64,000 bases of DNA. Source: Longimicrobiales bacterium. GTDB taxonomy: Bacteria; Gemmatimonadota; Gemmatimonadetes; Longimicrobiales; Gaopeijiaceae. The stretch covers positions 62,001 to 126,000 of the forward strand of contig JAPKBW010000007.1 of assembly GCA_028823235.1 (NCBI GenBank). The letters are read 5' to 3'. The position numbers and the translations under genes are program-made. Shown here piece after piece: positions 1 to 64,000 of this stretch. The notes beneath the pieces were generated by a model that made no database searches, was not told where the DNA came from, and worked only from the letters and a program-made list of their open reading frames with translations. Each line of letters opens with the position of its first letter. Position 1 is the first letter of the stretch.

Positions 1-199
1 TTGCTGCGGGAGTGGAGACACGCATGGAAATTCCTGTATAGGTTGGATCGCGCCAAGCTGGGGCGCGCCCGGGGTGCTCTACAGGAGCACCACGTGGCGG
101 CCCTGTCCACACGCGGCGATCTTCTCCGCGCCGTCGCGCGGCGATTTTGGAAGCATCGCCCATTCGAGGGACCAGCAATTCCTTTCAAGGAGTGTCGAA

Positions 200-3100
200 A
201 TGAAGAAGCGTGTGCCCGTGTGGGTCGGAATTTTCTTGATCATGGCGGGTCTCGCGACCCCCGCGGTCGTCTCGGCCCAAGATGGTGAAGAAGTCGACGA
301 GGCGACGGAGCTCCTGAAGGAAGGGCTGCCGCTTACTCCAGGCCGCACGCTTTCCGAGACGTTCACCGAGGGATCGTGGATCTCTCTCGATGTGAGCCCT
401 GACGGTCAGACGATCGTCTTCGATCTCCTAGGTGATCTCTACACGATGCCTTTTGCGGGGGGCACCGCGACGTCCCTCACGCAGGGCATGGCCTTTGACG
501 GTCAGCCTCGCTTCAGCCCCGACGGACAAACGGTGGCGTTCATCAGCGATAGGAGTGGCGGCGACGGGTTGTGGACCATTTCTGTCGACAAGGCCGACAC
601 GGTCCGGGTCACGAAGGGAAACAACTCGGCCTACCAGTCCCCTGAGTGGACTCCGGACGGTGATTACATCCTTGCCACAAAGCAGAATCCCGGGCAGGGA
701 AAGATGTGGATGTACCACCGGAAGGGGGGTGGGGGAGCGCAGCTGATCGAGGAACCCGAGAACGCTCGGACTACGGGTGCGGCTTTCGGTCCGGATGAGA
801 GGTACATCTGGCATTCTCGCCGGACGGGTACCTGGACCTACAACTCTCCCGGCGCGGACTATCAGCTGTGGGTCTACGATCGCGAGACGGGTGAGAGCTC
901 CTCCCGGTCGGGTCGTTACGGGGGCGCGTTTCGCCCGACCCTGTCACCGGACGGACAATGGCTCGTTTACGGAAGTCGACATGTTTCCGAGACTGGCCTT
1001 CGGATCCGCGACATGGAGACCGGCGACGAGCGATGGCTGGCGTTCCCGGTTCAGAGAGACGAGCAGGAATCACGGGCAGCGCGGGACGCGTACCCGGGGA
1101 TGAGCTTTACGCCCGACTCCCGTGAGGTCGTTGCGTTCTACGGGGGTCACATTTGGCGTGTCCCCCTCGACGGATCTGCGCCGATCGAGATTCCGTTCCG
1201 AGTGAATGCCGAGGTGCCGATGGGGCCGGAGGTCGACTTCGACTACCCCATCGAAGACACACCCACGTTCGTTGCCAAGCAGATTCGTGACGTGGCACCA
1301 TCGCCGGACGGCAAGCGCCTCGCGATCACTGTGATGGGCGATCTCTATGTCACGAACGCACGCGGTGGCGATGTCGTACGGATCGATGACGGCGGATCAA
1401 TGTCTGCAATGCCCGCATGGTCCCCCGATGGTGAGCGCCTCGTCTTTACGACGTACTCGGACGAGTCTGGTGGACATCTGCACTCTGTCCGCGGGAACGG
1501 GAACGACCTGACCCAGCTGACCACGACCGATGCTTTCTATACGCAGGCTGTCTGGTCGCCGGATGGCTCACGGATCCTCGCGATCCGAGGGCCGGGCCGG
1601 GCGTACGAAGAGGCGCTGACCCAGGGTGTGCCTCGCGGGGCCGTCGACCTCGTGGCGCTGCCTTCGTCGGGTGGGGATGCGACCGTGATTACATCTGTCG
1701 CCGGTCTGGCCAGGCCCCATTTTACCACCGATTCCGACCGGATCTATGCCTTCCAGGGAGGCACGGGCCTGATCTCAATGCGCTGGGATGGCACCGATCG
1801 AGAGGAGCACGTACAGGTTCGAGGCGGTACGCCGCCGGGTGGCAGTGGGCCGGGTGCAGCGGCAGGACTGATTCTCATGGCGCCGGTTGGTGACCAGGCG
1901 CTGGCCCAGGTCGGAAACCAGCTCTACACGGTGACGGTGCCCCGTGGGCTGGGCGGCGAGGCCCCGACGATCTCTGTCGGAAATCCCGACGACGCGTCTT
2001 TTCCTGCCTCGCAGCTGACCGACATCGGGGCCCAGTTTCCCGCCTGGAGCAGCGACGGCGGTTCGGTCCACTGGGCGCTGGGGAACGCCTACTTCGTCTA
2101 CGATCTCGGCGCGTCGCAGGTGTTCGCGGACAGTGTGGACGCGGCAGACGACTCCGACGGCGAGGGAGACGAAGAGCCGGGGGAAGATGAGACGGACGAC
2201 GATGACGCGACGTACAGACCCACGGAGGCTCGCATCCGCATCGAGGTGGAGCGGGATATCCCGTCTGGTGTCATCGCGCTGACCGGCGCGCGGATCATCA
2301 CGATGAATGGCGATGAGATCTTCGAGCGCGGCGACATCGTGATTCGGGACAATCGAATCGAGGCAGTCGGGCCTTCAGGGAGTATCACTATCCCCGGTGG
2401 TGCCGAGACGATGGACATGGCAGGAGCGACCATCGTTCCGGGGTTCGTAGATACCCACGCGCATCTACGGGCGTCCTTCAACGTCCATCGGGCGCAGCCA
2501 TGGTCCTACGCAGCGAATCTGGCCTACGGCGTGACCACTGCCCGCGATCCCCAGACCGGGTCGAGTGACGTCCTTTCCTATGAGGACATGATTCGAGCCG
2601 GGACCATGCTTGGACCGCGCATCTACAGCACTGGTCAGGGCGTGTTCTCCGGTGAGCTGATCGGGAGCCTCGACGAGGCACGTGACGTGCTCAGTCGCTA
2701 CTCCGACTATTTCGACACGAAGACGATCAAGATGTACGGCGCTGGCAATCGGGAGGTGCGGCAATGGATCATCCAGGCTGCCCGCGAGCTCGAGCTGATG
2801 CCGACGACCGAGGGAAGTCTCGACCTTCGTCTCAACATGACGATGGCCCAGGATGGGTACTCGGGGACCGAGCACAATCTGCCGGGAGTCCCGCTGTTCA
2901 ACGACGTCACGCAGCTGGTTGCTCAGTCGAACATGGCTACGACGCCGACGATCGTCGTGACCTACGGCGGACCGTGGGGCGAGAACTACTTCTACACGAC
3001 GACCGACGTACTGAGAGATCAGAAGCTGGCGACCTTCACCCCGTTCGAAGAGATCTACTCGAAGGCGGCGCGCAGGGCCGGTGGGCCGGGGTGGTTCGAT

Positions 3101-3538
3101 GAGAGCCAGTACATCCATAAGGAGATCTCCGACTTCATCGATGACGTGGTAGAGGCAGGTGGGCGGGCCGGCGTCGGGAGTCACGGGCAGCTACAGGGGC
3201 TCGGCTATCATTGGGAGCTCTGGCTGGTGGGTTCGTCGGACAGAATGACGAACCACGAGGCCCTTCAGATCGCAACGATCATCGGAGCCGATGCGTTGGG
3301 CCTCGACAACGACGTCGGGTCCCTCGAAGTCGGAAAAATGGCGGACCTCGTCGTGCTCGACAGGAATCCACTCAATGATCTGCGGAACACGAACACGGTC
3401 CGCTTCGTCATGAAGAATGGGCGTCTCTTTGAGGGTGATTCTCTCGCTGAGCGCTGGCCGGAACAGGGCCCCGCCGCGGGCCTGTACTGGCAGAATGACG
3501 GAGCTATGCCGACTCGTACGACCGGTGGCAACGACTGA
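200..3538 (+). CDS. Exported TolB-propeller/amidohydrolase fusion protein
   Basis: The protein has 1112 residues. The start is the ATG at 200, which has AAGGAG about 8 bases upstream and begins a clear signal peptide ending near VVSAQ; earlier in-frame starts would add a non-signal extension. Residues 40-680 hold repeated PDG motifs (SPDGQT, SPDGKR, SPDGER) typical of TolB/WD40-like propeller blades, followed by an acidic Asp/Glu-rich linker near 695-715. The C-terminal 350 residues are an amidohydrolase TIM barrel: HAH near 753-755, a TIKMYG lysine segment, GTEH near 892 and VGSHGQ where many relatives have an Asp. It ends with the usual DLVVLDRNPL segment. Predicted periplasmic hydrolase of cyclic amides or dipeptides; substrate unknown. 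The next gene overlaps its stop by one base. Confidence 0.9.
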   Translation: MKKRVPVWVGIFLIMAGLATPAVVSAQDGEEVDEATELLKEGLPLTPGRTLSETFTEGSWISLDVSPDGQTIVFDLLGDLYTMPFAGGTATSLTQGMAFDGQPRFSPDGQTVAFISDRSGGDGLWTISVDKADTVRVTKGNNSAYQSPEWTPDGDYILATKQNPGQGKMWMYHRKGGGGAQLIEEPENARTTGAAFGPDERYIWHSRRTGTWTYNSPGADYQLWVYDRETGESSSRSGRYGGAFRPTLSPDGQWLVYGSRHVSETGLRIRDMETGDERWLAFPVQRDEQESRAARDAYPGMSFTPDSREVVAFYGGHIWRVPLDGSAPIEIPFRVNAEVPMGPEVDFDYPIEDTPTFVAKQIRDVAPSPDGKRLAITVMGDLYVTNARGGDVVRIDDGGSMSAMPAWSPDGERLVFTTYSDESGGHLHSVRGNGNDLTQLTTTDAFYTQAVWSPDGSRILAIRGPGRAYEEALTQGVPRGAVDLVALPSSGGDATVITSVAGLARPHFTTDSDRIYAFQGGTGLISMRWDGTDREEHVQVRGGTPPGGSGPGAAAGLILMAPVGDQALAQVGNQLYTVTVPRGLGGEAPTISVGNPDDASFPASQLTDIGAQFPAWSSDGGSVHWALGNAYFVYDLGASQVFADSVDAADDSDGEGDEEPGEDETDDDDATYRPTEARIRIEVERDIPSGVIALTGARIITMNGDEIFERGDIVIRDNRIEAVGPSGSITIPGGAETMDMAGATIVPGFVDTHAHLRASFNVHRAQPWSYAANLAYGVTTARDPQTGSSDVLSYEDMIRAGTMLGPRIYSTGQGVFSGELIGSLDEARDVLSRYSDYFDTKTIKMYGAGNREVRQWIIQAARELELMPTTEGSLDLRLNMTMAQDGYSGTEHNLPGVPLFNDVTQLVAQSNMATTPTIVVTYGGPWGENYFYTTTDVLRDQKLATFTPFEEIYSKAARRAGGPGWFDESQYIHKEISDFIDDVVEAGGRAGVGSHGQLQGLGYHWELWLVGSSDRMTNHEALQIATIIGADALGLDNDVGSLEVGKMADLVVLDRNPLNDLRNTNTVRFVMKNGRLFEGDSLAERWPEQGPAAGLYWQNDGAMPTRTTGGND

Positions 3539-4731
3539 TGAAGCCACTCGCCGGCGTCCGTGTCTGTGACGTCACCCAGAACCTCGCTGGCCCGTTCTGT
3601 GCGCAGATCCTTGCAGATCTGGGCGCGACGGTGATAAAGGTCGAGCCGCCGGGCGGCGATCTGGGGAGGACCTGGGGGCCGCCGTTCTGGGGAGGGGATA
3701 GCACGCTCTTTTTAAGTGCTAATCGAGGCAAGCGCAGCATCATTCTCGACCTCAAGCAGTCGGAGGGCATGGCTGTCCTGGGGAGACTCGCCGAGAGTTG
3801 CGATGTCTTCGTCCAGGCTTCACGCCCCCAAACGGCTGAACGACTGGGCATCGACTACGCGTCGGTCCGAGCGTGGCGCGAGGACGTGATCCATCTGTCG
3901 ATCAGCGCGTATGGTCAGGACGGCCCGATGAGCGAACAGCCTGGCTATGACCCGCTCATGCAGGCGTATGCAGGGATTATTTCGGTCACCGGGCAGCCGG
4001 GCGGCCCTCCGACCCGGGTCGGTGGGTCGGTGGTCGACTTTGGGACGGGCATGTGGGGAGCGATCGCCGTCTTGGCAGCACTGCGCGAACGGGATGCGAC
4101 GGGGCAGGGGGCCTCGGTTGAGGCGTCGCTCATGGACACGTCACTTGCCTGGGTCTCCTATCACATGATGGGCTATCTCGCGACCGGCGAGGTCCCAGGA
4201 CCCATGGGTTCCAGCCTAGGTGCGATTGCGCCGTATCGTGCCTTCCAGACGACAGATGGACATGTGATGATCGCGTCGGGGAATGACCCAATCTTCGGAC
4301 GACTCTGCCTGGCGCTGGATCTGCCGGACCTTGCAGCTGACAAGCGTTTCACGTCGAATCCTCGGCGAGTCGAGTCTCGCGAAGTACTCGACCCGCTTGT
4401 TGAGGCTCGCACACGAGCCTACTCGACCGAAGAACTGCTCTCGTTGCTGCGCGAGCACTCCGTACCAGCGTCTGCGATTCAGTCGATCGCCGATGTGGTG
4501 GAAGACGAGCAGGTCCTGGCGGCAGGAATGGTGCCCATTGTGCCAAACGAGCGAGCCGAGGGGTATCGAGATGTCTCTCTTCCTGTGCGCCTCAACGACG
4601 AGCGCCCGAGAGGCGAACATCCGCCGCCACGGTCAGGTGAGCACACGAATGAGGTGCTAGCTGAGCTTGGCTTCACTACTGACGAGGTCGAGCGTCTCCG
4701 CGCCGATGGTGCCGTAGAAGCTGCGGGGTAG
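3538..4731 (+). CDS. CaiB/BaiF family class III CoA-transferase
   Basis: The protein has 397 residues, the normal length for the family. It starts LAGVRVCDVTQNLAGPF and continues with LADLGATVIKVEPPGGD, the hallmark CoA-binding N-terminus of formyl-CoA, carnitine and succinyl-CoA transferases. The catalytic aspartate is expected in SLMDTSLAW near residue 200. Members move CoA between carboxylic acids in the cytoplasm; the substrate cannot be read from the sequence. The ATG overlaps the stop of the preceding amidohydrolase (TGATG), so the two are probably cotranscribed. It converges with the minus-strand gene that ends 5 bases further on. Confidence 0.92.
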   Translation: MKPLAGVRVCDVTQNLAGPFCAQILADLGATVIKVEPPGGDLGRTWGPPFWGGDSTLFLSANRGKRSIILDLKQSEGMAVLGRLAESCDVFVQASRPQTAERLGIDYASVRAWREDVIHLSISAYGQDGPMSEQPGYDPLMQAYAGIISVTGQPGGPPTRVGGSVVDFGTGMWGAIAVLAALRERDATGQGASVEASLMDTSLAWVSYHMMGYLATGEVPGPMGSSLGAIAPYRAFQTTDGHVMIASGNDPIFGRLCLALDLPDLAADKRFTSNPRRVESREVLDPLVEARTRAYSTEELLSLLREHSVPASAIQSIADVVEDEQVLAAGMVPIVPNERAEGYRDVSLPVRLNDERPRGEHPPPRSGEHTNEVLAELGFTTDEVERLRADGAVEAAG

Positions 4732-4736
4732 CGGAG

Positions 4737-5669
4737 TCATGGCCCTGGAACGAGAGCGATCCGGAAGCCGATAAATGGTCGGCGCGCTCCCGGGTCTGCA
4801 CCGCCTCGGTTCGCCGCGCGGATGTGCTGCTCAGGGTCTCCGAACGATCCGCCCCGCATGACCCATAGTGCCTCCGCCCCGAGGGCCGCCCCGTCGTCAC
4901 TCGTCGTGAACGGATACGCTTGATACGGACTGCGAGTCCACTCCCAGACGTTACCAGCGAGATCTGAGATCGGATAAGCGCACTCCGGGCACGGGAACGT
5001 CCCTACGCGCGCTGTGCTTCTCGTCCGGAACTGGGCTCGATCTGCCCGTGGCTCGCTGCCCCACGGGAAGATCCTCGCGTCCGTGCCCCGGGCGGCCTTC
5101 TCCCATTGCGCCTCATCGGGGAGATCGACTCGCCAGCCCTCTCCCAGCAGTCGCGTGAGCGGCTCGGGCACGCCGCTCGAAGCCCGCAGTGCCTGGTCGA
5201 GCCATCGTGCGTAGGCCACGGCGTCCGTCCACGAGACGTTTGTCACCGGATAGTCTGGTGAGACCCGAAGCGCCGCCGGGTCGACAACCGTGTGTCCTGA
5301 AGCCTGGACGAAGGCACGATACTGGGCTCCCGTGACCTCGAAGCGGGCAACGTAGTACGTCGGGAGGTGCACGATTCCCTGGACTCTGCCTTCGCCCCAC
5401 CACTCGACGTCGAAGGCGAGCGAGTCGACTCCTGGATGGCTTCCCATTGTAAATGTGCCTTCGGGAATCGCGACGAAGCCGGCCAGATCGTCCGCCGGGA
5501 GATGCCACAGGTCAGCCCGGAAGCCGTCCCGGACATCGGCACTCGCATTGGAGGGCGCGACGGTTGCCCTCTCCTTGTCACTGGCTTCGGGAGCCAACTG
5601 AAGGGCGGTCCACGTGGCCCCGACAAGCAGTGCCGCCGCCGCCCCAACTCCCAACTGCGACTGGTTCAC
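4737..5669 (-). CDS. Membrane-anchored formylglycine-generating-enzyme-like (SUMF1 domain) protein
   Basis: The protein has 310 residues from a GTG at 5669 that overlaps the upstream stop (GTGA); an ATG at 5717 would make a 16-residue longer form overlapping the upstream gene by 52 bases. A hydrophobic segment (GVGAAAALLVGATW) at the N-terminus is a signal or anchor. The rest is an FGE-sulfatase fold: IPEGTFTMGS, FEVTGAQYRAF, PVTNVSWTDAVAYARWL, LPDEAQWEKAARG, DLAGNVWEWT, MRGGSFGD and GFRIAL. The paired cysteines of true sulfatase-maturing enzymes are not present in the segment after RGGSF, so formylglycine formation is unlikely and a structural or other role is more probable. Translationally coupled to the RnfD-like membrane protein. 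Confidence 0.87.
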   Translation of the reverse strand: MNQSQLGVGAAAALLVGATWTALQLAPEASDKERATVAPSNASADVRDGFRADLWHLPADDLAGFVAIPEGTFTMGSHPGVDSLAFDVEWWGEGRVQGIVHLPTYYVARFEVTGAQYRAFVQASGHTVVDPAALRVSPDYPVTNVSWTDAVAYARWLDQALRASSGVPEPLTRLLGEGWRVDLPDEAQWEKAARGTDARIFPWGSEPRADRAQFRTRSTARVGTFPCPECAYPISDLAGNVWEWTRSPYQAYPFTTSDDGAALGAEALWVMRGGSFGDPEQHIRAANRGGADPGARRPFIGFRIALVPGP

Positions 5670-7249
5670 GGGGCGCCCGAGGTCGCATTGCATGCGAATG
5701 TCCACCCGTGGCTGCACGCTTTTACGTAGAGATCACCGTCGGACACCTCCATGAGGTTCAGCCCCCCCTCACGAAGGAGGAGCCGTAGATCCAGAGGTCG
5801 AGGAGACGCGGTGAGTTTCTCGACTGGTTCGAGAAGGTTGAGACACCCCGGTTGGAAGCGCAGCTCACATGCGCGGGCGAAATATTTGCTACCCAGCGCT
5901 GCGTCGGTCGCCGTCATGCCCCCATTGGAATAGTGGACACCGAGCTCGTTGCAGGCCCAGGCCGAATTGTCTCCGCAGTAGCTCGCCTCGATCTGAAGCA
6001 AGCGGTGGCACGCGTTGGGCTTCCCGTCTGCGCACGCTGTCTGCCAGAAAGGCAGCTGGTCCCCCGGGTGGGTGCCGTCTGCCTTCCCGCTCATCGCCAT
6101 GACTCCGAAAAAGGCGATCCATATCCCGATGTGGGCCAGGTTCAGCTTCCGCAGGTGGGCGGGGTCTCCTCCGAATCCGACGAGGCCCGGGATTCTGATC
6201 CCGCGCCTATCGATGGACCGTACCGCCATGTCGATACCCCGCACGCTCAGGTTCAGCAGCGGGACGCACAGGAGCTTGTCGTAAAACGTCGGAGCCCCCG
6301 CGCTCGCGAGAACGGTGTACAGGGCGAAAACGCCAACACCATAGAGCGCGCCGAACACCGTCTTACCGAGCGGGGTTCGTGGCGACGTAGATGGGTCCGT
6401 GATCAGCAGGTGCAGCCCAAGAAAGACCGCGGCCGGAATCTCCGAATCGACGAAATACGGCACTCCGGCCCAGGCCGAGTAGGCCGCACTCAGCCCGAAC
6501 AGCACGGCTGCGGCTGTGCCTGCCACGAGCGTGATCGAGAAGAAGTACATGACCACGAGGCCCATCATGAACAAAAATGTGTAGATATCCGGGGCTAGGG
6601 TCAGCGTCGATGCGATCTCTTGCCCCCAAGTGAGATCCGTCGTCCCGGTCGCGATCAGGGCCAGGGAAAACAGGCCCAGCGCGAAGGCTGATGGGTTGAA
6701 GATGTGGACCCGCCGGTCATCCCGAGTCCACTGCACGAATTCCTTTCCGAGGAATCCGACCGCAATCATCAGAAACTGCAGGTAAAACCAGTCGTCCTTG
6801 AACCACAGGAAGAGATTGATGCTCAGGATGATCGGGAATGGACCAAATCCGAGGGAGTAGCGCCGACCTCGAAGCCACGTGAGCACTATGTCGAAGCCGT
6901 AGGCGAACGTGAGCTGCGCCGCGATTAGCAGAGACATGTCGTACACGGGTCGCCAGTGCCAGCCCCAGTAGGTGAGCACCGCGACCTGAACGGCCGCCTG
7001 GATGTAGTGCTGCGATCGAAGCACTACATCAATGCCTGGCCTGGTCCCCGTCGTGTGCCCACGCACCAGCATTGCCGCCTGACCGAGAAGCAGAAGCGCG
7101 GCCGCGACATAGAACGACGCCAAGAGCGTGTCGTTACTCTGTACTCTCGCGGTGAGCGTGAGAAGCCCCAGAAGGACAGCCGCGATGGTCGGCCCCCATA
7201 TGCCGACTGGGACTGAATCTCTTGCGGGAGGTTGTGTGTCTGACGACAT
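5666..7249 (-). CDS. RnfD/NqrB-like multi-pass membrane protein with CX7C repeat tail
   Basis: The protein has 527 residues. The first 385 or so contain about ten hydrophobic segments and resemble the NqrB/RnfD fold: IFNPSAFALGLFSL, and LLITDPSTSPRTPLGKTVFG, which matches the TDPxTSP element of RnfD. I do not see the S/T-G-A-T motif where RnfD and NqrB carry covalent FMN, so flavinylation is doubtful. The last 130 residues form a soluble tail with four CX7C pairs (ACADGKPNAC, YCGDNSAWAC, ACELRFQPGC, ACSHGWTFAC), the cysteine spacing of Sel1-like Hcp repeats, presumably disulfide-bonded outside the cytoplasm. Coupled by GTGA to the SUMF1-like gene. Role unknown; a redox or transport function is inference. 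Confidence 0.8.
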   Translation of the reverse strand: MSSDTQPPARDSVPVGIWGPTIAAVLLGLLTLTARVQSNDTLLASFYVAAALLLLGQAAMLVRGHTTGTRPGIDVVLRSQHYIQAAVQVAVLTYWGWHWRPVYDMSLLIAAQLTFAYGFDIVLTWLRGRRYSLGFGPFPIILSINLFLWFKDDWFYLQFLMIAVGFLGKEFVQWTRDDRRVHIFNPSAFALGLFSLALIATGTTDLTWGQEIASTLTLAPDIYTFLFMMGLVVMYFFSITLVAGTAAAVLFGLSAAYSAWAGVPYFVDSEIPAAVFLGLHLLITDPSTSPRTPLGKTVFGALYGVGVFALYTVLASAGAPTFYDKLLCVPLLNLSVRGIDMAVRSIDRRGIRIPGLVGFGGDPAHLRKLNLAHIGIWIAFFGVMAMSGKADGTHPGDQLPFWQTACADGKPNACHRLLQIEASYCGDNSAWACNELGVHYSNGGMTATDAALGSKYFARACELRFQPGCLNLLEPVEKLTASPRPLDLRLLLREGGLNLMEVSDGDLYVKACSHGWTFACNATSGAP

Positions 7250-7424
7250 CGGGCCGAGTCGAGCGGTACCGGGGGACCCACGGAGCGCGCGGGTGGACGG
7301 CGGAGAAGCTAGGTGAGGGGGCAGTGCCGAGAAAGCGTACGCGCGCGCGGTCGGCCATGTCGGACTTTCGGGCTCATCCGTACTTTGGTGTTCGCCTCAT
7401 GGGATCAAACGGAGAAGCAGACGG
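7250..7424. promoter_or_regulatory. Divergent intergenic region
   Basis: This 175-base gap separates the minus-strand RnfD-like gene from the plus-strand NHL lipoprotein gene, so it should carry promoters for both. GGAG at 7411 serves as the ribosome binding site for the rightward gene. I could not assign convincing -35 and -10 boxes or an operator. Confidence 0.4.
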
Positions 7425-8570
7425 ATGAAGGTACGGCAAAGTTTTTCAGCTCTGGTGCTCGCCATCGGGGCGGCAACAGTGCTCGGCGCATGCTCCTCGG
7501 ACTCAACACCGAGCGACTCCGGTGCGATGGCCTCGTCGGGCGGAGTCCCGACCTTTGCAGTAGATCCGTCGTGGCCGTTGGAGATGCCGAACGACTGGAT
7601 TATGGGTGCTGTCACTGCGGTCTTCGTGGATGCGCAAGATCATGTCTGGGTCACGCATCTCCCCGAGACACTCACCCCTGAAGAGTTGTCAGCGGTGCAG
7701 GATCCGCCGATGGGTCTGTGCTGCCGACCCGCGCCCGTCGTTGTAGAGTTCGACCAGGATGGGAACGTCGTCCAGGGCTGGGGAGACCCGGCCACCCAAG
7801 ACGTATCGGAGTTCCCCAGAAATGCCCACGGTCTCTTCGTCGACCACAATGACAACGTCTGGGTTGGCACCTATCGCCATCATCGGGTCATGAAGTTCAC
7901 TCGCGATGGCGAGCTGCTCATGCAGATCGGGGAGTACGACGAGACCGGCGGCAGCAATGATCCTGATCTCCTCGGGGGGCCCGCAGGTATCTGGGTCGAT
8001 CCTAACACGAACGAAGTCTTCATCGGAGACGGATACAGAAACCGGCGGGTCGTGGTCTATGACGCGGACACCGGTGAGTACAAGCGGCATTGGGGCGCGT
8101 ACGGAGAAACCCCGGTTGACGACTACTCCTACGACTTCGGTGGAGCCGACCACGAGGCATCACCTCCCGAGCAGTTCTCCACGGTCCACGGGCTGACTGG
8201 CTCGAACGATGGGCTGATCTATGTCGCCGACCGACGAGGGAACCGGATCCAGGTCTTCCAGCAGAGTGGCGAGTTCGTCGCAGAGAAGATCATCGAGTCG
8301 AGCACCCTCGCCTCGGGGTCTGCGTTCGTAATTGCGCTCTCCCCCGATGCTGAACAGGAGTGGCTCTACCTGGCGGACGGCACCAACCACAAGGTCTGGG
8401 TCCTGCGGCGCTCGGACCTCGAAGTCGTTGGAGACTTCGGTCGTGGCGGCCGGCAGGTTGGGCAGTTCCTCCGGCCTCATGGCATGGGCATCGACTCGCA
8501 CGGTAACCTTTACGTGGGCGAGGCCTCGACGGGACGCCGGGTGCAGAAATTCTCGGTGTCCGGTGGCTAG
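7425..8570 (+). CDS. NHL-repeat beta-propeller lipoprotein
   Basis: The protein has 381 residues. It starts with a lipoprotein signal (MKVRQSF, hydrophobic core, lipobox LGAC at about residues 20-23) followed by a Ser/Thr/Gly-rich tether. The mature part carries NHL-type blades, each with a phrase such as GLFVDHNDNVWVGTYRHHRVMKF, GIWVDPNTNEVFIGDGYRNR, GLIYVADRRGNRIQVF and GIDSHGNLYVGEAS, giving a six-bladed propeller. Related proteins include peptidyl-alpha-hydroxyglycine lyase-like propellers, but no catalytic assignment is safe. GGAG 11 bases upstream supports the ATG. A second exported-protein gene follows 34 bases later. Confidence 0.88.
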   Translation: MKVRQSFSALVLAIGAATVLGACSSDSTPSDSGAMASSGGVPTFAVDPSWPLEMPNDWIMGAVTAVFVDAQDHVWVTHLPETLTPEELSAVQDPPMGLCCRPAPVVVEFDQDGNVVQGWGDPATQDVSEFPRNAHGLFVDHNDNVWVGTYRHHRVMKFTRDGELLMQIGEYDETGGSNDPDLLGGPAGIWVDPNTNEVFIGDGYRNRRVVVYDADTGEYKRHWGAYGETPVDDYSYDFGGADHEASPPEQFSTVHGLTGSNDGLIYVADRRGNRIQVFQQSGEFVAEKIIESSTLASGSAFVIALSPDAEQEWLYLADGTNHKVWVLRRSDLEVVGDFGRGGRQVGQFLRPHGMGIDSHGNLYVGEASTGRRVQKFSVSGG

Positions 8571-8604
8571 GGCTGGGCTGAGCCGAGCGACGCCGGAGCG
8601 ACGC

Positions 8605-9435
8605 ATGAGCAGAGCAATCAAGGTCCTGCTGGCGATTGGTGTCGTACTTGTGACGGCGCCACCGGCATCCGCTCAGTCGGCTGCCGACGTCGTTAATCGC
8701 ATGATGACGGAGTACGCACGTCGCGCGGAGAACGTCGAGAACTACACCCTCGTTCAGGACGCGATGGGCTTCGAGACCGTGTCCTACTTCGTGAAGGAGG
8801 TCGACAACGGTCGTCCCGTATTTCGACTCCAGCGTACGTCCGCGAGCGGCATGGACATGGGTGGCAGCCCGGGCGAAGGCAGTCTCGATGAGATCTACTC
8901 GATGGGCGAGGAGCTTGCAGAGCGCGCAGCCTATCTCGGCGTTAGCAACGTCGACGACTACGACGTCCACGTGTTGGAGATCTCGGACTTCACCGGCATG
9001 GGTTTCGGCCAGAACGTGACGCCGGACTCGGAATTTACACCGACCAGTGGCATGATCTATTTGGATGTGGACACCTATGCCCCTCGCCGGCTTGAGTTCG
9101 ACGGCGAGATGGCGAACGAGGATGGCGTGCATCCAGTTACGAGCACTGTAGATATGGGTGACTACCGCGAAGTCGAGAGCATGCTCGTTGCGTACCGGAC
9201 CGTGGTTAGCATCGAAGGACTAGGCGCAGCGATCGATCCAGAGACTCGGGCTCAGTTCGAAGAGATGCAGAGAGAGCTGGAGAACATGCCTCCAGCCCAG
9301 CGCCAGATGGTCGAGTCGATGATGGCGGACCAGCTGGAGCAATTCCGAGCCATGATGGAGGGAGAGGACACGCCGATAACCGTCCAGATGCTTGTGCGTG
9401 AAGTCAGGGTCAACGAGGGGCCACCCTCGAACTGA
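8605..9435 (+). CDS. Exported protein of unknown function, possibly LolA-like
   Basis: The protein has 276 residues from the ATG at 8605, which is preceded by GGAG and starts a signal peptide (AIKVLLAIGVVLVTAPPASAQ). The mature part begins with SAADVVNRMMTEYARRAENVENYT, reminiscent of outer-membrane lipoprotein-sorting (LolA/LolB-like) or DUF1571-type domains, in which a helix packs against a half-barrel. The C-terminal third is a Met-, Glu- and Gln-rich helix around MQRELENMPPAQRQMVESMM. No catalytic residues are recognisable. It likely follows the NHL lipoprotein in one transcript. The family assignment is tentative. Confidence 0.75.
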   Translation: MSRAIKVLLAIGVVLVTAPPASAQSAADVVNRMMTEYARRAENVENYTLVQDAMGFETVSYFVKEVDNGRPVFRLQRTSASGMDMGGSPGEGSLDEIYSMGEELAERAAYLGVSNVDDYDVHVLEISDFTGMGFGQNVTPDSEFTPTSGMIYLDVDTYAPRRLEFDGEMANEDGVHPVTSTVDMGDYREVESMLVAYRTVVSIEGLGAAIDPETRAQFEEMQRELENMPPAQRQMVESMMADQLEQFRAMMEGEDTPITVQMLVREVRVNEGPPSN

Positions 9436-9665
9436 CGGACGCCTAGCGCGACCGAGGTCTGCGACGAGTTCCTTCAATGCCGCCTCTAGCGCGAAGATCG
9501 AAGTTTTCGGTGCCGGATACTGCTGTCGTGCGGCCTCGATCCGCCCTCTCGCGTGCGGTGACCTCCAGGTGCTCGGCTCGTCCACGCGCACCCTCGGCAC
9601 CGAACACGCCTAGCGCTCCCTTGATCGTATCGGCTGCTCGCTCCAGCGCATTCGCGTCATCTGCT

Positions 9666-10235
9666 TCAGCGCAGAATCAAAGGCCCGCTCGCGGTCCCCG
9701 AGGTGGGACAATGTCCGCCGCCGCTCAACGCAGCACCGATACTGCTGAGGAGGCCCCCGATACCGCCGCCATCTTTCTCTTCTGCGAACTCACCACCGTA
9801 CTTGAACATCGCCATCATGGCGGCGGTCTGAGAGACAGGCCGAAGGTCACGGAAGGTCACGACGGGTCGACTGGTCTGAGGTGTGGACACGACCATGGTT
9901 GCGGGCCTCAGGTCCGAGAGCATCTCGGCGAGCGAAGCCTCCGAGGGTGCATCCGCAGGTGCAACAGCTCCGGTGGCGACTGCGGTCGACATGGCGGAGG
10001 TCGTTTCCGTCGTCGGCGTTGGGTCCACGAGTTCGATCAACTCGATGGCCTCGAAGTCGTTCTGAGCGATTCGATCCGCCTCGTCTTCTCCTGCGCCCGG
10101 ATCCGCACCCGGCATGGTGAGAATCGAAAGAGCGAGAACGTGGGCCGATACTGAAACCCCGATTCCACCCCAGAACGCGCGCCGGTGGACCGTATTCCTC
10201 CGAGCTTTGTCGATCAAAAGTGCCTCCAGGCTCAC
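9666..10235 (-). CDS. Putative TonB-like single-pass protein without a clear C-terminal TonB domain
   Basis: The frame gives 189 residues from a GTG at 10235. A basic cytoplasmic stretch (KARRNTVHRRAF) is followed by one transmembrane helix (GVSVSAHVLALSILTM), then an acidic segment and a Pro/Thr/Ala-rich region (ELVDPTPTTETTS), the layout of TonB or AgmX/PglI-type energy transducers. The end is a glycine-rich segment (GGGIGGLLSSIGAALSGGG) and I see no folded TonB C-terminal domain. A plus-strand reading of the same DNA gives Arg/Pro/Ala-rich low-complexity protein and was rejected. Another minus-strand frame just downstream (9446-9665) reads well for about 70 codons, so a frameshift or decayed tail is possible. 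Confidence 0.5.
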   Translation of the reverse strand: MSLEALLIDKARRNTVHRRAFWGGIGVSVSAHVLALSILTMPGADPGAGEDEADRIAQNDFEAIELIELVDPTPTTETTSAMSTAVATGAVAPADAPSEASLAEMLSDLRPATMVVSTPQTSRPVVTFRDLRPVSQTAAMMAMFKYGGEFAEEKDGGGIGGLLSSIGAALSGGGHCPTSGTASGPLILR

Positions 10236-10717
10236 ACATCCCAGGTACCGCGGACCGATCGGCCGTCCGTGTCTATGAAGACGTCAGTTCTCGGCGAAGT
10301 TGCACGCCGCGCCAACCGTACTTATGCAAGTAACGCTAGTTGGACTCTGTTCGCCACTGCCCAATTCTGTTCTTTATCGAGGACGTCATTCTCGTGACCG
10401 AGGATGGCTTTGAGAACCTTTCGATCAATGCGCCTCGCACGGTCGAGGAGATCGAACGCATCATGGGAGTTCGCTGACGGACTTTCTCCTGTCGATCTCC
10501 GGCATTCTCAGCGTTCTGGTGCCAGTCACTGGATTGACGGCCATTCTGCCAATGCGCTTTGGCGGCAAGCCGTTCATCTAGACACTGTTCGCGGTGACGC
10601 GGGAAGATCGAGCGGACTGAGTCGCGAGGTCATCTTGCCGATGACAGCCGGCCGCGGCGATCCTTGGGGCTGATCGCGCGTCATCCGATGCGCTTGGACA
10701 CTCTGGCACCTGAGATC
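10236..10717. other. Intergenic region containing a gene remnant
   Basis: This 480-base stretch lies between the minus-strand TonB-like gene and the M19 peptidase gene. Apart from the M24 peptidase tail described separately it holds no convincing reading frame. It must also contain the promoters of both flanking genes, but I could not assign boxes. Confidence 0.5.
10370..10477 (+). pseudogene. C-terminal remnant of an M24 family metallopeptidase (Xaa-Pro aminopeptidase-like)
   Basis: Reading from 10370 gives about 35 codons and a TGA at 10475-10477. The translation contains IEDVILVTEDGFENLS, NAPRT and VEEIERIM, which is the final strand pair and tail of M24 peptidases (pita-bread fold: IEDxVLVTEDG, then the end of the domain). 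No matching upstream sequence with the metal-binding Asp, His or Glu motifs is present, so only the extreme C-terminus survives. It is too short to function and is best read as a gene relic left by a deletion. Confidence 0.6.
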
Positions 10718-11875
10718 ATGAATCGAGCATCCCTGAGCACTTTTCTTGTCCTCGCCATCTTCGCAGCCCCGGTCGCCGCGCAGGACACGCACATGCAGAA
10801 GGCGCTGCGCGTACTCTCGACGACTCCGCTGATCGACGGCCACAATGATCTTCCGTGGGCAATCCGCAACAGCGAACTCGCCCCACATGATGTCGCGGCG
10901 GACGGGCACAATCTCCGCGAGACGACACCGTTTCACACGGATATCGATCGGCTCCGTGCCGGTCGCGTCGGCGGGCAGTTCTGGTCCGTCTATATCCCGT
11001 TTGAAGCTTCCGAAGAGGGCGCGGCCAAGGTCCAGCTCGAACAGATCGATATCGGGCTCCAGATCATCGACCGATATCCTGACGCATTTGAGCTCGCTCT
11101 GACTGCGTCGGATCTCGAGAGTGCATTCGGGCGCGGTCGGATTGCTTCGATGCTGGGAATGGAAGGCGGCCACGCGATCGAAAATTCACTCGGGTCGCTC
11201 CGGGCGTACTACGCGATGGGTGTCCGGTACATGACTCTGACGCACAACGGCACGCTCGACTGGGCCGATGCGTGTTGTGATGAGGCGAGGCACGGCGGTC
11301 TCAGTGAATTCGGTAAAGAGGTTGTGCGAGAGATGAATCGAATGGGCATGCTCGTCGATATTTCGCACACGTCACCCAAAACGATGAACGACGTCCTCGA
11401 TGTTGCCGAGGCCCCTGTAATCTGGTCGCACGCTTCCGCTCGAGGCGTGCATGAGCATGCGCGGAACGTTCCGGATCAGGTGCTGCGCCGACTTCCTGAA
11501 AATGGCGGTGTCGTCATGATCACCTTCGTACCGCAGTTCCTCACGTCGAACGACCAAGCGACCATCGGGGATGTTGCAGACCACATCGAGCACGTCGTGA
11601 ATCTCGCCGGCATCGATCATGTCGGCCTCGGATCCGACTACGATGGCATCGAGTCGACACCGGTCGGGCTCGAGGACGTATCGAAATTTCCTGTGCTCCT
11701 TGCCGAGCTGTCGCGCCGTGGCTGGAGTGAAGAGGACATGGCCAAAGTGGCTGGCGAAAACGTCCTGCGTGCGTGGCGTGAGGCTGAGACGGCGGCGCGG
11801 TTGCTTCAGCGTCAGCGGTCCCCTTCGACGAAGACCATCCAGGAGCTCGATGGCACGATCGGGCAAGATCGTTGA
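10718..11875 (+). CDS. Exported membrane dipeptidase (peptidase family M19)
   Basis: The protein has 385 residues from the ATG at 10718, which begins a signal peptide ending APVAAQ; an ATG at 10688 would add ten residues before it. The mature protein is a renal-dipeptidase-type TIM barrel: LIDGHNDLPW (HxD zinc ligands), MLGMEGGHAI with the bridging glutamate, LVDISHTS and WSHASARGVH for the second metal, and GLGSDYDG with the active-site aspartate. Family members cleave dipeptides, including D-amino-acid-containing ones. Its stop overlaps the TTG of the DinB-like gene (TTGA). Confidence 0.93.
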   Translation: MNRASLSTFLVLAIFAAPVAAQDTHMQKALRVLSTTPLIDGHNDLPWAIRNSELAPHDVAADGHNLRETTPFHTDIDRLRAGRVGGQFWSVYIPFEASEEGAAKVQLEQIDIGLQIIDRYPDAFELALTASDLESAFGRGRIASMLGMEGGHAIENSLGSLRAYYAMGVRYMTLTHNGTLDWADACCDEARHGGLSEFGKEVVREMNRMGMLVDISHTSPKTMNDVLDVAEAPVIWSHASARGVHEHARNVPDQVLRRLPENGGVVMITFVPQFLTSNDQATIGDVADHIEHVVNLAGIDHVGLGSDYDGIESTPVGLEDVSKFPVLLAELSRRGWSEEDMAKVAGENVLRAWREAETAARLLQRQRSPSTKTIQELDGTIGQDR

Positions 11876-12402
11876 GCGCTCTGCGGTGTCCAGCCGACAC
11901 CGAATACCCAGAATATTACCGGCCCTATGTCGACCTCGTCCCCAATAGTGACGTTCTAATGACGCTCCAGGAGCAACTCGGCGAGACGCTCGCAGCGCTC
12001 CAGGGTCTCTCCGAGGCTCAGGAGACCACGCCCTACGCTTCCGGAAAGTGGAATCTCCGCGAAGTAGTCGGCCACCTGATCGATACGGAGCGCGTGTTCG
12101 CATTTCGGTCACTCGCCATGGCTCGCTCGAAGGGCACAGATCTGCCGAGCATGGATCAAGACGAATGGGTCGCGTCGTCGGGGGCAGGACAGCACCCGCT
12201 GGACGATCTGACGGCCGATTGGGCGGCGCTGCGCCACGCCAACGTTCACATGTTTTCGACGATGTCCGCCGCCGCCGGAGCGCAAAGTGGACGAGCTTCG
12301 GGCTTCGAGTTCACCGTGCGCAGCTTCCCCTGGATTATCGCTGGACACGAGCTGTGGCACCGTGGCCTGATTGAGCGGGATTATCTGGGAGAAGCTGAGT
12401 GA
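11872..12402 (+). CDS. DinB-like family protein
   Basis: The protein has 176 residues from a TTG that overlaps the M19 stop (TTGA), implying coupled translation. It is a four-helix-bundle DinB/YfiT-type protein: SGKWNLREVVGHLIDTERVF supplies one histidine, and IIAGHELWHRGLIERDYL supplies the other two, forming the usual three-His metal site. Family members include thiol-dependent transferases and many proteins of unknown role. It is probably cytoplasmic. The next gene overlaps its stop by four bases (GTGA). Confidence 0.88.
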   Translation: MSALRCPADTEYPEYYRPYVDLVPNSDVLMTLQEQLGETLAALQGLSEAQETTPYASGKWNLREVVGHLIDTERVFAFRSLAMARSKGTDLPSMDQDEWVASSGAGQHPLDDLTADWAALRHANVHMFSTMSAAAGAQSGRASGFEFTVRSFPWIIAGHELWHRGLIERDYLGEAE

Positions 12403-13061
12403 GCAACGAAGTGGAAACGGGTGGGGAACGGGACGCGATCGTCGAAGCGATTCCCCCAAAGGTCGGTGCGAACAATGCGGGCACCGACGACCCGCGCAGC
12501 AAGATCCGACGCCGTGACCGAGGGAAAGAAGATGGATGGGTCCGAGACCTGATGCTTCACGCTCCGTGGGGCTTCATGGCGACTGTAGGGGATGAGGGGC
12601 AGCCGTCCCTAAACTCGAATCTGTTCGTGTATGACGACCAGAAGCACTGTATCTATCTCCATACGCATCGCACGGGTCGCACCCGAAAGAACATGGAAGT
12701 GACTGACCGTGTTGCGTTCAGCGTGGCTGCGATGGGGCGACTGTTGCCTGCCGACGAGGCGCTCGAGTTCAGCGTCGAGTACTGCGGCGTGAATGTTTTT
12801 GGGCGGGGCTATGTTGTGGAAGACATTGTCGAGTGCAAGACGGCCTTGCAGGCACTGCTCGATAAGTATGCTCCGCACCTGGCGCCGGATCGGGACTATA
12901 GGTCGACGACAGACGACGAGCTGCGGCGGACTGCGGTCTACCGTATCGAAATTGAGACGTGGAGCGGCAAGCAGAAGGAAGCTGAGATCGACTTTCCAGG
13001 CGCGTTCGAGGTGAAGGAGCTCTCGGTACCGTTTCCGGGTCGCTCAGACGCACCGGAGTGA
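12399..13061 (+). CDS. Pyridoxamine 5'-phosphate oxidase-like FMN-binding split-barrel protein
   Basis: The protein has 220 residues from a GTG overlapping the DinB-like stop. The first 40 or so are a variable charged tail. The split barrel follows: WGFMATVGDEGQPSLNSNLFVYDD, then HTHRTGRTRKNMEVTDRVAFSV, and FGRGYVVED, the pattern of NimA-like or PNPOx-related flavoproteins. Such proteins bind FMN or similar cofactors; the substrate is unknown. It ends 10 bases before the oppositely oriented amidohydrolase remnant. Confidence 0.87.
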   Translation: MSNEVETGGERDAIVEAIPPKVGANNAGTDDPRSKIRRRDRGKEDGWVRDLMLHAPWGFMATVGDEGQPSLNSNLFVYDDQKHCIYLHTHRTGRTRKNMEVTDRVAFSVAAMGRLLPADEALEFSVEYCGVNVFGRGYVVEDIVECKTALQALLDKYAPHLAPDRDYRSTTDDELRRTAVYRIEIETWSGKQKEAEIDFPGAFEVKELSVPFPGRSDAPE

Positions 13062-13071
13062 GTGCGGCTAG

Positions 13072-13611
13072 TCATATCGATTCAGCGAGGGGGAGTCTGA
13101 GAGTCGTTCCACCTGCACTTCCCGAGGACGACGGCTGAAGCAGAAGCCAGAGAAGCGGCTTCTCGTCGACTATCATGACCCCGGCTCGATCATGGAGATT
13201 GTCGAGGTCGTCGAGCGGATTGGAACCCAGGAGAACCAGGTCGGCGCGCTGACCGACTGATACGGTTCCGAAGCTGTGGGTGATTTTCCGGTGATCTATG
13301 ACGTAACGATCTACCGTGGCGGTCCCGCTTTCCAGGATCTGCTGGTTGGTCATGCCCGCCTCTGACATGACCGCGATCTCACGATGGAGAGCGAGGCCGG
13401 GCACGTTGAACAACTGAGGTGAGTCGGTGCCTATCATGATCGGGGTTCCTGCGTCCGCCAACTCCTTGAGAATGCGGTTTCGTAGATCAAGGTACTCTCG
13501 GACTTCATCGGGAGCCCCCCGTGGACCCGGAGCAGCCTGCCGGCGCCAGGCATCGTGCTGCCCCTCGGACACGTATTTCATCTCAGGAAGCCGAAGGAAC
13601 GGCTCGGGTGA
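13072..13611 (-). pseudogene. C-terminal remnant of an amidohydrolase
   Basis: The minus strand keeps about 180 codons of an amidohydrolase, from PEPFLRLPEMKYVSEGQ through ILKELADAGTPIMIGTDSPQ (with the barrel aspartate of GTDS), GMTNQQILESGT, VSVGQRADLVLLGSNPLDD and the terminal beta-sandwich strands. The N-terminal half with the HxH, lysine and histidine ligands is missing. Upstream of 13611 the frame turns into Cys/Ser-rich nonsense just before the HEAT-protein gene. An ATG at 13581 could be translated but the product would lack the active site. It resembles imidazolonepropionase-like exported hydrolases. Confidence 0.75.
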
Positions 13612-13709
13612 CCGGCCCGTGCAGCATGAACACGAAAACCTCCCAGAGGCCGAGCATGGCGCATATATTGTTGCGACTGCTCGGTAATTGCCCCAGCCTT
13701 GGTAGACCC

Positions 13710-14873
13710 ATGTCTGAGTCAGACGGGATGAAGGAACTCACCGGACTTGCCCGCTCCATCGACGCTCTGTTTTTGGGAGGTGGCGACGTTGGCGAGTCGG
13801 CGCCTGCTGACGACGCGACCGACAGGGGTGAGCTTCAAGAGATGTCCGTGGCAGCGGCGCTGGAGCCCGTACACGCCATCGCTATGGCGCCCGCGCCCGA
13901 TGACGACGAGTTCGTGCCGACGCTCCTGGATCTGGCTGTCGACGCATATGTCGCAGGGGAACTGGAGAGGGCCGCCGAAATAGAGTCGCTCGCGGCCGAG
14001 TGTCAGGCCAACAACGAAATCGATCCAATCGCGAGATCCGTGGTGAAGGTCGTCGCAGCTGCGGGAGTGCCGCGAGACGCGTCGATTTATGCCGTGGCCA
14101 CGTGCATGATGTCGCCAGTCGTGCTTGGCCGGCTTGCCCGTCGCATCGGATCAGAGCGGGCCGAGGAGCGACGGCGGGAGTACTACGCCGTCTGCCGTGA
14201 AATCGGCGATGACATGGCTATGGCGATCCGCAACGACCTCGCTGGGACGACAGACCGTCTCTCGCGACGGATCCACTGTGAAGCGCTGGTCGAGATGGGC
14301 GACGCAGGCCGGCGGATGATCGAAGAGATGGCGGTCGATGAGAACCGATTCCTCGTTCAGAATGCGGTCGCGATCCTGGGAAATCAGGGTGGCGACAATG
14401 CGGTCGGGCTCATCACGAGCGCCCTGGCGAATCCGGACCCGCGTGTCCGTCGGGAAGCGCTCAAGTCGCTTGCCAAGCTTCAGGCGGAAGATTCAGGGGA
14501 GCTGGTGCGGGACCTCCTCGATGACCCTGATCAGAGCGTGAAGATCGGGGCAGCCGTTGCGGCTGGAGAACTGCGTGTCCGGCTAGCTGTGAAGCCTCTT
14601 CTCGCGATGCTCGATGCGAACCCAGACCCTGACGAGGTTCTACTGCTGTTGGGTGCGCTTGGGCAGCTGGGAGACCCAGGGGCCGTGCAGTCGATCAAGA
14701 AGCACGCCGTCCGTACCCTCTTCCGCAAGCCTCCTGCGGAGGTCAGGATCGCGGCCTACCGGGCGTTGCATCTGATCGGCACCCCTCACGCGAAGCAACT
14801 GCTCAAGGACGTCGTCCGCGACAAGGACGAGAACGTGAAGGCCGCCGTGAAAGAGATGGTCTACACCACGTAG
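13710..14873 (+). CDS. HEAT-repeat protein
   Basis: The protein has 387 residues if it starts at the ATG at 13710 (MSESDGMKEL); a further ATG lies at 13728, and the longer upstream frame runs through the amidohydrolase remnant and reads as nonsense. The N-terminal 120 residues are Ala/Glu/Asp-rich helices. From about 210 on there are HEAT/PBS-lyase-type repeats: FLVQNAVAILGNQGGD, DPRVRREALKSLAKL, DQSVKIGAAVAAGEL, VLLLLGALGQLGDP and EVRIAAYRALHLIGTP. No enzymatic motif is seen, so it is probably a cytoplasmic scaffold or interaction protein. Confidence 0.85.
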   Translation: MSESDGMKELTGLARSIDALFLGGGDVGESAPADDATDRGELQEMSVAAALEPVHAIAMAPAPDDDEFVPTLLDLAVDAYVAGELERAAEIESLAAECQANNEIDPIARSVVKVVAAAGVPRDASIYAVATCMMSPVVLGRLARRIGSERAEERRREYYAVCREIGDDMAMAIRNDLAGTTDRLSRRIHCEALVEMGDAGRRMIEEMAVDENRFLVQNAVAILGNQGGDNAVGLITSALANPDPRVRREALKSLAKLQAEDSGELVRDLLDDPDQSVKIGAAVAAGELRVRLAVKPLLAMLDANPDPDEVLLLLGALGQLGDPGAVQSIKKHAVRTLFRKPPAEVRIAAYRALHLIGTPHAKQLLKDVVRDKDENVKAAVKEMVYTT

Positions 14874-14877
14874 CGGT

Positions 14878-15972
14878 TCACGTCATCCGAAGGATCCGGT
14901 CGAGAGCTGCCAGAAAGCGCGGTACCTCGGTCAACGCAGCACTCACCGGGAAGGGATCCCGAGCTGAGTGTCCGAAGAGGCGCGTGATGGTCAGGCGCGT
15001 CTCCGCCTGGGGGAGTGCTGCCGCGAGCCGTCGGCTCTCCGAGAACGGAATGAGGTGGTCCTTGAAGCCGTGCAGAAGGGTCACGGGGCGGCGAGCCGCT
15101 GAAAGGGCGTCAGCCGGATCGATCAGTGGATCGATCCGTCGCGCAGCAGTGGCCATGTCCTCCGCCAGGTCGGCGCCGTCGGCAGGGGTGGTGTCCGCAT
15201 CCGCCAGGGGAGCGAGAAGAGCGAAGAGTCTCTGGCGGCCCTCGGAGATCCCTTCCTTGAGTTCCCGTATCAAGGGTTCGTACACCGCGTCCCATGATGC
15301 AGCGCCTATTTCACTCGCATGCACCGCGAGGGCTCTTAGCGCCTGAGCCACATCTCCGGCATCCTCATGCCCAGGGACGGCAGTTAGGTAGTTGGCTGCC
15401 ACGATCCAGCGGCCGTACGGGTCGGGTCGCAGGAAATGCGTCTGCCCATTGGACTCGTGCCGGCCGGTCATCATGAACCGAAACGTCGCCTCAAGGTCAC
15501 AATATCCGCCGAACCCAGCCGTGCCGCCGATATCGTCCATCAATCCGGGCTCACCGCCCGCGGCGATCGCATGTGGAGCGCCAAACGAAAAACCGACCAC
15601 CCCGACGGGCTGGTCGCGCGCGACCCCGCTCTCCCTCAGACCCTGAATCGCCGCCCTGATGGTCGGCGCAGACAGCTCTGGCGCGAGCCTGAGCTCTCGC
15701 CATTCGGGCACCTCCGGTACGATCGTCGCGATCCCCGCCGAGGCGACCGCATTCGTGAAACGCACGAGTTGAGCGTGCGCACGCCCCGGGCGGGTGATGC
15801 CATGCGTAACCACCCAGGCCGGGACTCTTCCCTTGGCTCCACGCGGTCGGGTCAACGTTGCGGGAATGGTGACCCCATCACGGTCGAGCACGATGTCTTC
15901 TACATCATGCTCGCGAGGGCGTCCGAGCCATGCCCGGGTGTATCGCACCGTCCGACTACTGATCCGTGTCAT
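14878..15972 (-). CDS. Alpha/beta hydrolase
   Basis: The protein has 364 residues. An N-terminal strand segment leads into PAWVVTHGITRPG (oxyanion region), the nucleophile elbow GVVGFSFGAPHAI (Ser in GxSxG) and the C-terminal LLHGFKDHLIPFSES, which carries the acid Asp, with FGHSARD as the probable catalytic His. An insert of about 100 residues between the nucleophile and the acid forms a helical cap. No signal peptide is visible, so it is probably cytoplasmic. Possible esterase or dienelactone-hydrolase-like enzyme; substrate unknown. It converges with the HEAT gene. Confidence 0.87.
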   Translation of the reverse strand: MTRISSRTVRYTRAWLGRPREHDVEDIVLDRDGVTIPATLTRPRGAKGRVPAWVVTHGITRPGRAHAQLVRFTNAVASAGIATIVPEVPEWRELRLAPELSAPTIRAAIQGLRESGVARDQPVGVVGFSFGAPHAIAAGGEPGLMDDIGGTAGFGGYCDLEATFRFMMTGRHESNGQTHFLRPDPYGRWIVAANYLTAVPGHEDAGDVAQALRALAVHASEIGAASWDAVYEPLIRELKEGISEGRQRLFALLAPLADADTTPADGADLAEDMATAARRIDPLIDPADALSAARRPVTLLHGFKDHLIPFSESRRLAAALPQAETRLTITRLFGHSARDPFPVSAALTEVPRFLAALDRILRMT

Positions 15973-16081
15973 GTCTGAAGCTAATCAGGTGCCCGCGGGT
16001 GCAGGCCAGCTCTTGCCGCACCGACAGCTGCGGAACATCATTTCGTGGGACTGAACCACCCACTGTACAAGGAGATCCGCC

Positions 16082-16525
16082 GTGAAGCGCCTCATTCTTC
16101 TGCTCGCTCTCGTCGCGTTTTCCGCGCAGCCTGTGATGGCGCAGGATGGCCCCCGGATCGCACACAATCCGTCATCGCGGATCCCGTTCAGTGCCGCCGT
16201 ACAGGTGGACAACACCTATTGGCTCTCAGGAAAACTCGGTGCCAACTCTGAGACCCGAGCCATGACGGACGGGCGGATGGGCGAGGAGACGCACAACATC
16301 ATGCGGGCCTTCGGATCCCTGCTCGAAGAGCTGGGGATGAACTACGGCGATCTCGTTCGGGCGACGGTGTATCTCACCGACATCGACGGGTACGGTGAGA
16401 TGAACGAAGCCTATGCCCAGTATTTCGAAGATGTGGATGCTCCGTCCCGAGTCGCCATGGAGGTGGCGGGCCTCGTGGGAGGTGCCCTCATCGAGATTTC
16501 GTTCGTGGCCGTCAAAACGCACTAG
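16082..16525 (+). CDS. Exported RidA-family (YjgF/YER057c/UK114) protein
   Basis: The protein has 147 residues from a GTG with AAGGAG about 8 bases upstream. It starts with a signal peptide (KRLILLLALVAFSAQPVMAQ), unusual because RidA proteins are generally cytoplasmic. The mature part is a full RidA domain: PFSAAVQVDNTYWLSGKLG, NIMRAFGSLLEELGMNYGDLV, ATVYLTDIDGYGEMNEAYAQYF and PSRVAMEVAGLVGGALIEI, with the arginine expected at the imine-binding site. RidA hydrolyses reactive enamines and imines released by PLP enzymes. A Tat-exported PLP enzyme gene starts 10 bases downstream, suggesting a shared extracytoplasmic job. Confidence 0.92.
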   Translation: MKRLILLLALVAFSAQPVMAQDGPRIAHNPSSRIPFSAAVQVDNTYWLSGKLGANSETRAMTDGRMGEETHNIMRAFGSLLEELGMNYGDLVRATVYLTDIDGYGEMNEAYAQYFEDVDAPSRVAMEVAGLVGGALIEISFVAVKTH

Positions 16526-16534
16526 ACCCGACCG

Positions 16535-17788
16535 ATGCGGTTGAATCGCCGGCGCTTTCTTGGCGTCCTGGGGGGGGCAACACTGGCCTGGCCCAAGACG
16601 ATCGAGGTGTTGGCACAGGAGCTCCAACAGGGCGGAGCGCCCGATGACGAGGTGTTCTGGGACTTCGTGCGGAAGCAATTCCTGATCGCTGACGACCGCG
16701 TTTACCTGAACAACGGGACTCTCGGACCTTCGCCGCGTATCGTGGTCGACGCGGTCACAGAACACACCCGCCGGGTCGCCAGCACCTTCCCACCCGGCGT
16801 GGCATGGGATGACCTGAAGTCGTCAGCGGCAGCGCTTCTCGGCGGCGACCCGGATGGGTATGTCTTCCCGCGAAACACCACCGAAGCGATGAACTTCGTA
16901 GCGAATGGTATCGACCTCGAGCCTGGCGACGAGGTGGTGTCGACCGATCATGAGCACATCGGAGGGCTCGAGCCCTGGAAGTTGGTTACGGCACGCCGGG
17001 GCGCGTCCCTTCGGATCGCGCATCTTGCATCACCCACGGAGACGAGCGAGCAACTGCTCGACGCCGTGTGGGCTGAGGTGACGCCCGCGACTCGCGTGCT
17101 GTGTGTGTCGCACATGACGTTCTCGACCGGGACGGTACTGCCGATTGAGCAGCTGACGCAGCGCTGTCGGGCACGGGACATCATCTTCGCGGTGGACGGG
17201 GCCCACCCTCCTGGCATGCTCGACATCGACCTGGCCGCAGTGGGTGGCGATTTCTACGCGTCCTCCCCGCATAAGTGGCTGCTGGCACCTCAGGGGACGG
17301 GACTGCTATACCTGACTGAGCCGTGGCGGGAGAAGCTGTGGCCGACGCTGGCGTCCGGCGGGTGGGATGATCTCTCCCTTGGCGCGCATCGGTTCAATCA
17401 TATGGGTACGATGGATGAATCACGGTTGGCCGGCTTGATCGCGGCGATCGAATTCATGCAGGCCCTCGACATGGCACGGGTCGAGGCGCGGGTCCGGTAC
17501 CTGCGTCGCCGGGTCGAGGACGGCCTCCGCGCGATACCGGGCGTGACGATCGCGACCCCGGAAGCGGAGACAATGAAGGGGGCCATGGTGTCCTTCGAGA
17601 TTGCCGGGGTGGAGTCGCTTGCCCTCCAGCGTCACCTTTCCCTTACGGCCAACGTGCGGACGCGGGTCATCGGCGAATACGAGTACGGGTGGATGCGGCT
17701 GTCGACTCACGTGTACAACACGCTGCAAGATGTTGACCGCGTACTCGGCTTGCTCGACGACGTGGCACGCAGCGGTATTCCGACGTAA
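16535..17788 (+). CDS. Tat-exported class V aminotransferase-fold PLP enzyme
   Basis: The protein has 417 residues and opens with a twin-arginine signal (LNRRRFLG, then a hydrophobic stretch). The body is a fold-type I class V PLP enzyme of the isopenicillin-N epimerase/cysteine desulfurase type: YLNNGTLGPSP, NTTEAMNFVANG for phosphate binding, DGAH at 221-224 that contacts the pyridine ring, and SPHKW with the Schiff-base lysine at 247. The reaction could be transamination, epimerisation or beta-elimination. Export of a folded PLP holoenzyme by Tat is plausible. It sits directly behind the exported RidA gene. Confidence 0.92.
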   Translation: MRLNRRRFLGVLGGATLAWPKTIEVLAQELQQGGAPDDEVFWDFVRKQFLIADDRVYLNNGTLGPSPRIVVDAVTEHTRRVASTFPPGVAWDDLKSSAAALLGGDPDGYVFPRNTTEAMNFVANGIDLEPGDEVVSTDHEHIGGLEPWKLVTARRGASLRIAHLASPTETSEQLLDAVWAEVTPATRVLCVSHMTFSTGTVLPIEQLTQRCRARDIIFAVDGAHPPGMLDIDLAAVGGDFYASSPHKWLLAPQGTGLLYLTEPWREKLWPTLASGGWDDLSLGAHRFNHMGTMDESRLAGLIAAIEFMQALDMARVEARVRYLRRRVEDGLRAIPGVTIATPEAETMKGAMVSFEIAGVESLALQRHLSLTANVRTRVIGEYEYGWMRLSTHVYNTLQDVDRVLGLLDDVARSGIPT

Positions 17789-17830
17789 CGGAGTCCGAAA
17801 TCGTGGACGAGATCTCAAGGAGAGCGGGGA

Positions 17831-18916
17831 GTGCTGAGAAAACCAGTCGTTCGAATTGCGGTCCTTACAGGGGTTCTGGGTGCGTCGGTGTGGTCGTTAG
17901 CCTCGGCGCAGAGCCTGAGCGTACCAGCCGGATTTGCGATCTCCGAGTTTGCGGAAGACCTGCCAGGCGTACGCACCCTCAAGGTCGGGCCGGAAGGACA
18001 GCTCTACGCAGTCCTTTCCCGATCAGGATCGGTGGTCCGGATTGACCTGGAGGATGGTCGACGGCGGGAGACGGTCGCCGAGGGGCTGAATCGTCCCTAT
18101 GGACTCGCGTTCCACGACGGATGGATGTACGTGGGAGAGCGGACGCAGATCACGAGATTCCGCGGCCCTGAGTACGTGGGCGGCGAGGTCATGGTTGCTG
18201 ATTTGCCTACCGGAGGCAGCCACTGGACTCGAGAAATCGCATTTGGTGCGGATGGCATGATGTATGTGTCGATCGGGTCGAGCTGCAACATCTGCGAAGA
18301 GCGCGATCCCCGACGGGCGTCTGTGGTGAGATACAACGCCGACGGCGGCGGGGAAACGATCATCGCCCAAGGGCTGCGCAACGCGGCTGGTCTCGCGATG
18401 GAGCCGGAGAGCGGCGTCTTCTGGGTCTCGCAGAATGAGCGTGACATGCTGGGAGACGACCTCCCAGTTGAGGAAATCAATATTCTTTCTGATGGGATGC
18501 ATTTCGGATGGCCGTACTGTTACGGCGATCGTGTGCCCAATCCTGAGTATCGCGATCGTGCAGAATACTGTGCCACCACAGTCCCGCCTGCGCTGGAAAT
18601 TCAGGCCCACTCCGCTCCTTTGGGCATGGCGTTCTACACAGGCGATCAGTTCCCAGAGGAGTACCGCGGGGACCTGTTTGTCGCGCTTCACGGCTCGTGG
18701 AATCGTTCGGAGCGGACGGGCTACAAACTGATTCGTGTCCGAGTTGAGAATGGTCGCCCGGTGGGGCAGGAGGACTTTGCGCACGGTTGGCTGACGGGTC
18801 GCCGCGTGACGGGACGACCGGTTTATCCGGTCGTCGGCCCGGACGGCAGCCTCTTCCTGTCGGATGATGAAGGTGGTCGTATTTATCAGATCGAGTGGAC
18901 GGGAGCGCCTCAGTGA
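17831..18916 (+). CDS. Exported PQQ-dependent sugar dehydrogenase-like beta-propeller
   Basis: The protein has 361 residues from a GTG with AAGGAG upstream and a signal peptide ending SLASAQ. It matches the GSDH/sorbosone dehydrogenase-like propeller: LSVPAGFAISEFAEDLPGVRTL, NRPYGLAFHDGWMYVGE, GGSHWTREIAFGADG with the likely catalytic histidine, LRNAAGLAMEP, HFGWPYCYGD, GMAFYTGDQFPEEYRGDLFVALHGSW and PVVGPDGSLFLSDDEGGRIYQI. A Cys pair in SCNICEERDP is common in this subgroup. Relatives oxidise aldoses with PQQ; whether this organism makes PQQ is not visible here. The stop overlaps the next start (GTGA). Confidence 0.9.
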   Translation: MLRKPVVRIAVLTGVLGASVWSLASAQSLSVPAGFAISEFAEDLPGVRTLKVGPEGQLYAVLSRSGSVVRIDLEDGRRRETVAEGLNRPYGLAFHDGWMYVGERTQITRFRGPEYVGGEVMVADLPTGGSHWTREIAFGADGMMYVSIGSSCNICEERDPRRASVVRYNADGGGETIIAQGLRNAAGLAMEPESGVFWVSQNERDMLGDDLPVEEINILSDGMHFGWPYCYGDRVPNPEYRDRAEYCATTVPPALEIQAHSAPLGMAFYTGDQFPEEYRGDLFVALHGSWNRSERTGYKLIRVRVENGRPVGQEDFAHGWLTGRRVTGRPVYPVVGPDGSLFLSDDEGGRIYQIEWTGAPQ

Positions 18917-21093
18917 CAGCTCCCGTGAAGGGTGCCATCGCGGCGGGGTTGGGAGCCTTGACGCTCTACATACTCACGCTTGCACCCACGACCGCGTTCT
19001 GGGATACGAGCGAGTACATCGCGACTGCCCACATCCTAGGGATCCCTCATCCCCCCGGGAACGCACTCTTCGTGTTCGTAGCGAAGGTCTGGAGCCTGCT
19101 TCTCGCGCCGACCGGGCTCTCGGTCGCGGTGCGCATCAACCTCTTCGCAGCGGTGACGAGCGCTGCCTCGACCGGTTTCTTTTATCTCATCGCGCACCGC
19201 GTCCTGTCGAGCATGCTCGAGTCCGACCGGCTCGCCCTAATCGGTGCTGGCGCTTCAGCTCTTCTCGGCGCCTCGGCGTTTACGGTGTGGAACCAGTCGA
19301 ACGTCAACGAGAAGGTCTATACTTTGAGTGTGCTGATAATCGCGGTGGTCAGCTGGCTCGCGATCAGGTGGCACGACACTCGGGATCAGCCCGGGGGCGA
19401 GCGCTACGCCTTGACCGCACTCTTTCTGATGGCTCTCGGCTCGACGAGCCACCTCATGTCCGTGCTGCCCCTGCCCGCGTTTGGCATTCTGATTCTGCTG
19501 TCGGGTCCGATGCGGCTGCTCAAGCCACACGTCATTGGCCGGGCGATCGTCCTCGTCGCCTTAGGCATGTCGTTCAATTTTGTTCTCCCGATTCGGGCCG
19601 CGCTCGACCCTGTCGTGAACGAGGGCGATCCCGTCTGTGAATCGTTTGTGGACGCGGCTGTATCCATCTATTCGAACGGCAAGAAGGGCTGTCGCGCGCT
19701 TAGCGCCAACCTCACGCGCGAGCAGTATCAGACTCCGCCGGTCACCCAGCGTAAGGCCCCGTTCAGCGCCCAGATGGGCACGTATATGCAGTACTTCGAG
19801 TGGCAGTGGTCCCGCGGGCTCGACGCATCACCACTGCCGGTATCCAGTCGGCTTCCTTTTTCGCTCCTTTTTCTCTCGCTGGGGGCAGCCGGTCTCATCG
19901 TGGCGTTCAGGGCCGACAAGGCCGTTTTTTCTTACTTGTTTGTACTCGCAGGTACGCTGACTGTCGGACTCGTGATCTACCTGAATTTCAAGCACGGGTA
20001 CTCGCTTCACGCGGAACTCCCACAGGCTCAGCGGGAAGTGCGAGAACGCGACTACTTCTTCGTTGCGGGCTTCATGCTCTGGGGAAGCCTCGCGGGCATA
20101 GGGCTCACCTGGGCCTGGCACTCCTTGGCCCGCGCACTGGGCGGAGGCGAGGCGAAATACAAGGTCGCGGCTCCTGTTTTTGTCATTGCTTTCATCCCTC
20201 TCTTTTTGAACTGGGGATGGGCGACCCGGGCGGGCGACTATGCTGCGCACGACTGGGCCTACGACCTGCTTATGAGTGTCGAGCCGTACGCGGTTCTCTT
20301 CACGAATGGTGACAATGACACCTTCCCGCTCTGGTATATCCAGGAAGTGGAGGGAATCAGAAAAGACGTCACGGTCGTGGTCGGTCAGTACCTCCACACG
20401 CAGTGGTACCTGCGCCAACTTCAGGAGCTCACACTGCCCGGGAATCAGCGGCCTTACCATGATAATGGCTTCCCGGATCTCCACGATGCGCGCGCATTGC
20501 CGCAACTCTCGATTACCCGGCTGACCGAGTCGGTTATGAATCAGGTCGGCACGGCGAGCCTCTCGGATGACATGACCGTTTCGTTTCCCAAGCTGGCCGT
20601 GACATATCCCGCAGGCATGGTGCTCGATCGGAGCCAGCAACTCGCGCTTCGCATCATCACAGACTCGGTTCGTGAACGTCCGATCTACTTTTCGTCGGCC
20701 GGGGGGCTCATGCAGCAGCTCGGGCTCGATCGCTGGGGTGTGCGACATGGACTCACGACCAAGCTCGAACTACGAAACATCGATACAGACCCGAACGAGG
20801 GCCTCGTTCTCGGTGGCCCGGAATACGGTGCTGACTGGTTCGATGTCGAGAAGTCTCTGAAACTCTACGACGAGGTCTATCAGTTCCGGGGCCTTCGTGA
20901 TCGGGCGATCTGGGCCGACCGGTCGACCATGATGATGCCGATGCAATACTATGTGATGGCGCTTCAGCTTTCGAATGCGGCGACGCTCGACGGACGGGAC
21001 CCGGCTATCGCCGCCCGACTGCTGGCGGATGCAGCTGCCTTCCAGCTTGTCTCGCAAGGTGGATCGTTGGGAACGCCTGGACTCAACCCGTAA
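18913..21093 (+). CDS. DUF2723 family multi-pass membrane protein
   Basis: The protein has 726 residues from the GTG at 18913 that overlaps the preceding stop; a GTG at 18895 would add six residues. About ten transmembrane segments fill the first 460 residues, with the family signatures FWDTSEYIATAHILGIPHPPGNALF in the first loop. The rest is a soluble domain containing LFTNGDNDTFPLWYIQEVEGIRKDV. DUF2723 proteins resemble membrane glycosyltransferases (protein O-mannosyltransferase-like, GT-C), and the early acidic residues would fit that role, but no activity can be assigned from sequence alone. Confidence 0.9.
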   Translation: MTAPVKGAIAAGLGALTLYILTLAPTTAFWDTSEYIATAHILGIPHPPGNALFVFVAKVWSLLLAPTGLSVAVRINLFAAVTSAASTGFFYLIAHRVLSSMLESDRLALIGAGASALLGASAFTVWNQSNVNEKVYTLSVLIIAVVSWLAIRWHDTRDQPGGERYALTALFLMALGSTSHLMSVLPLPAFGILILLSGPMRLLKPHVIGRAIVLVALGMSFNFVLPIRAALDPVVNEGDPVCESFVDAAVSIYSNGKKGCRALSANLTREQYQTPPVTQRKAPFSAQMGTYMQYFEWQWSRGLDASPLPVSSRLPFSLLFLSLGAAGLIVAFRADKAVFSYLFVLAGTLTVGLVIYLNFKHGYSLHAELPQAQREVRERDYFFVAGFMLWGSLAGIGLTWAWHSLARALGGGEAKYKVAAPVFVIAFIPLFLNWGWATRAGDYAAHDWAYDLLMSVEPYAVLFTNGDNDTFPLWYIQEVEGIRKDVTVVVGQYLHTQWYLRQLQELTLPGNQRPYHDNGFPDLHDARALPQLSITRLTESVMNQVGTASLSDDMTVSFPKLAVTYPAGMVLDRSQQLALRIITDSVRERPIYFSSAGGLMQQLGLDRWGVRHGLTTKLELRNIDTDPNEGLVLGGPEYGADWFDVEKSLKLYDEVYQFRGLRDRAIWADRSTMMMPMQYYVMALQLSNAATLDGRDPAIAARLLADAAAFQLVSQGGSLGTPGLNP

Positions 21094-21112
21094 CTATGAG
21101 GTCGCACTGCCG

Positions 21113-22288
21113 GTGAGCCTCCCGGACCTCGAACGCGACGAGCTTTATCGCTATGCCCGCCATCTGGCGCTTCCTGGCGTCGGTGTGGCCGGCCAGCGGA
21201 AGCTCAAGGCTGCGAGGGTCCTTTGCGTAGGCGCCGGAGGCCTTGGGTCTCCGCTCGCGCTCTACCTGGCGGCTGCCGGCGTGGGCACGATCGGGCTTGT
21301 CGACTTCGACATCGTCGATGAGAGCAATCTTCAGCGGCAGCTACTGCACGGCACCTCCGATATCGGCCGGAGCAAGCTCGACAGTGCCGAAGACCGGCTG
21401 CGGGACGTGAATCCTCATGTCGCTGTCGTGCGTCACGACGAGCGCCTCTCCTCGGAGAATGCGCTGCGTATCCTCGACGGATATGACGTGGTGGTCGACG
21501 GCACCGACAACTTCCCTACACGGTATCTGGTCAACGATGCGTGTGTGCTGTTGGGGACGCCGAACGTGTACGGGTCGGTCTTCCGCTGGGAGGGGCAGGT
21601 CTCCGTGTTCGCCACTGAGGGAGGTCCGTGTTATCGCTGCCTCTTCAGGGAGCCCCCACCTCCAGGTCTTGTACCGAATTGCGCGGAGGGCGGCGTGCTC
21701 GGTGCGCTTCCTGGGATCATCGGATCCGCCCAGGCCATGGAGACGATCAAGCTGATCCTTGGCGTCGGCACGACCCTCGCGGGTCGCCTGCAAATTTTCG
21801 ATTCGCTCGAGATGACGTGGCGCGAGGTGACACTCCGTCGAAACCCTGCTTGTCCCGTGTGTGCGGATACGCCCACGCAAACCGAACTCATCGATTATGA
21901 AGTCTTCTGTGGCGTGAAGGAGGACCCGTCCGTTGAAGGAAGCCAGTCGGAGTCGTCAGCAGGATGGCAGGAGCTCACGCCCTCTGACCTGTCGCACAAG
22001 CTTGCCGGCGAGGATGCTCCCTTTCTGGTGGATGTCCGCGAATCCTGGGAGTGGGCGGTCGGAAGCCTCGCCGATCTCGGTGCTCGACTGATTCCGCTGA
22101 GTGAGCTCAAAACACGTGTAGGAGAGATACCGCGAGAGCGTCCCATCGTCGTCTACTGCCGCTCGGGGCAACGAAGCAGGACTGCCGCCGAGCAGTTGTT
22201 GGAAGCTGGCTTTGCCGACGTTTCGAGTCTGACCGGAGGCCTTCGTGCGTGGGCTGAGAAGGTGAATCCTCAGGTGCGAGTTGTCTGA
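21113..22288 (+). CDS. moeZ: MoeZ-like adenylyltransferase/sulfurtransferase
   Basis: The protein has 391 residues from a GTG at 21113, chosen because earlier in-frame starts lie inside the DUF2723 gene. The N-terminal 260 residues are a ThiF/MoeB E1-like domain: RYARHLALPGVG, nucleotide loop GAGGLGSPLALYLAAAG, DFDIVDESNLQRQLLH, and four zinc cysteines in CYRCLF and CPVC. PNCAEGGVLG holds the conserved cysteine. A C-terminal rhodanese domain ends with the active loop YCRSGQRS. It adenylates and thiocarboxylates a sulfur-carrier protein for molybdopterin, thiamine or cysteine synthesis. The partner carrier is not in this window. Confidence 0.92.
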   Translation: MSLPDLERDELYRYARHLALPGVGVAGQRKLKAARVLCVGAGGLGSPLALYLAAAGVGTIGLVDFDIVDESNLQRQLLHGTSDIGRSKLDSAEDRLRDVNPHVAVVRHDERLSSENALRILDGYDVVVDGTDNFPTRYLVNDACVLLGTPNVYGSVFRWEGQVSVFATEGGPCYRCLFREPPPPGLVPNCAEGGVLGALPGIIGSAQAMETIKLILGVGTTLAGRLQIFDSLEMTWREVTLRRNPACPVCADTPTQTELIDYEVFCGVKEDPSVEGSQSESSAGWQELTPSDLSHKLAGEDAPFLVDVRESWEWAVGSLADLGARLIPLSELKTRVGEIPRERPIVVYCRSGQRSRTAAEQLLEAGFADVSSLTGGLRAWAEKVNPQVRVV

Positions 22289-22410
22289 CGTACCACTGCG
22301 CAATCTAGGTGGCAGTTCGTGGTTCTTGCCCCCGTCTCGCTGCGGACATGAATTGGCGCAGGCTCACACGCATCGGAGGGGAGTCACAGCAGACTGGCCG
22401 GAGCGACTGA

Positions 22411-22521
22411 ATGAGATTAGGCACGGTGGTTCGCATCCTCTTTACCCTTGGTGTCGGGTGGCTCTTTGTACCTGACGAGTTATTGGCTCTACCGTCCCGT
22501 GCCATGGTGCTTTCTGATTGA
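22411..22521 (+). CDS. Possible 36-residue single-pass membrane peptide
   Basis: An ATG at 22411 preceded by GGAG at 22400 opens a 36-codon frame ending TGA. The product begins with a basic N-terminus (MRLGTVVR) and a short hydrophobic helix (ILFTLGVGWLFV), then PDELLALPSRAM. This fits a small membrane protein, but chance frames of this size are common. Nothing nearby says what it would do. Confidence 0.22.
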   Translation: MRLGTVVRILFTLGVGWLFVPDELLALPSRAMVLSD

Positions 22522-22727
22522 GCTTGCCCCCGGAATACAGCAGGTAACGCAGGACGGTGACCCCATCTAACTCGCTCCGATCGAATGCACGGATCGGATA
22601 TCGCATCGGACAGGGAAGGGAACTGTCTCTCTCCTGCGGATATTCCACAGCAGGGCAGACGAATTTTGCGACCGGCGCCTAGGGATACAGTTACAACGCG
22701 ATTGTTCTGGGCTTCAACTGGATTTTC

Positions 22728-22750
22728 TGAGCCAGCCTAGGCTGGCCTCA
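22728..22750. promoter_or_regulatory. Palindromic element
   Basis: Positions 22731-22746 read GCCAGCCTAGGCTGGC, a perfect 16-base palindrome. The symmetry extends outward to TGA and TCA with one extra C on the right. It lies about 100 bases upstream of the barrel gene. There is no T-run on either side, so it looks more like an operator or a hairpin in mRNA than an intrinsic terminator. Confidence 0.4.
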
Positions 22751-22847
22751 GGCTAGAGGATGATTCAACCCCACGCAGGGACCCGAGCACCCGTGTCCCG
22801 GTATCACCGACAACCTTCTTATTCGAATGAGCCAGGGAACCCAAGTG

Positions 22848-23360
22848 ATGCGACGTCTGATCGTTCTCGCGTTGTTCATGCTGATCACGCCCGTCGCGGC
22901 TGAAGCTCAGCCGCGACTCATGCTTGGTGGCGGCCTTACCACGCCCAACGGAGACGTTTCGACTTCTGCAAACCCGGGCTATCACGTGCGGGCCAGCATA
23001 GAGATCGGGATCCCGACCCTGCCGGTGGGACTCAGAGGGGATGGCACTCTGCACAAAATGGGTTCGTCACAGGCAGGCTTGGAGGACACACAGGTGCTAG
23101 CCGGTTCATTGAGCATTGTGTACACACTGCCCGGCATTGGACTTCAGCCATACATGCTGGGCGGGCTCGGTGCGTACCGAGTCTCAGCGGGTACTGAGAA
23201 TGCTCCTGTCACGCAGACCAGTCGAGGGTACCACGGTGGCTTTGGCGTTTCGGTCGGTGGGCTGTTGTTCGGCGCGTTCGCCGAGATTCGCTACGTGCTT
23301 GTTCCCACCCCGGACAACACGGTGCGGATGATCCCGTTCACCCTGGGCTTCCGCCTCTAG
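22848..23360 (+). CDS. Small outer-membrane beta-barrel-like protein
   Basis: The protein has 170 residues from the ATG at 22848 (MRRLIVLALF), which puts the signal peptide at the very N-terminus; an ATG at 22827 would add seven residues. Cleavage is expected after AAEAQ. The mature part is made of alternating polar and hydrophobic strands separated by turns (LMLGGGLTTPNGDV, YHVRASIEIGIP, GLQPYMLGGLGAYRVS, GFGVSVGG) and ends IPFTLGFRL, with a C-terminal aromatic and hydrophobic strand typical of outer-membrane barrels. Its function is not known. Its stop overlaps the end of the minus-strand remnant. Confidence 0.8.
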   Translation: MRRLIVLALFMLITPVAAEAQPRLMLGGGLTTPNGDVSTSANPGYHVRASIEIGIPTLPVGLRGDGTLHKMGSSQAGLEDTQVLAGSLSIVYTLPGIGLQPYMLGGLGAYRVSAGTENAPVTQTSRGYHGGFGVSVGGLLFGAFAEIRYVLVPTPDNTVRMIPFTLGFRL

Positions 23361-23740
23361 CCGTCTTTAGCACTAGCTGACTCGTTCTGGTCGAACTCAC
23401 GGTTGACCTCCACGTCGACCACTTTGATTCCGCTGACTCCGGCCGCCACCCAGAGGCGTCCGCTGTTGTAGGAGGCGTGGTTGACCGACTCCAGGCTGCC
23501 GAACTGAATTTGGCCTAGCACTTCGACCATCTGGGTGTCTGCACATGCGCTGGTCTCGAACGACTGGCCACCGACCGCTGCGTACACGCTCCCCTCTCCG
23601 TTCGATATGAACAGCGGGTCGTCTTGGACGGTGAGCGCGTTGGTTATCACCACGTCTGGGTTCAGGCCAAGGTCGTCCGGGTCTGGGATCGACACGTTGC
23701 CGACGACCTGACCGTTGTCGAGGGGCGTCGAAACAGGAAA
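23357..23740 (-). pseudogene. C-terminal remnant of an exported LVIVD-like propeller protein
   Basis: About 125 codons on the minus strand read as protein, from DNGQVVGNVSIPDPDDLGL through VYAAVGGQSFETSACAD to NHASYNSGRLWVAAGVSGIKVVDVE, and resemble the repeats of LVIVD-type propellers. The frame stays open to 23860, but the upstream residues (Arg/Trp/Thr-rich) are the antisense of the E1 gene end and are not credible. The N-terminal blades and any signal peptide are missing. I read it as a truncated gene next to the E1 fusion gene. Confidence 0.6.
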
Positions 23741-23780
23741 AAATGAACACAACCGTGGAGTTTCGGTCAGTGCGTGGGGC

Positions 23781-25916
23781 TTAGTAGGCAGCCAGGTCCA
23801 ACAGTGCATCGACCACATTGTGAGTCTGCGGAAGAATGACGTTCTCAACCTGCGGTGCATAGGCGACCCAGGTGTCCATGGAGGCGACCCGTTTCACCGG
23901 GCCGTCGAGGTACTCGAAGAGCTCGTCGGCGATGCGCGCCGCGATCTCCGACCCGATGCCCCATGAGAGACTGTCTTCGTGCACCACGACTACTTTGTTC
24001 GTCTTCTTCACCGAGTCGGCGATCCGCTCCATGTCGAACGGCTGCACGGTTCGCAGATCGATGACTTCGGCTTCGATACCGTGCTTTTCGGAAGCGATTT
24101 TGGCGGCATCGAGGCTTCGCTTCACCAAGGCACCACACGTGACCACGGTCACGTCGCTCCCCTCGCGTCGCACCTTCGCTTTCCCGAACGGGATCATGTA
24201 CTCAGGCCCAGGGTCGCGACCCTTGTTGTAGACTTGACGGTACAGATGCTTGTGCTCGAGGAAGAGCACGGGATCCTCGCAGCGAATCGCAGTGCGGAGC
24301 AGGCCGGCTGCGTCCTCTGCGGTCGCCGGCATGCAGACGTGAAGGCCCGGGCAATGGGTGAAGAGCGTCTCCCCGGTCTGGGAGTGATAGATCGCTCCCC
24401 CCTTCAGGTAGCCGCCGTAGGTGACCCTGATGACGGAGGAGGCCGAGAATGCCCCGTTCGACCGGTACCGCATGGTCGCCATCTCGTTGCGGATCTGCAT
24501 CATCGCCGGCCAGATGTAGTCGAAGAACTGAATCTCCACGACTGGCTTCATGCCCCGGATGGCCATTCCGACCGCGCGCCCTGCTATGTTCGCCTCAGCG
24601 AGTGGCGAGTTGTAGACACGAGCTGACCCAAACGCCTGCTGCAGCCCGTGGGTGACCTTGAAGACGCCGCCCTTGCCCTTCACCTCGGCGAGAATCTCCT
24701 CGCGTGAGGCGTCCGCCACGTCCTCACCAAAGACGACCATGCGCGGGTCGCGCTCCATCTCTGTGAGCATGCAGGAGTTCAGCAAGTCGACCATCGTGAG
24801 GAGTTTGTCGTCCGTGTACCGCGGCGAGTCCTCCGTGTCGAAGTCCGACGATGTCGGGTCGACATCCTCGGAGAAGAGGTGTCTCATCGCAGTGGACGGG
24901 TCCGGCTGGGGCGACTCCAGAGCTTCGTCTGCAGCTGCCGCCACTTCCGCCTCGATGGATACCTCGAGGGCATTAAGCGACTCTACGGTCGCGGCCCCGA
25001 TCGAGATCAGGAGCGCACGGGTCAGGGCGAGCGGATCACGACTCTCTTGCTCCTCTATCTCCTCACGGGTGCGGTACGCGCGCTCATCATCTGACATCGA
25101 GTGCGAGTACGGTCGTGTCGTGTGGGCGTGCAACATTGCCGGCCCCTTCCGTGCACGAGCGTAGGCAATCGCCTCGCCAGCGGCCCGGTACGTGTCGACC
25201 ACATCAGTTCCGTCGCATTCCACGATGTGCAGCCCTGGGAAACTCGATGCGAGCCGTGAGATACTGCCACCAGCGGTCTGAACCTCAACTGGCACACTGA
25301 TCGCGTAGCCGTTGTCCTGCACGACGTAAACAACCGGGAGTGCAAGGTTGGTCGCGGTGTTCAGCGATTCCCAGAACTCACCCTCGGACGTCGCGCCGTC
25401 ACCCGTGCACACGATGACGATTTCGTCCTCAGCGAAGATGTCAATCAGATCGCGGAGCCCGGGCACTGACTCGATCTTCGTTCCGGCCTCGGCGCTACCT
25501 ACGGCCTGCAGGAACTGTGTGCCGGTCGGCGATGACGAAGATGGCGTGTTGAACCTGAGATCACCGAAGTGACCCGGCATCTGACGTCCGCCAGATGAAG
25601 GGTCTGCTTCCGCGCCCACGGCCTGCAAGAGATGATCCAGCGGAGTCTGACCAAGCGACAGCATCATCGCGCGGTCCCGATAGTACGGGTAGAACCAGTC
25701 GCTCGTCGGACGACAGTGCTCCGCGACGGCTACACCGACGGCTTCGTGGCCGGCGCTGGAAATCTGGAAGAAGACTTTGTTTTGGCGCTTCAGGCTCATC
25801 TCGCGGTCATCGATACGACGGGACGTGACCATGCAGCGGTAGAAGCTGAGAATCTGCTCGTGCGAGAGGCCGGCGAGGTCTGGCCCCTCAGGGATTTTTC
25901 GTTCTTGCGTTGCCAT
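23781..25916 (-). CDS. Fused alpha-beta E1 component of a 2-oxoacid dehydrogenase complex
   Basis: The protein has 711 residues with both E1 subunits in one chain. The alpha half (1-330) has the thiamine diphosphate motif GDG at 172-174 through N202, and YYRDRAMML and [18 protein letters not shown]. The beta half (from about 375) has [42 protein letters not shown] and [14 protein letters not shown]. It decarboxylates pyruvate or branched 2-oxoacids and passes the acyl group to the E2 lipoyl domain. The residues after GDG suggest the branched-chain/acetoin-type branch, but substrate choice is inference. E2 and E3 genes are not in the window. It lies 91 bases behind the DUF255 gene on the same strand. 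Confidence 0.93.
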
Positions 25917-26007
25917 CGAGTGCCGGGTGAGATGAACTCAGGTAAGACCTCAAAGATATCGCACTTGGTACCTGCGCGAAGGGGTGGCTAGGTGTCTCGC
26001 GGCCGCT

Positions 26008-28086
26008 CTATCTCGTGGAGAACTGTGCATCCTCGACGAGCATCCTCAACTCCCGGGCGAGTGCCGACGCTTCGTTGACTGGGAGTCGGCACGCGTAGTT
26101 GCTGCACACCCAGGCGGTCGGCTTTCCGTTCACTGGTTCGCGATTCTCGAGTAGCGGTGTGCCGGACCCTGATCCACTCCCACGGGTCCCCGCGATGACT
26201 AGGTTCGCGTGCAACGACGAATGAGCGGCTCGGATCAGTCGGTCGGTCGCACCGCCATCGAGGCCATCGTCCTTGAGGCCGACGATTGCGATCTCGGCAG
26301 GTGCGGTGCTCAGGCGCTGTCCGACCACCAGCATTCGACCGAAGGCGGGCCCGAACTGTTTCATGGCATCGGCTTCGCGATCCACGATTCTCTGTGAGAT
26401 GTCGAGCCACGCCGAACGGCCCAAGATCTGTCCGGTGCGGGCCAGAAGTTCAGCAGCGAGCGACGGACCTGACGGCGTCACGTTGTCCATTGGGTCTCGC
26501 GGGCGAAGGATCAGAGCCTCGGCATCGGCCGCAGTGTCAAAGACCGTTCCGGATTTTTCGTCCCAGAATCTCGTGACCACTTCGTTTGCCAGCCACACTG
26601 CTGCGTCCAGCCACTTCGGTTCGAGGGTTGCTGCATGCAGGCTGAGGAGTGCGTTGCCCAGAGAGGCATGATCGTCCAGGAACGCCAGACCTTTCGCCTC
26701 GCCGGCCATCGAGCTGTGGAGCAAGCGGTCGTTGGGCCTCAGGTGCGACCACACGTGTTCGGCTGCACGACTGGCCACGTCCACGTAGTCGGCACGGTCC
26801 AGTGCGGCTCCGGCCTCCGCAAATGCTCGGATCGCGAGTCCGTTCCAGGAGGCAATGATCTTCTCGTCCCGGAACGGCGCTTCGCGCTTCTGACGGGCCG
26901 CGAACAACTTCGCCCGGCATGAAACGATCTTTTCCTCCAGAACGGCCTCCGGCAGGCCGGTCGCTGATGCGAGATCCTCCACGGTCTCGCCGAGATGCGG
27001 AATGTTGCGACCTTCGAAATTGCCGCCCTCTGTGACGCCGTAGATGCGATTGAACAGGCCGGCGTCGGGGCCGAGAATCGAGTCGATTTGGGCGAGGGTC
27101 CACACGTAGAATGTGCCCTCTTCTCCCTCCGAGTCCGCGTCGCGCGCCGAATAGAATCCGCCGGTCGAGTCGGTGAGGTCTCTCGAGACGTAGTCGAGTG
27201 TATCGAGCACGACTTCGCGCAGGTCGTCCGAGTCTGTAAGGCGCCAGGCGTCCAGGTAGGCCCGAGCGAGCAGAGCGTTGTCATACAGCATCTTCTCGAA
27301 ATGGGGCACCAGCCACCGACTATCCACGGAATAGCGGTGAAACCCTCCACCTATATGGTCTCGTATACCTCCGGCGGCCATGCGGCGCAGCGTGTGCACT
27401 GCCATTTCGAGCGCTCGGGGTTCACCAGAGCGAACGTGGTGCACCATCAGGAACTCGAGCGTCACCGGTTGGGGAAACTTCGGAGCTCTGCCGAAGCCCC
27501 CGTACGTCGCGTCATACCGGTTCGCGAGCACCCGCCAGGCTTCCTGAAATACTTCCGATCCGACCTTGCTTTCCGACGCACCTGTTGCCGTCTTGCGAAG
27601 CGCGTCCATAAGCTTCTCTGCTCCACGCCGCACGTCCTCGCGCCGATTAGTCCACGTGTCCGCGATTGACTCCAGAATTTGCGGCAGGGAGGGCATGCCC
27701 GGCTGCGGCTCCGGCGGGTAGTAGGTGCCTCCAAAGAACGGGATGCCTTCCGGCGTGAGAAAAACGGTCATGGGCCATCCACCGCGACCCGTCATCGCCT
27801 GTACGGCCTTCATGTAGATCTGGTCGATATCTGGTCGCTCTTCCCGATCGACCTTGATGTTCACGTAGAGCTTGTTCATTAGTGCCGCGATCGCTGGATC
27901 CTCGAACGATTCTCGCTCCATGACATGACACCAGTGGCAGGAGGAGTAGCCGACGGACAGCAGGATCGGCCGGTCCTCGGAGACAGCTCGTTCGAGCGCT
28001 TCCGGGCCCCAGGGATACCAGTCAACTGGGTTGTCGGCATGCTGCTGCAGATACGGGCTGGACTCTTGCGCGAGTCGATTGGACAT
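26008..28086 (-). CDS. DUF255/YyaL-type thioredoxin-fold and glycosidase-fold protein
   Basis: The protein has 692 residues from the ATG at 28086; a longer frame upstream reads as Pro/Glu/Arg-rich nonsense. The thioredoxin-like N-terminal domain has [19 protein letters not shown] and a CHWC redox motif at 50-53 ([10 protein letters not shown]), then [13 protein letters not shown] and [13 protein letters not shown]. Residues 200-680 form an (alpha/alpha)6-barrel-like region ([33 protein letters not shown]). This is the spermatogenesis-associated protein 20/YyaL family, conserved but without an established reaction. No signal peptide is evident. A divergent gene starts 81 bases away. Confidence 0.92.
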
Positions 28087-28166
28087 GGGTATTTCCAACC
28101 CTGATTCGTTACCTTTCTGGCGACCTTCTTCGGGGGAGCGTACTCCCACGGGGGGCGTTCGATCCG

Positions 28167-28439
28167 ATGGAGAATGAGCCGCTGTACCTTCGAATTGCTG
28201 GACTCGCCGTGCGGCGCCCGCGAATGATCCCGTACTTGCTTCGGGCTGCCTGGGCCTTCCGGGCTCGGGACTGGTATCGCCGGCCTCCGTTTGTGCCTCT
28301 GCCTCCGCTTTCCTATATGCGCTGGCGGCTCGATACAGCATACGGCAACCCTGACGCAGAGCCTACGATCGACGAGATGGAACGTTATCTCGTCTGGTCC
28401 GCGCGGATGCGGACGCAGATGAAGAGTCCGCAGGTATGA
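28167..28439 (+). CDS. Small conserved-looking protein of unknown function
   Basis: The frame gives 90 residues rich in Arg, Pro, Trp and Tyr ([43 protein letters not shown]) and ends with an acidic helix ([20 protein letters not shown]). There is no signal peptide or clear transmembrane helix; basic amphipathic helices suggest membrane or nucleic-acid contact. The stop overlaps the next start by four bases (ATGA), which supports it being a real gene at the head of the 28.2-30.6 kb run. I do not recognise the family. Confidence 0.7.
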
Positions 28440-28810
28440 CTCGACTGCTCCTGCTTGTCATTTTCGTCATTGTGACCTGCGCCTACTTCACGAAAACGCG
28501 CGCGATTCTGCTCAATGCAGCCAAGCCGATCGTGACGCCGATCCTGAAGTGGAATACAGGTGAGGAGATGAACCAGGTAGCGCGCAACGTCTTGGAGCAC
28601 GGGCGTCTGTACGGACAATTGCCGAGCGGAGAGGCTTGGCTTGGCTGGCTCGATTCGAGGTATCCGACGACTGATATGCGACTCGATCCCTGGGGGTCGG
28701 CCTATCAGCTCGAGGTGCTTCCCGACTCCGTCGCCATCATCTCTCTGGGGCCGGATCGCGTACGGCTCACAGACGACGACTTCCGCGTGATAGTCTCTCG
28801 GGGATCATGA
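28436..28810 (+). CDS. Membrane-anchored protein with a type II secretion G-like (pseudopilin) C-terminal motif
   Basis: The protein has 124 residues. An N-terminal hydrophobic helix (LLLLVIFVIVTCAYF) anchors a periplasmic domain. The last 45 residues follow the GspG pattern: DPWGSAYQLEV, then a strand, SLGPDRVRLTDDDFRV, in which acidic residues bind calcium in major pseudopilins. The N-terminus lacks the prepilin peptidase site (basic leader, Gly, then Phe and Glu at +5), so it would not be processed as a pilin. It overlaps both neighbours by ATGA. Confidence 0.75.
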   Translation: MTRLLLLVIFVIVTCAYFTKTRAILLNAAKPIVTPILKWNTGEEMNQVARNVLEHGRLYGQLPSGEAWLGWLDSRYPTTDMRLDPWGSAYQLEVLPDSVAIISLGPDRVRLTDDDFRVIVSRGS

Positions 28811-29346
28811 ATCGGTCTCGCGTGCTCCTGATCGTTCTGGCTTGGTTGGTCACGATCGTGCTCGTGTCCTCTACGCTTGGTCGCGAGATCTACGCGGGAC
28901 GAAGCCCCGGCCTCGGTTCGTTCGCCCTCGTGAATTTCGCTGGATACCTCTTTTTTCTCGTGATGCCGATCGAGGCGCTGGTCCCGATCTATGAAGCCGA
29001 AGGGCATGCCGCAGGGACCCTGATCATGCTCGCGGTCATCTCGGGTCTCGCTGGTCAGGTGATCGACTATGCAATCGGTCGGGTGCTGAGTGACCGCGCC
29101 CTCGGGTACATCGGAGAAAAGCGTTTCGAGCGGTTCAACACGAAGATCGAGAAGTGGGGTGGCTGGGCCATCCTGCTGTTCAACTTCCTACCCCTGTCCT
29201 CGCCGACCATGCTCCTCGTGGCGGGCATGACCCGATACAACGCGCTTCGCGCGTTTGCGTTCAGCTCCCTGGGGCTGACCGGGAAGTATGTGATGATCAT
29301 CTACATTTTCGATCTGACCGCGTGGTGGGCGTCCAGGACCCCGTGA
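28807..29346 (+). CDS. DedA/VTT-like membrane protein
   Basis: The protein has 179 residues with four or five hydrophobic segments. It resembles the VTT/SNARE-associated domain of the DedA superfamily: AGQVIDYAIGRVLSDRALGYIGEKRFERFNTKIEKWGGWAILLFNFLPLSSPTM, where G-x-xxxD-YxxGR and the later F-xP motif are characteristic. Members are implicated in lipid-carrier flipping and envelope homeostasis. It is shorter than the average DedA protein. Its ATG overlaps the previous stop and its stop overlaps the GTG of the CoaE-PHP gene. Confidence 0.8.
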   Translation: MNRSRVLLIVLAWLVTIVLVSSTLGREIYAGRSPGLGSFALVNFAGYLFFLVMPIEALVPIYEAEGHAAGTLIMLAVISGLAGQVIDYAIGRVLSDRALGYIGEKRFERFNTKIEKWGGWAILLFNFLPLSSPTMLLVAGMTRYNALRAFAFSSLGLTGKYVMIIYIFDLTAWWASRTP

Positions 29347-30626
29347 GCGAACTGATTTCCGTAGCGCTCACCGGAAATGTCGCCTCCGGAAAATCGACGG
29401 TAGCTGATCGATGGGCGGCATTGGGCGTGCCCGTGATCAGTGCCGATGAGCTCTCGCGTCAGGCCGTGCTGCCGGGTACGCCAGGCCTCGACGAGATCCG
29501 GGCAGTGTTCGGCGAGGGGATTCTTGCTGCGGATGGGACGCTGGACCGTGGTCGACTTCGGTCAGTCATCTTCGAGGACCATGGTCAGCGAAAGAAGTTG
29601 GAGGAGATCCTTCACCCGAAGATCTGGGCATTGCGCTCTCACTGGCTCGAAGAGCAGCGAGCAACTGGCGTCAAGTTGGTGGTTTCGGAGATTCCGCTTT
29701 TGTTCGAATCCGGTCGGAAGGCCGACTTCGATCACGTGGTGGTTGTCGATGCCCCGGGAGAGGTCAGGCTCGAGCGCATGGTGGAGACACGTGGACTCGA
29801 TGTGGTCGAGGCGAAGCGTATCATCGCATCGCAGATGGACGCGGACCTCAAGCGATCAGCCGCGGACTATGTAATCGACAACGTTGGTGACCGAGCGGCC
29901 CTCGATGCAGAAGCGGATCGAATTTTGGGTCTTCTTTGTGGATCAGAGACGACTCGCTCCAGCATGCGGATCGACATGCATCTCCACACGGAGGGGTCGT
30001 GGGACTGTCTTTCCGACGCGGAAAGAATCCTAGAGCGATTGCTGGAGTTGGGCTACGACCGATTCGCGATCACCGATCACAACAAGGTGCACGTCGCGCT
30101 GCGGATGGCCGAGAAGTACCCAGACCGAATCATCCCGGGTGAGGAAGTGAAGACCGGTGAGGGCATCGACGTCATCGGCCTTTATCTTACCGAGGAGATT
30201 CCTAAGGGCACGCCGGCCGAAGAGACGATTCGACGTATCCGGGAACAGGGCGGGATTCCGTATCTGCCGCATCCGTACGCGGGAAGAAAGGGCGGCGGCG
30301 GAAAGTACGCCGATATGCTCGGACCGCTCTGCGATGTCATCGAGGTATTCAACGCCCGCCTGCACTCGGTCCAAGAGAACCATCGAGCGCAGCTTCTCGC
30401 ACAGACGTACGGGAAGCTCCGGGGCGCGGGGTCGGACGCTCACACCATCGGAGAGCTGGGTAACGCCTTTGTCGATCTCCCGTTTCATGCCAATCGCCCC
30501 GACGCGCTGTTGGCGGCTCTTGGGTCGGCCTCGATGGGCGGAACTGAGGCGTCGCGGCTCGTACACCTTGGCTCAACGTGGGCGAGGGTAAGGAAGAATC
30601 TCCCGGGCGGTCGCTCGACCGAGTAG
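29343..30626 (+). CDS. coaE: Dephospho-CoA kinase fused to a PHP-domain phosphoesterase
   Basis: The protein has 427 residues from a GTG that overlaps the DedA-like stop (GTGA). Residues 1-200 are CoaE: VALTGNVASGKSTVAD (P-loop), VISADELSRQAV, LHPKIWALRSHWLEEQ, VSEIPLLFESG and VVVVDAP, the enzyme that phosphorylates dephospho-CoA in the last step of CoA synthesis. Residue 208 begins a PHP domain: IDMHLHTEGSWD with HxH at 213-215, FAITDHNKV, PGEEVKTGEG, LPHPYAG and GAGSDAHT, a full set of metal ligands for a phosphoesterase. The frame is continuous with no stop between the domains. An internal ATG at 29964 could also start the PHP part, but it has no good ribosome site. Confidence 0.9.
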   Translation: MSELISVALTGNVASGKSTVADRWAALGVPVISADELSRQAVLPGTPGLDEIRAVFGEGILAADGTLDRGRLRSVIFEDHGQRKKLEEILHPKIWALRSHWLEEQRATGVKLVVSEIPLLFESGRKADFDHVVVVDAPGEVRLERMVETRGLDVVEAKRIIASQMDADLKRSAADYVIDNVGDRAALDAEADRILGLLCGSETTRSSMRIDMHLHTEGSWDCLSDAERILERLLELGYDRFAITDHNKVHVALRMAEKYPDRIIPGEEVKTGEGIDVIGLYLTEEIPKGTPAEETIRRIREQGGIPYLPHPYAGRKGGGGKYADMLGPLCDVIEVFNARLHSVQENHRAQLLAQTYGKLRGAGSDAHTIGELGNAFVDLPFHANRPDALLAALGSASMGGTEASRLVHLGSTWARVRKNLPGGRSTE

Positions 30627-30710
30627 CGGCCGGCCCCCCGCTGGCAGTACGTTTTATTTCCGTCCACCAGCGGACGGTCGAGATTTTCACTTTCAGGGTC
30701 AGGATCCTTT

Positions 30711-31739
30711 TTGAGCTACCGGACGCCTGCGCATCGAGCGGCAGCGGTCAACGAAGTCCGGAACGCGCTTCTCGCGTCTCGGCGTGCGGTTCTGACCACC
30801 CATCTCAACGCCGACGGCGATGGGGCGGGTTCACAGGCTGCTCTCGCATCGTGGCTTCGCGCCAATGGTACCGAGGCGTTCATCGTCAATCCGACCGCCT
30901 TCCCGAATTCGTTCAAGTTCATGCTCGAGAGCGAGGACTGCATTGTCCCTGCCGGATCTGGACGCGCGAGAGATATATGCGACACCGCGGACCTGGCAGT
31001 TATTCTCGACACTGGTGAGGTCCCGCGCATCGGACGTGTCGCCGAGATGATCCGGAAGCTGCCGACGGTCGTGATCGATCATCACCCGATTGGAGATCAC
31101 GCAATCGGTGGAATCTCACTTCGAGACTCCACGGCGTGCGCCACGGGCGAATTGGTATTCGACCTCATTCACACGTCGAACGGTCCGTGGAGTGATGCGA
31201 TCACCCACGGCGTCTATGTCGCGATACTCACGGATACCGGCGGCTTTCGATTCGACAACGCGACCCCGGGCTGCCACAAAGTGATCGCAGAGGTCGTGGA
31301 ACGGGGTGTTAATCCCGAGAAAATGCACGAACGCATTTACGGTTCCTCGCCGATGAGGAAGTGGCAGGTCTTACAGCATGCGCTCGTCACGCTTGAGCAT
31401 GAGGAAGAGACCGGGATCTCCTGGATGATCATCCCGAAGGAACCGTTTGAAGAACTAGGCGCTACGGCTGAAGATCTCGAGGGCATCGTCGATATCCCGC
31501 GCTCGATTAGCGGAACGGAAGTGGGTGTGCTTTTTCGACTGACCAAGTCCGGTGAGGTGAAGATGTCGTTCCGCTCGAATGGGCTGGTCGACGTGAACAC
31601 CCTGGCTCGACTCTTCAATGGTGGTGGACATGTGAAGGCGTCCGGTGCCATCACGCCGGGGCCTATGGATGCTGCGATCGACCGGGTGCTGACCGCCACT
31701 CGAAAGGCCGTTAAGAAGAGTCGGACGGTTGGAGCATGA
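30711..31739 (+). CDS. nrnA: NrnA-like DHH/DHHA1 phosphoesterase
   Basis: The protein has 342 residues from a TTG with AGGA upstream. It has the DHH-subfamily motifs: LTTHLNADGDGAGSQAAL (NADGDAxGS metal site), AVILDTGEVPRIG, VVIDHHPIGD (DHH), YVAILTDTGGFRFDNAT and the DHHA1 end MSFRSNGLVDVNTLARLFNGGGHVKASG. NrnA proteins degrade nanoRNAs of two to five nucleotides and dephosphorylate pAp. Cytoplasmic. It follows the CoaE-PHP gene after 84 bases, a gap containing a weak 6-base-pair hairpin (30660-30677) without a T-run. Confidence 0.92.
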   Translation: MSYRTPAHRAAAVNEVRNALLASRRAVLTTHLNADGDGAGSQAALASWLRANGTEAFIVNPTAFPNSFKFMLESEDCIVPAGSGRARDICDTADLAVILDTGEVPRIGRVAEMIRKLPTVVIDHHPIGDHAIGGISLRDSTACATGELVFDLIHTSNGPWSDAITHGVYVAILTDTGGFRFDNATPGCHKVIAEVVERGVNPEKMHERIYGSSPMRKWQVLQHALVTLEHEEETGISWMIIPKEPFEELGATAEDLEGIVDIPRSISGTEVGVLFRLTKSGEVKMSFRSNGLVDVNTLARLFNGGGHVKASGAITPGPMDAAIDRVLTATRKAVKKSRTVGA

Positions 31740-31767
31740 GCCTTCTCCACTTGAGTCAGGTGATGCA

Positions 31768-32205
31768 GTGAGGGCTCCGACGATCCCCAAAAAGGCGGAC
31801 CCGGGTGTCCCGGAAGCGCTGCCGCGCACCCTGATTCGACTCCGGGATCGACTCGGTGTCGAGTCGATCGACCGACTCTGGATTTTCCCGCCTGCGCGAA
31901 AAGGGCGTCGCGAGCAGGGACTCGTCGCGGTGAGCACGTATCAGGAGGGTGAGGAGCGCCACAGTATGGTGACCGTCGCCTACAACGCTGAGCACACCGG
32001 AAAGGGTGTGACGGTGGAGCAGACTTTTCATCGAGAGGGCCTCGCCCCTCCCGATCGCTTCCCGCCAGTAATGCAGGGAGTCGTTCAGCGGTCTGGGGAG
32101 GGCGCAGGAGAGCCACGCGAGGTGGAGATCCAGGCCTCGGCACCCCGGTTCGAAGAGCTCATGGAGGAGTATGACGAGGTATTCATCGGCACCCCGGAGG
32201 TATGA
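31768..32205 (+). CDS. Protein of unknown function upstream of a Fur-family gene
   Basis: The protein has 145 residues from a GTG at 31768 with AGGTGA just upstream; a TTG at 31729 would give 158 residues and overlap nrnA. The sequence is charged and soluble, with RTLIRLRDRLGVESIDRLWIFPPARKGRREQGLV and a later PRFEELMEEYDEVFIG. It looks like one alpha/beta domain without cysteines or a recognisable active site. The stop overlaps the ATG of the Fur-family gene (ATGA), so it is cotranslated with a metal or peroxide regulator. I do not recognise the family. Confidence 0.7.
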   Translation: MRAPTIPKKADPGVPEALPRTLIRLRDRLGVESIDRLWIFPPARKGRREQGLVAVSTYQEGEERHSMVTVAYNAEHTGKGVTVEQTFHREGLAPPDRFPPVMQGVVQRSGEGAGEPREVEIQASAPRFEELMEEYDEVFIGTPEV

Positions 32206-32705
32206 TGACTGCAAAGGGAGCACTTCCGTTTATCCGTCTCTTTGGTAGGTATCTGAGAGATCAGGGCCTGCCGGTGACACACCAGAGAGAGACAGTCGCG
32301 GACGTCGTATTCGCTTCTGATGGCCATCTCTCGGTCGACGACATCGAGAGCGCCCTCCGCTCGCGAGACGAGCGAATTGGAAAAGCCACGATCTACCGCA
32401 CCCTCGATCTTCTCGTGCGGAGCCGGCTGGTCGAGGAGCACGACTTCGGGGAGGGCTTCAAGCGCTACGAGCATCGGCTCTCGAACCATCCGGTCCACGA
32501 GCACATGATCTGTGTGGAATGCGCGATGGTCACCGAGTTCGAGAGCAATGAGCTTTACAGGATCGAGAACCGAGTGCGAGCCAATTACGGCTTCATCCCG
32601 GTTCGCAGACGCCTCGAGATCTATGGCCTCTGTAAGTCGTGCCAGAACTCCGGGGTTGAGCTGACGACGGAGGGACTTATTTGTCCGATCGAAATCGTCC
32701 GCTGA
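32202..32705 (+). CDS. Fur-family metal-dependent transcription regulator
   Basis: The protein has 167 residues. The winged-helix N-terminal part has LPVTHQRETVADVVFASDGHLSVDDIESALRSR and KATIYRTLDLLVRSRLVEE, the Fur recognition-helix pattern. The dimerisation part has HPVHEHMICVECAMVTEF and LCKSCQNSG, giving the two CxxC pairs of the structural zinc site. Which metal or signal it senses (iron, zinc or peroxide) is not decided by these motifs. It starts inside the previous stop (ATGA) and is followed 7 bases later by agmatinase. Confidence 0.93.
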   Translation: MMTAKGALPFIRLFGRYLRDQGLPVTHQRETVADVVFASDGHLSVDDIESALRSRDERIGKATIYRTLDLLVRSRLVEEHDFGEGFKRYEHRLSNHPVHEHMICVECAMVTEFESNELYRIENRVRANYGFIPVRRRLEIYGLCKSCQNSGVELTTEGLICPIEIVR

Positions 32706-32712
32706 GAGACTG

Positions 32713-33705
32713 ATGCCGAATCGACGTGACCCTGAGGCTGCGGGCCGCGGCCTCGAAGACAACGCTCCTCACGGCGTGCCATCCGGCTTGGGTGATCTCC
32801 CTTGGGAGTTGCCGCATACGTTTCTTGGGCTGGATGCGCCCGCGGCTTCCTTCGATCGGGCTGACGCCGTCCTGCTTCCCGTTCCTTACGAGTCGACGAC
32901 GTCTTGGGGCAGTGGTACCCGACGAGGCCCCGAGGGTATCATCTCCGCCTCCCGGTATATCGAACTGTACGATCAGGAGTTCGGCTGCGAGCCCGGAGAT
33001 CGAATCGGAATTCATACGCTTCCGGCCCTTGAGCTCACCCGGGCCGGCGCCACACCCGCGATGCTGGAGCTCCAGGAGGCGTACGCACGGGTAGCGGATA
33101 CCTGTGCTGACCGTTTCCTGCTCATGCTGGGTGGGGAGCACTCTGTGTCGTCACCCGCCGTTCTCGCTCAAGCCGAGCGGCTGGCCGCTAAACATCCGGA
33201 AGAGCGACTTTCGGTTCTTCAGATGGACGCCCATGCGGATCTCAGGGCGGAATTCGAAGGGACGCCCCACTCACACGCGAGTGCGATGGCACGAGTCTTG
33301 GCGAAAGCTGATGTGGTAGCGGTTGGTGTACGCGGCGTCAGCCAAGAAGAGGTAGACGCCAGTGCGTCCGCTTGTGGCTCGACGCTCATATGGGCCGACG
33401 AAATGTGGGAGGACGACGCCTGGATGGACGGTGCTCTGGAGGCCCTCGGTCCGAAGGTGTACCTGACCTTCGATGTGGACTACTTCGATCCGTCTCTCAT
33501 GCCCTCGACGGGGACGCCGGAGCCTGGTGGCGGAGACTGGTATCGGACGCTCAGATTCCTCAAGCGCGTCTTTGCCGAGCGTGAGGTGGTGGCGGCGGAC
33601 ATCGTCGAGCTCGCACCGACTCCGGGGATGCCCGCTCCGGACTTCCTCGTGGCCAAGCTCGCGTACAAGCTGATATCGTATCGATTCCAGAATCGCTTGG
33701 TCTGA
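32713..33705 (+). CDS. speB: Agmatinase-like ureohydrolase
   Basis: The protein has 330 residues, about 20 longer than usual at the N-terminus. Ureohydrolase motifs are complete: MLGGEHSVSSPAV, SVLQMDAHADLRAEFEG, TPHSHASAMARV and LTFDVDYFDPSLMPSTGTPEPGG, which together supply the two-manganese site. SpeB converts agmatine to putrescine and urea in polyamine synthesis. Arginase or another guanidino hydrolase is possible because loop specificity cannot be judged here. It lies 7 bases after the Fur-family gene, perhaps in the same transcript. Confidence 0.9.
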   Translation: MPNRRDPEAAGRGLEDNAPHGVPSGLGDLPWELPHTFLGLDAPAASFDRADAVLLPVPYESTTSWGSGTRRGPEGIISASRYIELYDQEFGCEPGDRIGIHTLPALELTRAGATPAMLELQEAYARVADTCADRFLLMLGGEHSVSSPAVLAQAERLAAKHPEERLSVLQMDAHADLRAEFEGTPHSHASAMARVLAKADVVAVGVRGVSQEEVDASASACGSTLIWADEMWEDDAWMDGALEALGPKVYLTFDVDYFDPSLMPSTGTPEPGGGDWYRTLRFLKRVFAEREVVAADIVELAPTPGMPAPDFLVAKLAYKLISYRFQNRLV

Positions 33706-33778
33706 TTCAACCCAAATCCTGACACATTTAGTCCAAGGCTGGATTCGTACAGGACGCTGAGGCGGCCAGGCGGTAGCG

Positions 33779-33955
33779 TTGGTTGGTGCGTGGCTGGCGG
33801 TGGCAACGGGCATTAGGGCCTATGTTCAGGCGCGAAAGGCACACGCAGAAGAGCATGCGTCACAACTGCTCTCCGGTGTGAAGGGGGAAGAAGGAGAGCG
33901 AGCCGAAGTGGCCGCCGACTCTAGAGAACTTGAATCGGAGCACGGATCACCGTGA
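33779..33955 (+). CDS. Small single-pass protein coupled to ccdA
   Basis: A 58-codon frame from a TTG at 33779 ends in a TGA that overlaps the ccdA start (GTGA). The product has one N-terminal hydrophobic helix (LVGAWLAVATGIRAYV), a basic patch (QARKAHAEEH) and an acidic tail (GVKGEEGERAEVAAD). The layout is like CcmD-type accessory peptides of cytochrome c maturation, but the similarity is only in size and topology. A GTG at 33800 is an alternative start that would lose half of the helix. An in-frame stop lies at 33758. Confidence 0.45.
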   Translation: MVGAWLAVATGIRAYVQARKAHAEEHASQLLSGVKGEEGERAEVAADSRELESEHGSP

Positions 33956-34683
33956 ACGAAGTCGACGTCGGAATCATGATCGCGTTTTCGGCAGGGATTT
34001 TTTCCTTTCTGTCACCGTGCGTGCTGCCGCTCGTGCCTAGCTACCTCGCGTTCGTAACCGGGATGAGTCTCGAAGACCTGCAAGAAGGCGTAGATCGACG
34101 CGCCACTTTTACGCACTCGCTGCTCTTTGTGACCGGCTTCAGCTTGATCTTCATTCTTCTCGGTGCGTCGGCGTCGTTCCTCGGGCAGTTTTTTCGCTTG
34201 TACGAGGTATGGATCGCCCGAATCGGTGGAGTGGTCATTATTCTTCTTGGCATGCACCTCGCAGGCGTTTTCAGGCTTGCGCCGCTCATGCAGGAGAAGC
34301 GCATCCACTTGGCCAATAAGCCGGCAGGTTACCTCGGTACGCTGGGAGTCGGGATGGCCTTTGGCGCGGGTTGGACGCCATGCATCGGTCCGATCCTCGG
34401 TGCGATTCTCACCTACGGTATGACACAAGACACGATGTGGGCGGGCGTAGGGCTTCTGAGCGTGTACTCGCTCGGCCTCGCGATCCCATTTCTCTTGGCA
34501 TCCCTCGCGCTCGACCGGTTTTTACAGACGTTCCAGAAATTCAAGAAGTGGATCCCGGTCATGGAGAAGGCGTCAGGCGCACTCCTGATCGTGTTGGGTA
34601 TCCTGCTGTTGACCGGCAAGTTCACGGTGCTGGCTGCCTACATGAATCAGTTCGCTCCGGCGTTCATTCTGGAGCGCATCTAG
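33952..34683 (+). CDS. ccdA: Cytochrome c biogenesis/thiol transport protein CcdA
   Basis: The protein has 243 residues and six hydrophobic segments. Cysteine 23 in FLSPCVLPLVPSYLAF and cysteine 144 in GWTPCIGPILG are the redox pair of the CcdA/DsbD core, each inside a membrane helix. CcdA moves electrons from cytoplasmic thioredoxin to periplasmic thiol-disulfide proteins, for heme attachment or disulfide repair. The GTG overlaps the stop of the small membrane protein. It converges with the ABC exporter gene. Confidence 0.94.
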   Translation: MNEVDVGIMIAFSAGIFSFLSPCVLPLVPSYLAFVTGMSLEDLQEGVDRRATFTHSLLFVTGFSLIFILLGASASFLGQFFRLYEVWIARIGGVVIILLGMHLAGVFRLAPLMQEKRIHLANKPAGYLGTLGVGMAFGAGWTPCIGPILGAILTYGMTQDTMWAGVGLLSVYSLGLAIPFLLASLALDRFLQTFQKFKKWIPVMEKASGALLIVLGILLLTGKFTVLAAYMNQFAPAFILERI

Positions 34684-34734
34684 AACGCTGGCTGGGGGAG
34701 GCAGAACGCTCCACTGGCCGGTGCCTCACGCAGG

Positions 34735-36534
34735 TCAGGCCGACTCGGCTGCTAGGTCCTCTTTCAGAAGTTGGCGGCGTAGCAGGCGGGCGTAGGTGCC
34801 CTCCGCCCGAATCAAGTCTGTGTGGCGACCCTGCTGAACGATTCGCCCTTCTTCCAGCACTAGGATCTTGTCAGCGTCCATCACGGCACTCACGCGATGG
34901 CTGATTACAAAGGATGTACGCGTCTGTGTCACGCCCTGCAGGTCCGAGAGGATCGCTGACTCGGTGTGGGTGTCGACTGCACTCAGGGCGTCGTCGAGGA
35001 CCAGAATCAGTGGGTCTCGCGCGAGCGCGCGGGCGAGGGTGGCTCTCTGTTTCTGTCCACCGGACAGATTGATACCTCGCTCCCCGAGAAGCGTCTTGTA
35101 GCCTTTCGGAAACTCGATGATCTGGTCGTGAAGCTGAGCGATCTCAGCTGATCGTTGAACAGCCACAGCGATATCGGTCCCTGCGGGTGCGTCGGCATCT
35201 TTCCCGGACGCATCCTCGTCTTCGTACGGTATCCCGAGGCCGATATTCCCTTCGATCGTGTCGGAAAAGAGGAAGGGATCCTGTGGTACCATCCCGATCC
35301 GGAGCCGCAGTTCTTCCGGATCGACCTGGGTGATCGGAATGCTGTCGAGCAGGATCGTACCGCTCGTCGGGTCGTAGAGACGCGAAAGCAGTGCGACGAT
35401 CGTCGTCTTTCCGGAGCCAGTCGGGCCTACGATGGCGATGGACGCTCCGGCCTCGACGGTGAAGCTGACGTCGTCCAGTACGAGTCGCTCTGTGCCAGGA
35501 TAAGCGAAGCTCACTCCTCGGAATTCGATCGCTCCACTTGCGTCCGCTAACGAGGTCGGGTCGTCTGAGACCGTGATTGCCGGCGTCTGCTCCAGAATCC
35601 GGTTCAATCGGCCCATTGAGGCGGCGCCCCTCTGGTAGAGATTGACCACCCATCCGAGCGCGATCATTGGCCAGATGAGGAGCGTCAGGTAGAAGCCGAA
35701 GGCGACGAAGTCTCCCAGCGAAATGTCTCCAGCCATCACCTCGATGGCTCCGAGTCCCGTCACGAGCACCATCGCCACGCCCGAGATGAACATCAGGAGC
35801 GGATGGAACAGCCCGGCACTCAGAACCAGGCGCATGTTCCTCGATCGGTAGTCCAGGTTGTAGTCGTCGAATTTCCGACGCTGCTCCGTTTCCTGGGCGT
35901 AGGCGCGCACCAGTCGGACGCCTGTCAGGTTTTCTTGGACGAAGGTGGACAGGCTCGCGAACTGCTTCTGGATCTCCTCGAAGCGCTTGTGGATGATGCG
36001 CCCGAAGAACAGCACGATCGGTGGCAGGATCAGCAGCGGGATCATGGCATACAGTGTCAGGCGGACGCTGATTACCAGCATGAAGCCGAGGGCGAATCCG
36101 AAGCTGGCAATCGTATTCACGGTGTACATGATGGCCGGCCCGGCGGCCATCCGGACCGCGAGGGTGTCGTTCGTTGCCCGGCTCATTAGATCGCCGGTCC
36201 GTGTCGTACCGTAGAACGTCGCGTCCATGCGGAGCAGGTGGCCGAAGAAGTCGTTCCTGAGATCCGTCTCGATCCGACGACTGACTCCGTTCAGGAGTTG
36301 GCGCATCCCGAAGCGGAATGCGCCCCCGAGCACTGCCGTAACCACGATCAGACCGGCGTAGAAGGTGGTGTCGCCTCTCGTAACCGCTGGATCATCAAGA
36401 CTGTCGATCGCCAGCTTCATGAACCAGGGGCCAGCGATCTGGAAGGCATTCGCGAAGACGACGCATACGATTCCCCACGCGATCGCCCCACGGTAGGGGC
36501 GGAAGTAGGGATAAATCGAGCGGAGTTCGTGCAT
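34735..36534 (-). CDS. ABC exporter with fused membrane and ATPase domains
   Basis: The protein has 599 residues. Six transmembrane helices occupy 1-310 with the exporter phrase GDLMSRATNDTLAVRM. The ATPase domain has Walker A at 370-378 (GPTGSGKTT), the Q-loop VPQDPFLF, signature LSGGQ at 490-494, Walker B LILVLDDALSAVD near 510-520 and the H-loop VISHR. An acidic insert (EDEDASGKDADAPAGTD) sits at about 437-455, before the signature. It is an MsbA/MdlB-type half-transporter that acts as a homodimer; cargo unknown. It begins 6 bases after the gamma-glutamyltransferase gene. Confidence 0.92.
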   Translation of the reverse strand: MHELRSIYPYFRPYRGAIAWGIVCVVFANAFQIAGPWFMKLAIDSLDDPAVTRGDTTFYAGLIVVTAVLGGAFRFGMRQLLNGVSRRIETDLRNDFFGHLLRMDATFYGTTRTGDLMSRATNDTLAVRMAAGPAIMYTVNTIASFGFALGFMLVISVRLTLYAMIPLLILPPIVLFFGRIIHKRFEEIQKQFASLSTFVQENLTGVRLVRAYAQETEQRRKFDDYNLDYRSRNMRLVLSAGLFHPLLMFISGVAMVLVTGLGAIEVMAGDISLGDFVAFGFYLTLLIWPMIALGWVVNLYQRGAASMGRLNRILEQTPAITVSDDPTSLADASGAIEFRGVSFAYPGTERLVLDDVSFTVEAGASIAIVGPTGSGKTTIVALLSRLYDPTSGTILLDSIPITQVDPEELRLRIGMVPQDPFLFSDTIEGNIGLGIPYEDEDASGKDADAPAGTDIAVAVQRSAEIAQLHDQIIEFPKGYKTLLGERGINLSGGQKQRATLARALARDPLILVLDDALSAVDTHTESAILSDLQGVTQTRTSFVISHRVSAVMDADKILVLEEGRIVQQGRHTDLIRAEGTYARLLRRQLLKEDLAAESA

Positions 36535-36540
36535 GTGTTC

Positions 36541-38292
36541 CTAGTACCCCCGAGCCACGCCGCCGCGCCGCGGATCGGACCACGCCGTAAGGCGCCCCCT
36601 CTCCACCAGAATCGCCTGAACGTCTCCTGAGATGTCGCCTCTCTCGATCACGCGGTGGCCGAGCGCTTCGAGCGACGCGACCGTTGCGAGGTCTAGCCCT
36701 CCGGCCTCGTAGTAGATCTGGTCGGGGAGGTGCTGGTGGTGGACGCGCGGTGCGTTGACGGCCTGAACAACGTTCATTCCGTGGTCGAGAACGTTCGAGA
36801 TCGTCTGGAATACGGTCGTGATGATCGTCGAGCCTCCGGGTGTGCCCGTAACCATTTTCAGGTCTCCGTCGGGAGCGAGCACGATGGAAGGCGTCATGGC
36901 TGACAGCATGCGTTTGCCCGGTCCCACCGCGTTGTTCTCGCCCTGAACGAGGCCGAACTGGTTGGGTGTGCCCGGCTTGGCAGCGAAGTCGTCCATCTCG
37001 TTGTTGAGCACGAACCCGGCTCCGGCAACTGTCACCTTGCTCCCGTACCATGAGTTGATCGTGGTCGTGACCGCTACAGCGTTCCCGTCTGCATCGACGA
37101 TCGAGAAGTGGGTCGTGTTCTCGCCCTCGTCCGGTCCACCTTCCATGCCTGGTCCGACGTCGGCGGACGGAGTGGATTCAGCTTCGGAGATCGTGGCCGC
37201 CCGTTCAGCTGCATAGGCCGCCGACGTCATCCGTTCCAGCGGCATGTCGATAAAGTCTGGGTCCGCGAGGTAGTGATTCCGGTCCGCGTACGCACGCTTG
37301 AAGGCCTCGGCATACAGGTGGACCATCTCCGCGCCTTGCCAGTCCATCGAGCCGATGTCGTAGCCTTCAAGAATGTTCGCTATCTCTGCCATCGTCGCAC
37401 CGCCTGAGGACGAGGGAGGCATCGAAATAACCGTGTGGTCGCGGTACGTGAATGAAATCGGATCTCGCCATGACGCCTTGTACTCAGCCAAGTCCTTGTG
37501 GGTGATGATGCCGTCCCCTCGAGCCATCTCCGCTACGACCAGGTCCGCCGTCTCGCCTTTGTAGAAGCCATTGGGTCCCTGATCGCTGATCCGTCGCAGC
37601 GTGGCTGCAAGGTCGGGCTGATGAAGTGTGTCACCGACCTGCGGTGGCTGTCCGTCGCGCGGCAGGAACTGCGATGCCGACGCGGGGAAGGCAGACAGAG
37701 CCTGGACCATCGTTGTGCCGAGAGATCCCAGGAAGCGCTGCCTGACCTCGAACCCATCGGCGAGTCCGATGGCGGGCGCGAGAAGCGCCTCCCATTCGAG
37801 CGTCCCATAGCGCTGATGTGCTTCCCACATACCGGAGACCGTACCGGGGACACCTGCTGCCAAATGTCCGACCACGGACTTGTCTGTGAGATTCCCGTCT
37901 GCGTCCAGGTACATGTCCCGGGTAGCCGCCAACGGGGCCTTTTCGCGAAAATCAACAGCTGCGGTCTCACCCCCGGCCGTACGAAGAACCATGAAGCCAC
38001 CTCCGCCGATATTTCCCGCCTCCGGGTTCACGACCGCGAGGGCAAATTGAACGGCGATGGCTGCATCGATCGCGTTGCCGCCGGACCGAAGCACGTCCAC
38101 CCCTACTTGGCTGGCGTACTCGTCCGTGGATACGACCATCCCGTGTGAAGCCTCGATCGGCTGCCCTGTGGCGGCGTATCGCCAGCTCGACGGAAAGGTG
38201 ACATCGGCTGAATCGGGAGCCGGGGCAGTGCATCCCCAGATGCCCAGGCTCAGGCTGACTGTGCTGGCTAGGGTGCGCAGAGAACGAGTCAT
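36541..38292 (-). CDS. ggt: Gamma-glutamyltransferase lipoprotein
   Basis: The protein has 583 residues from the ATG at 38292, preceded by GGAG, which starts a lipoprotein signal with cysteine in LGIWGCTAP; an ATG at 38346 would add 18 residues. The GGT fold is complete: VSTDEYASQVGVDVLRSGGNAIDAAIA, NPEAGNIGGGGF, FREKAPLAATRDMY and, at the autocleavage site, NTTHFSIVDADGNAVAVT where the first threonine becomes the nucleophile, then GTPGGSTI. It hydrolyses or transfers gamma-glutamyl groups, for example from glutathione, outside the cytoplasm. Likely an operon with the ABC exporter 6 bases downstream. Confidence 0.93.
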   Translation of the reverse strand: MTRSLRTLASTVSLSLGIWGCTAPAPDSADVTFPSSWRYAATGQPIEASHGMVVSTDEYASQVGVDVLRSGGNAIDAAIAVQFALAVVNPEAGNIGGGGFMVLRTAGGETAAVDFREKAPLAATRDMYLDADGNLTDKSVVGHLAAGVPGTVSGMWEAHQRYGTLEWEALLAPAIGLADGFEVRQRFLGSLGTTMVQALSAFPASASQFLPRDGQPPQVGDTLHQPDLAATLRRISDQGPNGFYKGETADLVVAEMARGDGIITHKDLAEYKASWRDPISFTYRDHTVISMPPSSSGGATMAEIANILEGYDIGSMDWQGAEMVHLYAEAFKRAYADRNHYLADPDFIDMPLERMTSAAYAAERAATISEAESTPSADVGPGMEGGPDEGENTTHFSIVDADGNAVAVTTTINSWYGSKVTVAGAGFVLNNEMDDFAAKPGTPNQFGLVQGENNAVGPGKRMLSAMTPSIVLAPDGDLKMVTGTPGGSTIITTVFQTISNVLDHGMNVVQAVNAPRVHHQHLPDQIYYEAGGLDLATVASLEALGHRVIERGDISGDVQAILVERGRLTAWSDPRRGGVARGY

Positions 38293-38445
38293 CGGGAGGC
38301 TCCATGACAGGGCGTTGAGGCGTGGTGCGTCGGTGTGCATCGACATCAGGGCTCGGGTGTACGACGCGTTGCCGTGTTCAGGCGGCTACGCATAGTTTCG
38401 GGCGCCGCTGAAGATCAGGGTACCTCCGTCCCGTCACAAGCATTC
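38293..38445. promoter_or_regulatory. Divergent promoter region between ggt and murQ
   Basis: This 153-base gap separates two genes pointing away from each other and must serve as promoter region for both. I did not find a convincing sigma-70-type box pair or operator. The ggt ribosome site (GGAG) lies at its left edge. Confidence 0.35.
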
Positions 38446-39348
38446 ATGCGCGATCGTCGCCTCACCGAACAGCAAAACCCTGCCTCGCAGGAGATCGATA
38501 CGCTGGACCCTCTGGGCATTGTCGATCTCATCAATGCGGAGGACCGGAAGATCGCCGAAGCTGTCGGCGCAGAGCGTGAAGCCATCGCCAAAGCGCTGAG
38601 GCTCGCTGAGGCTGCGTTTCGATCTGGGGGCCGGCTGATCTACGTCGGCGCGGGAACGTCCGGACGACTCGGGGTGCTCGATGCTTCAGAGATGCCCCCC
38701 ACGTACGGGACAGACCCGGCGATGGTGCGGGGGATCATTGCTGGTGGCTCTGAAGCCCTCGTGCGATCTCAGGAAGGCGCTGAGGATCATCCAGCCGACG
38801 GAGCTGCTTCAATCGACGACATGGAGGTGGACGCACGGGACTTCGTCCTCGGGATCGCGACCTCCGGCTCAACGCCATACGTCCACGGTGCCGTGAATCG
38901 GGCAGCGGAGCGAGGCGCGCGAACTGGCTTCTTGATGTGCACGCCGCCGAGTCCAGAGCTGGTCAAACGACTGGATGTCGTCATCGCGCCACTTGTCGGA
39001 CCGGAGGTCATTACCGGATCGACACGCATGAAGGCCGGGACCGCCACCAAGCTTGTCCTGAACACGATCACCACCGGTGCGATGGTCCGCCTTGGGAAGG
39101 TATACGGGAACCTGATGGTCGATCTCCAGGTTACGTGCGAAAAGCTGCAGGACCGGGGTGAGCGGATTCTCCAGGGGATGCTCGATATCGACCGCGCGGA
39201 GGCTACAGATCTCCTTGCCGGTGCCCAAGGGCATGTGAAGACTGCACTCGTCATGGGGCAGCTCGGAGTCGGCGCGGATGAAGCTCGCCGTCATCTCGAA
39301 GCGGCTTCAGGGGTGATTGCGGACGTGGTCGGGACGCTCGACCCATGA
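38446..39348 (+). CDS. murQ: N-acetylmuramic acid 6-phosphate etherase
   Basis: The protein has 300 residues from the ATG at 38446, the usual MurQ length; the longer frame upstream has no MurQ-like sequence. The single SIS domain shows GGRLIYVGAGTSGRLGVLDASEMPPTYG, IATSGSTPYVHGA and VITGSTRMKAGTATKLVLN, with the general-base glutamate and sugar-phosphate loop. MurQ cleaves the lactyl ether of MurNAc 6-phosphate to GlcNAc 6-phosphate in cell-wall recycling. The stop overlaps the ATG of the next gene (ATGA). Confidence 0.95.
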   Translation: MRDRRLTEQQNPASQEIDTLDPLGIVDLINAEDRKIAEAVGAEREAIAKALRLAEAAFRSGGRLIYVGAGTSGRLGVLDASEMPPTYGTDPAMVRGIIAGGSEALVRSQEGAEDHPADGAASIDDMEVDARDFVLGIATSGSTPYVHGAVNRAAERGARTGFLMCTPPSPELVKRLDVVIAPLVGPEVITGSTRMKAGTATKLVLNTITTGAMVRLGKVYGNLMVDLQVTCEKLQDRGERILQGMLDIDRAEATDLLAGAQGHVKTALVMGQLGVGADEARRHLEAASGVIADVVGTLDP

Positions 39349-41081
39349 CGCCAACACGCCTGAAGTGGTGGCTCGCGACGCTCGTGACCGTGGCGAGCGC
39401 GCTCATCGTCGCCACCTCCTTCAATCCAATCCCCCACTCGGGTGGTGACAACGCGGGGTATGTGGCACTCGCGCACGGGCTGCTGACCGGGAGTGGATAC
39501 AGTGATGTCTTCGACCCGCAGGGATTGCCGCATACGAAGTATCCACCCGTGTTTCCCGGTCTGCTGGCTCTGATGATGGCCGCCGGAGCCCGCACCTGGG
39601 TCGCGCTCAAGCTGTCCGCAGCGGTTCCGACGGTTCTCGCTGTCCTGTTCACCGTACTTTGGGCACAACGTCGGGTCGGAGCTCTCCCCGGTGCTGCTGT
39701 CGCCCTACTGCTGGCGAGCGCTTCGGGCGTGGTTTACTACAGCCAGTGGGTGCTGTCGGACCCGCTGTTCCTCGCTCTGACCATGATGTCGTTTTGGTCG
39801 TTGTCCGTGGCGGTGCATGAGTCGGACGAGGCGAGCGGACGAACGGACGGCGACGTGCCGGAAGGCTCGATTGCGTCCGAAGTTGAAGTAGACATCCATC
39901 GCGGCTGGCTCGCCTGCGCAGTCCTTTCGGCGGGCCTAGCCTACTTCACCCGTTCGGCCGGTCTCCCTCTCGTGCTGGCGATCTTGGCCTGGCTGGCACT
40001 GGACCGGCGGTGGAAGTTGCTCGGCGGAGTGGGCTCGGCACTCGGGCTCCCGATGTTCGCATGGTGGCTCCGCGGGCGCGGGGAGGGCGTCGCTCAATAC
40101 GGGACCGAGTTCTGGATGATCGACCCCTATCAGCCAGCACTTGGCACGATCGGGATCCCGGGTCTCGTAGCAAGAATCTTGGAGAACCTCTCGACCTATG
40201 TATTGCAGCATCTCCCCGGGGGTGTGGTCGGCAACGGAGCTTCCGGACTCGCGTTGATCGGGGTCACGCTCACTGTCGTTGCTCTGGCCGGCTGGGTGCT
40301 TTCGACCAAAGAACGGGTCGGACCGGCCGAAATTTTCTTCCCACTCTACGCAGGCCTCATCCTCGTGTGGCCGGCGGTGTGGGGAGGAGATCGTTTCGCC
40401 CTCCCGCTCTATCCGCTTGCATTCCTCTACGCCGCCGTCGCGATTCGCATGGTCGCCGCTAAGGTGCCGTCACCCGGTGGTCAGCTCATTGGCGTCGCCG
40501 CCCTGCTGGTGCTGTTGCTCCCGGCCGGGGGGAACTGGATGGATGGCAGACAGCAGACACAGGAGTGTGCCACGTCCGTCCGTGAGAATGGCCCCTGGGC
40601 CTGCTATGGATCGCGCGTGGGATACTTCGTGATGGCCGCGTCCTGGATACGCGAAGGACTTCCTGCTGACGCCGCTGTACTGACGCGGAAGCCTCGACAC
40701 TTCTACGCGCTCAGCGGGCGGCTGAGTCGAGCCTTTCCGTTCAGCGAACTGGCCCAGGCCCAACTCGACCTCGCGGACGAGATAGGGGCCCGCTACATAC
40801 TGCTCGACCGTTGGGATGGGCTGGCGACGCGCTACGTAGGAGGAGCCGTTCGTGAGAGACCAGGAGCCTTCTGCTATGTCCGTGGGTTCGGGCAGCCCAA
40901 CGAGGGTGGGGCCCAGTTGCTGGGTATTCTGCCGCCTTCGGATCGGGCGAGAGCGGGCGCGTCAGGTGAGACGGCTGTGGGTATCTCTGCGTGTCCCTCG
41001 GAGTATTTCAACCCTGGTACTTCAGTTGAAGATTACTCCTCTTCGGGGCGTATTCCGTTGCTGGAAGAGCTGGACTCGTAG
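39345..41081 (+). CDS. GT39/ArnT-like membrane glycosyltransferase
   Basis: The protein has 578 residues with about ten transmembrane segments. The first extracytoplasmic loop has HSGGDNAGYVALAHGLLTGSGY, matching the D/E-bearing loop of GT-C enzymes, and LPHTKYPPVFPGLLALMM matches the KYPPxxP segment of the PMT/ArnT group. The C-terminal 150 residues are soluble. Such enzymes use lipid-linked sugars; donor and acceptor are not known here. It is coupled to murQ by ATGA, which hints at envelope glycan work. It overlaps the convergent gene by 49 bases. Confidence 0.85.
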   Translation: MTPTRLKWWLATLVTVASALIVATSFNPIPHSGGDNAGYVALAHGLLTGSGYSDVFDPQGLPHTKYPPVFPGLLALMMAAGARTWVALKLSAAVPTVLAVLFTVLWAQRRVGALPGAAVALLLASASGVVYYSQWVLSDPLFLALTMMSFWSLSVAVHESDEASGRTDGDVPEGSIASEVEVDIHRGWLACAVLSAGLAYFTRSAGLPLVLAILAWLALDRRWKLLGGVGSALGLPMFAWWLRGRGEGVAQYGTEFWMIDPYQPALGTIGIPGLVARILENLSTYVLQHLPGGVVGNGASGLALIGVTLTVVALAGWVLSTKERVGPAEIFFPLYAGLILVWPAVWGGDRFALPLYPLAFLYAAVAIRMVAAKVPSPGGQLIGVAALLVLLLPAGGNWMDGRQQTQECATSVRENGPWACYGSRVGYFVMAASWIREGLPADAAVLTRKPRHFYALSGRLSRAFPFSELAQAQLDLADEIGARYILLDRWDGLATRYVGGAVRERPGAFCYVRGFGQPNEGGAQLLGILPPSDRARAGASGETAVGISACPSEYFNPGTSVEDYSSSGRIPLLEELDS

Positions 41082-41698
41082 AGGAGCGCGAGTGTGATGC
41101 CGAAGACCAAGTGCTCCAGGAACGCCCGATCGTGCGGGGCGACGACGTCGAACACGTCTCCGACGATTGGCAGTCGGTTCTGAGGAACGTGCGCCCCCAA
41201 CAGCCCGTGGAGGCCACCGACGGGCTCCGTGGCGTACTCGGCCGATCCGTACAGGGCGCCCTTGATGAGCGCCGGCCCCGGGACTCGCGGCTCGACGATC
41301 GAACCATAGACAAGGCCTTGTCCGACGCCTGCCAGGACTCGGTCGGCGGTTTCGCGATCCAGGCCCGGAAATGCGCCCTCTTCGGTAAGGAGTGGCCTCA
41401 ACAGATCCACCAAAACCGCAGCAGTCGCACCAGCCGCGGCCGCGCGCAGAAGCTTAGAAAAGCTCGGCGCCTTTCGACCCGACCACCCCGCGAGAACGCG
41501 GTCCACGACGACCGCCACACCCGCACTCATGAGTTCGTCCGCCGACGGGATCGGTTGGCGCGGCTCGCGTTCGCGGGCTATCTCCGGTTCGGCGCGCCGA
41601 TGCGCCAAACCCATGACCCTTCGTTCCGGGTCAGGTGCCCGACGGGAACGCTCGAGAGCGTGCCCAATGTGGTACCAGATGCTCTTCTTGGAGGCCAT
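41033..41698 (-). CDS. Protein of unknown function
   Basis: The protein has 221 residues. The N-terminal 55 are very basic (LERSRRAPDPERRVMGLAHRRAEPEI). The remainder is Ala/Leu/Gly-rich with amphipathic or membrane-associated helices (RAAAAGATAAVLVDLLRPLL, EHLVFGITLALLYES) and small loops (GSIVEPRVPGPALIKGALYGSAEYATEP). There is no signal peptide or catalytic motif. An ATG at 41614 is an alternative start. It overlaps the GT39-like gene tail to tail and its start faces the peptidase gene start only 5 bases away. Confidence 0.7.
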   Translation of the reverse strand: MASKKSIWYHIGHALERSRRAPDPERRVMGLAHRRAEPEIAREREPRQPIPSADELMSAGVAVVVDRVLAGWSGRKAPSFSKLLRAAAAGATAAVLVDLLRPLLTEEGAFPGLDRETADRVLAGVGQGLVYGSIVEPRVPGPALIKGALYGSAEYATEPVGGLHGLLGAHVPQNRLPIVGDVFDVVAPHDRAFLEHLVFGITLALLYESSSSSNGIRPEEE

Positions 41699-41703
41699 GC
41701 GCG

Positions 41704-44700
41704 ATGAGTTTGGGGCGAGGGGAAAGTAGATTGGCTCGGCGGTCGGGGCTTTTCAAGGCGCCTCTACGGCTCGCGGTTCTCGCGGGCATAGCGTTCGGGG
41801 TCACTCTCTGCGCGCAGAGCGAGCTTTCGGCACAGGCTCCGGACGAAGCGTGGCGGACGATTACCACCGAGCATTTTCGCATCACTTTCCCGGAGGGACT
41901 CGAGGCGCTCGGGCGTCGTGCAGCGGACCGCTCCGAGCGAGCCTGGGATAAATTGTCGGTTCAGTTCGTCGCTCCACCGGGCGACATGATTGACGTGCTT
42001 GTGACGGACCACACGGACGTCTCCAACGGCTACGCCAGCGTCACACCGTCCAATCGGATCGTGGTGTTCGCTCGCCCTCCAGCCGACCAATTGTCGATCG
42101 GATATTCTGACGAGTGGCTGGAACTTGTTATTACCCACGAGCTCGCGCACATCGTGCACCTTGACCTCGTCGAAAACCCCATCGGCAAGGTCGCGCGCGC
42201 AGTGTTTGGCCGGGTCAGGACGGAATGGCCGTTTTTCCCGGAGCTTGGCACGCCGCGCTGGGTCTCCGAGGGGCTCGCCACGTGGTACGAGTCTCGACTC
42301 ACTAACGCGGGCAGAGTCGCCGGCACATTCAACGAGATGCAGCTTCGCACCGCTGTACTCGAGGGCCGGTTCGAGGACATCGGACAGGCTTCCGGAAATT
42401 CACCCCTCTGGCCTGGTGGCAATCGTCCGTACGCCTACGGGTCCCTCTTCTTCGATTTCCTCCTTGAGCGCTACGGGGAAGAGAAGATGGTCGACTTCGT
42501 CGATAGGATCGCTGGTCAGTGGATCCCATATCGGATTGATGCCGCAGGTCGCTACGCGTTTGGTGTATCTCTGACCGAGGAGTGGCAGGTGTGGCGGGAG
42601 AGCCTGGAGGCCGATCTCTCCGACCTGGACGCCCAACTGGAAAGGGTGGCACCCATCACGCAGTCAGAGCGCCTTACCGAGGACGCGAGATGGGGGCTGC
42701 GTCCGGTGGTGTCGCCGGACGGTCGATGGATCGCCTACACGAGGTCCGACGGTCGATCGGACATCCAGCTCCGTGTCCAGGACACCGACACCGGAGAGGA
42801 TCGTTCGGTCGGGCGCACGAATGGGCTCGCAACCTTTTCGTGGACGCCGGACAATCGGATTTTGCTCAGCCAGCTCGAGTTTGAAGATGCGTATCGGTCC
42901 TATGGCGACCTCTATATCCGGAGCCTGGACGGCGACGAGCAACGCGTGACGCACTCGGCACGGCTGACCCAGCCGTCGAGCGCTCCGGACGGAGCGTCGG
43001 CGGTCGCGATTCGTGAAGGAGACGGGACGAATGAGCTCGTTGTAGTCGATCTGGTCTCCGGTTCCGTCGAAACGCTCGTCGGCCCCGACCCCGACGTGCA
43101 CTGGGCGTTTCCGCGCTGGTCACCTGATGGACGATGGATTGTCGCCACCCGCTGGGAGCCGGAGGCCTACCACGATGTCATCGTGCTCGATGCGAGCACC
43201 GGCAGGGTCGTCGATGAGGTAACCGCAGACCGGGCGCTCGACCTCGCTCCTGCCTGGAGCGCCGACGGCGCCTGGCTCGTCTGGTCGTCCGATCGGACAG
43301 GCATTCTGAACGTCCTGGGCGCGCCGGTCGATACAGCCACGGGACGAGCCGGCCCCCCGGTCCTGCTGACGAACGTGCTTACCGGAGCGGGCTACCCGTC
43401 TGTGGATCCCGCTGGCACGTCCCTCTACTTCTCCGGTTACCACGTGGACGGGTGGGAGATTGAACGGACGGAGTTCGATCCGACCGCGGCGGTCTCCGCG
43501 CCCGTGGTCGCGTCGAGGTTCGTAGCGACTGCTCCCGCGACGGCACGAGGAGCGAATGACGGGGTCATGGAGCAGTATTCCGCCTGGCCGACCTTGGCCC
43601 CGAAGTACTGGGAAGTTGCGTATCTCGATCCGGTCGAGGCGCCAGAACAAAGCGCTGACGAAACTTTTTTGCGGCGCCGGGAACTGCTGGGCTTCAGCCT
43701 AGGTCTGCAGACTTCGGGTCGCGACCTCGTGGGCCGACATGGGTGGGGTGCGGTCGGGCGCTACTCCACGACCGGGGGAAAATTCGCGGGAGGAGCCTCC
43801 TACTCATACGCGGGACTCGGGTCGCCGATCCTCACTTTCAGGGCCAATCAGGGCTACGAGGACGGCGGACAGCTACTGGCAGAGAATCTCGATCTCGAAC
43901 AGGACACACTCCTGATTCTCGAACGGGAGCGGTCCGTCGAGGGAGCCATGACCTTTCAGCTTCGCAAATGGCGGAGGAATCTCAGCTTCACGGTGTCCGG
44001 CGGTTGGACTTGGGAGAACCGGAGTCTCCTGGACGTTGCTCTTCAGCCCTCCGACGACTTCACGCTCAACAGGCCGACCGCACAGGTCGCGGACCTGACC
44101 GCTTCGGTGAACTTCAATTCGACCCGCACACACTCCTTCCAGATGGGCACGGCCAGGGGCCTGAGCGTGTTTCTGCTCAGCCGTGTTCGGGCCGACGTTT
44201 CGCTCCCTGATTCACTTGTGGGTGTGTCCGGAGTCGATCGATCATTCGATGAAGTGCTAGCCCGGGTTCGAGGGGCGATTCCGCTCTGGGGCGGGGGGCA
44301 CGCCACTCATGTTCTTGCCATGCAGGCCAGTGCGGGAGTGGCGAGAGGTTCCGGCGCGGGCCCACTTCAATACCGCGTAGGTGGGGCCTCCGGGCAGGTT
44401 GAGCCGTTTACAGGCCTTGAGCTGTTTGGCGGCGGCTTCATTTTTTTCCCGATGCGAGGCTACGAGACCTCGAGTCGATTCGGGCAGTACGCGTGGAGCG
44501 CCTCGGCTGAGTACCGTTTTCCGCTTTGGCTCATCAACAAAGGATTTCGCGCCTGGCCGGTGCATCTCGACCGCGCGATCGGATCCGTGTTTTTCGACAC
44601 GGGGAATGCCTGGGGACCCGATGTGACTGCCTCCGGATTCCAGAACCCGCTCCGAGTCGGCCTGGCGTCAGTCGGAGCCGAACTGACCACTCAGATCACT

Positions 44701-44802
44701 GGCCTCTACGACATCCGCTTGAGGCTCCGCGGTGGCGTTGGCGTACCGCTGATCGATGGCAACGGTGCTCGAGGTTGGGTACGGATCGGCCTGCCCTTCT
44801 GA
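41704..44802 (+). CDS. Exported HExxH metallopeptidase-propeller-outer-membrane-barrel protein
   Basis: The protein has 1032 residues. Three parts follow a signal peptide that ends SELSAQ. Residues 45-280 form a zinc peptidase with HELAH at 145-149 (HExxH) and SEGLATWYE giving the third ligand, as in gluzincins of the MA clan. Residues 290-600 form TolB-like blades (SPDGRWIAYTR, WTPDNRILL, SPDGRWIVATR, SADGAWLVWSSDR). From about 640 the sequence has amphipathic strands and ends in a BamA/Omp85-like barrel (EYRFPLWLINKG, GSVFFDTGNAW, RGGVGVPLIDG, final GWVRIGLPF). The ATG at 41704 lies 5 bases from a divergent start; a TTG at 41731 behind GAGGGGA is a good alternative. Confidence 0.85.
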   Translation: MSLGRGESRLARRSGLFKAPLRLAVLAGIAFGVTLCAQSELSAQAPDEAWRTITTEHFRITFPEGLEALGRRAADRSERAWDKLSVQFVAPPGDMIDVLVTDHTDVSNGYASVTPSNRIVVFARPPADQLSIGYSDEWLELVITHELAHIVHLDLVENPIGKVARAVFGRVRTEWPFFPELGTPRWVSEGLATWYESRLTNAGRVAGTFNEMQLRTAVLEGRFEDIGQASGNSPLWPGGNRPYAYGSLFFDFLLERYGEEKMVDFVDRIAGQWIPYRIDAAGRYAFGVSLTEEWQVWRESLEADLSDLDAQLERVAPITQSERLTEDARWGLRPVVSPDGRWIAYTRSDGRSDIQLRVQDTDTGEDRSVGRTNGLATFSWTPDNRILLSQLEFEDAYRSYGDLYIRSLDGDEQRVTHSARLTQPSSAPDGASAVAIREGDGTNELVVVDLVSGSVETLVGPDPDVHWAFPRWSPDGRWIVATRWEPEAYHDVIVLDASTGRVVDEVTADRALDLAPAWSADGAWLVWSSDRTGILNVLGAPVDTATGRAGPPVLLTNVLTGAGYPSVDPAGTSLYFSGYHVDGWEIERTEFDPTAAVSAPVVASRFVATAPATARGANDGVMEQYSAWPTLAPKYWEVAYLDPVEAPEQSADETFLRRRELLGFSLGLQTSGRDLVGRHGWGAVGRYSTTGGKFAGGASYSYAGLGSPILTFRANQGYEDGGQLLAENLDLEQDTLLILERERSVEGAMTFQLRKWRRNLSFTVSGGWTWENRSLLDVALQPSDDFTLNRPTAQVADLTASVNFNSTRTHSFQMGTARGLSVFLLSRVRADVSLPDSLVGVSGVDRSFDEVLARVRGAIPLWGGGHATHVLAMQASAGVARGSGAGPLQYRVGGASGQVEPFTGLELFGGGFIFFPMRGYETSSRFGQYAWSASAEYRFPLWLINKGFRAWPVHLDRAIGSVFFDTGNAWGPDVTASGFQNPLRVGLASVGAELTTQITGLYDIRLRLRGGVGVPLIDGNGARGWVRIGLPF

Positions 44803-45095
44803 ACGGCCGGTCTTAGGCGAAAATGGAGTGCTACCCCCCTTGCAGGCAGCGCCTCGATGCCCGAACGTATCCCGAAGCGCAAGCTTTTTCTAGCCTTTTC
44901 GTGACAAACATATGGTGCGGGATGTCACAAACTTGACCACAAGATATGGGGCTCATACAATGCTTTTGCCCAACATCTGGTAGGGCTCCAGAGAGTTTTC
45001 CACAGTGAAATGACCGGCGGGAGTGGGTTCCCGTCGTTTTTCAACTCTTGTATCCGCCTTTTCCCACCTGTTTTTCCACACGGAGTACCGTCGAG
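44803..45095 (+). promoter_or_regulatory. nrdJ leader region with promoter, NrdR-like boxes and hairpin
   Basis: Upstream of nrdJ a sigma-70-type promoter reads TTGACC (44933-44938), 17-base spacer, TACAAT (44956-44961). Two AT-rich imperfect palindromes share a central ATATGG: 44903-44918 and 44937-44952. The second matches 11 of 16 positions of the NrdR-box consensus acacwatatatwgtgt and lies between the -35 and -10 boxes. The start-to-start spacing is 34 bases, slightly off the usual 31-32. GTGACA and TGTCAC flank the first box as an inverted repeat. I see no B12 box. Confidence 0.5.
45015..45041 (+). terminator. Hairpin with T-run in the nrdJ leader
   Basis: CGGCGGGA (45015-45022) pairs with TCCCGTCG (45029-45036) over 8 base pairs with one G-T pair, around a 6-base loop, and is followed directly by five T at 45037-45041. 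This is an intrinsic-terminator shape. Since it lies downstream of the predicted nrdJ promoter and 55 bases before the start codon, it could act as an attenuator, or simply end transcription from the upstream gene. Confidence 0.5.
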
Positions 45096-47636
45096 ATGAC
45101 CCGCGTTCACCAGCCTCGCCCCCGCAGAGAGTCCGTAATCTTTGATGATGTATTACCGGATGACTTGTCTCATGCGGAGTTGACTGAGAACGCGCGGATC
45201 GTGCTCGGGAAACGGTACCTGAAGAAGGACGGCGCTGGCGAGCCGACCGAAGAGCCTGAGGTGATGTTCTGGCGTGTCGCGCGCACGATCGCGGGAGTCG
45301 ACGGCGATTACGGCGCAGCGGATTCCGCCGTGGATGAAGTCGCTCGTCAGTTCTACGACCTGATGATCAACGGCAAATTCGAGCCGAACTCCCCGACGCT
45401 CATGAACGCCGGCCGCCCTCTGGGTCAGCTGTCCGCCTGCTTCGTGCTCCCGGTCGAGGACGCGCTCTCGAACGGTCAGGATGGTATCTATGACACGCTT
45501 CGCTCGATGGCACTCGTGCACCAGTCCGGCGGTGGAACCGGATTCTCGTTCTCAAGACTCCGTTCCGAAGGTGAAACGGTGCGTTCGACTATGGGTGTCG
45601 CGTCCGGTCCGGTGTCGTTTATGAAGCTGTATGACGGCAGCACGGATGTGGTGAAGCAGGGCGGTACGCGTCGTGGTGCTAATATGGGAATTCTGCGGGT
45701 CGATCACCCCGATATCCGGGGCTTCATCAAGTGCAAGAACGACACGACGCAGATCACGAATTTCAACATCTCCGTCGCGATCACAGATGCCTTCATGGAC
45801 GCAGTACAGAAGGGCGCGGACTACGACCTCATCAACCCGCGGGACGGTGAAGTGATCGGACAGGAAAACGCGGCCGACATTTTCCAGATGATCATCCATG
45901 GAGCGTGGCTCACGGGTGAGCCGGGCACATTCTTTATCGATCGGGCGAACGAGTACAACCCGGTCCCGGCGCTCGGTAGCTACGAGGCGACGAACCCGTG
46001 CGGAGAGCAGCCGCTTCTCCCGTACGATGTCTGCAACCTCGGCAGCATCAATCTCGGGAAGTTCGTGAAAGATGATGCCCGCCTTGGCACCGATCCGGAC
46101 GAGGGCATCGACTGGGACGCGCTGAGGCACGTCATCCATCTCTCCACTCATTTCCTCGACAACGTGATCGACGCCAATGTCTATCCGTTGCAGGACATTC
46201 ACGACCTCGCGCAGAACATCCGCCGCGTGGGTCTCGGCGTGATGGGGTGGGCGGACATGCTGGTTCGCTTGGGTCTCCCCTATGACTCAGTCGAAGGTGT
46301 CGATCTCGGTCGGAAGGTCATGGAGTTCTTGAACGAGGAATCGCGCAACGCGTCCGAGAGGCTCGCCGAGACACGCGGTGTCTTCCCGGCATGGGAGGCT
46401 TCGATCTGGGGTCCGGTGGGCAAGGCGGCGACGCGTGACGACGGCAGCCGCATTCGGCCCGAACGCACGCTTCGTAACTGCAACCTCACGACGGTCGCGC
46501 CGACGGGCACCATTTCGATCTTTGCGGGATGCTCCGGTGGTATTGAGCCGATGTTCGCCGTTGCCTTCATGCGCAATCAGGCTGGTTCGCTGATGCCCGA
46601 CGTCAATCCGGACTTCGTGCGCATGGCTCAGGATGGTGGTTGGTACTCCGCGGACCTGATGGAGCGGATCGCTCAGGAAGGGCATATCCACTTCGATGAG
46701 GTGCCTGAAGACATTCAGCGGGTCTTCCGGACAGCGCACGACATCACCCCCGAATGGCACGTCCGTATGCAGTCCGCCTTCCAGGAACACACGGACTCTG
46801 CCATCTCGAAGACGACCAATTTCCCTCGGGAAGCTACGGAAGAACAGGTGCGAGAGATCTACGAACTCGCATTCAGCCTCGGATGCAAAGGCGTGACGGT
46901 CTACCGCGACGGGTCGCGGGAGGGGCAGGTGCTCACCACTGGCGCCACGACCAAGGGCGCTGGCAGTGAGGCCGTCTCTGCCGAGGTCTCCGATCTCGAA
47001 CACCAGCTTGCCGACGCTCGTGAGGAGGCGCACAACCAGCGTATCGAGATCGAGGCTCTCAGGAACGACCTCCAGGACCACGATCAAACGGCGGGGTCGG
47101 CGCGCCACAAGCGTCAGAGGCCTGCCGCTCTGCGTGGATACACCATGAAAATGATGTCCCCGCTCGGTGATCTGTACGTAACACTGAATGAGGATGTGGA
47201 TGGCCGACCCTTCGAGGTCTTCTGCACGCTGGGCAAGGCTGGTGGAGCTGCCAACGCAGATGCAGAGGCCATCGGGCGACTGATGTCGCTCGGCCTTCGC
47301 TCGGGCATTTCGATCCGACAGGTGAAGGATCAGCTGCGGGGGATCTCGTGCGATCGCGCCGTCGGACTCGGGCCCAACAAGGTCCTCTCCGTGCCAGATG
47401 GGATCGGTCAGGCAATCGAGCGGTATCTGGAAGAGAAGGAGGGCGTGCAGGAGGCTCTTCCACTCTCGGCTCCGATGACCCAGTCAGCCACGCAGGAACA
47501 GGTTCAGGTGTCGAGCTCTTCCCATGGGCCGGACCTCTTCGACATGGGTACGTGCCCTGAGTGTGGCACGGGTCACCTCGCCTTTGAGGAAGGTTGTAAG
47601 AAGTGCCACGTGTGCGGGTACTCCGAGTGCGGCTAA
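45096..47636 (+). CDS. nrdJ: Vitamin B12-dependent (class II) ribonucleoside-diphosphate reductase
   Basis: The protein has 846 residues from the ATG at 45096 behind CGGAG. The ten-stranded RNR barrel shows PNSPTLMNAG, QLSACFVLPVED, GGGTGFSFSRLR, NPCGEQPLLPYDVCNLGSINL (with the radical cysteine) and TVAPTGTISIFAGCSGGIEP. After about residue 620 comes a Glu/Ala-rich coiled coil (SDLEHQLADAREEAHNQRIE), then a TSCPD domain (MSPLGDLYVTLNED, CDRAVGLG). The C-terminus has a Cys-rich knuckle (CPECGTGHLAF, CKKCHVCGYSECG). It makes deoxyribonucleotides aerobically or anaerobically with adenosylcobalamin. A strong terminator follows. Confidence 0.95.
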   Translation: MTRVHQPRPRRESVIFDDVLPDDLSHAELTENARIVLGKRYLKKDGAGEPTEEPEVMFWRVARTIAGVDGDYGAADSAVDEVARQFYDLMINGKFEPNSPTLMNAGRPLGQLSACFVLPVEDALSNGQDGIYDTLRSMALVHQSGGGTGFSFSRLRSEGETVRSTMGVASGPVSFMKLYDGSTDVVKQGGTRRGANMGILRVDHPDIRGFIKCKNDTTQITNFNISVAITDAFMDAVQKGADYDLINPRDGEVIGQENAADIFQMIIHGAWLTGEPGTFFIDRANEYNPVPALGSYEATNPCGEQPLLPYDVCNLGSINLGKFVKDDARLGTDPDEGIDWDALRHVIHLSTHFLDNVIDANVYPLQDIHDLAQNIRRVGLGVMGWADMLVRLGLPYDSVEGVDLGRKVMEFLNEESRNASERLAETRGVFPAWEASIWGPVGKAATRDDGSRIRPERTLRNCNLTTVAPTGTISIFAGCSGGIEPMFAVAFMRNQAGSLMPDVNPDFVRMAQDGGWYSADLMERIAQEGHIHFDEVPEDIQRVFRTAHDITPEWHVRMQSAFQEHTDSAISKTTNFPREATEEQVREIYELAFSLGCKGVTVYRDGSREGQVLTTGATTKGAGSEAVSAEVSDLEHQLADAREEAHNQRIEIEALRNDLQDHDQTAGSARHKRQRPAALRGYTMKMMSPLGDLYVTLNEDVDGRPFEVFCTLGKAGGAANADAEAIGRLMSLGLRSGISIRQVKDQLRGISCDRAVGLGPNKVLSVPDGIGQAIERYLEEKEGVQEALPLSAPMTQSATQEQVQVSSSSHGPDLFDMGTCPECGTGHLAFEEGCKKCHVCGYSECG

Positions 47637-47668
47637 TATAAGCCAAGCACCGAAATGGTTTAGCATGA

Positions 47669-47700
47669 GGGGCGGCCAGCAGGCCGCCCCTTTTGTTTGT
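47669..47700 (+). terminator. Strong intrinsic terminator after nrdJ
   Basis: GGGGCGGCC (47669-47677) and GGCCGCCCC (47682-47690) form a perfect 9-base-pair GC-rich stem with the tetraloop AGCA, followed by TTTTGTTTGT. It lies 33 bases after the nrdJ stop and just upstream of the next gene, and is the clearest terminator in the window. Confidence 0.9.
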
Positions 47701-47721
47701 CTTCTCCTCACATTTTCTCCG

Positions 47722-48558
47722 ATGTTGAGAATCCTGTCACTGCTGAGTCTTCTGGCCCTGCCGTTCGCGGTGGAGGCTCAGTTCCTGGATTCTGATGGGC
47801 CAGTCAGTGAGTCGGACGTACTCTACATGTCGAATCAGCCCCGGCTCGCGCTCGACATTCTAGAGACGTGGCTCGAGACGGACTCAATGGATTATGCGGC
47901 TTTATGGCGGGCAGCGCGGGCGGCTGTGGTGATCGGCATCGATGAGGAAGGGTCGCGGAAGCAGAACAGGTGGCTCGACCCAGCGATGGGTTGGGCCGAA
48001 AGAGCGGTGGCACTGAATCCCTCGGAAATTGATGGCCATTACTGGCACGGCGTAGCGGCCGGACGCAGGGCGATGAATGCCGCGCCCAAATACGCGACGA
48101 AGCTCGCGGATGTCGTTTATAACGACGCTCACACGGTACTCGCGATGGACTCGCTGCATGGCGGCGCCCACAACATGCTCGGCAAGCTCAACTACGAGAT
48201 CATGAACGTGTCACGCGTCCAGCGATTGATTGCTCGGACGTTTATGGGCAATCCCGCTCTGGATGACACGAGCTGGGAGAACGCCGAGTATCACCTAGCG
48301 CTCGCGGCGCGGTCGTGGCCGGATGACATCCTGTTTCACTTCGACCTAGCGCAGCTGTACAAGAGAAGGGGCCGGGAGGAGGAGGCGGTCGTCGAATACC
48401 GTCTCGTGCTCGGCCTCCAGCCCGTACATCCGACCGATTACAACCTTCAGCAACAGGCCAGCGCGCAGCTTGACGAGTGGGACGTGCCATTCCCGATCCT
48501 GGAAACAAAACGGGGTCGGGAGAAAGGCCCTAGAGTCGACCTCCCCAAGGCCCGGTAA
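47722..48558 (+). CDS. Exported TPR-like protein
   Basis: The protein has 278 residues from the ATG at 47722, which opens a signal peptide ending AVEAQ. The mature part is a set of helical repeats in TPR style: LALDILETWLETDSMDYAALWRAARAAVVIG, GWAERAVALNPSEIDGHYWHGVAAGRRA, and HFDLAQLYKRRGREEEAVVEYRLVLGLQP. The long middle repeats resemble the regulator-of-microtubule-dynamics-like TPR proteins seen in bacteria. No catalytic site; probably a periplasmic interaction protein. It overlaps the PhoX-like gene tail to tail by 29 bases. Confidence 0.82.
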   Translation: MLRILSLLSLLALPFAVEAQFLDSDGPVSESDVLYMSNQPRLALDILETWLETDSMDYAALWRAARAAVVIGIDEEGSRKQNRWLDPAMGWAERAVALNPSEIDGHYWHGVAAGRRAMNAAPKYATKLADVVYNDAHTVLAMDSLHGGAHNMLGKLNYEIMNVSRVQRLIARTFMGNPALDDTSWENAEYHLALAARSWPDDILFHFDLAQLYKRRGREEEAVVEYRLVLGLQPVHPTDYNLQQQASAQLDEWDVPFPILETKRGREKGPRVDLPKAR

Positions 48559-49924
48559 TCGCGAGTGTCCATCCCTCAAGCTGCATGTTGACGAAGAACG
48601 TCGAACCATCGGGTGAGAAGCATGCACCGGCAAATTCTCCACTCCCGCTCAGGTTCTGCGCGATCTTGTAGATTTGACCCTCGGGCGTAATGCCGAGGAG
48701 GTAGTCATCCCCGGTGCCGTCCTCGCAGACAACGAGATCTCCCGACGGTGCGACTGTGATGTTGTCAGCGTTCTCGATGATCGTGCCATCGTTGGGTTCG
48801 ATGAATAGCTCAAGCGTCGCAGGATCGTCACGCTCGCCGGCCGATCCTTCGCTCGGACTGGGCAAATAGCGCCAGATCTGGCCCTTCCGCGCTTCACCTC
48901 CATTGGTGCAGGCGAGGTAGACCTCACTGCGTCCGTCGCGTTCTCCGTAGAAGATGCCTTCGCCCCGGGCGAATCGCGCCGCACCAGCCTCGAAGCCGCG
49001 GTATCGCAGATCGTCATCAGGGGACTCGATGTCGTCCATGTCGATCCACTCGACATCCATCAGGACACCAGGCTCGATTCCCCTGCCATCGAAATTGCGC
49101 ATATCGAGGCTCGCCTGGCCTCGAACTGCCAGTGCCTGGAGTCGCCCGCCGCGCGCGAGCTGCCCGGGGACGTTCGGGATGAACCGATACAGAAGTCCGT
49201 CACTCAGGTCCTCGGTTTGATACACGACGCCGGACTCAGGATGAACCGCGATCGCCTCATGCTTGAAGCGACCCATTTCACGGAGCGGCTCGGCTCGTGC
49301 TGGCAGACCGTCCAGACCAGCATGCACTTCGAAGTTGTACCCATGATCTCGTGCGTACCGGCTCCCTGCTCGCTCGGTCGTTTCTTCGCAACTGATCCAT
49401 GTGCCCCACGGTGTTGGTCCACCGGCGCAGTTCACAGCGGTGCCGGCTAGGCTCAGATGATGCGATACTAGATTCTGATTTCTGGTGTCGTAGAGCAGGG
49501 TCGTCGTGCCGCCAAAGGCGGGAACGCCCGATGTGCCGGCGTCGTAAATCTGAGCCGAGTCGAGTCGGGAAAGGAGTCCCAGGTCGGCGCCAAATGCGCC
49601 ATCTTCGGGGTCAGCATCCAGCGTGAGTTCGTGATTGCGAACAAGCAGTGTCATCCCGTCGGGGCCTGGAAAGGTGGCCATGCCGTCGTGACGGGCGGGC
49701 ACGTAGAACCCGTCGGACATCATTTCGCCCCGTCTGGACACGATGCGGTAGCTGAATCCGTCGGGGAGCGCGATGATTCGTTCAGGATCGTCTTGCAGAG
49801 GGCCGAAGCCGGTTCCGCGAGGGATCAACGGAGCACTCACATTCGTCTGTGAACAGCCGAGGCCGCCGAATCCAAGCGAAATCGCAGCTGCGGAACCTAG
49901 GAAACGTCGGCGAGAGATCGTCAT
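48530..49924 (-). CDS. Tat-exported PhoX-like (DUF839) protein
   Basis: The protein has 464 residues. It starts with a twin-arginine signal (ISRRRFLGSAAAISLG) that ends in a possible lipobox (GLGC). The body matches the PhoX/DUF839 propeller: DGMATFPGPDGMTLLVRNHE, NCAGGPTPWGTWISCEET, FKHEAIAVHPESGVVYQTED, GIFYGERDGRSEVYLACT, ENADNITVAPSGDLVVCEDG and GACFSPDGSTFFVN. Glutamates and a cysteine typical of the calcium-iron cluster site of PhoX phosphatases are present, so phosphatase activity is possible. It is oriented against the M28 gene. Confidence 0.9.
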   Translation of the reverse strand: MTISRRRFLGSAAAISLGFGGLGCSQTNVSAPLIPRGTGFGPLQDDPERIIALPDGFSYRIVSRRGEMMSDGFYVPARHDGMATFPGPDGMTLLVRNHELTLDADPEDGAFGADLGLLSRLDSAQIYDAGTSGVPAFGGTTTLLYDTRNQNLVSHHLSLAGTAVNCAGGPTPWGTWISCEETTERAGSRYARDHGYNFEVHAGLDGLPARAEPLREMGRFKHEAIAVHPESGVVYQTEDLSDGLLYRFIPNVPGQLARGGRLQALAVRGQASLDMRNFDGRGIEPGVLMDVEWIDMDDIESPDDDLRYRGFEAGAARFARGEGIFYGERDGRSEVYLACTNGGEARKGQIWRYLPSPSEGSAGERDDPATLELFIEPNDGTIIENADNITVAPSGDLVVCEDGTGDDYLLGITPEGQIYKIAQNLSGSGEFAGACFSPDGSTFFVNMQLEGWTLAITGPWGGRL

Positions 49925-49959
49925 ATAAATCGAAGGTTAAGTCACGGAGAGACGGGCGA

Positions 49960-50988
49960 ATGACAGCGAGCGATTTTCAATCTACCACAAGCGGCGATGG
50001 TTGCCCGCCGCTGCGTGGCATCCGACGAGAGTGGCTTGCCCACGGAGGGCCCGGGCTCAGTCGTGGACTCGGTCGGACCGCCTTTGCTTGCACACTGTTC
50101 ATCACAGCATGCGGTGGCGACGCTCCCGTCGGGCCGACGCCTGGTAGCCCCACTTTTGATGGGAATGCCGCGATGGAGCATGTGCGGACGCAGGTCGCCT
50201 TCGGGCCTCGTGTGCCCGGGACGCCCGGTCATGCGGCACAGTTGGACTGGATGCTCGATCACCTCGGTCGCCAAGCGCCTGTCGTGGTTGCGGACACGTT
50301 CGATTACGTGACCACGAATGGCGACTCGCTCGTGCTTACAAACGTGATGGCGCGTTTCGCGCCGGAGCAGACACGTCGACTTCTGGTGCTGGCCCATTGG
50401 GATACTCGCCCGACGGCCGATGAGGCAGCTGACTCTGCCGACTGGGACACCCCCATAGCTGGGGCGAATGATGGTGCCTCGGGGACCGCGGTCTTGCTCG
50501 CCATGGCTGAGATGCTGTCTGACGCGCTGCCCCCCCTCGGTGTGGATCTGCTCTTTGTCGATGGAGAGGATTATGGACCGACCGTAGACGACATGTTGCT
50601 GGGCGCAAAGCGCTATGCGGAGACGCTCGGCGACGACGACCGGCCGATCTATGGGCTTCTGCTCGATATGGTGGGTGACGCCGATCCGAGTTTCCCGGTC
50701 GAGGGTATCTCCGCTCAGGCGGCCAACGTCATCGTGCAGAAAGTATGGCGCTCAGCCGAGCGTCTTGGCTATCGCGCCTACTTTCCAACTGCCGTTGGCC
50801 GTGACCTGACGGATGACCATGTGCCGCTCATTCAGGCCGGGATTCCTACGGCGAACCTGATTGACTTCACCTACGGCCCTGAAAACGCGTACTGGCACTC
50901 TCTGGAGGACCGCGTCGAGCATGTCAGCGCAGGAACACTCGGGATGGTCGGCGCCGTCGTCACAGAGTTGATCTTCTCAGGGGGCTGA
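49960..50988 (+). CDS. M28-family lipoprotein, glutaminyl cyclase/aminopeptidase-like
   Basis: The protein has 342 residues from an ATG at 49960 behind GGAG; a longer frame upstream overlaps the PhoX-like gene. A hydrophobic segment with lipobox TAC is preceded by about 45 residues, which is long for a lipoprotein signal, so a start further in may be used. The zinc fold shows VLAHWDTRPTADE, GANDGASGTAVLL, FVDGEDYGP, LLDMVGDADP and AYWHSLEDRVEHVS. The last is characteristic of the glutaminyl-peptide cyclotransferase branch. It processes N-terminal glutamine or amino acids outside the cytoplasm. Confidence 0.87.
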   Translation: MTASDFQSTTSGDGCPPLRGIRREWLAHGGPGLSRGLGRTAFACTLFITACGGDAPVGPTPGSPTFDGNAAMEHVRTQVAFGPRVPGTPGHAAQLDWMLDHLGRQAPVVVADTFDYVTTNGDSLVLTNVMARFAPEQTRRLLVLAHWDTRPTADEAADSADWDTPIAGANDGASGTAVLLAMAEMLSDALPPLGVDLLFVDGEDYGPTVDDMLLGAKRYAETLGDDDRPIYGLLLDMVGDADPSFPVEGISAQAANVIVQKVWRSAERLGYRAYFPTAVGRDLTDDHVPLIQAGIPTANLIDFTYGPENAYWHSLEDRVEHVSAGTLGMVGAVVTELIFSGG

Positions 50989-51136
50989 GGAGGTGTGGTT
51001 CCTCGCCCTGCCCTTGGCGACTCACTTGGCGAACATGCCGCCGAGCGTCAGATTCGCCCGCTGAGGGGCCTCGGTATCGCTGAGGCGCCGTTCCGCGTCG
51101 GGTTCGACTCGATGCAAGCTTCTGAGGAGTAGCTTC

Positions 51137-52078
51137 GTGAGTGAGAGTCAGGTGCGTGTCGCCGTAGTTCAGGCCCCGGCCACCCCGTTCGATTCTCCAG
51201 CCGCCGTGGACAACGTCTGTGCGATGACGGCCCAGGCCGCTGCGGACGGTGCGAAGTTGATTCTTTTTCCCGAGGCGTACGTTGGCGGCTACCCGTGGGG
51301 ACTCGCCTTTGGTACAGCAGTTGGGGGTCGCTCAGAGGCCGGCCGCCGTACGTTCGAGCGCTACTGGTCGTCGTCTATTCAGGTGCCCGGCCCCGAAACC
51401 AAGGCGATGGGGGAGGCGGCTCGGGCTGCTTCGGCCTATCTCGCCGTGGGCGTTATCGAACGGGATAGCACCTACAGCGGGGGCACACTCTTCTGCACGC
51501 TTCTGTACTTTGGGCCGGACGGTGAGCTGCTGGGCAAGCATCGGAAGCTGAAGCCGACAGCCGCTGAGCGACTGATCTGGGGTGAGGGGGACGGAAGTAC
51601 GCTGACGACCGTCAAGACTCCGTTCGGGATCGTTGGCGGCCTTATTTGCTGGGAGAATTACATGCCTCTCGCTCGCACCGCGATGTACGGGAAGGGCGTG
51701 AAGATCTACCTTGCACCGACCGCCGATGCCCGGGACCGGTGGCAGTCGACGCTGCAGCATATCGCGCTGGAAGGCCGTTGTTTCGTGCTTGGGTGCAATC
51801 AGTACGTGCACCGGGACATGTACCCCTCCGACCTCGAGATTGCCGACGAGTTGCAGGCGTGGCCTGAGACCTTGTCGGCCGGCGGGTCCGCGATCTATGG
51901 GCCACTCGGTGAGCAGCTTGCAGCACCGTTGTGGAACGAGGCAGGCATTCTGTTTGCGGACCTCGACCTCACCGCGCTCGCGAGAAGCGCTTTCGACTTT
52001 GATGTGGTGGGGCACTACGCACGACCCGATGTATTCAAGCTCATCGTCGACGAGACTCCACACCCCCCCGTATGCTAG
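51137..52078 (+). CDS. Nitrilase-family hydrolase
   Basis: The protein has 313 residues from a GTG behind GAGGAG. The catalytic triad is visible: Glu46 in LFPEAYVGGYPWG, Lys137 in GKHRKLKPT and Cys171 in GLICWENYMP. These and the ALEGRCFVLGCNQY segment fit the true nitrilase or cyanide-dihydratase branch better than the amidase branches. It turns a nitrile into an acid and ammonia in the cytoplasm, as a spiral oligomer. The neighbours give no clue to the substrate. Its end lies 8 bases from the convergent yggX gene. Confidence 0.92.
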   Translation: MSESQVRVAVVQAPATPFDSPAAVDNVCAMTAQAAADGAKLILFPEAYVGGYPWGLAFGTAVGGRSEAGRRTFERYWSSSIQVPGPETKAMGEAARAASAYLAVGVIERDSTYSGGTLFCTLLYFGPDGELLGKHRKLKPTAAERLIWGEGDGSTLTTVKTPFGIVGGLICWENYMPLARTAMYGKGVKIYLAPTADARDRWQSTLQHIALEGRCFVLGCNQYVHRDMYPSDLEIADELQAWPETLSAGGSAIYGPLGEQLAAPLWNEAGILFADLDLTALARSAFDFDVVGHYARPDVFKLIVDETPHPPVC

Positions 52079-52085
52079 ATGGCCG

Positions 52086-52370
52086 CTACCACTCGATCGA
52101 CCCCTGCTTGGTCGTGTCGATTTCCTTGCCGTCGCCGTCTCCCAGGAGCACTTGTTCGATTTGCTCGTAGAGGAAGGCGCGTGACTTCGGGTCCCTTGGA
52201 TCCAGCCCGTAGTGGTTGATGAGGCTTGTCTGGTGCTGCAGCCACTCTTTCCAGCAGTCGCCACAGATCTGGCCCTGAATTCGCTCGCCCAGTTCGGTCC
52301 GGAACGGTGCCTTCGCGAGCCTCGTGGCGTTCTCTCCGCAGCGGCGGCATATAATGGTCTCAGCGCTCAT
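52086..52370 (-). CDS. yggX: Fe(2+)-trafficking/oxidative damage protection protein YggX
   Basis: The protein has 94 residues, the normal size. It has IICRRCGENATRLAKAPFRTELG, QICGDCWKEWLQHQTSLINHYGLD and RAFLYEQIEQVLLG, all standard for YggX. Most homologues keep a single cysteine near the N-terminus; this copy has two CxxC pairs (CRRC and CGDC), which could bind a metal. YggX is linked to iron-sulfur cluster repair and superoxide resistance. Confidence 0.9.
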   Translation of the reverse strand: MSAETIICRRCGENATRLAKAPFRTELGERIQGQICGDCWKEWLQHQTSLINHYGLDPRDPKSRAFLYEQIEQVLLGDGDGKEIDTTKQGSIEW

Positions 52371-52510
52371 GGGTCTCGGTTTCTGGCAAGTAGGTTGTCA
52401 CGCGGCCACGGTTACCCAGTGGTACCCGGTGGGGTCCATCCCTGTGGACGCTTGCGGGCAGGATGATTATTTTATCAGGCTACAACGGTAATCGTGGTCA
52501 TGTGAGGCGT

Positions 52511-52891
52511 ATGATGGCGTTGCAGAAGAAGCAGCTTGAACACTTGGAGAAGCGTTTGCTCGATGAGCGGGCGCGTGCGTTGAAGGCCCTCGGTCTGTTT
52601 GCCAAGACCGGCGATCGCGACTCAAGCGACTCCGATTTCTCTTCGTATACCGATCACATGGCAGATCAGGGTACGGAGGCGCAGGAGCGAGAGAAGGCCG
52701 CGGCTTTCGCGACCAAAGAGGGACGGTATCTGCACCGCCTAGAGGGAGCGCTACGTCGACTGTACGCCGATCCGAAGACCTTCGGGACATGTCATACCTG
52801 CTCGTCCGACGTCGGCTTCGAACGCCTCGATGCTCTGCCTCACGCCCGGTATTGCATCGAATGCAAGCGGAAGGAAGAGTCGGCGCCCTGA
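52511..52891 (+). CDS. DksA/TraR-type zinc-finger protein
   Basis: The protein has 126 residues from the ATG at 52511 behind TGAGG; an ATG at 52463 would add 16 unlikely residues. A long helical hairpin (LQKKQLEHLEKRLLDERARALKAL, SSDSDFSSYTDHMADQGTEAQEREKAAAF) leads to a four-cysteine zinc finger, CHTC and CIEC. In DksA the acidic coiled-coil tip reaches into the RNA-polymerase secondary channel; here DSSDSD and DHMADQ could fill that place. A role in transcription control with ppGpp is likely but not certain. Confidence 0.9.
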   Translation: MMALQKKQLEHLEKRLLDERARALKALGLFAKTGDRDSSDSDFSSYTDHMADQGTEAQEREKAAAFATKEGRYLHRLEGALRRLYADPKTFGTCHTCSSDVGFERLDALPHARYCIECKRKEESAP

Positions 52892-52912
52892 CGCCTGGAG
52901 CTGCGCTGCGGT

Positions 52913-54058
52913 TCATATTTTCGACGTAATCGCCAGGATCCTCTCGCCGGCTACGTCCGCTTTCCAGTTCCGAACCCCGTCAATCTGAAGCAGTTCGTCA
53001 CGGTTTTTTGGCGCGGCACGCGCAATCGAAATGAGTACAGCGTTGGACAGCACCGTGCCCCGTGGCAGACCCACCTCTTCTGCTGCGGCATTTCGGCCCC
53101 CCTTGAGCTTGTCGACCAGTTCCTCCAGCTCCGGAGGCGGACGACCCGGTCCACGCCGAATTCCCTTGGGGTAGGGCATCAGTTCGTCGTCCGCCATGTC
53201 CTTTACGGCTCGAAGCCTGCCCAGGAGATTCTTTCCTTCATCCCGCGCTAGCCCCCGCGGGAAACCCTTGATTTCCATGAGATCCTCTACCCGCTTCGGA
53301 TCCAGGGCCACCGCCTCTACCAATGGAGGATCCCCGATGACCCGAAACGTTGCGCGGTCGCGTACGCGAGCGATCTCGTCTCGCCATACGAGGGCTTCAC
53401 GCAATGCGGTGGTCTGTCTCGGGGAAAGATCTCGGGCACCCTTCACGCGGGTCACCGGGTCGACGGGCTCTGGCGCTTCCGATCTCTCATCGGCAACGGT
53501 TTCCAGGGCGAGCCACTCTTCTTCTGCCCAGCTGGTGCGTCCCAGCGCTTCAAGTTCTTCCGCGAGCATGTCGGTGAGTTGCTCTAGGTGGCGTGTGTCC
53601 GAGGCGGCGTAGTCGAGCATTCCCTCGGTGAGGGGACGTTCCGCCCAGTCCGCTCGTTGATACTTCTTTGACAGCTTCACCCCGAAACGTGCGTCCAGCA
53701 GTGCGGCCAAGCCCAGTCCATCTAGGCCGATCAGGGCCGCCTGAATCTGCGTGTCGACCAGGCTTCGCATCCGGATGCCAAGATCTCGGCTCAATAGTCG
53801 CAAATCGAAGTCTGCGCCGTGCATGATGACTTGCACGTCGGGTCGCTCCAGTGGCTCACGAATGAGTTCGGCCGGATCAAATGCAAGTGGGTCGACGACC
53901 CAGGTCCGGCCCGCAACCGTAATCTGAAGAAGGCAGAGACGGTCCGAGTATCGGTGGAATCCAGCTGCCTCGCAGTCGAGGGCAAAGCGCGCGGCACCGG
54001 CAAGGTCGGACGCCAGTTCATCAGCCTGATCAAGCGATCGAACGTGAATGTGACTCAT
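52913..54058 (-). CDS. rnd: Ribonuclease D-like 3'-5' exoribonuclease
   Basis: The protein has 381 residues from the ATG at 54058; the longer frame upstream lacks family features. The DEDD exonuclease core is intact: ALDCEAAGF (Asp, Glu), MHGADFDLRLL (Asp) and YAASDTRHLEQL (Tyr and Asp of the DEDDy type). HRDC-type helices follow, with VEDLMEIKGFPRGLARDEG and a C-terminal second repeat. It trims tRNA and other small RNA 3' ends. A 177-base gap separates its start from that of pyk, in the opposite direction. Confidence 0.93.
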   Translation of the reverse strand: MSHIHVRSLDQADELASDLAGAARFALDCEAAGFHRYSDRLCLLQITVAGRTWVVDPLAFDPAELIREPLERPDVQVIMHGADFDLRLLSRDLGIRMRSLVDTQIQAALIGLDGLGLAALLDARFGVKLSKKYQRADWAERPLTEGMLDYAASDTRHLEQLTDMLAEELEALGRTSWAEEEWLALETVADERSEAPEPVDPVTRVKGARDLSPRQTTALREALVWRDEIARVRDRATFRVIGDPPLVEAVALDPKRVEDLMEIKGFPRGLARDEGKNLLGRLRAVKDMADDELMPYPKGIRRGPGRPPPELEELVDKLKGGRNAAAEEVGLPRGTVLSNAVLISIARAAPKNRDELLQIDGVRNWKADVAGERILAITSKI

Positions 54059-54235
54059 CAACGGGGCCTCGGCACCCACGTCTGTTATGGACGGCAGTGC
54101 TCGGATGGGAAGCGTGTATGCGCGAAACAAGGAAATCGGAACTGGCCCGGTATGCCAGCCCCGAGGTGTTGCCCGCTCTGTAGCGGCAGGCGAGAATTGG
54201 GGTTCCTTCCGACGATCTCTTTTCCCAACTAGCGC
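54059..54235. promoter_or_regulatory. Divergent region between rnd and pyk
   Basis: Both genes are transcribed outward from this 177-base gap, so it should hold two promoters. I could not assign boxes. Short reading frames in it have no coding character. Confidence 0.35.
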
Positions 54236-55654
54236 ATGCTTCGAACCAAGGTCGTCTGCACGCTGGGCCCCGCAACTTCGGAGCCGGACACCGTCCTCAA
54301 GATGGTGCGCGGTGGCATGAATCTGGCTCGGGTGAACATGTCCCATGGTAGCAGGGACGATCATCGGGCTTCCATTGCAGCGGTCCGCGCCGCTGCCGAT
54401 ACGGTGGGCCAGCCGGTGGCAGTGCTCGTGGATCTGTCCGGACCTAAGATCCGGGTCGGAGATTTGCCGGAGCCGATGGAGCTCGTGGTCGGAAGCAACG
54501 TTGTCATGGCCCCCAGCAGTGAGGCGGAGGGGACGGAAATTCCGATCACCTACGCGCCGCTCGCCGAGGAAATCACGGCCAACGACGTCGTCCTTCTGGA
54601 CGACGGGCTACTGGAGCTGCGATGCACCGGGACGGACGGGAGCCGAACGCTCCTCGCGGTGGTGCGGGGGGGAATGCTGAAGAGTCGAAAAGGGATCAAC
54701 CTTCCGACCGTGAATGTGAAGGCGCCGTCTCTTACGGAGAAGGATCTCTCCGATCTTGACTTCGCGCTCGAGGAGGGCGTGGAATATATCGGTTTGTCGT
54801 TCGTCCGGTGTCCCGAGGACGTCGTCGACCTGAAGGAGCGTGTGATGGGCCGGGCGCTGGTGGTCGCGAAAATCGAGAAGGTGCAGGCGCTCAAGGCGAT
54901 CGAAGAAATTCTCGCAGTCACCGATGCCGTCATGGTAGCGCGCGGCGACTTGGGAGTTGAGCTGCCTTTCGAACGAGTCCCGCTCGCCCAGAAACGGATC
55001 ATTCAGCTCGCCAACTACTATGGCCGGCCTGTCATTACCGCGACTCAGATGCTGGAGTCGATGATCGAGAACGCTCGGCCCACGCGTGCGGAAGCTTCCG
55101 ACGTTGCGAATGCGATTCTCGACGGGTCTGACGCCGTCATGCTGTCAGGTGAGACTGCAGTGGGGAAGTATCCGCTGGAGGCGCTCGGCGCACTGGTGTC
55201 GATCGGCGAGGAAATCGAACGCAGTGGCTTCCTCGAACGCGGGCCCAGCTACCTCACGCGGCCGGGGCTGCGCACTAGGGGAGGCGCCTCTCCTAGGGAG
55301 CACGCGGTGGCCGCGGTGTCGGTCGACGCCGCTCGCCAGATCGGAGCGCCCGCCATTGTTGTAATCACCCGTTCTGGGTTCTCTGGTCGGCTGGTTTCGT
55401 CCTATCGACCAGCCGTGCCTGTTTTCGCGGTCACGACGGAGCCCGCAACCTATCGACAGCTCGCAGCCGTCTGGGGTGTCCGACCCGTTCTGGCTGATGC
55501 CACAGAGGTCTCTTACGCGGCTCTGTCAGAGTTCGGCAAGAAAGCCGTCGTCGATGCGGGCGTCGGAGAGAACGGAGCCTCGATTGCGATCACGGCCGGC
55601 TTTCCATTCCATGAATCGGGCTCGACGAACAACATGCGCCTCGACCGACTCTAG
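54236..55654 (+). CDS. pyk: Pyruvate kinase
   Basis: The protein has 472 residues, typical for the family. It has RTKVVCTLGPATSEP, NMSHGSRDDH, VLVDLSGPKIRVG, SLTEKDLSDLDFALEEGVEYIGLSFVR, VAKIEKVQAL, VMVARGDLGVELP (active-site segment) and ITATQMLESMIENARPTRAEASDVANAILDGSDAVMLSGETA. It forms pyruvate and ATP from phosphoenolpyruvate. The stop and the next start overlap by one base (TAGTG), placing it in one run with the MBL hydrolase and pgi. Confidence 0.96.
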   Translation: MLRTKVVCTLGPATSEPDTVLKMVRGGMNLARVNMSHGSRDDHRASIAAVRAAADTVGQPVAVLVDLSGPKIRVGDLPEPMELVVGSNVVMAPSSEAEGTEIPITYAPLAEEITANDVVLLDDGLLELRCTGTDGSRTLLAVVRGGMLKSRKGINLPTVNVKAPSLTEKDLSDLDFALEEGVEYIGLSFVRCPEDVVDLKERVMGRALVVAKIEKVQALKAIEEILAVTDAVMVARGDLGVELPFERVPLAQKRIIQLANYYGRPVITATQMLESMIENARPTRAEASDVANAILDGSDAVMLSGETAVGKYPLEALGALVSIGEEIERSGFLERGPSYLTRPGLRTRGGASPREHAVAAVSVDAARQIGAPAIVVITRSGFSGRLVSSYRPAVPVFAVTTEPATYRQLAAVWGVRPVLADATEVSYAALSEFGKKAVVDAGVGENGASIAITAGFPFHESGSTNNMRLDRL

Positions 55655-56430
55655 TGAAGCTCACGTTCCTTGGCACAGGCACCTCGTTCGGGGTTCCGGT
55701 AGTCGGTTGCGATTGTGCCGCCTGTACTTCGGCCGACCCTAGGGATCGTCGAACCCGCCACGGGGCGCTTCTGGATACGGGGCAAGGACGACTTCTGGTC
55801 GATACTCCCCCGGAGTTGCGACTCCAGCTACTCGATGCTGGAGTCGACTCGGTCGACGCGGTGTGGTTCACTCACAATCACGCCGACCACGTACATGGGA
55901 TCGATGATCTGCGTGTCTTCACCGTCCGGAATGGGGATATGCCAGCATACATTCCCAACGAGTACGTGGGGCCGATGCGTGAGCAGTTCCGATACATATT
56001 CGACGATGCTGTTCAGCCGCCACAGGATAGCTCGAAGCCGAGGCTGAAGGTGGAGCCGTACGACGCTGGAGAAACCGTCTCCATCGTGGGCAGGGACTTC
56101 ACCGCGGTCGATGTTCCGCACGGAGACGTGACGGTTTACGGGTTCCGAGTTGGTTCACTGGGGTATGTGACAGACGGTAAGATGCTCCCTTCTGCGACGG
56201 TCGCTGCGCTGAAGGGCGTGAGTGTCCTGGTTCTGAACGCGCTCTGGTTCGAAAAGACCCACGCGTCGCACTTCAATATCGAAGAAGCGATCGAGGCTGC
56301 CCGTGAGGTCGGGGCGCGAAGGACCTACCTCACGCATCTGACGCATCGGGTTACACATGCTGAACTCGAAGCGCGGCTGCCGACTGACGTCACTGCGGCC
56401 TACGACGGACTCACCGTGGAGATGGATTGA
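55654..56430 (+). CDS. PhnP-like MBL-fold metal-dependent hydrolase
   Basis: The protein has 258 residues from a GTG that overlaps the pyk stop. The metallo-beta-lactamase motif is THNHADHVHGIDDLR (HxHxDH), preceded by FLGTGTSFGVPVVGCDCAAC and followed by VPHGDVTVYGFRVGSLGYVTD and ASHFNIEEAIEAAREVG, THLTHR. The CDCxxC near the N-terminus is a common zinc site in the PhnP/phosphoribosyl cyclic phosphodiesterase group. The substrate is unknown; it could be a cyclic phosphate. It is coupled to pgi by TGATG. Confidence 0.9.
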   Translation: MKLTFLGTGTSFGVPVVGCDCAACTSADPRDRRTRHGALLDTGQGRLLVDTPPELRLQLLDAGVDSVDAVWFTHNHADHVHGIDDLRVFTVRNGDMPAYIPNEYVGPMREQFRYIFDDAVQPPQDSSKPRLKVEPYDAGETVSIVGRDFTAVDVPHGDVTVYGFRVGSLGYVTDGKMLPSATVAALKGVSVLVLNALWFEKTHASHFNIEEAIEAAREVGARRTYLTHLTHRVTHAELEARLPTDVTAAYDGLTVEMD

Positions 56431-57818
56431 TGGACGGTCTGCGTTTTGATTTTGGAAATCTGATGGAAGAGCGCGTCGAGAATGGCGTCGCGAGCGAGCG
56501 CCTCGAAACGGACTTAGTGGTTCGCTTTCGCGAAGCTCACGAGGTTGTCGAAGCCCGTCGTGCGACGGGGGATATGGATTTCCTGGACCTTCCCTACGCG
56601 ACGGAAACCGTCGATCAGGTAGTCGAGATCGCCGACGGCTATGCACAGTGGTTCGAAGATGTCGTAGTCCTCGGCATTGGCGGGAGCGGACTCGGAGCTG
56701 CGGCGCTCAAAGAAGCTCTGCTGGGACCGTTCTGGAACTCGCGGGATGACGAAGGCCGGGATCACTTCCCACGCCTTCATATCGTAGACAACCCAGACCC
56801 GTTCACCTACAGTGCCCTGCTGAGTCAGCTCGACCCTGCGCGCACCATGTTCAACGTGGTGAGCAAGTCCGGATCGACCGCAGAGACGATGGCACAGTAT
56901 CTCGTTGCCCGAGAGTGGGTCGAATCAGGTGTCGATCCAGACAAGGCGAGAGGGCACTTTCTCTTCACGACGGACCCCGAGCACGGCGCACTCCGTCAGA
57001 TCGGTGAGGCCGAGGAGATTCCGATGCTCCCCGTACCCTCGAACGTGGGGGGCCGGTTCTCTGTGCTGTCCCCCGTCGGTCTTCTCCCGGCTGCGGCGTG
57101 CGGCATCGATCCGCGAGCGCTTCTCCAAGGCGCTGCGGAGATGGAGCAACGTTGTGCGACCAGCGTCCTGTCGGAAAATCCTGCTGGTCTGCTCGCCGTG
57201 TTGCTGCATCAGGCTGATACCGAGCAAGGCCGTCCGATTCACGTGCTCATGCCGTACGCTGATCGCCTTGCTCCAGTCGCGCGCTGGTTTCAGCAGCTTT
57301 GGGCAGAAAGTCTCGGAAAAGCTGTGACAATGTCCGGCGAATCTCGGAACACGGGACCAACTCCGGTGGCCGCGCTCGGCGCCACAGATCAGCATTCGAT
57401 GCTCCAACTGCTTATGGAGGGCCCTCACGACAAAGTGGTCGTCTTCGTCTGCGTCGATGACGTCGGCGTTGATATGCCGATTCCTGAGCGCCATCCCGGC
57501 ATCAGTGCTCTCTCTTATCTAGGCGGCCATTCACTCGGCGAGCTTCTGAGTGTCGAGCACGCGGCGACCGCTGAAGCACTACGCCGAGCGGGACGACCGA
57601 ATGCAACGTTCACGGTGCCCAGGGTCGACGCCCAGAGCGTCGGTGAGCTCCTGATGCTTCTTCAGCTGGCAACGGTCTATGCGGGGGCCTTGTACGGGGT
57701 CGATCCAATGGATCAACCCGGCGTTGAGCTTGGAAAGCGGCTCACGTACGGATTGATGGGGGGGGCAGGTGCGGACCGACCTGAGCTTGAGGAATCCGAC
57801 TCCCGCTGGGTGCGGTAG
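56430..57818 (+). CDS. pgi: Glucose-6-phosphate isomerase
   Basis: The protein has 462 residues from the ATG at 56430 overlapping the previous stop. The SIS domains show VVVLGIGGSGLGAAALKEAL, NVVSKSGSTAETMAQYLVAR, VPSNVGGRFSVLSPVGLLPAA and GPTPVAALGATDQHSMLQLLMEGP. It interconverts glucose 6-phosphate and fructose 6-phosphate; length and motifs fit the short bacterial/archaeal-like PGI rather than the 550-residue type. It may be cotranscribed with pyk. Confidence 0.94.
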   Translation: MDGLRFDFGNLMEERVENGVASERLETDLVVRFREAHEVVEARRATGDMDFLDLPYATETVDQVVEIADGYAQWFEDVVVLGIGGSGLGAAALKEALLGPFWNSRDDEGRDHFPRLHIVDNPDPFTYSALLSQLDPARTMFNVVSKSGSTAETMAQYLVAREWVESGVDPDKARGHFLFTTDPEHGALRQIGEAEEIPMLPVPSNVGGRFSVLSPVGLLPAAACGIDPRALLQGAAEMEQRCATSVLSENPAGLLAVLLHQADTEQGRPIHVLMPYADRLAPVARWFQQLWAESLGKAVTMSGESRNTGPTPVAALGATDQHSMLQLLMEGPHDKVVVFVCVDDVGVDMPIPERHPGISALSYLGGHSLGELLSVEHAATAEALRRAGRPNATFTVPRVDAQSVGELLMLLQLATVYAGALYGVDPMDQPGVELGKRLTYGLMGGAGADRPELEESDSRWVR

Positions 57819-57898
57819 CGGGTGCCATGCGCTCTCCCGTCGGTTACTTTGAAGGTCCTGGCCTTGCCGGGTGAATCACGGACCGATCGGAGATCATC

Positions 57899-58315
57899 AT
57901 GAGAGACCACGACGACGTTCCTACCATTGTCATCGAACGCGGAAGCGGCGGTGGGGTCGGGTCGTTCTTGCTTGGCGCCATCGTCGGTGCTGGGATCGCA
58001 CTGCTCTTCGCCCCGAAGTCCGGGGAGGAGACTCAGCAAGAACTCAAGGAACAGGCACGTAAGCTGCGAGTGGTCGCTGAAGGGCGAGTCAAAGAAGCGC
58101 AACGTCAACTGGAAGAGCGCCTCGACGAAGCGAGAGATGGCGTTACCGCTCGGGTCGACGAAGTCCGTGACGCAGTCACGGCCGGCCGTGATGCCGCAGT
58201 CGATGCTCGAGTAGACCTTGAGGACAAGCTGGAACGCTCGAAGGCTGCGTACCGCGCGGGCCTAGGCGCTGCGCGAGAAACTGTGACGGCAGCGGCTGAA
58301 GAGTCCGACGACTGA
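57899..58315 (+). CDS. YtxH-domain protein
   Basis: The protein has 138 residues from the ATG at 57899 behind GGAG. An N-terminal Gly-rich transmembrane helix with FLLGAIVGAGIALLFAPKSGEETQQ is the YtxH hallmark. The rest is one long charged helix with many Glu, Arg and Ala residues (VKEAQRQLEERLDEARDGV, DLEDKLERSKAAYRAGLG), likely a coiled coil. YtxH proteins are linked to envelope or general stress. The remnant of a YihY-like gene lies directly downstream; these families are often neighbours. Confidence 0.88.
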   Translation: MRDHDDVPTIVIERGSGGGVGSFLLGAIVGAGIALLFAPKSGEETQQELKEQARKLRVVAEGRVKEAQRQLEERLDEARDGVTARVDEVRDAVTAGRDAAVDARVDLEDKLERSKAAYRAGLGAARETVTAAAEESDD

Positions 58316-58484
58316 TTCACTGAGCGCTGGCCCTATCAACGCGCGGTGAAGCTTCACCATTCTGGATGCTCCTCTACCGGCACATGCAGACTCGCACGGT
58401 TGGCATCGGCTCGGGTTGCGATTGCGGCGATGTTCGCAGCGGTCAGCCACGAACCCTCGAAACGGGTTCTCCGGGTGCACCACC

Positions 58485-58655
58485 GAGACGGCGAATTATT
58501 CTTCGATGCTCGGGAATCTGGCGCCCGGCGCTGTCCTTGTTTTCTGGATCTATTACCAATCAGTGGTGTTTATCCTGAGCAGTGAAGTCGCGCAGGTGTC
58601 AACGATGCTAAAAGCGAGTCGAGTAAGGGTTGTGATGTTCGAGGACGACGCATGA
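58485..58655 (+). pseudogene. C-terminal remnant of a YihY/BrkB-like membrane protein
   Basis: In this frame YSSMLGNLAPGAVLVFWIYY followed by QSVVFILSSEVAQV matches the last membrane helix of YihY/UPF0761 (BrkB) proteins, in which AAGSLvvlLlWvYYsaqI...GAE is conserved. The stop is at 58653. The bases before 58485 do not extend the family in any frame, so the N-terminal helices are gone. The 58316-58484 stretch holds nothing else I can name. It is a decayed gene next to the YtxH gene. Confidence 0.45.
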
Positions 58656-58665
58656 GGCTAGAGAA

Positions 58666-59127
58666 ATGAGCGGCCCGGAATCGCGAAAGATCGTCGCCCG
58701 AAATCGTAAGGCGCGTCACGAATACGAAATCCTCGAGACCTACGAAGCCGGCATGGAACTCAAGGGTCCGGAAGTGAAGTCGCTCCGCTCTGGCGGTGTC
58801 GCGTTTCAGGATGCCTTCGCACGTGTCGACAGTGGAGAGGTGTGGCTCCATAGCCTGCACATCAGCCCCTATGAGCAGGCCAACCGAAACAACGTCGATC
58901 CGGTGCGACCTCGACGACTCCTCCTTAACCGGCAAGAGATCAGACAGATGATCATCAAGACGGAGGAGAAGGGGCTCACCGTTGTGCCACTCGAGATCTA
59001 CTTCTCTCGAGGTTACGCGAAGATTTCTCTCGGGGTCGCTCGCGGAAAGAACCTGTACGACAAGCGCGAGACGCTGAAGCGGCGACAGCAGGATCGAGAG
59101 GCCCAGCGCGCGATTAGCGCTCAGTGA
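58666..59127 (+). CDS. smpB: SsrA-binding protein SmpB
   Basis: The protein has 153 residues. It shows the SmpB barrel and tail: ARNRKARHEYEILETYEAGMELKGPEVKSLR, FARVDSGEVWLHSLHISPYEQANR, PRRLLLNRQEIRQM, KGLTVVPLEIYFSRGYAKISLGVARGK and the basic C-terminal tail KRETLKRRQQDREAQR. It brings tmRNA to stalled ribosomes. The tmRNA gene itself was not seen in this window. The stop overlaps the GTG of the amidase (GTGA). Confidence 0.96.
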   Translation: MSGPESRKIVARNRKARHEYEILETYEAGMELKGPEVKSLRSGGVAFQDAFARVDSGEVWLHSLHISPYEQANRNNVDPVRPRRLLLNRQEIRQMIIKTEEKGLTVVPLEIYFSRGYAKISLGVARGKNLYDKRETLKRRQQDREAQRAISAQ

Positions 59128-60512
59128 GTGGCGCGATGCGTTGGGCTGTAGTCCTCGTTACGACTGCAGCGCTATCACAAGTGTCGGGACTCGCTGCGCA
59201 AGCTCGGCCCAGCCTCGTGGTGGAACGTGGTGACGGGTCCTCCGAGACTGTCACGGTTCAGCTCGATCGGGGTTATGCGGCGGTTCGACTTTCTCTCCTC
59301 GAGGAACTCGGATGGACGGTAGCCGAAGAGGAAGGCGAGATCGTTCTCTCGGCGGTCAACGAGATTGCTGTCTCCATGAGGGTCGGTTCGCCGTTCTTCC
59401 GGTGGGACGGTGTGGTTCTTCAGATGGCCAACGCCCCCTACCGGGCCGGCCCCCAAGCCTACGTGCCGTTGCAGTTTCTCACGGATTTCCTGCCGCGCCG
59501 CCTGCCGGGGCTCTATGACTATACGGGCGAGCGTTCGCTCCTCCGCGCTGGCGAACTCTCATTGCTGGGAGATCCGATCCCAGGGGTGATTCAAGTCACC
59601 CCTGACGTAGAGCGGGCTGTAATCGCGGCCGAAACGTCGTCGAACAATGCCGAAGTGGGAGTGGCTGCAACCACGGTCGCGGGTGCAGCGGTCGCCGAGT
59701 CGGAGGCCGAGGTCTCGATGCCGGAGGACAACCCTCCGGAGATGAACCGTCCCGAGGCTGTGCTAAATGCTGGCCCGTCTGCGTACGATGGTACACGGGT
59801 GGTGGTCATCGATGCTGGGCATGGCGGAGCAGACCCTGGCGCCCTTGGACTTGGTGACGTTAGGGAAAAGAACGTTGCGCTTGGCGTCGCATTACTTCTC
59901 GCGGAGCGTCTTCGAGCTGAGCCCGATCTTGAAGTGGTGATGATCCGGGACGACGATACCTTCGTCGATATCTGGGATCGCGGGCAGATCGCCACCGAAG
60001 CGAAGGGCGAACGCCCCGGAATTTTCGTGTCGGTCCACGCGAACTCGTTTCCCGCGCGGCGGGAAGCCCGTGGTTTTGAGACCTACTTTCTCTCCGATGC
60101 TCGCACGGAACACGAACGACGAGTCTCTGCTATTGAGAACGCGCCCCTGAGCATGAACCAGGGGAATGGGGACGAGGAACAGCTCGCAGATATCGATTTC
60201 ATCCTCCGTGATCTCAAGAACTATGATCACGCCCACTGGTCTGAGAGTCTCGCTACCCTCGTCCAGGAGGAACTGAACGACTTTCATCCCGGGCCCAATC
60301 GTGGTGTGAAGCAGGGTGTGCTCGCCGTTCTGACCAATGCGTTGATGCCGGCGATCCTCGTCGAGCTGGGGTACCTCTCGAACGCGGCCGAAGCTCGCCT
60401 GTTGGCTGAAGAGGACTTCCACTCGGATTCTGCTCGTGCGATCGGAGATGCCGTCCTCCGCTTCTTCGAACGTTACCCGCCCGGCACCGGGAGCGCGCCG
60501 GAGGCCCCATGA
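59124..60512 (+). CDS. Exported N-acetylmuramoyl-L-alanine amidase (Amidase_3)
   Basis: The protein has 462 residues from a GTG overlapping smpB; an ATG at 59136 is also possible and gives a tidier signal peptide. Residues 28-150 form a copper-amine-oxidase-N/AMIN-like domain (GYAAVRLSLLEELGWTV, AYVPLQFLTDFLPRRL), then a linker rich in Ala, Glu and Pro, then the amidase core: VVIDAGHGGADPGA with zinc His233, REKN with Glu248, SVHANSFPAR, and ILVELGYLSNAAEARLL with the catalytic Glu. It cuts between MurNAc and L-alanine of peptidoglycan, in the periplasm. Confidence 0.92.
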   Translation: MSGAMRWAVVLVTTAALSQVSGLAAQARPSLVVERGDGSSETVTVQLDRGYAAVRLSLLEELGWTVAEEEGEIVLSAVNEIAVSMRVGSPFFRWDGVVLQMANAPYRAGPQAYVPLQFLTDFLPRRLPGLYDYTGERSLLRAGELSLLGDPIPGVIQVTPDVERAVIAAETSSNNAEVGVAATTVAGAAVAESEAEVSMPEDNPPEMNRPEAVLNAGPSAYDGTRVVVIDAGHGGADPGALGLGDVREKNVALGVALLLAERLRAEPDLEVVMIRDDDTFVDIWDRGQIATEAKGERPGIFVSVHANSFPARREARGFETYFLSDARTEHERRVSAIENAPLSMNQGNGDEEQLADIDFILRDLKNYDHAHWSESLATLVQEELNDFHPGPNRGVKQGVLAVLTNALMPAILVELGYLSNAAEARLLAEEDFHSDSARAIGDAVLRFFERYPPGTGSAPEAP

Positions 60513-60819
60513 AGTTCGCCGGCGCCCTGGTCGCCGGCGGCGGAAGGTTGCCCGAGACCACTTCGGGGCAGAGTACCTCGCACGGGGCCTGTTCCTTGCT
60601 TATGTCGATGGATCTCCCGGTGAGCCATGGGTGCCGAAATCGCTCCTTGATGCGCTTGAGGTTTCGAAGGAGGAGGGTGATCGAGCCTGGTTGAGGAGAC
60701 GTCTGGAGGGACACCGCGCGAGTCCTTACGTTCTTGCCGCGCACGGCGGGACCTCCGCCGGCTTCGAAGAACTGGAAGAGGAGCTTGAGTTGCGGATCAA
60801 GGAGCTGACGAACGAGTGA
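60448..60819 (+). CDS. Small protein of unknown function before pyrD, start uncertain
   Basis: The frame reads well from about 60556 (RDHFGAEYLARGLFLAYVDG, PWVPKSLLDALEVSKEEGDRAWLRRRLEGHR) and ends with a Glu-rich helix (GFEELEEELELRIKELTNE). Its TGA overlaps the pyrD GTG (GTGA). The start is a problem: the only in-frame ATGs (60436, 60448) lie inside the amidase gene and give an Arg/Pro-rich leader. The natural ATGA-overlap start at 60509 is in another frame, joined to this frame only by a -1 shift near 60541. Either the gene is frameshifted or the sequence lacks a base. Confidence 0.55.
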   Translation: MPSSASSNVTRPAPGARRRPHEVRRRPGRRRRKVARDHFGAEYLARGLFLAYVDGSPGEPWVPKSLLDALEVSKEEGDRAWLRRRLEGHRASPYVLAAHGGTSAGFEELEEELELRIKELTNE

Positions 60820-61736
60820 AACTCGAGACCCATGCCTTCGGCGTGGAATTTCAGAATCCGGTCCTTCTCGCCGCGGGTACCTGTGGCTTTGGCATGGAGC
60901 TCGCGGAGGTCCTCGACCTGGAAGCCCTCGGTGGGTTCGTTACCAAATCGGTTACGGTTGAGCCCAGAAGTGGGAATCCAGCACCGCGCGTCACGGAGTT
61001 CGCCGCGGGCATGCTCAATTCGGTGGGTCTGGCGAACCCGGGGCTCGAAGGCGTCCGTCGGGAGAAACTGCCCTGGATTGCAAAAAATGTGCAGAAGGCT
61101 CGAGTCTTTGTGAGTGTGGCGGGACATACTGCTGAAGAGTTCTACACACTCATCGAGGGCTTCGACTCGGAGGATGGGTTCGTCGGGTTCGAGGTCAACC
61201 TGTCCTGCCCGAATGACGCGAAACGGGGCGGACCTCCCTTCGCGCTAGACCCGGACGCGGTCGCGGAAATCCTGTCTGGGTGTCGGGCTCGCACGGAACG
61301 GCCGATCCTCGCCAAGCTGGCGCCCAACGATCCTGCACTGTCACGAACCATTCGCAGAGCGGCCGAGGCCGGAGCGGATGGGTTGACTCTAGTGAACACC
61401 TTGCCGGGCCTGCTTCTCCATTCGGGCTCTGGCAAACCTGAACTGGGAGCGGGGCAGGGAGGAATGAGCGGTCCGGCGCTGCGACCTGCCGGTCTTCGGG
61501 CTGTGCGTGAAGCTCGGGGCGCCACGGATCTCCCACTCGTGGGCGTCGGTGGCGTTCTTTCGCCGGACGACGCCGTGGCCTACGCCCGGGCGGGTGCCCA
61601 ACTCATCCAGATGGGCACCGCTACCTTCGCGGAGCCCGGCGCCGGGCCGAAGCTGGCCAGGGGGCTGTCACGCTGGGGGCGACGGCACGGAGTCGGTGCC
61701 TGGGAAGACCTGATTCAAAGAACAGAGAAGAATTGA
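60816..61736 (+). CDS. pyrD: Dihydroorotate dehydrogenase, class 1-type
   Basis: The protein has 306 residues from a GTG coupled to the upstream gene. The FMN barrel shows NPVLLAAGTCGFGMEL, GGFVTKSVTVEPRSGNPAPRV, EVNLSCPND with the catalytic cysteine of class 1 enzymes, LAKLAPNDPALSRTIRRAAEAGADGLTLVNT and GVGGVLSPDDAVAYARAGAQLIQMGTA. It oxidises dihydroorotate to orotate in pyrimidine synthesis. The type 1B enzyme would need a PyrK partner that is not in the window. pyrF follows 2 bases after the stop. Confidence 0.94.
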   Translation: MKLETHAFGVEFQNPVLLAAGTCGFGMELAEVLDLEALGGFVTKSVTVEPRSGNPAPRVTEFAAGMLNSVGLANPGLEGVRREKLPWIAKNVQKARVFVSVAGHTAEEFYTLIEGFDSEDGFVGFEVNLSCPNDAKRGGPPFALDPDAVAEILSGCRARTERPILAKLAPNDPALSRTIRRAAEAGADGLTLVNTLPGLLLHSGSGKPELGAGQGGMSGPALRPAGLRAVREARGATDLPLVGVGGVLSPDDAVAYARAGAQLIQMGTATFAEPGAGPKLARGLSRWGRRHGVGAWEDLIQRTEKN

Positions 61737-61737
61737 T

Positions 61738-62439
61738 ATGAGCCGCGTCATCGTCCCCCTCGATGTGTCTTCCAAGCAGGCCGCGATGTCTCTCGTCGAC
61801 CGACTCGGAGACCAGGCCGATTTCTACAAGGTTGGTTTCGAACTCTACACGCGCAGCGGCCCTGATGTCGTGCGCGATCTGGTCGAGAGAGGGAAACAGG
61901 TCTTTCTCGACATCAAGCTGCACGACATCCCCAATACCGTCGGTCGTGCCGTTGCTGTGGCTTCCGAGCTGGGCGTGGACCTTCTGACTGTTCACGTTTC
62001 AGGAGGCCCATCCATGATGGAGGCGGCCGCGAAGGCTCGTGGGGGAGACTTGAAACTGCTCGGTGTCACCGTGCTGACGTCTCTGAGCCCGGATGAGATG
62101 AGCACCGTATGGGCCCGAGAGATCCGGTCGGTTCGGGAGGAAGTAGGACGACTAGCCGTGCTCGCGTGTGACACGGGGATGAACGGCGTGGTCGCTTCGG
62201 CCCTCGAGGCGTCCTGGATACGCAGACACCTCGGTGAGGACTTCCTGATCGTGACGCCCGGGATTCGTCCTGCCGGGAGCGATGCAGGCGACCAGAACCG
62301 GATCGCCACCCCTGCGGATGCGTTGGCAGCGGGCGCAGACTACCTGGTGATCGGTCGCCCCATTACCCAAGCCACTGACCCTGCGGCTGCGCTCGCTGCG
62401 GTCCTGCGAGAGATCGACCAAGCCAGACTGGCCTCCTGA
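61738..62439 (+). CDS. pyrF: Orotidine 5'-phosphate decarboxylase
   Basis: The protein has 233 residues, typical of the bacterial type. Motifs are IVPLDVSS, FYKVGFELYTRSGPDVV, VFLDIKLHDIPNTVGRA (the catalytic Asp-Lys-Asp set), LLTVHVSGG and DFLIVTPGIRP, YLVIGRPITQA. It makes UMP from OMP. It starts 2 bases after pyrD, so the two are one transcript. A GGCCTC-CT-GAGGCC inverted repeat covers its stop codon but has no T-run. Confidence 0.96.
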   Translation: MSRVIVPLDVSSKQAAMSLVDRLGDQADFYKVGFELYTRSGPDVVRDLVERGKQVFLDIKLHDIPNTVGRAVAVASELGVDLLTVHVSGGPSMMEAAAKARGGDLKLLGVTVLTSLSPDEMSTVWAREIRSVREEVGRLAVLACDTGMNGVVASALEASWIRRHLGEDFLIVTPGIRPAGSDAGDQNRIATPADALAAGADYLVIGRPITQATDPAAALAAVLREIDQARLAS

Positions 62440-62499
62440 GGCCTTCGCCGGCGAGATTTCGCCGTGTGAATCGTACCCACTCTTTTCAGACGTTTTCGA

Positions 62500-63933
62500 A
62501 TGCCACTCAAGGTCCACAACACCGCGACTCGCTCCCTTGATGCGTTTGTCCCGCTCCAGGAAGGACGAGCGCACGTCTACGCGTGTGGCCCCACGATTTA
62601 CAATCACGCACACATCGGAAATTTCCGGACGTTTTTGTTTTTTGACCTCGTCCATCGACATCTGGAGTGGAGCGGGTTGGACGTCCGGTTCGTAATGAAC
62701 CTCACCGATGTAGACGACAAGGTCATTGCGGCGGCCAGGAGCGCCGGCACCTCCATTACCGAGCATACCGCCCCTTTCGGCGAGACATTTCTCGCTGATT
62801 GCAAGACGCTGGGGGTTCGTCCGGTCGACAGCTACCCGAGGGCGACCAGCTATATCGAGGCGATGGTCGACTTCATTTCGATTCTGATTGAGCGCGGCCA
62901 TGCGTACGCCGCAGAGGATGGTGCTGTTTACTACTCGATCTCGAGTTTCCCCGAGTACGGGAAGCTGAAGGGTATCGATACCTCGACCCTTATTGTGGGC
63001 GCGCGAGTCGAGCACGACGAGTATGAGAAGGAAGACGCGCGGGACTTTGCGCTGTGGAAGGCGGCGACGGAAGACGACGAACAGGTCGGAGCCGCGTGGG
63101 ATTCGCCCTGGGGCCGCGGCCGACCCGGATGGCACCTCGAATGCTCGGTCATGAGCACCGCGGAGTTGGGCGAGACCCTGGATATGCATCTCGGGGGCGA
63201 GGACCTCGTCTTTCCTCACCACGAGAACGAGATCGCACAGTCCGAAGGGGCAACGGGAAAGCCATTTGTGCGGTACTGGCTCCACGTGAAGCATCTATTC
63301 GTCGAAGGCAAGAAAATGTCCAAGTCGCTCGGCAACTTCATTCGGGTGCGGGAGCTACTTGAGGAAGGGCATGATCCTGCGGCCATTCGCCACCTGCTGA
63401 TTTCATCGCATTACCGAGGCGACCTCAACTTTACACGCCAGGGTCTGGATGCCTCAGGCGCTGCTGTCCAGCGGCTGCTCGACTTCGAGGCGCGGCTCGA
63501 GGCGGCGCCTGTGGACGATGGGGCGGGCTCGTCCCGGCTGCCCGAATTGTCAGATCAGGCCGTCGCCACGTTCCGCACCGCCATGGATAATGATTTCAAC
63601 TCGGCAGAGGGACTCGCTGCGGTCTTTGTCTTTGTGGGAGAGGTCAACACGGTTCTTGAGGCGCAACCAACCGTTTCGGAATCCGATCGCACGGCAGCCA
63701 TGGACGCCCTTCGCTCTATGGATCAGGTGCTCGGGCTGCTGGAGGTAGCGCGGACATCGCGGTCCGTCGACGATGATCTCGCGGGCTGGGTCGAGCAGAA
63801 GGTTCAGGATCGCTCGCACGCACGTGCGTGCAAGGACTTCGCTGCCGCCGATGCGATCCGAGGCGAACTCGCCGCGCGAGGCATCGTCCTTGAGGATGGG
63901 GCGGGGGGAACCCGGTGGAAGGTGGTCAATTAG
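62500..63933 (+). CDS. cysS: Cysteinyl-tRNA synthetase
   Basis: The protein has 477 residues, the usual size. The class I signatures are AHIGN (HIGH variant) after the zinc cysteine in YACGPTIYNH and KMSKS in EGKKMSKSLGNFIRVREL. Zinc ligands continue in LECSVMS and FPHHENE. The C-terminal anticodon-binding helices include HARACKDFAAADAIRGELAARGI. It charges tRNA-Cys. It lies 60 bases behind pyrF, and the last 67 bases of the window after it hold nothing I can identify. Confidence 0.96.
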   Translation: MPLKVHNTATRSLDAFVPLQEGRAHVYACGPTIYNHAHIGNFRTFLFFDLVHRHLEWSGLDVRFVMNLTDVDDKVIAAARSAGTSITEHTAPFGETFLADCKTLGVRPVDSYPRATSYIEAMVDFISILIERGHAYAAEDGAVYYSISSFPEYGKLKGIDTSTLIVGARVEHDEYEKEDARDFALWKAATEDDEQVGAAWDSPWGRGRPGWHLECSVMSTAELGETLDMHLGGEDLVFPHHENEIAQSEGATGKPFVRYWLHVKHLFVEGKKMSKSLGNFIRVRELLEEGHDPAAIRHLLISSHYRGDLNFTRQGLDASGAAVQRLLDFEARLEAAPVDDGAGSSRLPELSDQAVATFRTAMDNDFNSAEGLAAVFVFVGEVNTVLEAQPTVSESDRTAAMDALRSMDQVLGLLEVARTSRSVDDDLAGWVEQKVQDRSHARACKDFAAADAIRGELAARGIVLEDGAGGTRWKVVN

Positions 63934-64000
63934 CTGCGGGCCCGTCACTTAATCGGAGATATCCTGCGTTGACCGGGCGATTGGCCGCGTTAGCTTTTTC

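Follow-up and report, generated by a model that had tools for sequence, protein, structure and literature searches.

The window analyzed in this work (the whole stretch of 64,000 nucleotides) embeds a run of four overlapping genes, the last of which joins in one frame a dephospho-CoA kinase (CoaE) and a PHP-domain phosphoesterase (Table 1). The first three genes overlap each other by ATGA and the third one runs into coaE by GTGA at positions 29343-29346, so that the coordinates bear out the four-gene run of ATGA/GTGA overlaps reported in the first-pass annotation. The DedA-like nature of one of the neighbors also stands, its VTT domain scoring above the cut-off, whereas the pseudopilin-like character ascribed to another one lies below the threshold (T2SSG, 16.5 bits vs. 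a cut-off of 21). Downstream, 84 bases after the fusion gene, a DHH gene starts, for which NrnA is the best NCBIfam model (103.4 bits, below the cut-off of 350); it is followed by a 158-aa ORF, a gene for a Fur-family regulator, and a 330-aa ORF.

Table 1. Features of the locus harboring the coaE-PHP fusion gene (positions are those of the window).
Feature	Position	Strand	Basis and remarks
90-aa ORF, no family, first of the overlapping run	28167..28439	+	Kept upstream of coaE in most f1/f2 relatives, 43-81% identity
Short protein, weak T2SSG resemblance	28436..28810	+	16.5 bits, below cut-off; upstream of coaE in most f1/f2 relatives
DedA-like (VTT domain) gene	28807..29346	+	PF09335, 36.3 bits (cut-off 33.9)
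coaE-PHP fusion gene	29343..30626	+	427 aa, GTG start, TAG stop; open frame, Pfam domains, 54 fused relatives
Dephospho-CoA kinase domain, residues 6-182	29358..29888	+	PF01121, 171.9 bits; invariant catalytic residues
Linker, residues 201-207	29943..29963	+	Low pLDDT at 202-204
PHP phosphoesterase domain, residues 208-420	29964..30602	+	Pfam, AlphaFold, fold search, metal ligands
PHP_C (PHP-associated) segment, residues 345-394	30375..30524	+	PF13263, 42.5 bits
DHH/DHHA1 phosphoesterase, NrnA-like (oligoribonuclease / PAP phosphatase family)	30711..31739	+	DHH 49.3 bits, DHHA1 42.3 bits

Two other ORFs lie upstream on the opposite strand. The first one (23781-25916, 711 aa) carries E1 alpha (PF00676) joined to the beta parts (PF02779, PF02780) and, judging from these domains, is a fused 2-oxoacid dehydrogenase E1. 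The second one (26008-28341, 777 aa) codes for a DUF255/YyaL-like thioredoxin-domain protein; the start as listed lies beyond the divergent 90-aa ORF, and the true one is probably later.

CoaE-PHP is a real and conserved two-enzyme protein. The frame has no internal stop across its 427 codons, and the motifs that can be read in its product are the P-loop GNVASGKST, SADELS, and LFESG on the CoaE side, and HLH (residues 213-215), TDHN, GEE, HPYAG, and SDAHT in the PHP half. The previous suggestion of an unbroken in-frame fusion, embedding a complete CoaE and a complete PHP metal site, is therefore confirmed: all the quoted motifs are present, the ligands are invariant, and the relatives are fused likewise. 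The same two-domain protein was retrieved from related genomes at 54 distinct loci, in which the joint near codon 207 is conserved, including 13 of the 13 genomes of the genus that possess the locus. It might be argued that a base missed near positions 29930-29970 joined two genes during the assembly, the genome being a draft in 90 contigs and the genes of the split relatives lying in different frames, with overlaps of 4 or 8 bases. However, the frame is open through the joint in all 13 genus members and in the 54 independent loci, and no stop near the joint was found in any of the fused loci examined; the first-pass annotation had envisaged that all the relatives might keep two genes and that a base or a stop might be missing at 29930-29970, but the relatives are fused and the joint is intact. 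Since the fusion is kept across many independent genomes, an assembly frameshift can be ruled out and the probability that we assign to an artefact is negligible. Of the single stops listed for some matches, those within the aligned part (L006, L007, and L021) are located at the C-terminal end, at query position 422.

The N-terminal half is likely the only dephospho-CoA kinase of the cell and, from its family, its invariant catalytic residues, and its being present in a sole copy, it is expected to phosphorylate dephospho-CoA at the 3' position. Indeed, residues 6-182 match PF01121 far above the cut-off of 27 bits, the score against TIGR00152 (dephospho-CoA kinase) is 146 bits (cut-off 65.55), and no second CoaE is present in the genome (3.14 Mb, 97% complete). 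Each of 53 fused proteins has T10, G11, G16, K17, D35, R142, and R145 without exception; by eye and from the motif context, K17, D35, and R142 or R145 correspond to Lys14, Asp32, and Arg140 of the Mycobacterium tuberculosis CoaE, which matter for ATP binding and catalysis (PMC3019153). The accompanying statement that CoaE is normally a stand-alone enzyme was too strong, because in M. tuberculosis this kinase is extended at its C-terminus by a UPF0157/GrpB domain (PMC2765170).

Concerning the C-terminal half, structure prediction and conservation are the basis on which its fold and metal site were assigned. PF13263 (PHP_C), the only such domain in the genome, is matched well above its cut-off of 21.3 bits, and PF02811 (PHP) matches residues 211-258 with 25.6 bits, slightly below the cut-off of 26.4. 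Despite this sub-cut-off score, the AlphaFold model and the fold search settle the PHP fold: the PHP part modeled alone (221 aa) reached a pLDDT of 96.3 and a pTM of 0.92, and the distorted (beta/alpha)7 barrel of the PHP superfamily was recovered with a Foldseek E-value of 2e-11 and Z up to 18.9. The nine metal ligands H213, H215, D221, H246, E268, D276, H310, D365, and H367, which make up a trinuclear set, are all invariant in the 53 fused proteins and, with the exception of one gap at H213/H215, in 80 PHP sequences, fused and split. From these data we infer that the C-terminal half represents a PHP phosphohydrolase that is intact and metal-dependent, its activity being predicted from the modeled fold and the conserved ligands.

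Among solved structures, the PHP part comes closest to TM0559 (Z 18.9), PsfC, BVU_3505, BAD_1165, RNase AM, and CV1693 (Z 17.0). The top matches TM0559 (PDB 2ANU), PsfC (7RTY), and BVU_3505 (3E38), with Z of 18.2-18.9, differ from the protein described here in having no CoaE fusion, and the entries of TM0559 and BVU_3505 are titled merely as predicted phosphoesterases (2ANU, 3E38). The nucleotide 3',5'-bisphosphatase CV1693 (2YB1) and RNase AM (7UG9, 9ETK) have in common with it the PHP fold (Z 17) and most ligands, but both enzymes possess an insertion domain, helping to hold the 5'-phosphate, that is absent from the PHP half; in particular, residues 106-177 of RNase AM, inserted between the two PHP halves, have no counterpart in the 221-aa model. 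RNase AM binds its metals through His13, Asp20, His45, Glu72, His83, His198, Asp255, and His257 (PMC9410882); His83 is replaced by Asp276 in the PHP half, and at the position aligned with Arg201 no equivalent residue is present. The curated models for the CV1693-type 3',5'-nucleoside bisphosphate phosphatase (NF041577) and for RNase AM / RNase RNM (NF047791) gave 29.1 bits vs. a cut-off of 400 and 21.8 bits vs. 375, respectively; with these scores and without the insertion domain, an assignment to either type was rejected. The CehA/McbA metallohydrolase type was likewise ruled out by its curated score (NF038032, 46.7 bits vs. a cut-off of 80, relatives reaching 73.8).

The full-length AlphaFold model (pLDDT 92.8) breaks at residues 202-204 and its pTM is 0.57 despite the two well-folded domains, which implies that no fixed interface or orientation is predicted. 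The spacing between N180 and D211 varies from 28 to 66 residues among the fused relatives, 29 being the commonest value. The two domains are held on a loose linker and probably work side by side, rather than forming one channelled active site. The absence of a predicted interface and the variable linker are also what would be expected if the PHP half, as the first-pass annotation allowed, were only tethered, i.e., if it were active on a substrate unrelated to CoA (e.g., a sugar phosphate or an RNA end) and the fusion were a neutral accident of operon structure. As for its expression, in 18 of the 54 fused loci the position at which a stand-alone PHP gene begins carries a codon other than ATG, GTG, TTG, or CTG (e.g., TGG, GCC, CTC, or ATC), and in 11 fused loci neither ATG nor GTG nor TTG occurs within the 20 codons leading to that point. 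With no usable start codon, the PHP part in these loci should be made only as a fusion.

The 54 fused loci, all verified by translation, belong to four families of the class (48 in f1, 2 in f2, 3 in f7, and 1 in f9). Within the family, 57 of the 121 genomes give one match spanning both domains; the matches of two genomes (G100 and G031) are broken or cut short, and G100 was confirmed to be fused, with a long linker. At the genus level, the locus is present in 13 of the 14 genomes and fused in every one of the 13, the fourteenth being 63% complete. A further 37 loci harbor coaE and the PHP gene as adjacent split genes which, with a simple choice of the start codon, overlap by four bases in 19 cases and by eight in 11 (30 of 37 together). 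A scan for relatives, which detects close ones only, returned ten, all of them Gemmatimonadota, which places the genome studied here in this phylum, and a plasmid search gave no fused relative, only CoaE-type matches being present among the matches listed. Second PHP copies, with 37-41% identity to the PHP part described here, are located on other contigs of f2/f3 genomes that also have a coaE-linked copy (G035:C2:182459-183115, G055:C53:13631-14278, G052:C139:21020-21634, and G046:C283:7324-7890).

The fused loci do not form one clade, so that fusion and/or fission must have been recurrent. Indeed, in a quick tree of both domains, in which gains are indistinguishable from losses, at least nine fused/split changes are required by parsimony and at least four of them are forced by well-supported branches. 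A tree placing all the fused loci together was rejected by the AU test (p-AU 0.00026) and, under this quick-tree model, a single origin of the fusion without later splitting is excluded. The fusion appears to be an easy event, since one small indel in an overlap of 4 or 8 bases joins the two genes, and this one-indel distance weakens the functional argument that can be drawn from the fusion itself. The same ease of joining speaks in favor of a mere tether, as do the persistence of the split pairs and the lineage deprived of the PHP part: in five loci of three genera (g41, g22, and g42), the NrnA-like gene comes after coaE without an intervening PHP gene, and a profile search of these genomes for the latter gave only weak matches, which cover the first third of the domain and lie within longer PHP proteins. 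Moreover, PHP_C proteins are present in archaeal control genomes with no match to the bacterial CoaE model, which indicates that the wider PHP_C family is not bound to CoaE. However, the coaE-PHP pair remains adjacent in the f3 genomes while the other neighbors differ, and the fusion is recurrent and fixed in whole genera, whereas a neutral accident would be expected to be more scattered. On the whole, a tether to an unrelated activity appears to us quite possible, though less likely than not.

A different role that requires no catalysis, as proposed for the UPF0157 domain of M. tuberculosis, would be that of a helper for the folding or stability of CoaE, the activity of the PHP half being incidental. 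The M. tuberculosis CoaE does require its C-terminal domain for soluble expression (PMC2765170). Nevertheless, fused and split proteins alike keep every PHP metal ligand unchanged, the CoaE of the split relatives stops short of the PHP part, and the PHP gene is missing from one lineage, all of which makes us regard this explanation as improbable.

The surroundings of the fusion are themselves conserved. The gene order is kept in most f1 and f2 relatives, where the NrnA-like DHH gene is the conserved downstream neighbor. Only some of the relatives show the DedA-like (VTT) gene next to coaE, whereas they keep the flanking genes; this gene is variable or else evolves fast. In f7 and f9, a DHH/DHHA1 gene of another subfamily, whose product shares 25-28% identity with the NrnA-like protein of the window, is located directly upstream of coaE (e.g., L060:2811-4004, L057:418-1503, and L085:3309-4382); its overlap with coaE amounts to 4-11 bases in L060 and in L085, and in L057 a gap of 22 bases separates the two genes. 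Several f7/f9 loci have an NrnA-like gene also further downstream.

That the PHP half removes a phosphate from an intermediate of the CoA pathway, as the first-pass annotation proposed, is plausible, and the recurrent fusion, the tight linkage, and the invariant metal ligands support it. The interpretation that we favor, with a rough probability of 0.42 and by analogy with known systems, is that the PHP half clears 3'-phosphorylated adenine nucleotides around CoaE or, alternatively, erroneous CoA-like products; we prefer it to a tethered enzyme with an unrelated substrate. According to this idea, the CoaE half would make CoA by adding the 3'-phosphate to dephospho-CoA, and the PHP half would perform the housekeeping of this step by hydrolysing unwanted 3'-phosphorylated adenine nucleotides. 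A candidate substrate is 3',5'-ADP (pAp), which is set free as CoA is consumed and could in addition arise from AMP through a promiscuous CoaE, the PHP half then removing it; the E. coli CoaE reportedly phosphorylates AMP and adenosine phosphosulfate weakly. Among the by-products of CoA metabolism is pAp, and the enzymes known to hydrolyse it are CysQ, NrnA and other DHH enzymes, and CV1693, itself a PHP enzyme (PMC8268124). We favor clearance because of the fused or overlapping pattern of the two genes, the YqeK and DUF89 precedents discussed below, the pAp chemistry in the vicinity of CoaE, and the DHH neighbors. As to pAp itself, both CV1693 and RNase AM are among the closest characterized PHP folds, and the gene is flanked by DHH phosphoesterases, which form the other superfamily hydrolysing pAp. 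On the other hand, the missing 5'-phosphate-holding insertion, the low NF041577 score (29.1 of 400 bits), Asp276 in the place of His83, the presence of a pAp-type phosphatase already next door, the three genera without a PHP gene, and the archaeal PHP_C proteins without a bacterial CoaE match argue against this interpretation.

One might also imagine that the two halves oppose each other, the PHP half stripping the 3'-phosphate that CoaE adds, so that one protein would set the CoA/dephospho-CoA balance in the manner of bifunctional kinase/phosphatases. A kinase and a phosphatase do share one chain, with both sites invariant, and the structural relatives include a 3'-phosphatase acting on nucleotide 3',5'-bisphosphates (CV1693). 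Yet such a futile cycle would need regulation, and neither a regulatory domain nor a fixed interface was seen; in addition, coaE is kept in relatives without the PHP gene. We therefore consider this scheme unlikely. Similarly, we give little credence to the idea that the PHP half might hydrolyse the 3'-phosphate of CoA (or free dephospho-CoA from dephospho-CoA-capped RNA), thereby exchanging dephospho-CoA with the CoaE half; if true, this would be the first single protein both adding and removing the final phosphate of coenzyme A.

The occurrence, throughout a bacterial order and even outside it, of a phosphatase fused or translationally coupled to CoaE points towards an unassigned reaction accompanying the final step of CoA synthesis. 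The repeated joining of the two enzymes in Gemmatimonadota suggests that a previously unrecognized step, serving for clean-up or control, closes this pathway, and the locus provides a first biological context for a PHP_C subfamily without an assigned substrate; being small, CoaE-PHP is suited to a direct test of such a reaction. In the literature searched, we found no description of the CoaE-PHP architecture: the terms 'dephospho-CoA kinase' and 'PHP domain' never occurred together and PF13263 was not named in any paper.

The comparison with known systems starts from the M. tuberculosis CoaE-UPF0157 protein (GrpB; NF002879/PRK03333; Rv1631), which likewise has CoaE at the N-terminus and, behind it, an additional domain of about 210 residues; there, the latter is GrpB-like, whereas here it is a PHP domain. 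In agreement with this, the CoaE-GrpB model (NF002879/PRK03333) gave 179.6 bits, below its cut-off of 215, with a match ending at residue 236. Fusions between a cofactor enzyme and a hydrolase have repeatedly exposed metabolite repair steps, as in the case of YqeK and DUF89. DUF89 phosphatases can be fused to pantothenate kinase, i.e., at a pathway step different from that of CoaE. This system resembles CoaE-PHP in joining a CoA-pathway enzyme to a metal-dependent phosphatase with a damage-control role (PMC4921024 Table 4), and differs from it in the phosphatase fold. NadD and YqeK are fused in mycoplasmas and split but clustered in other Gram-positives, and YqeK was shown by assay to proofread NadD products (PMC9426524). 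The likeness consists in a cofactor enzyme and a phosphohydrolase that are fused in some relatives and clustered in others, as observed here for 54 fused and 37 adjacent split loci; the difference lies in the pathway (NAD), in the HD-domain hydrolase, and in the assays, CoaE-PHP being known from sequences and models. Thus, both the fusion of a cofactor enzyme with a hydrolase and that of CoaE with an extra domain were already known, and the CoaE-PHP combination is new within the literature searched.
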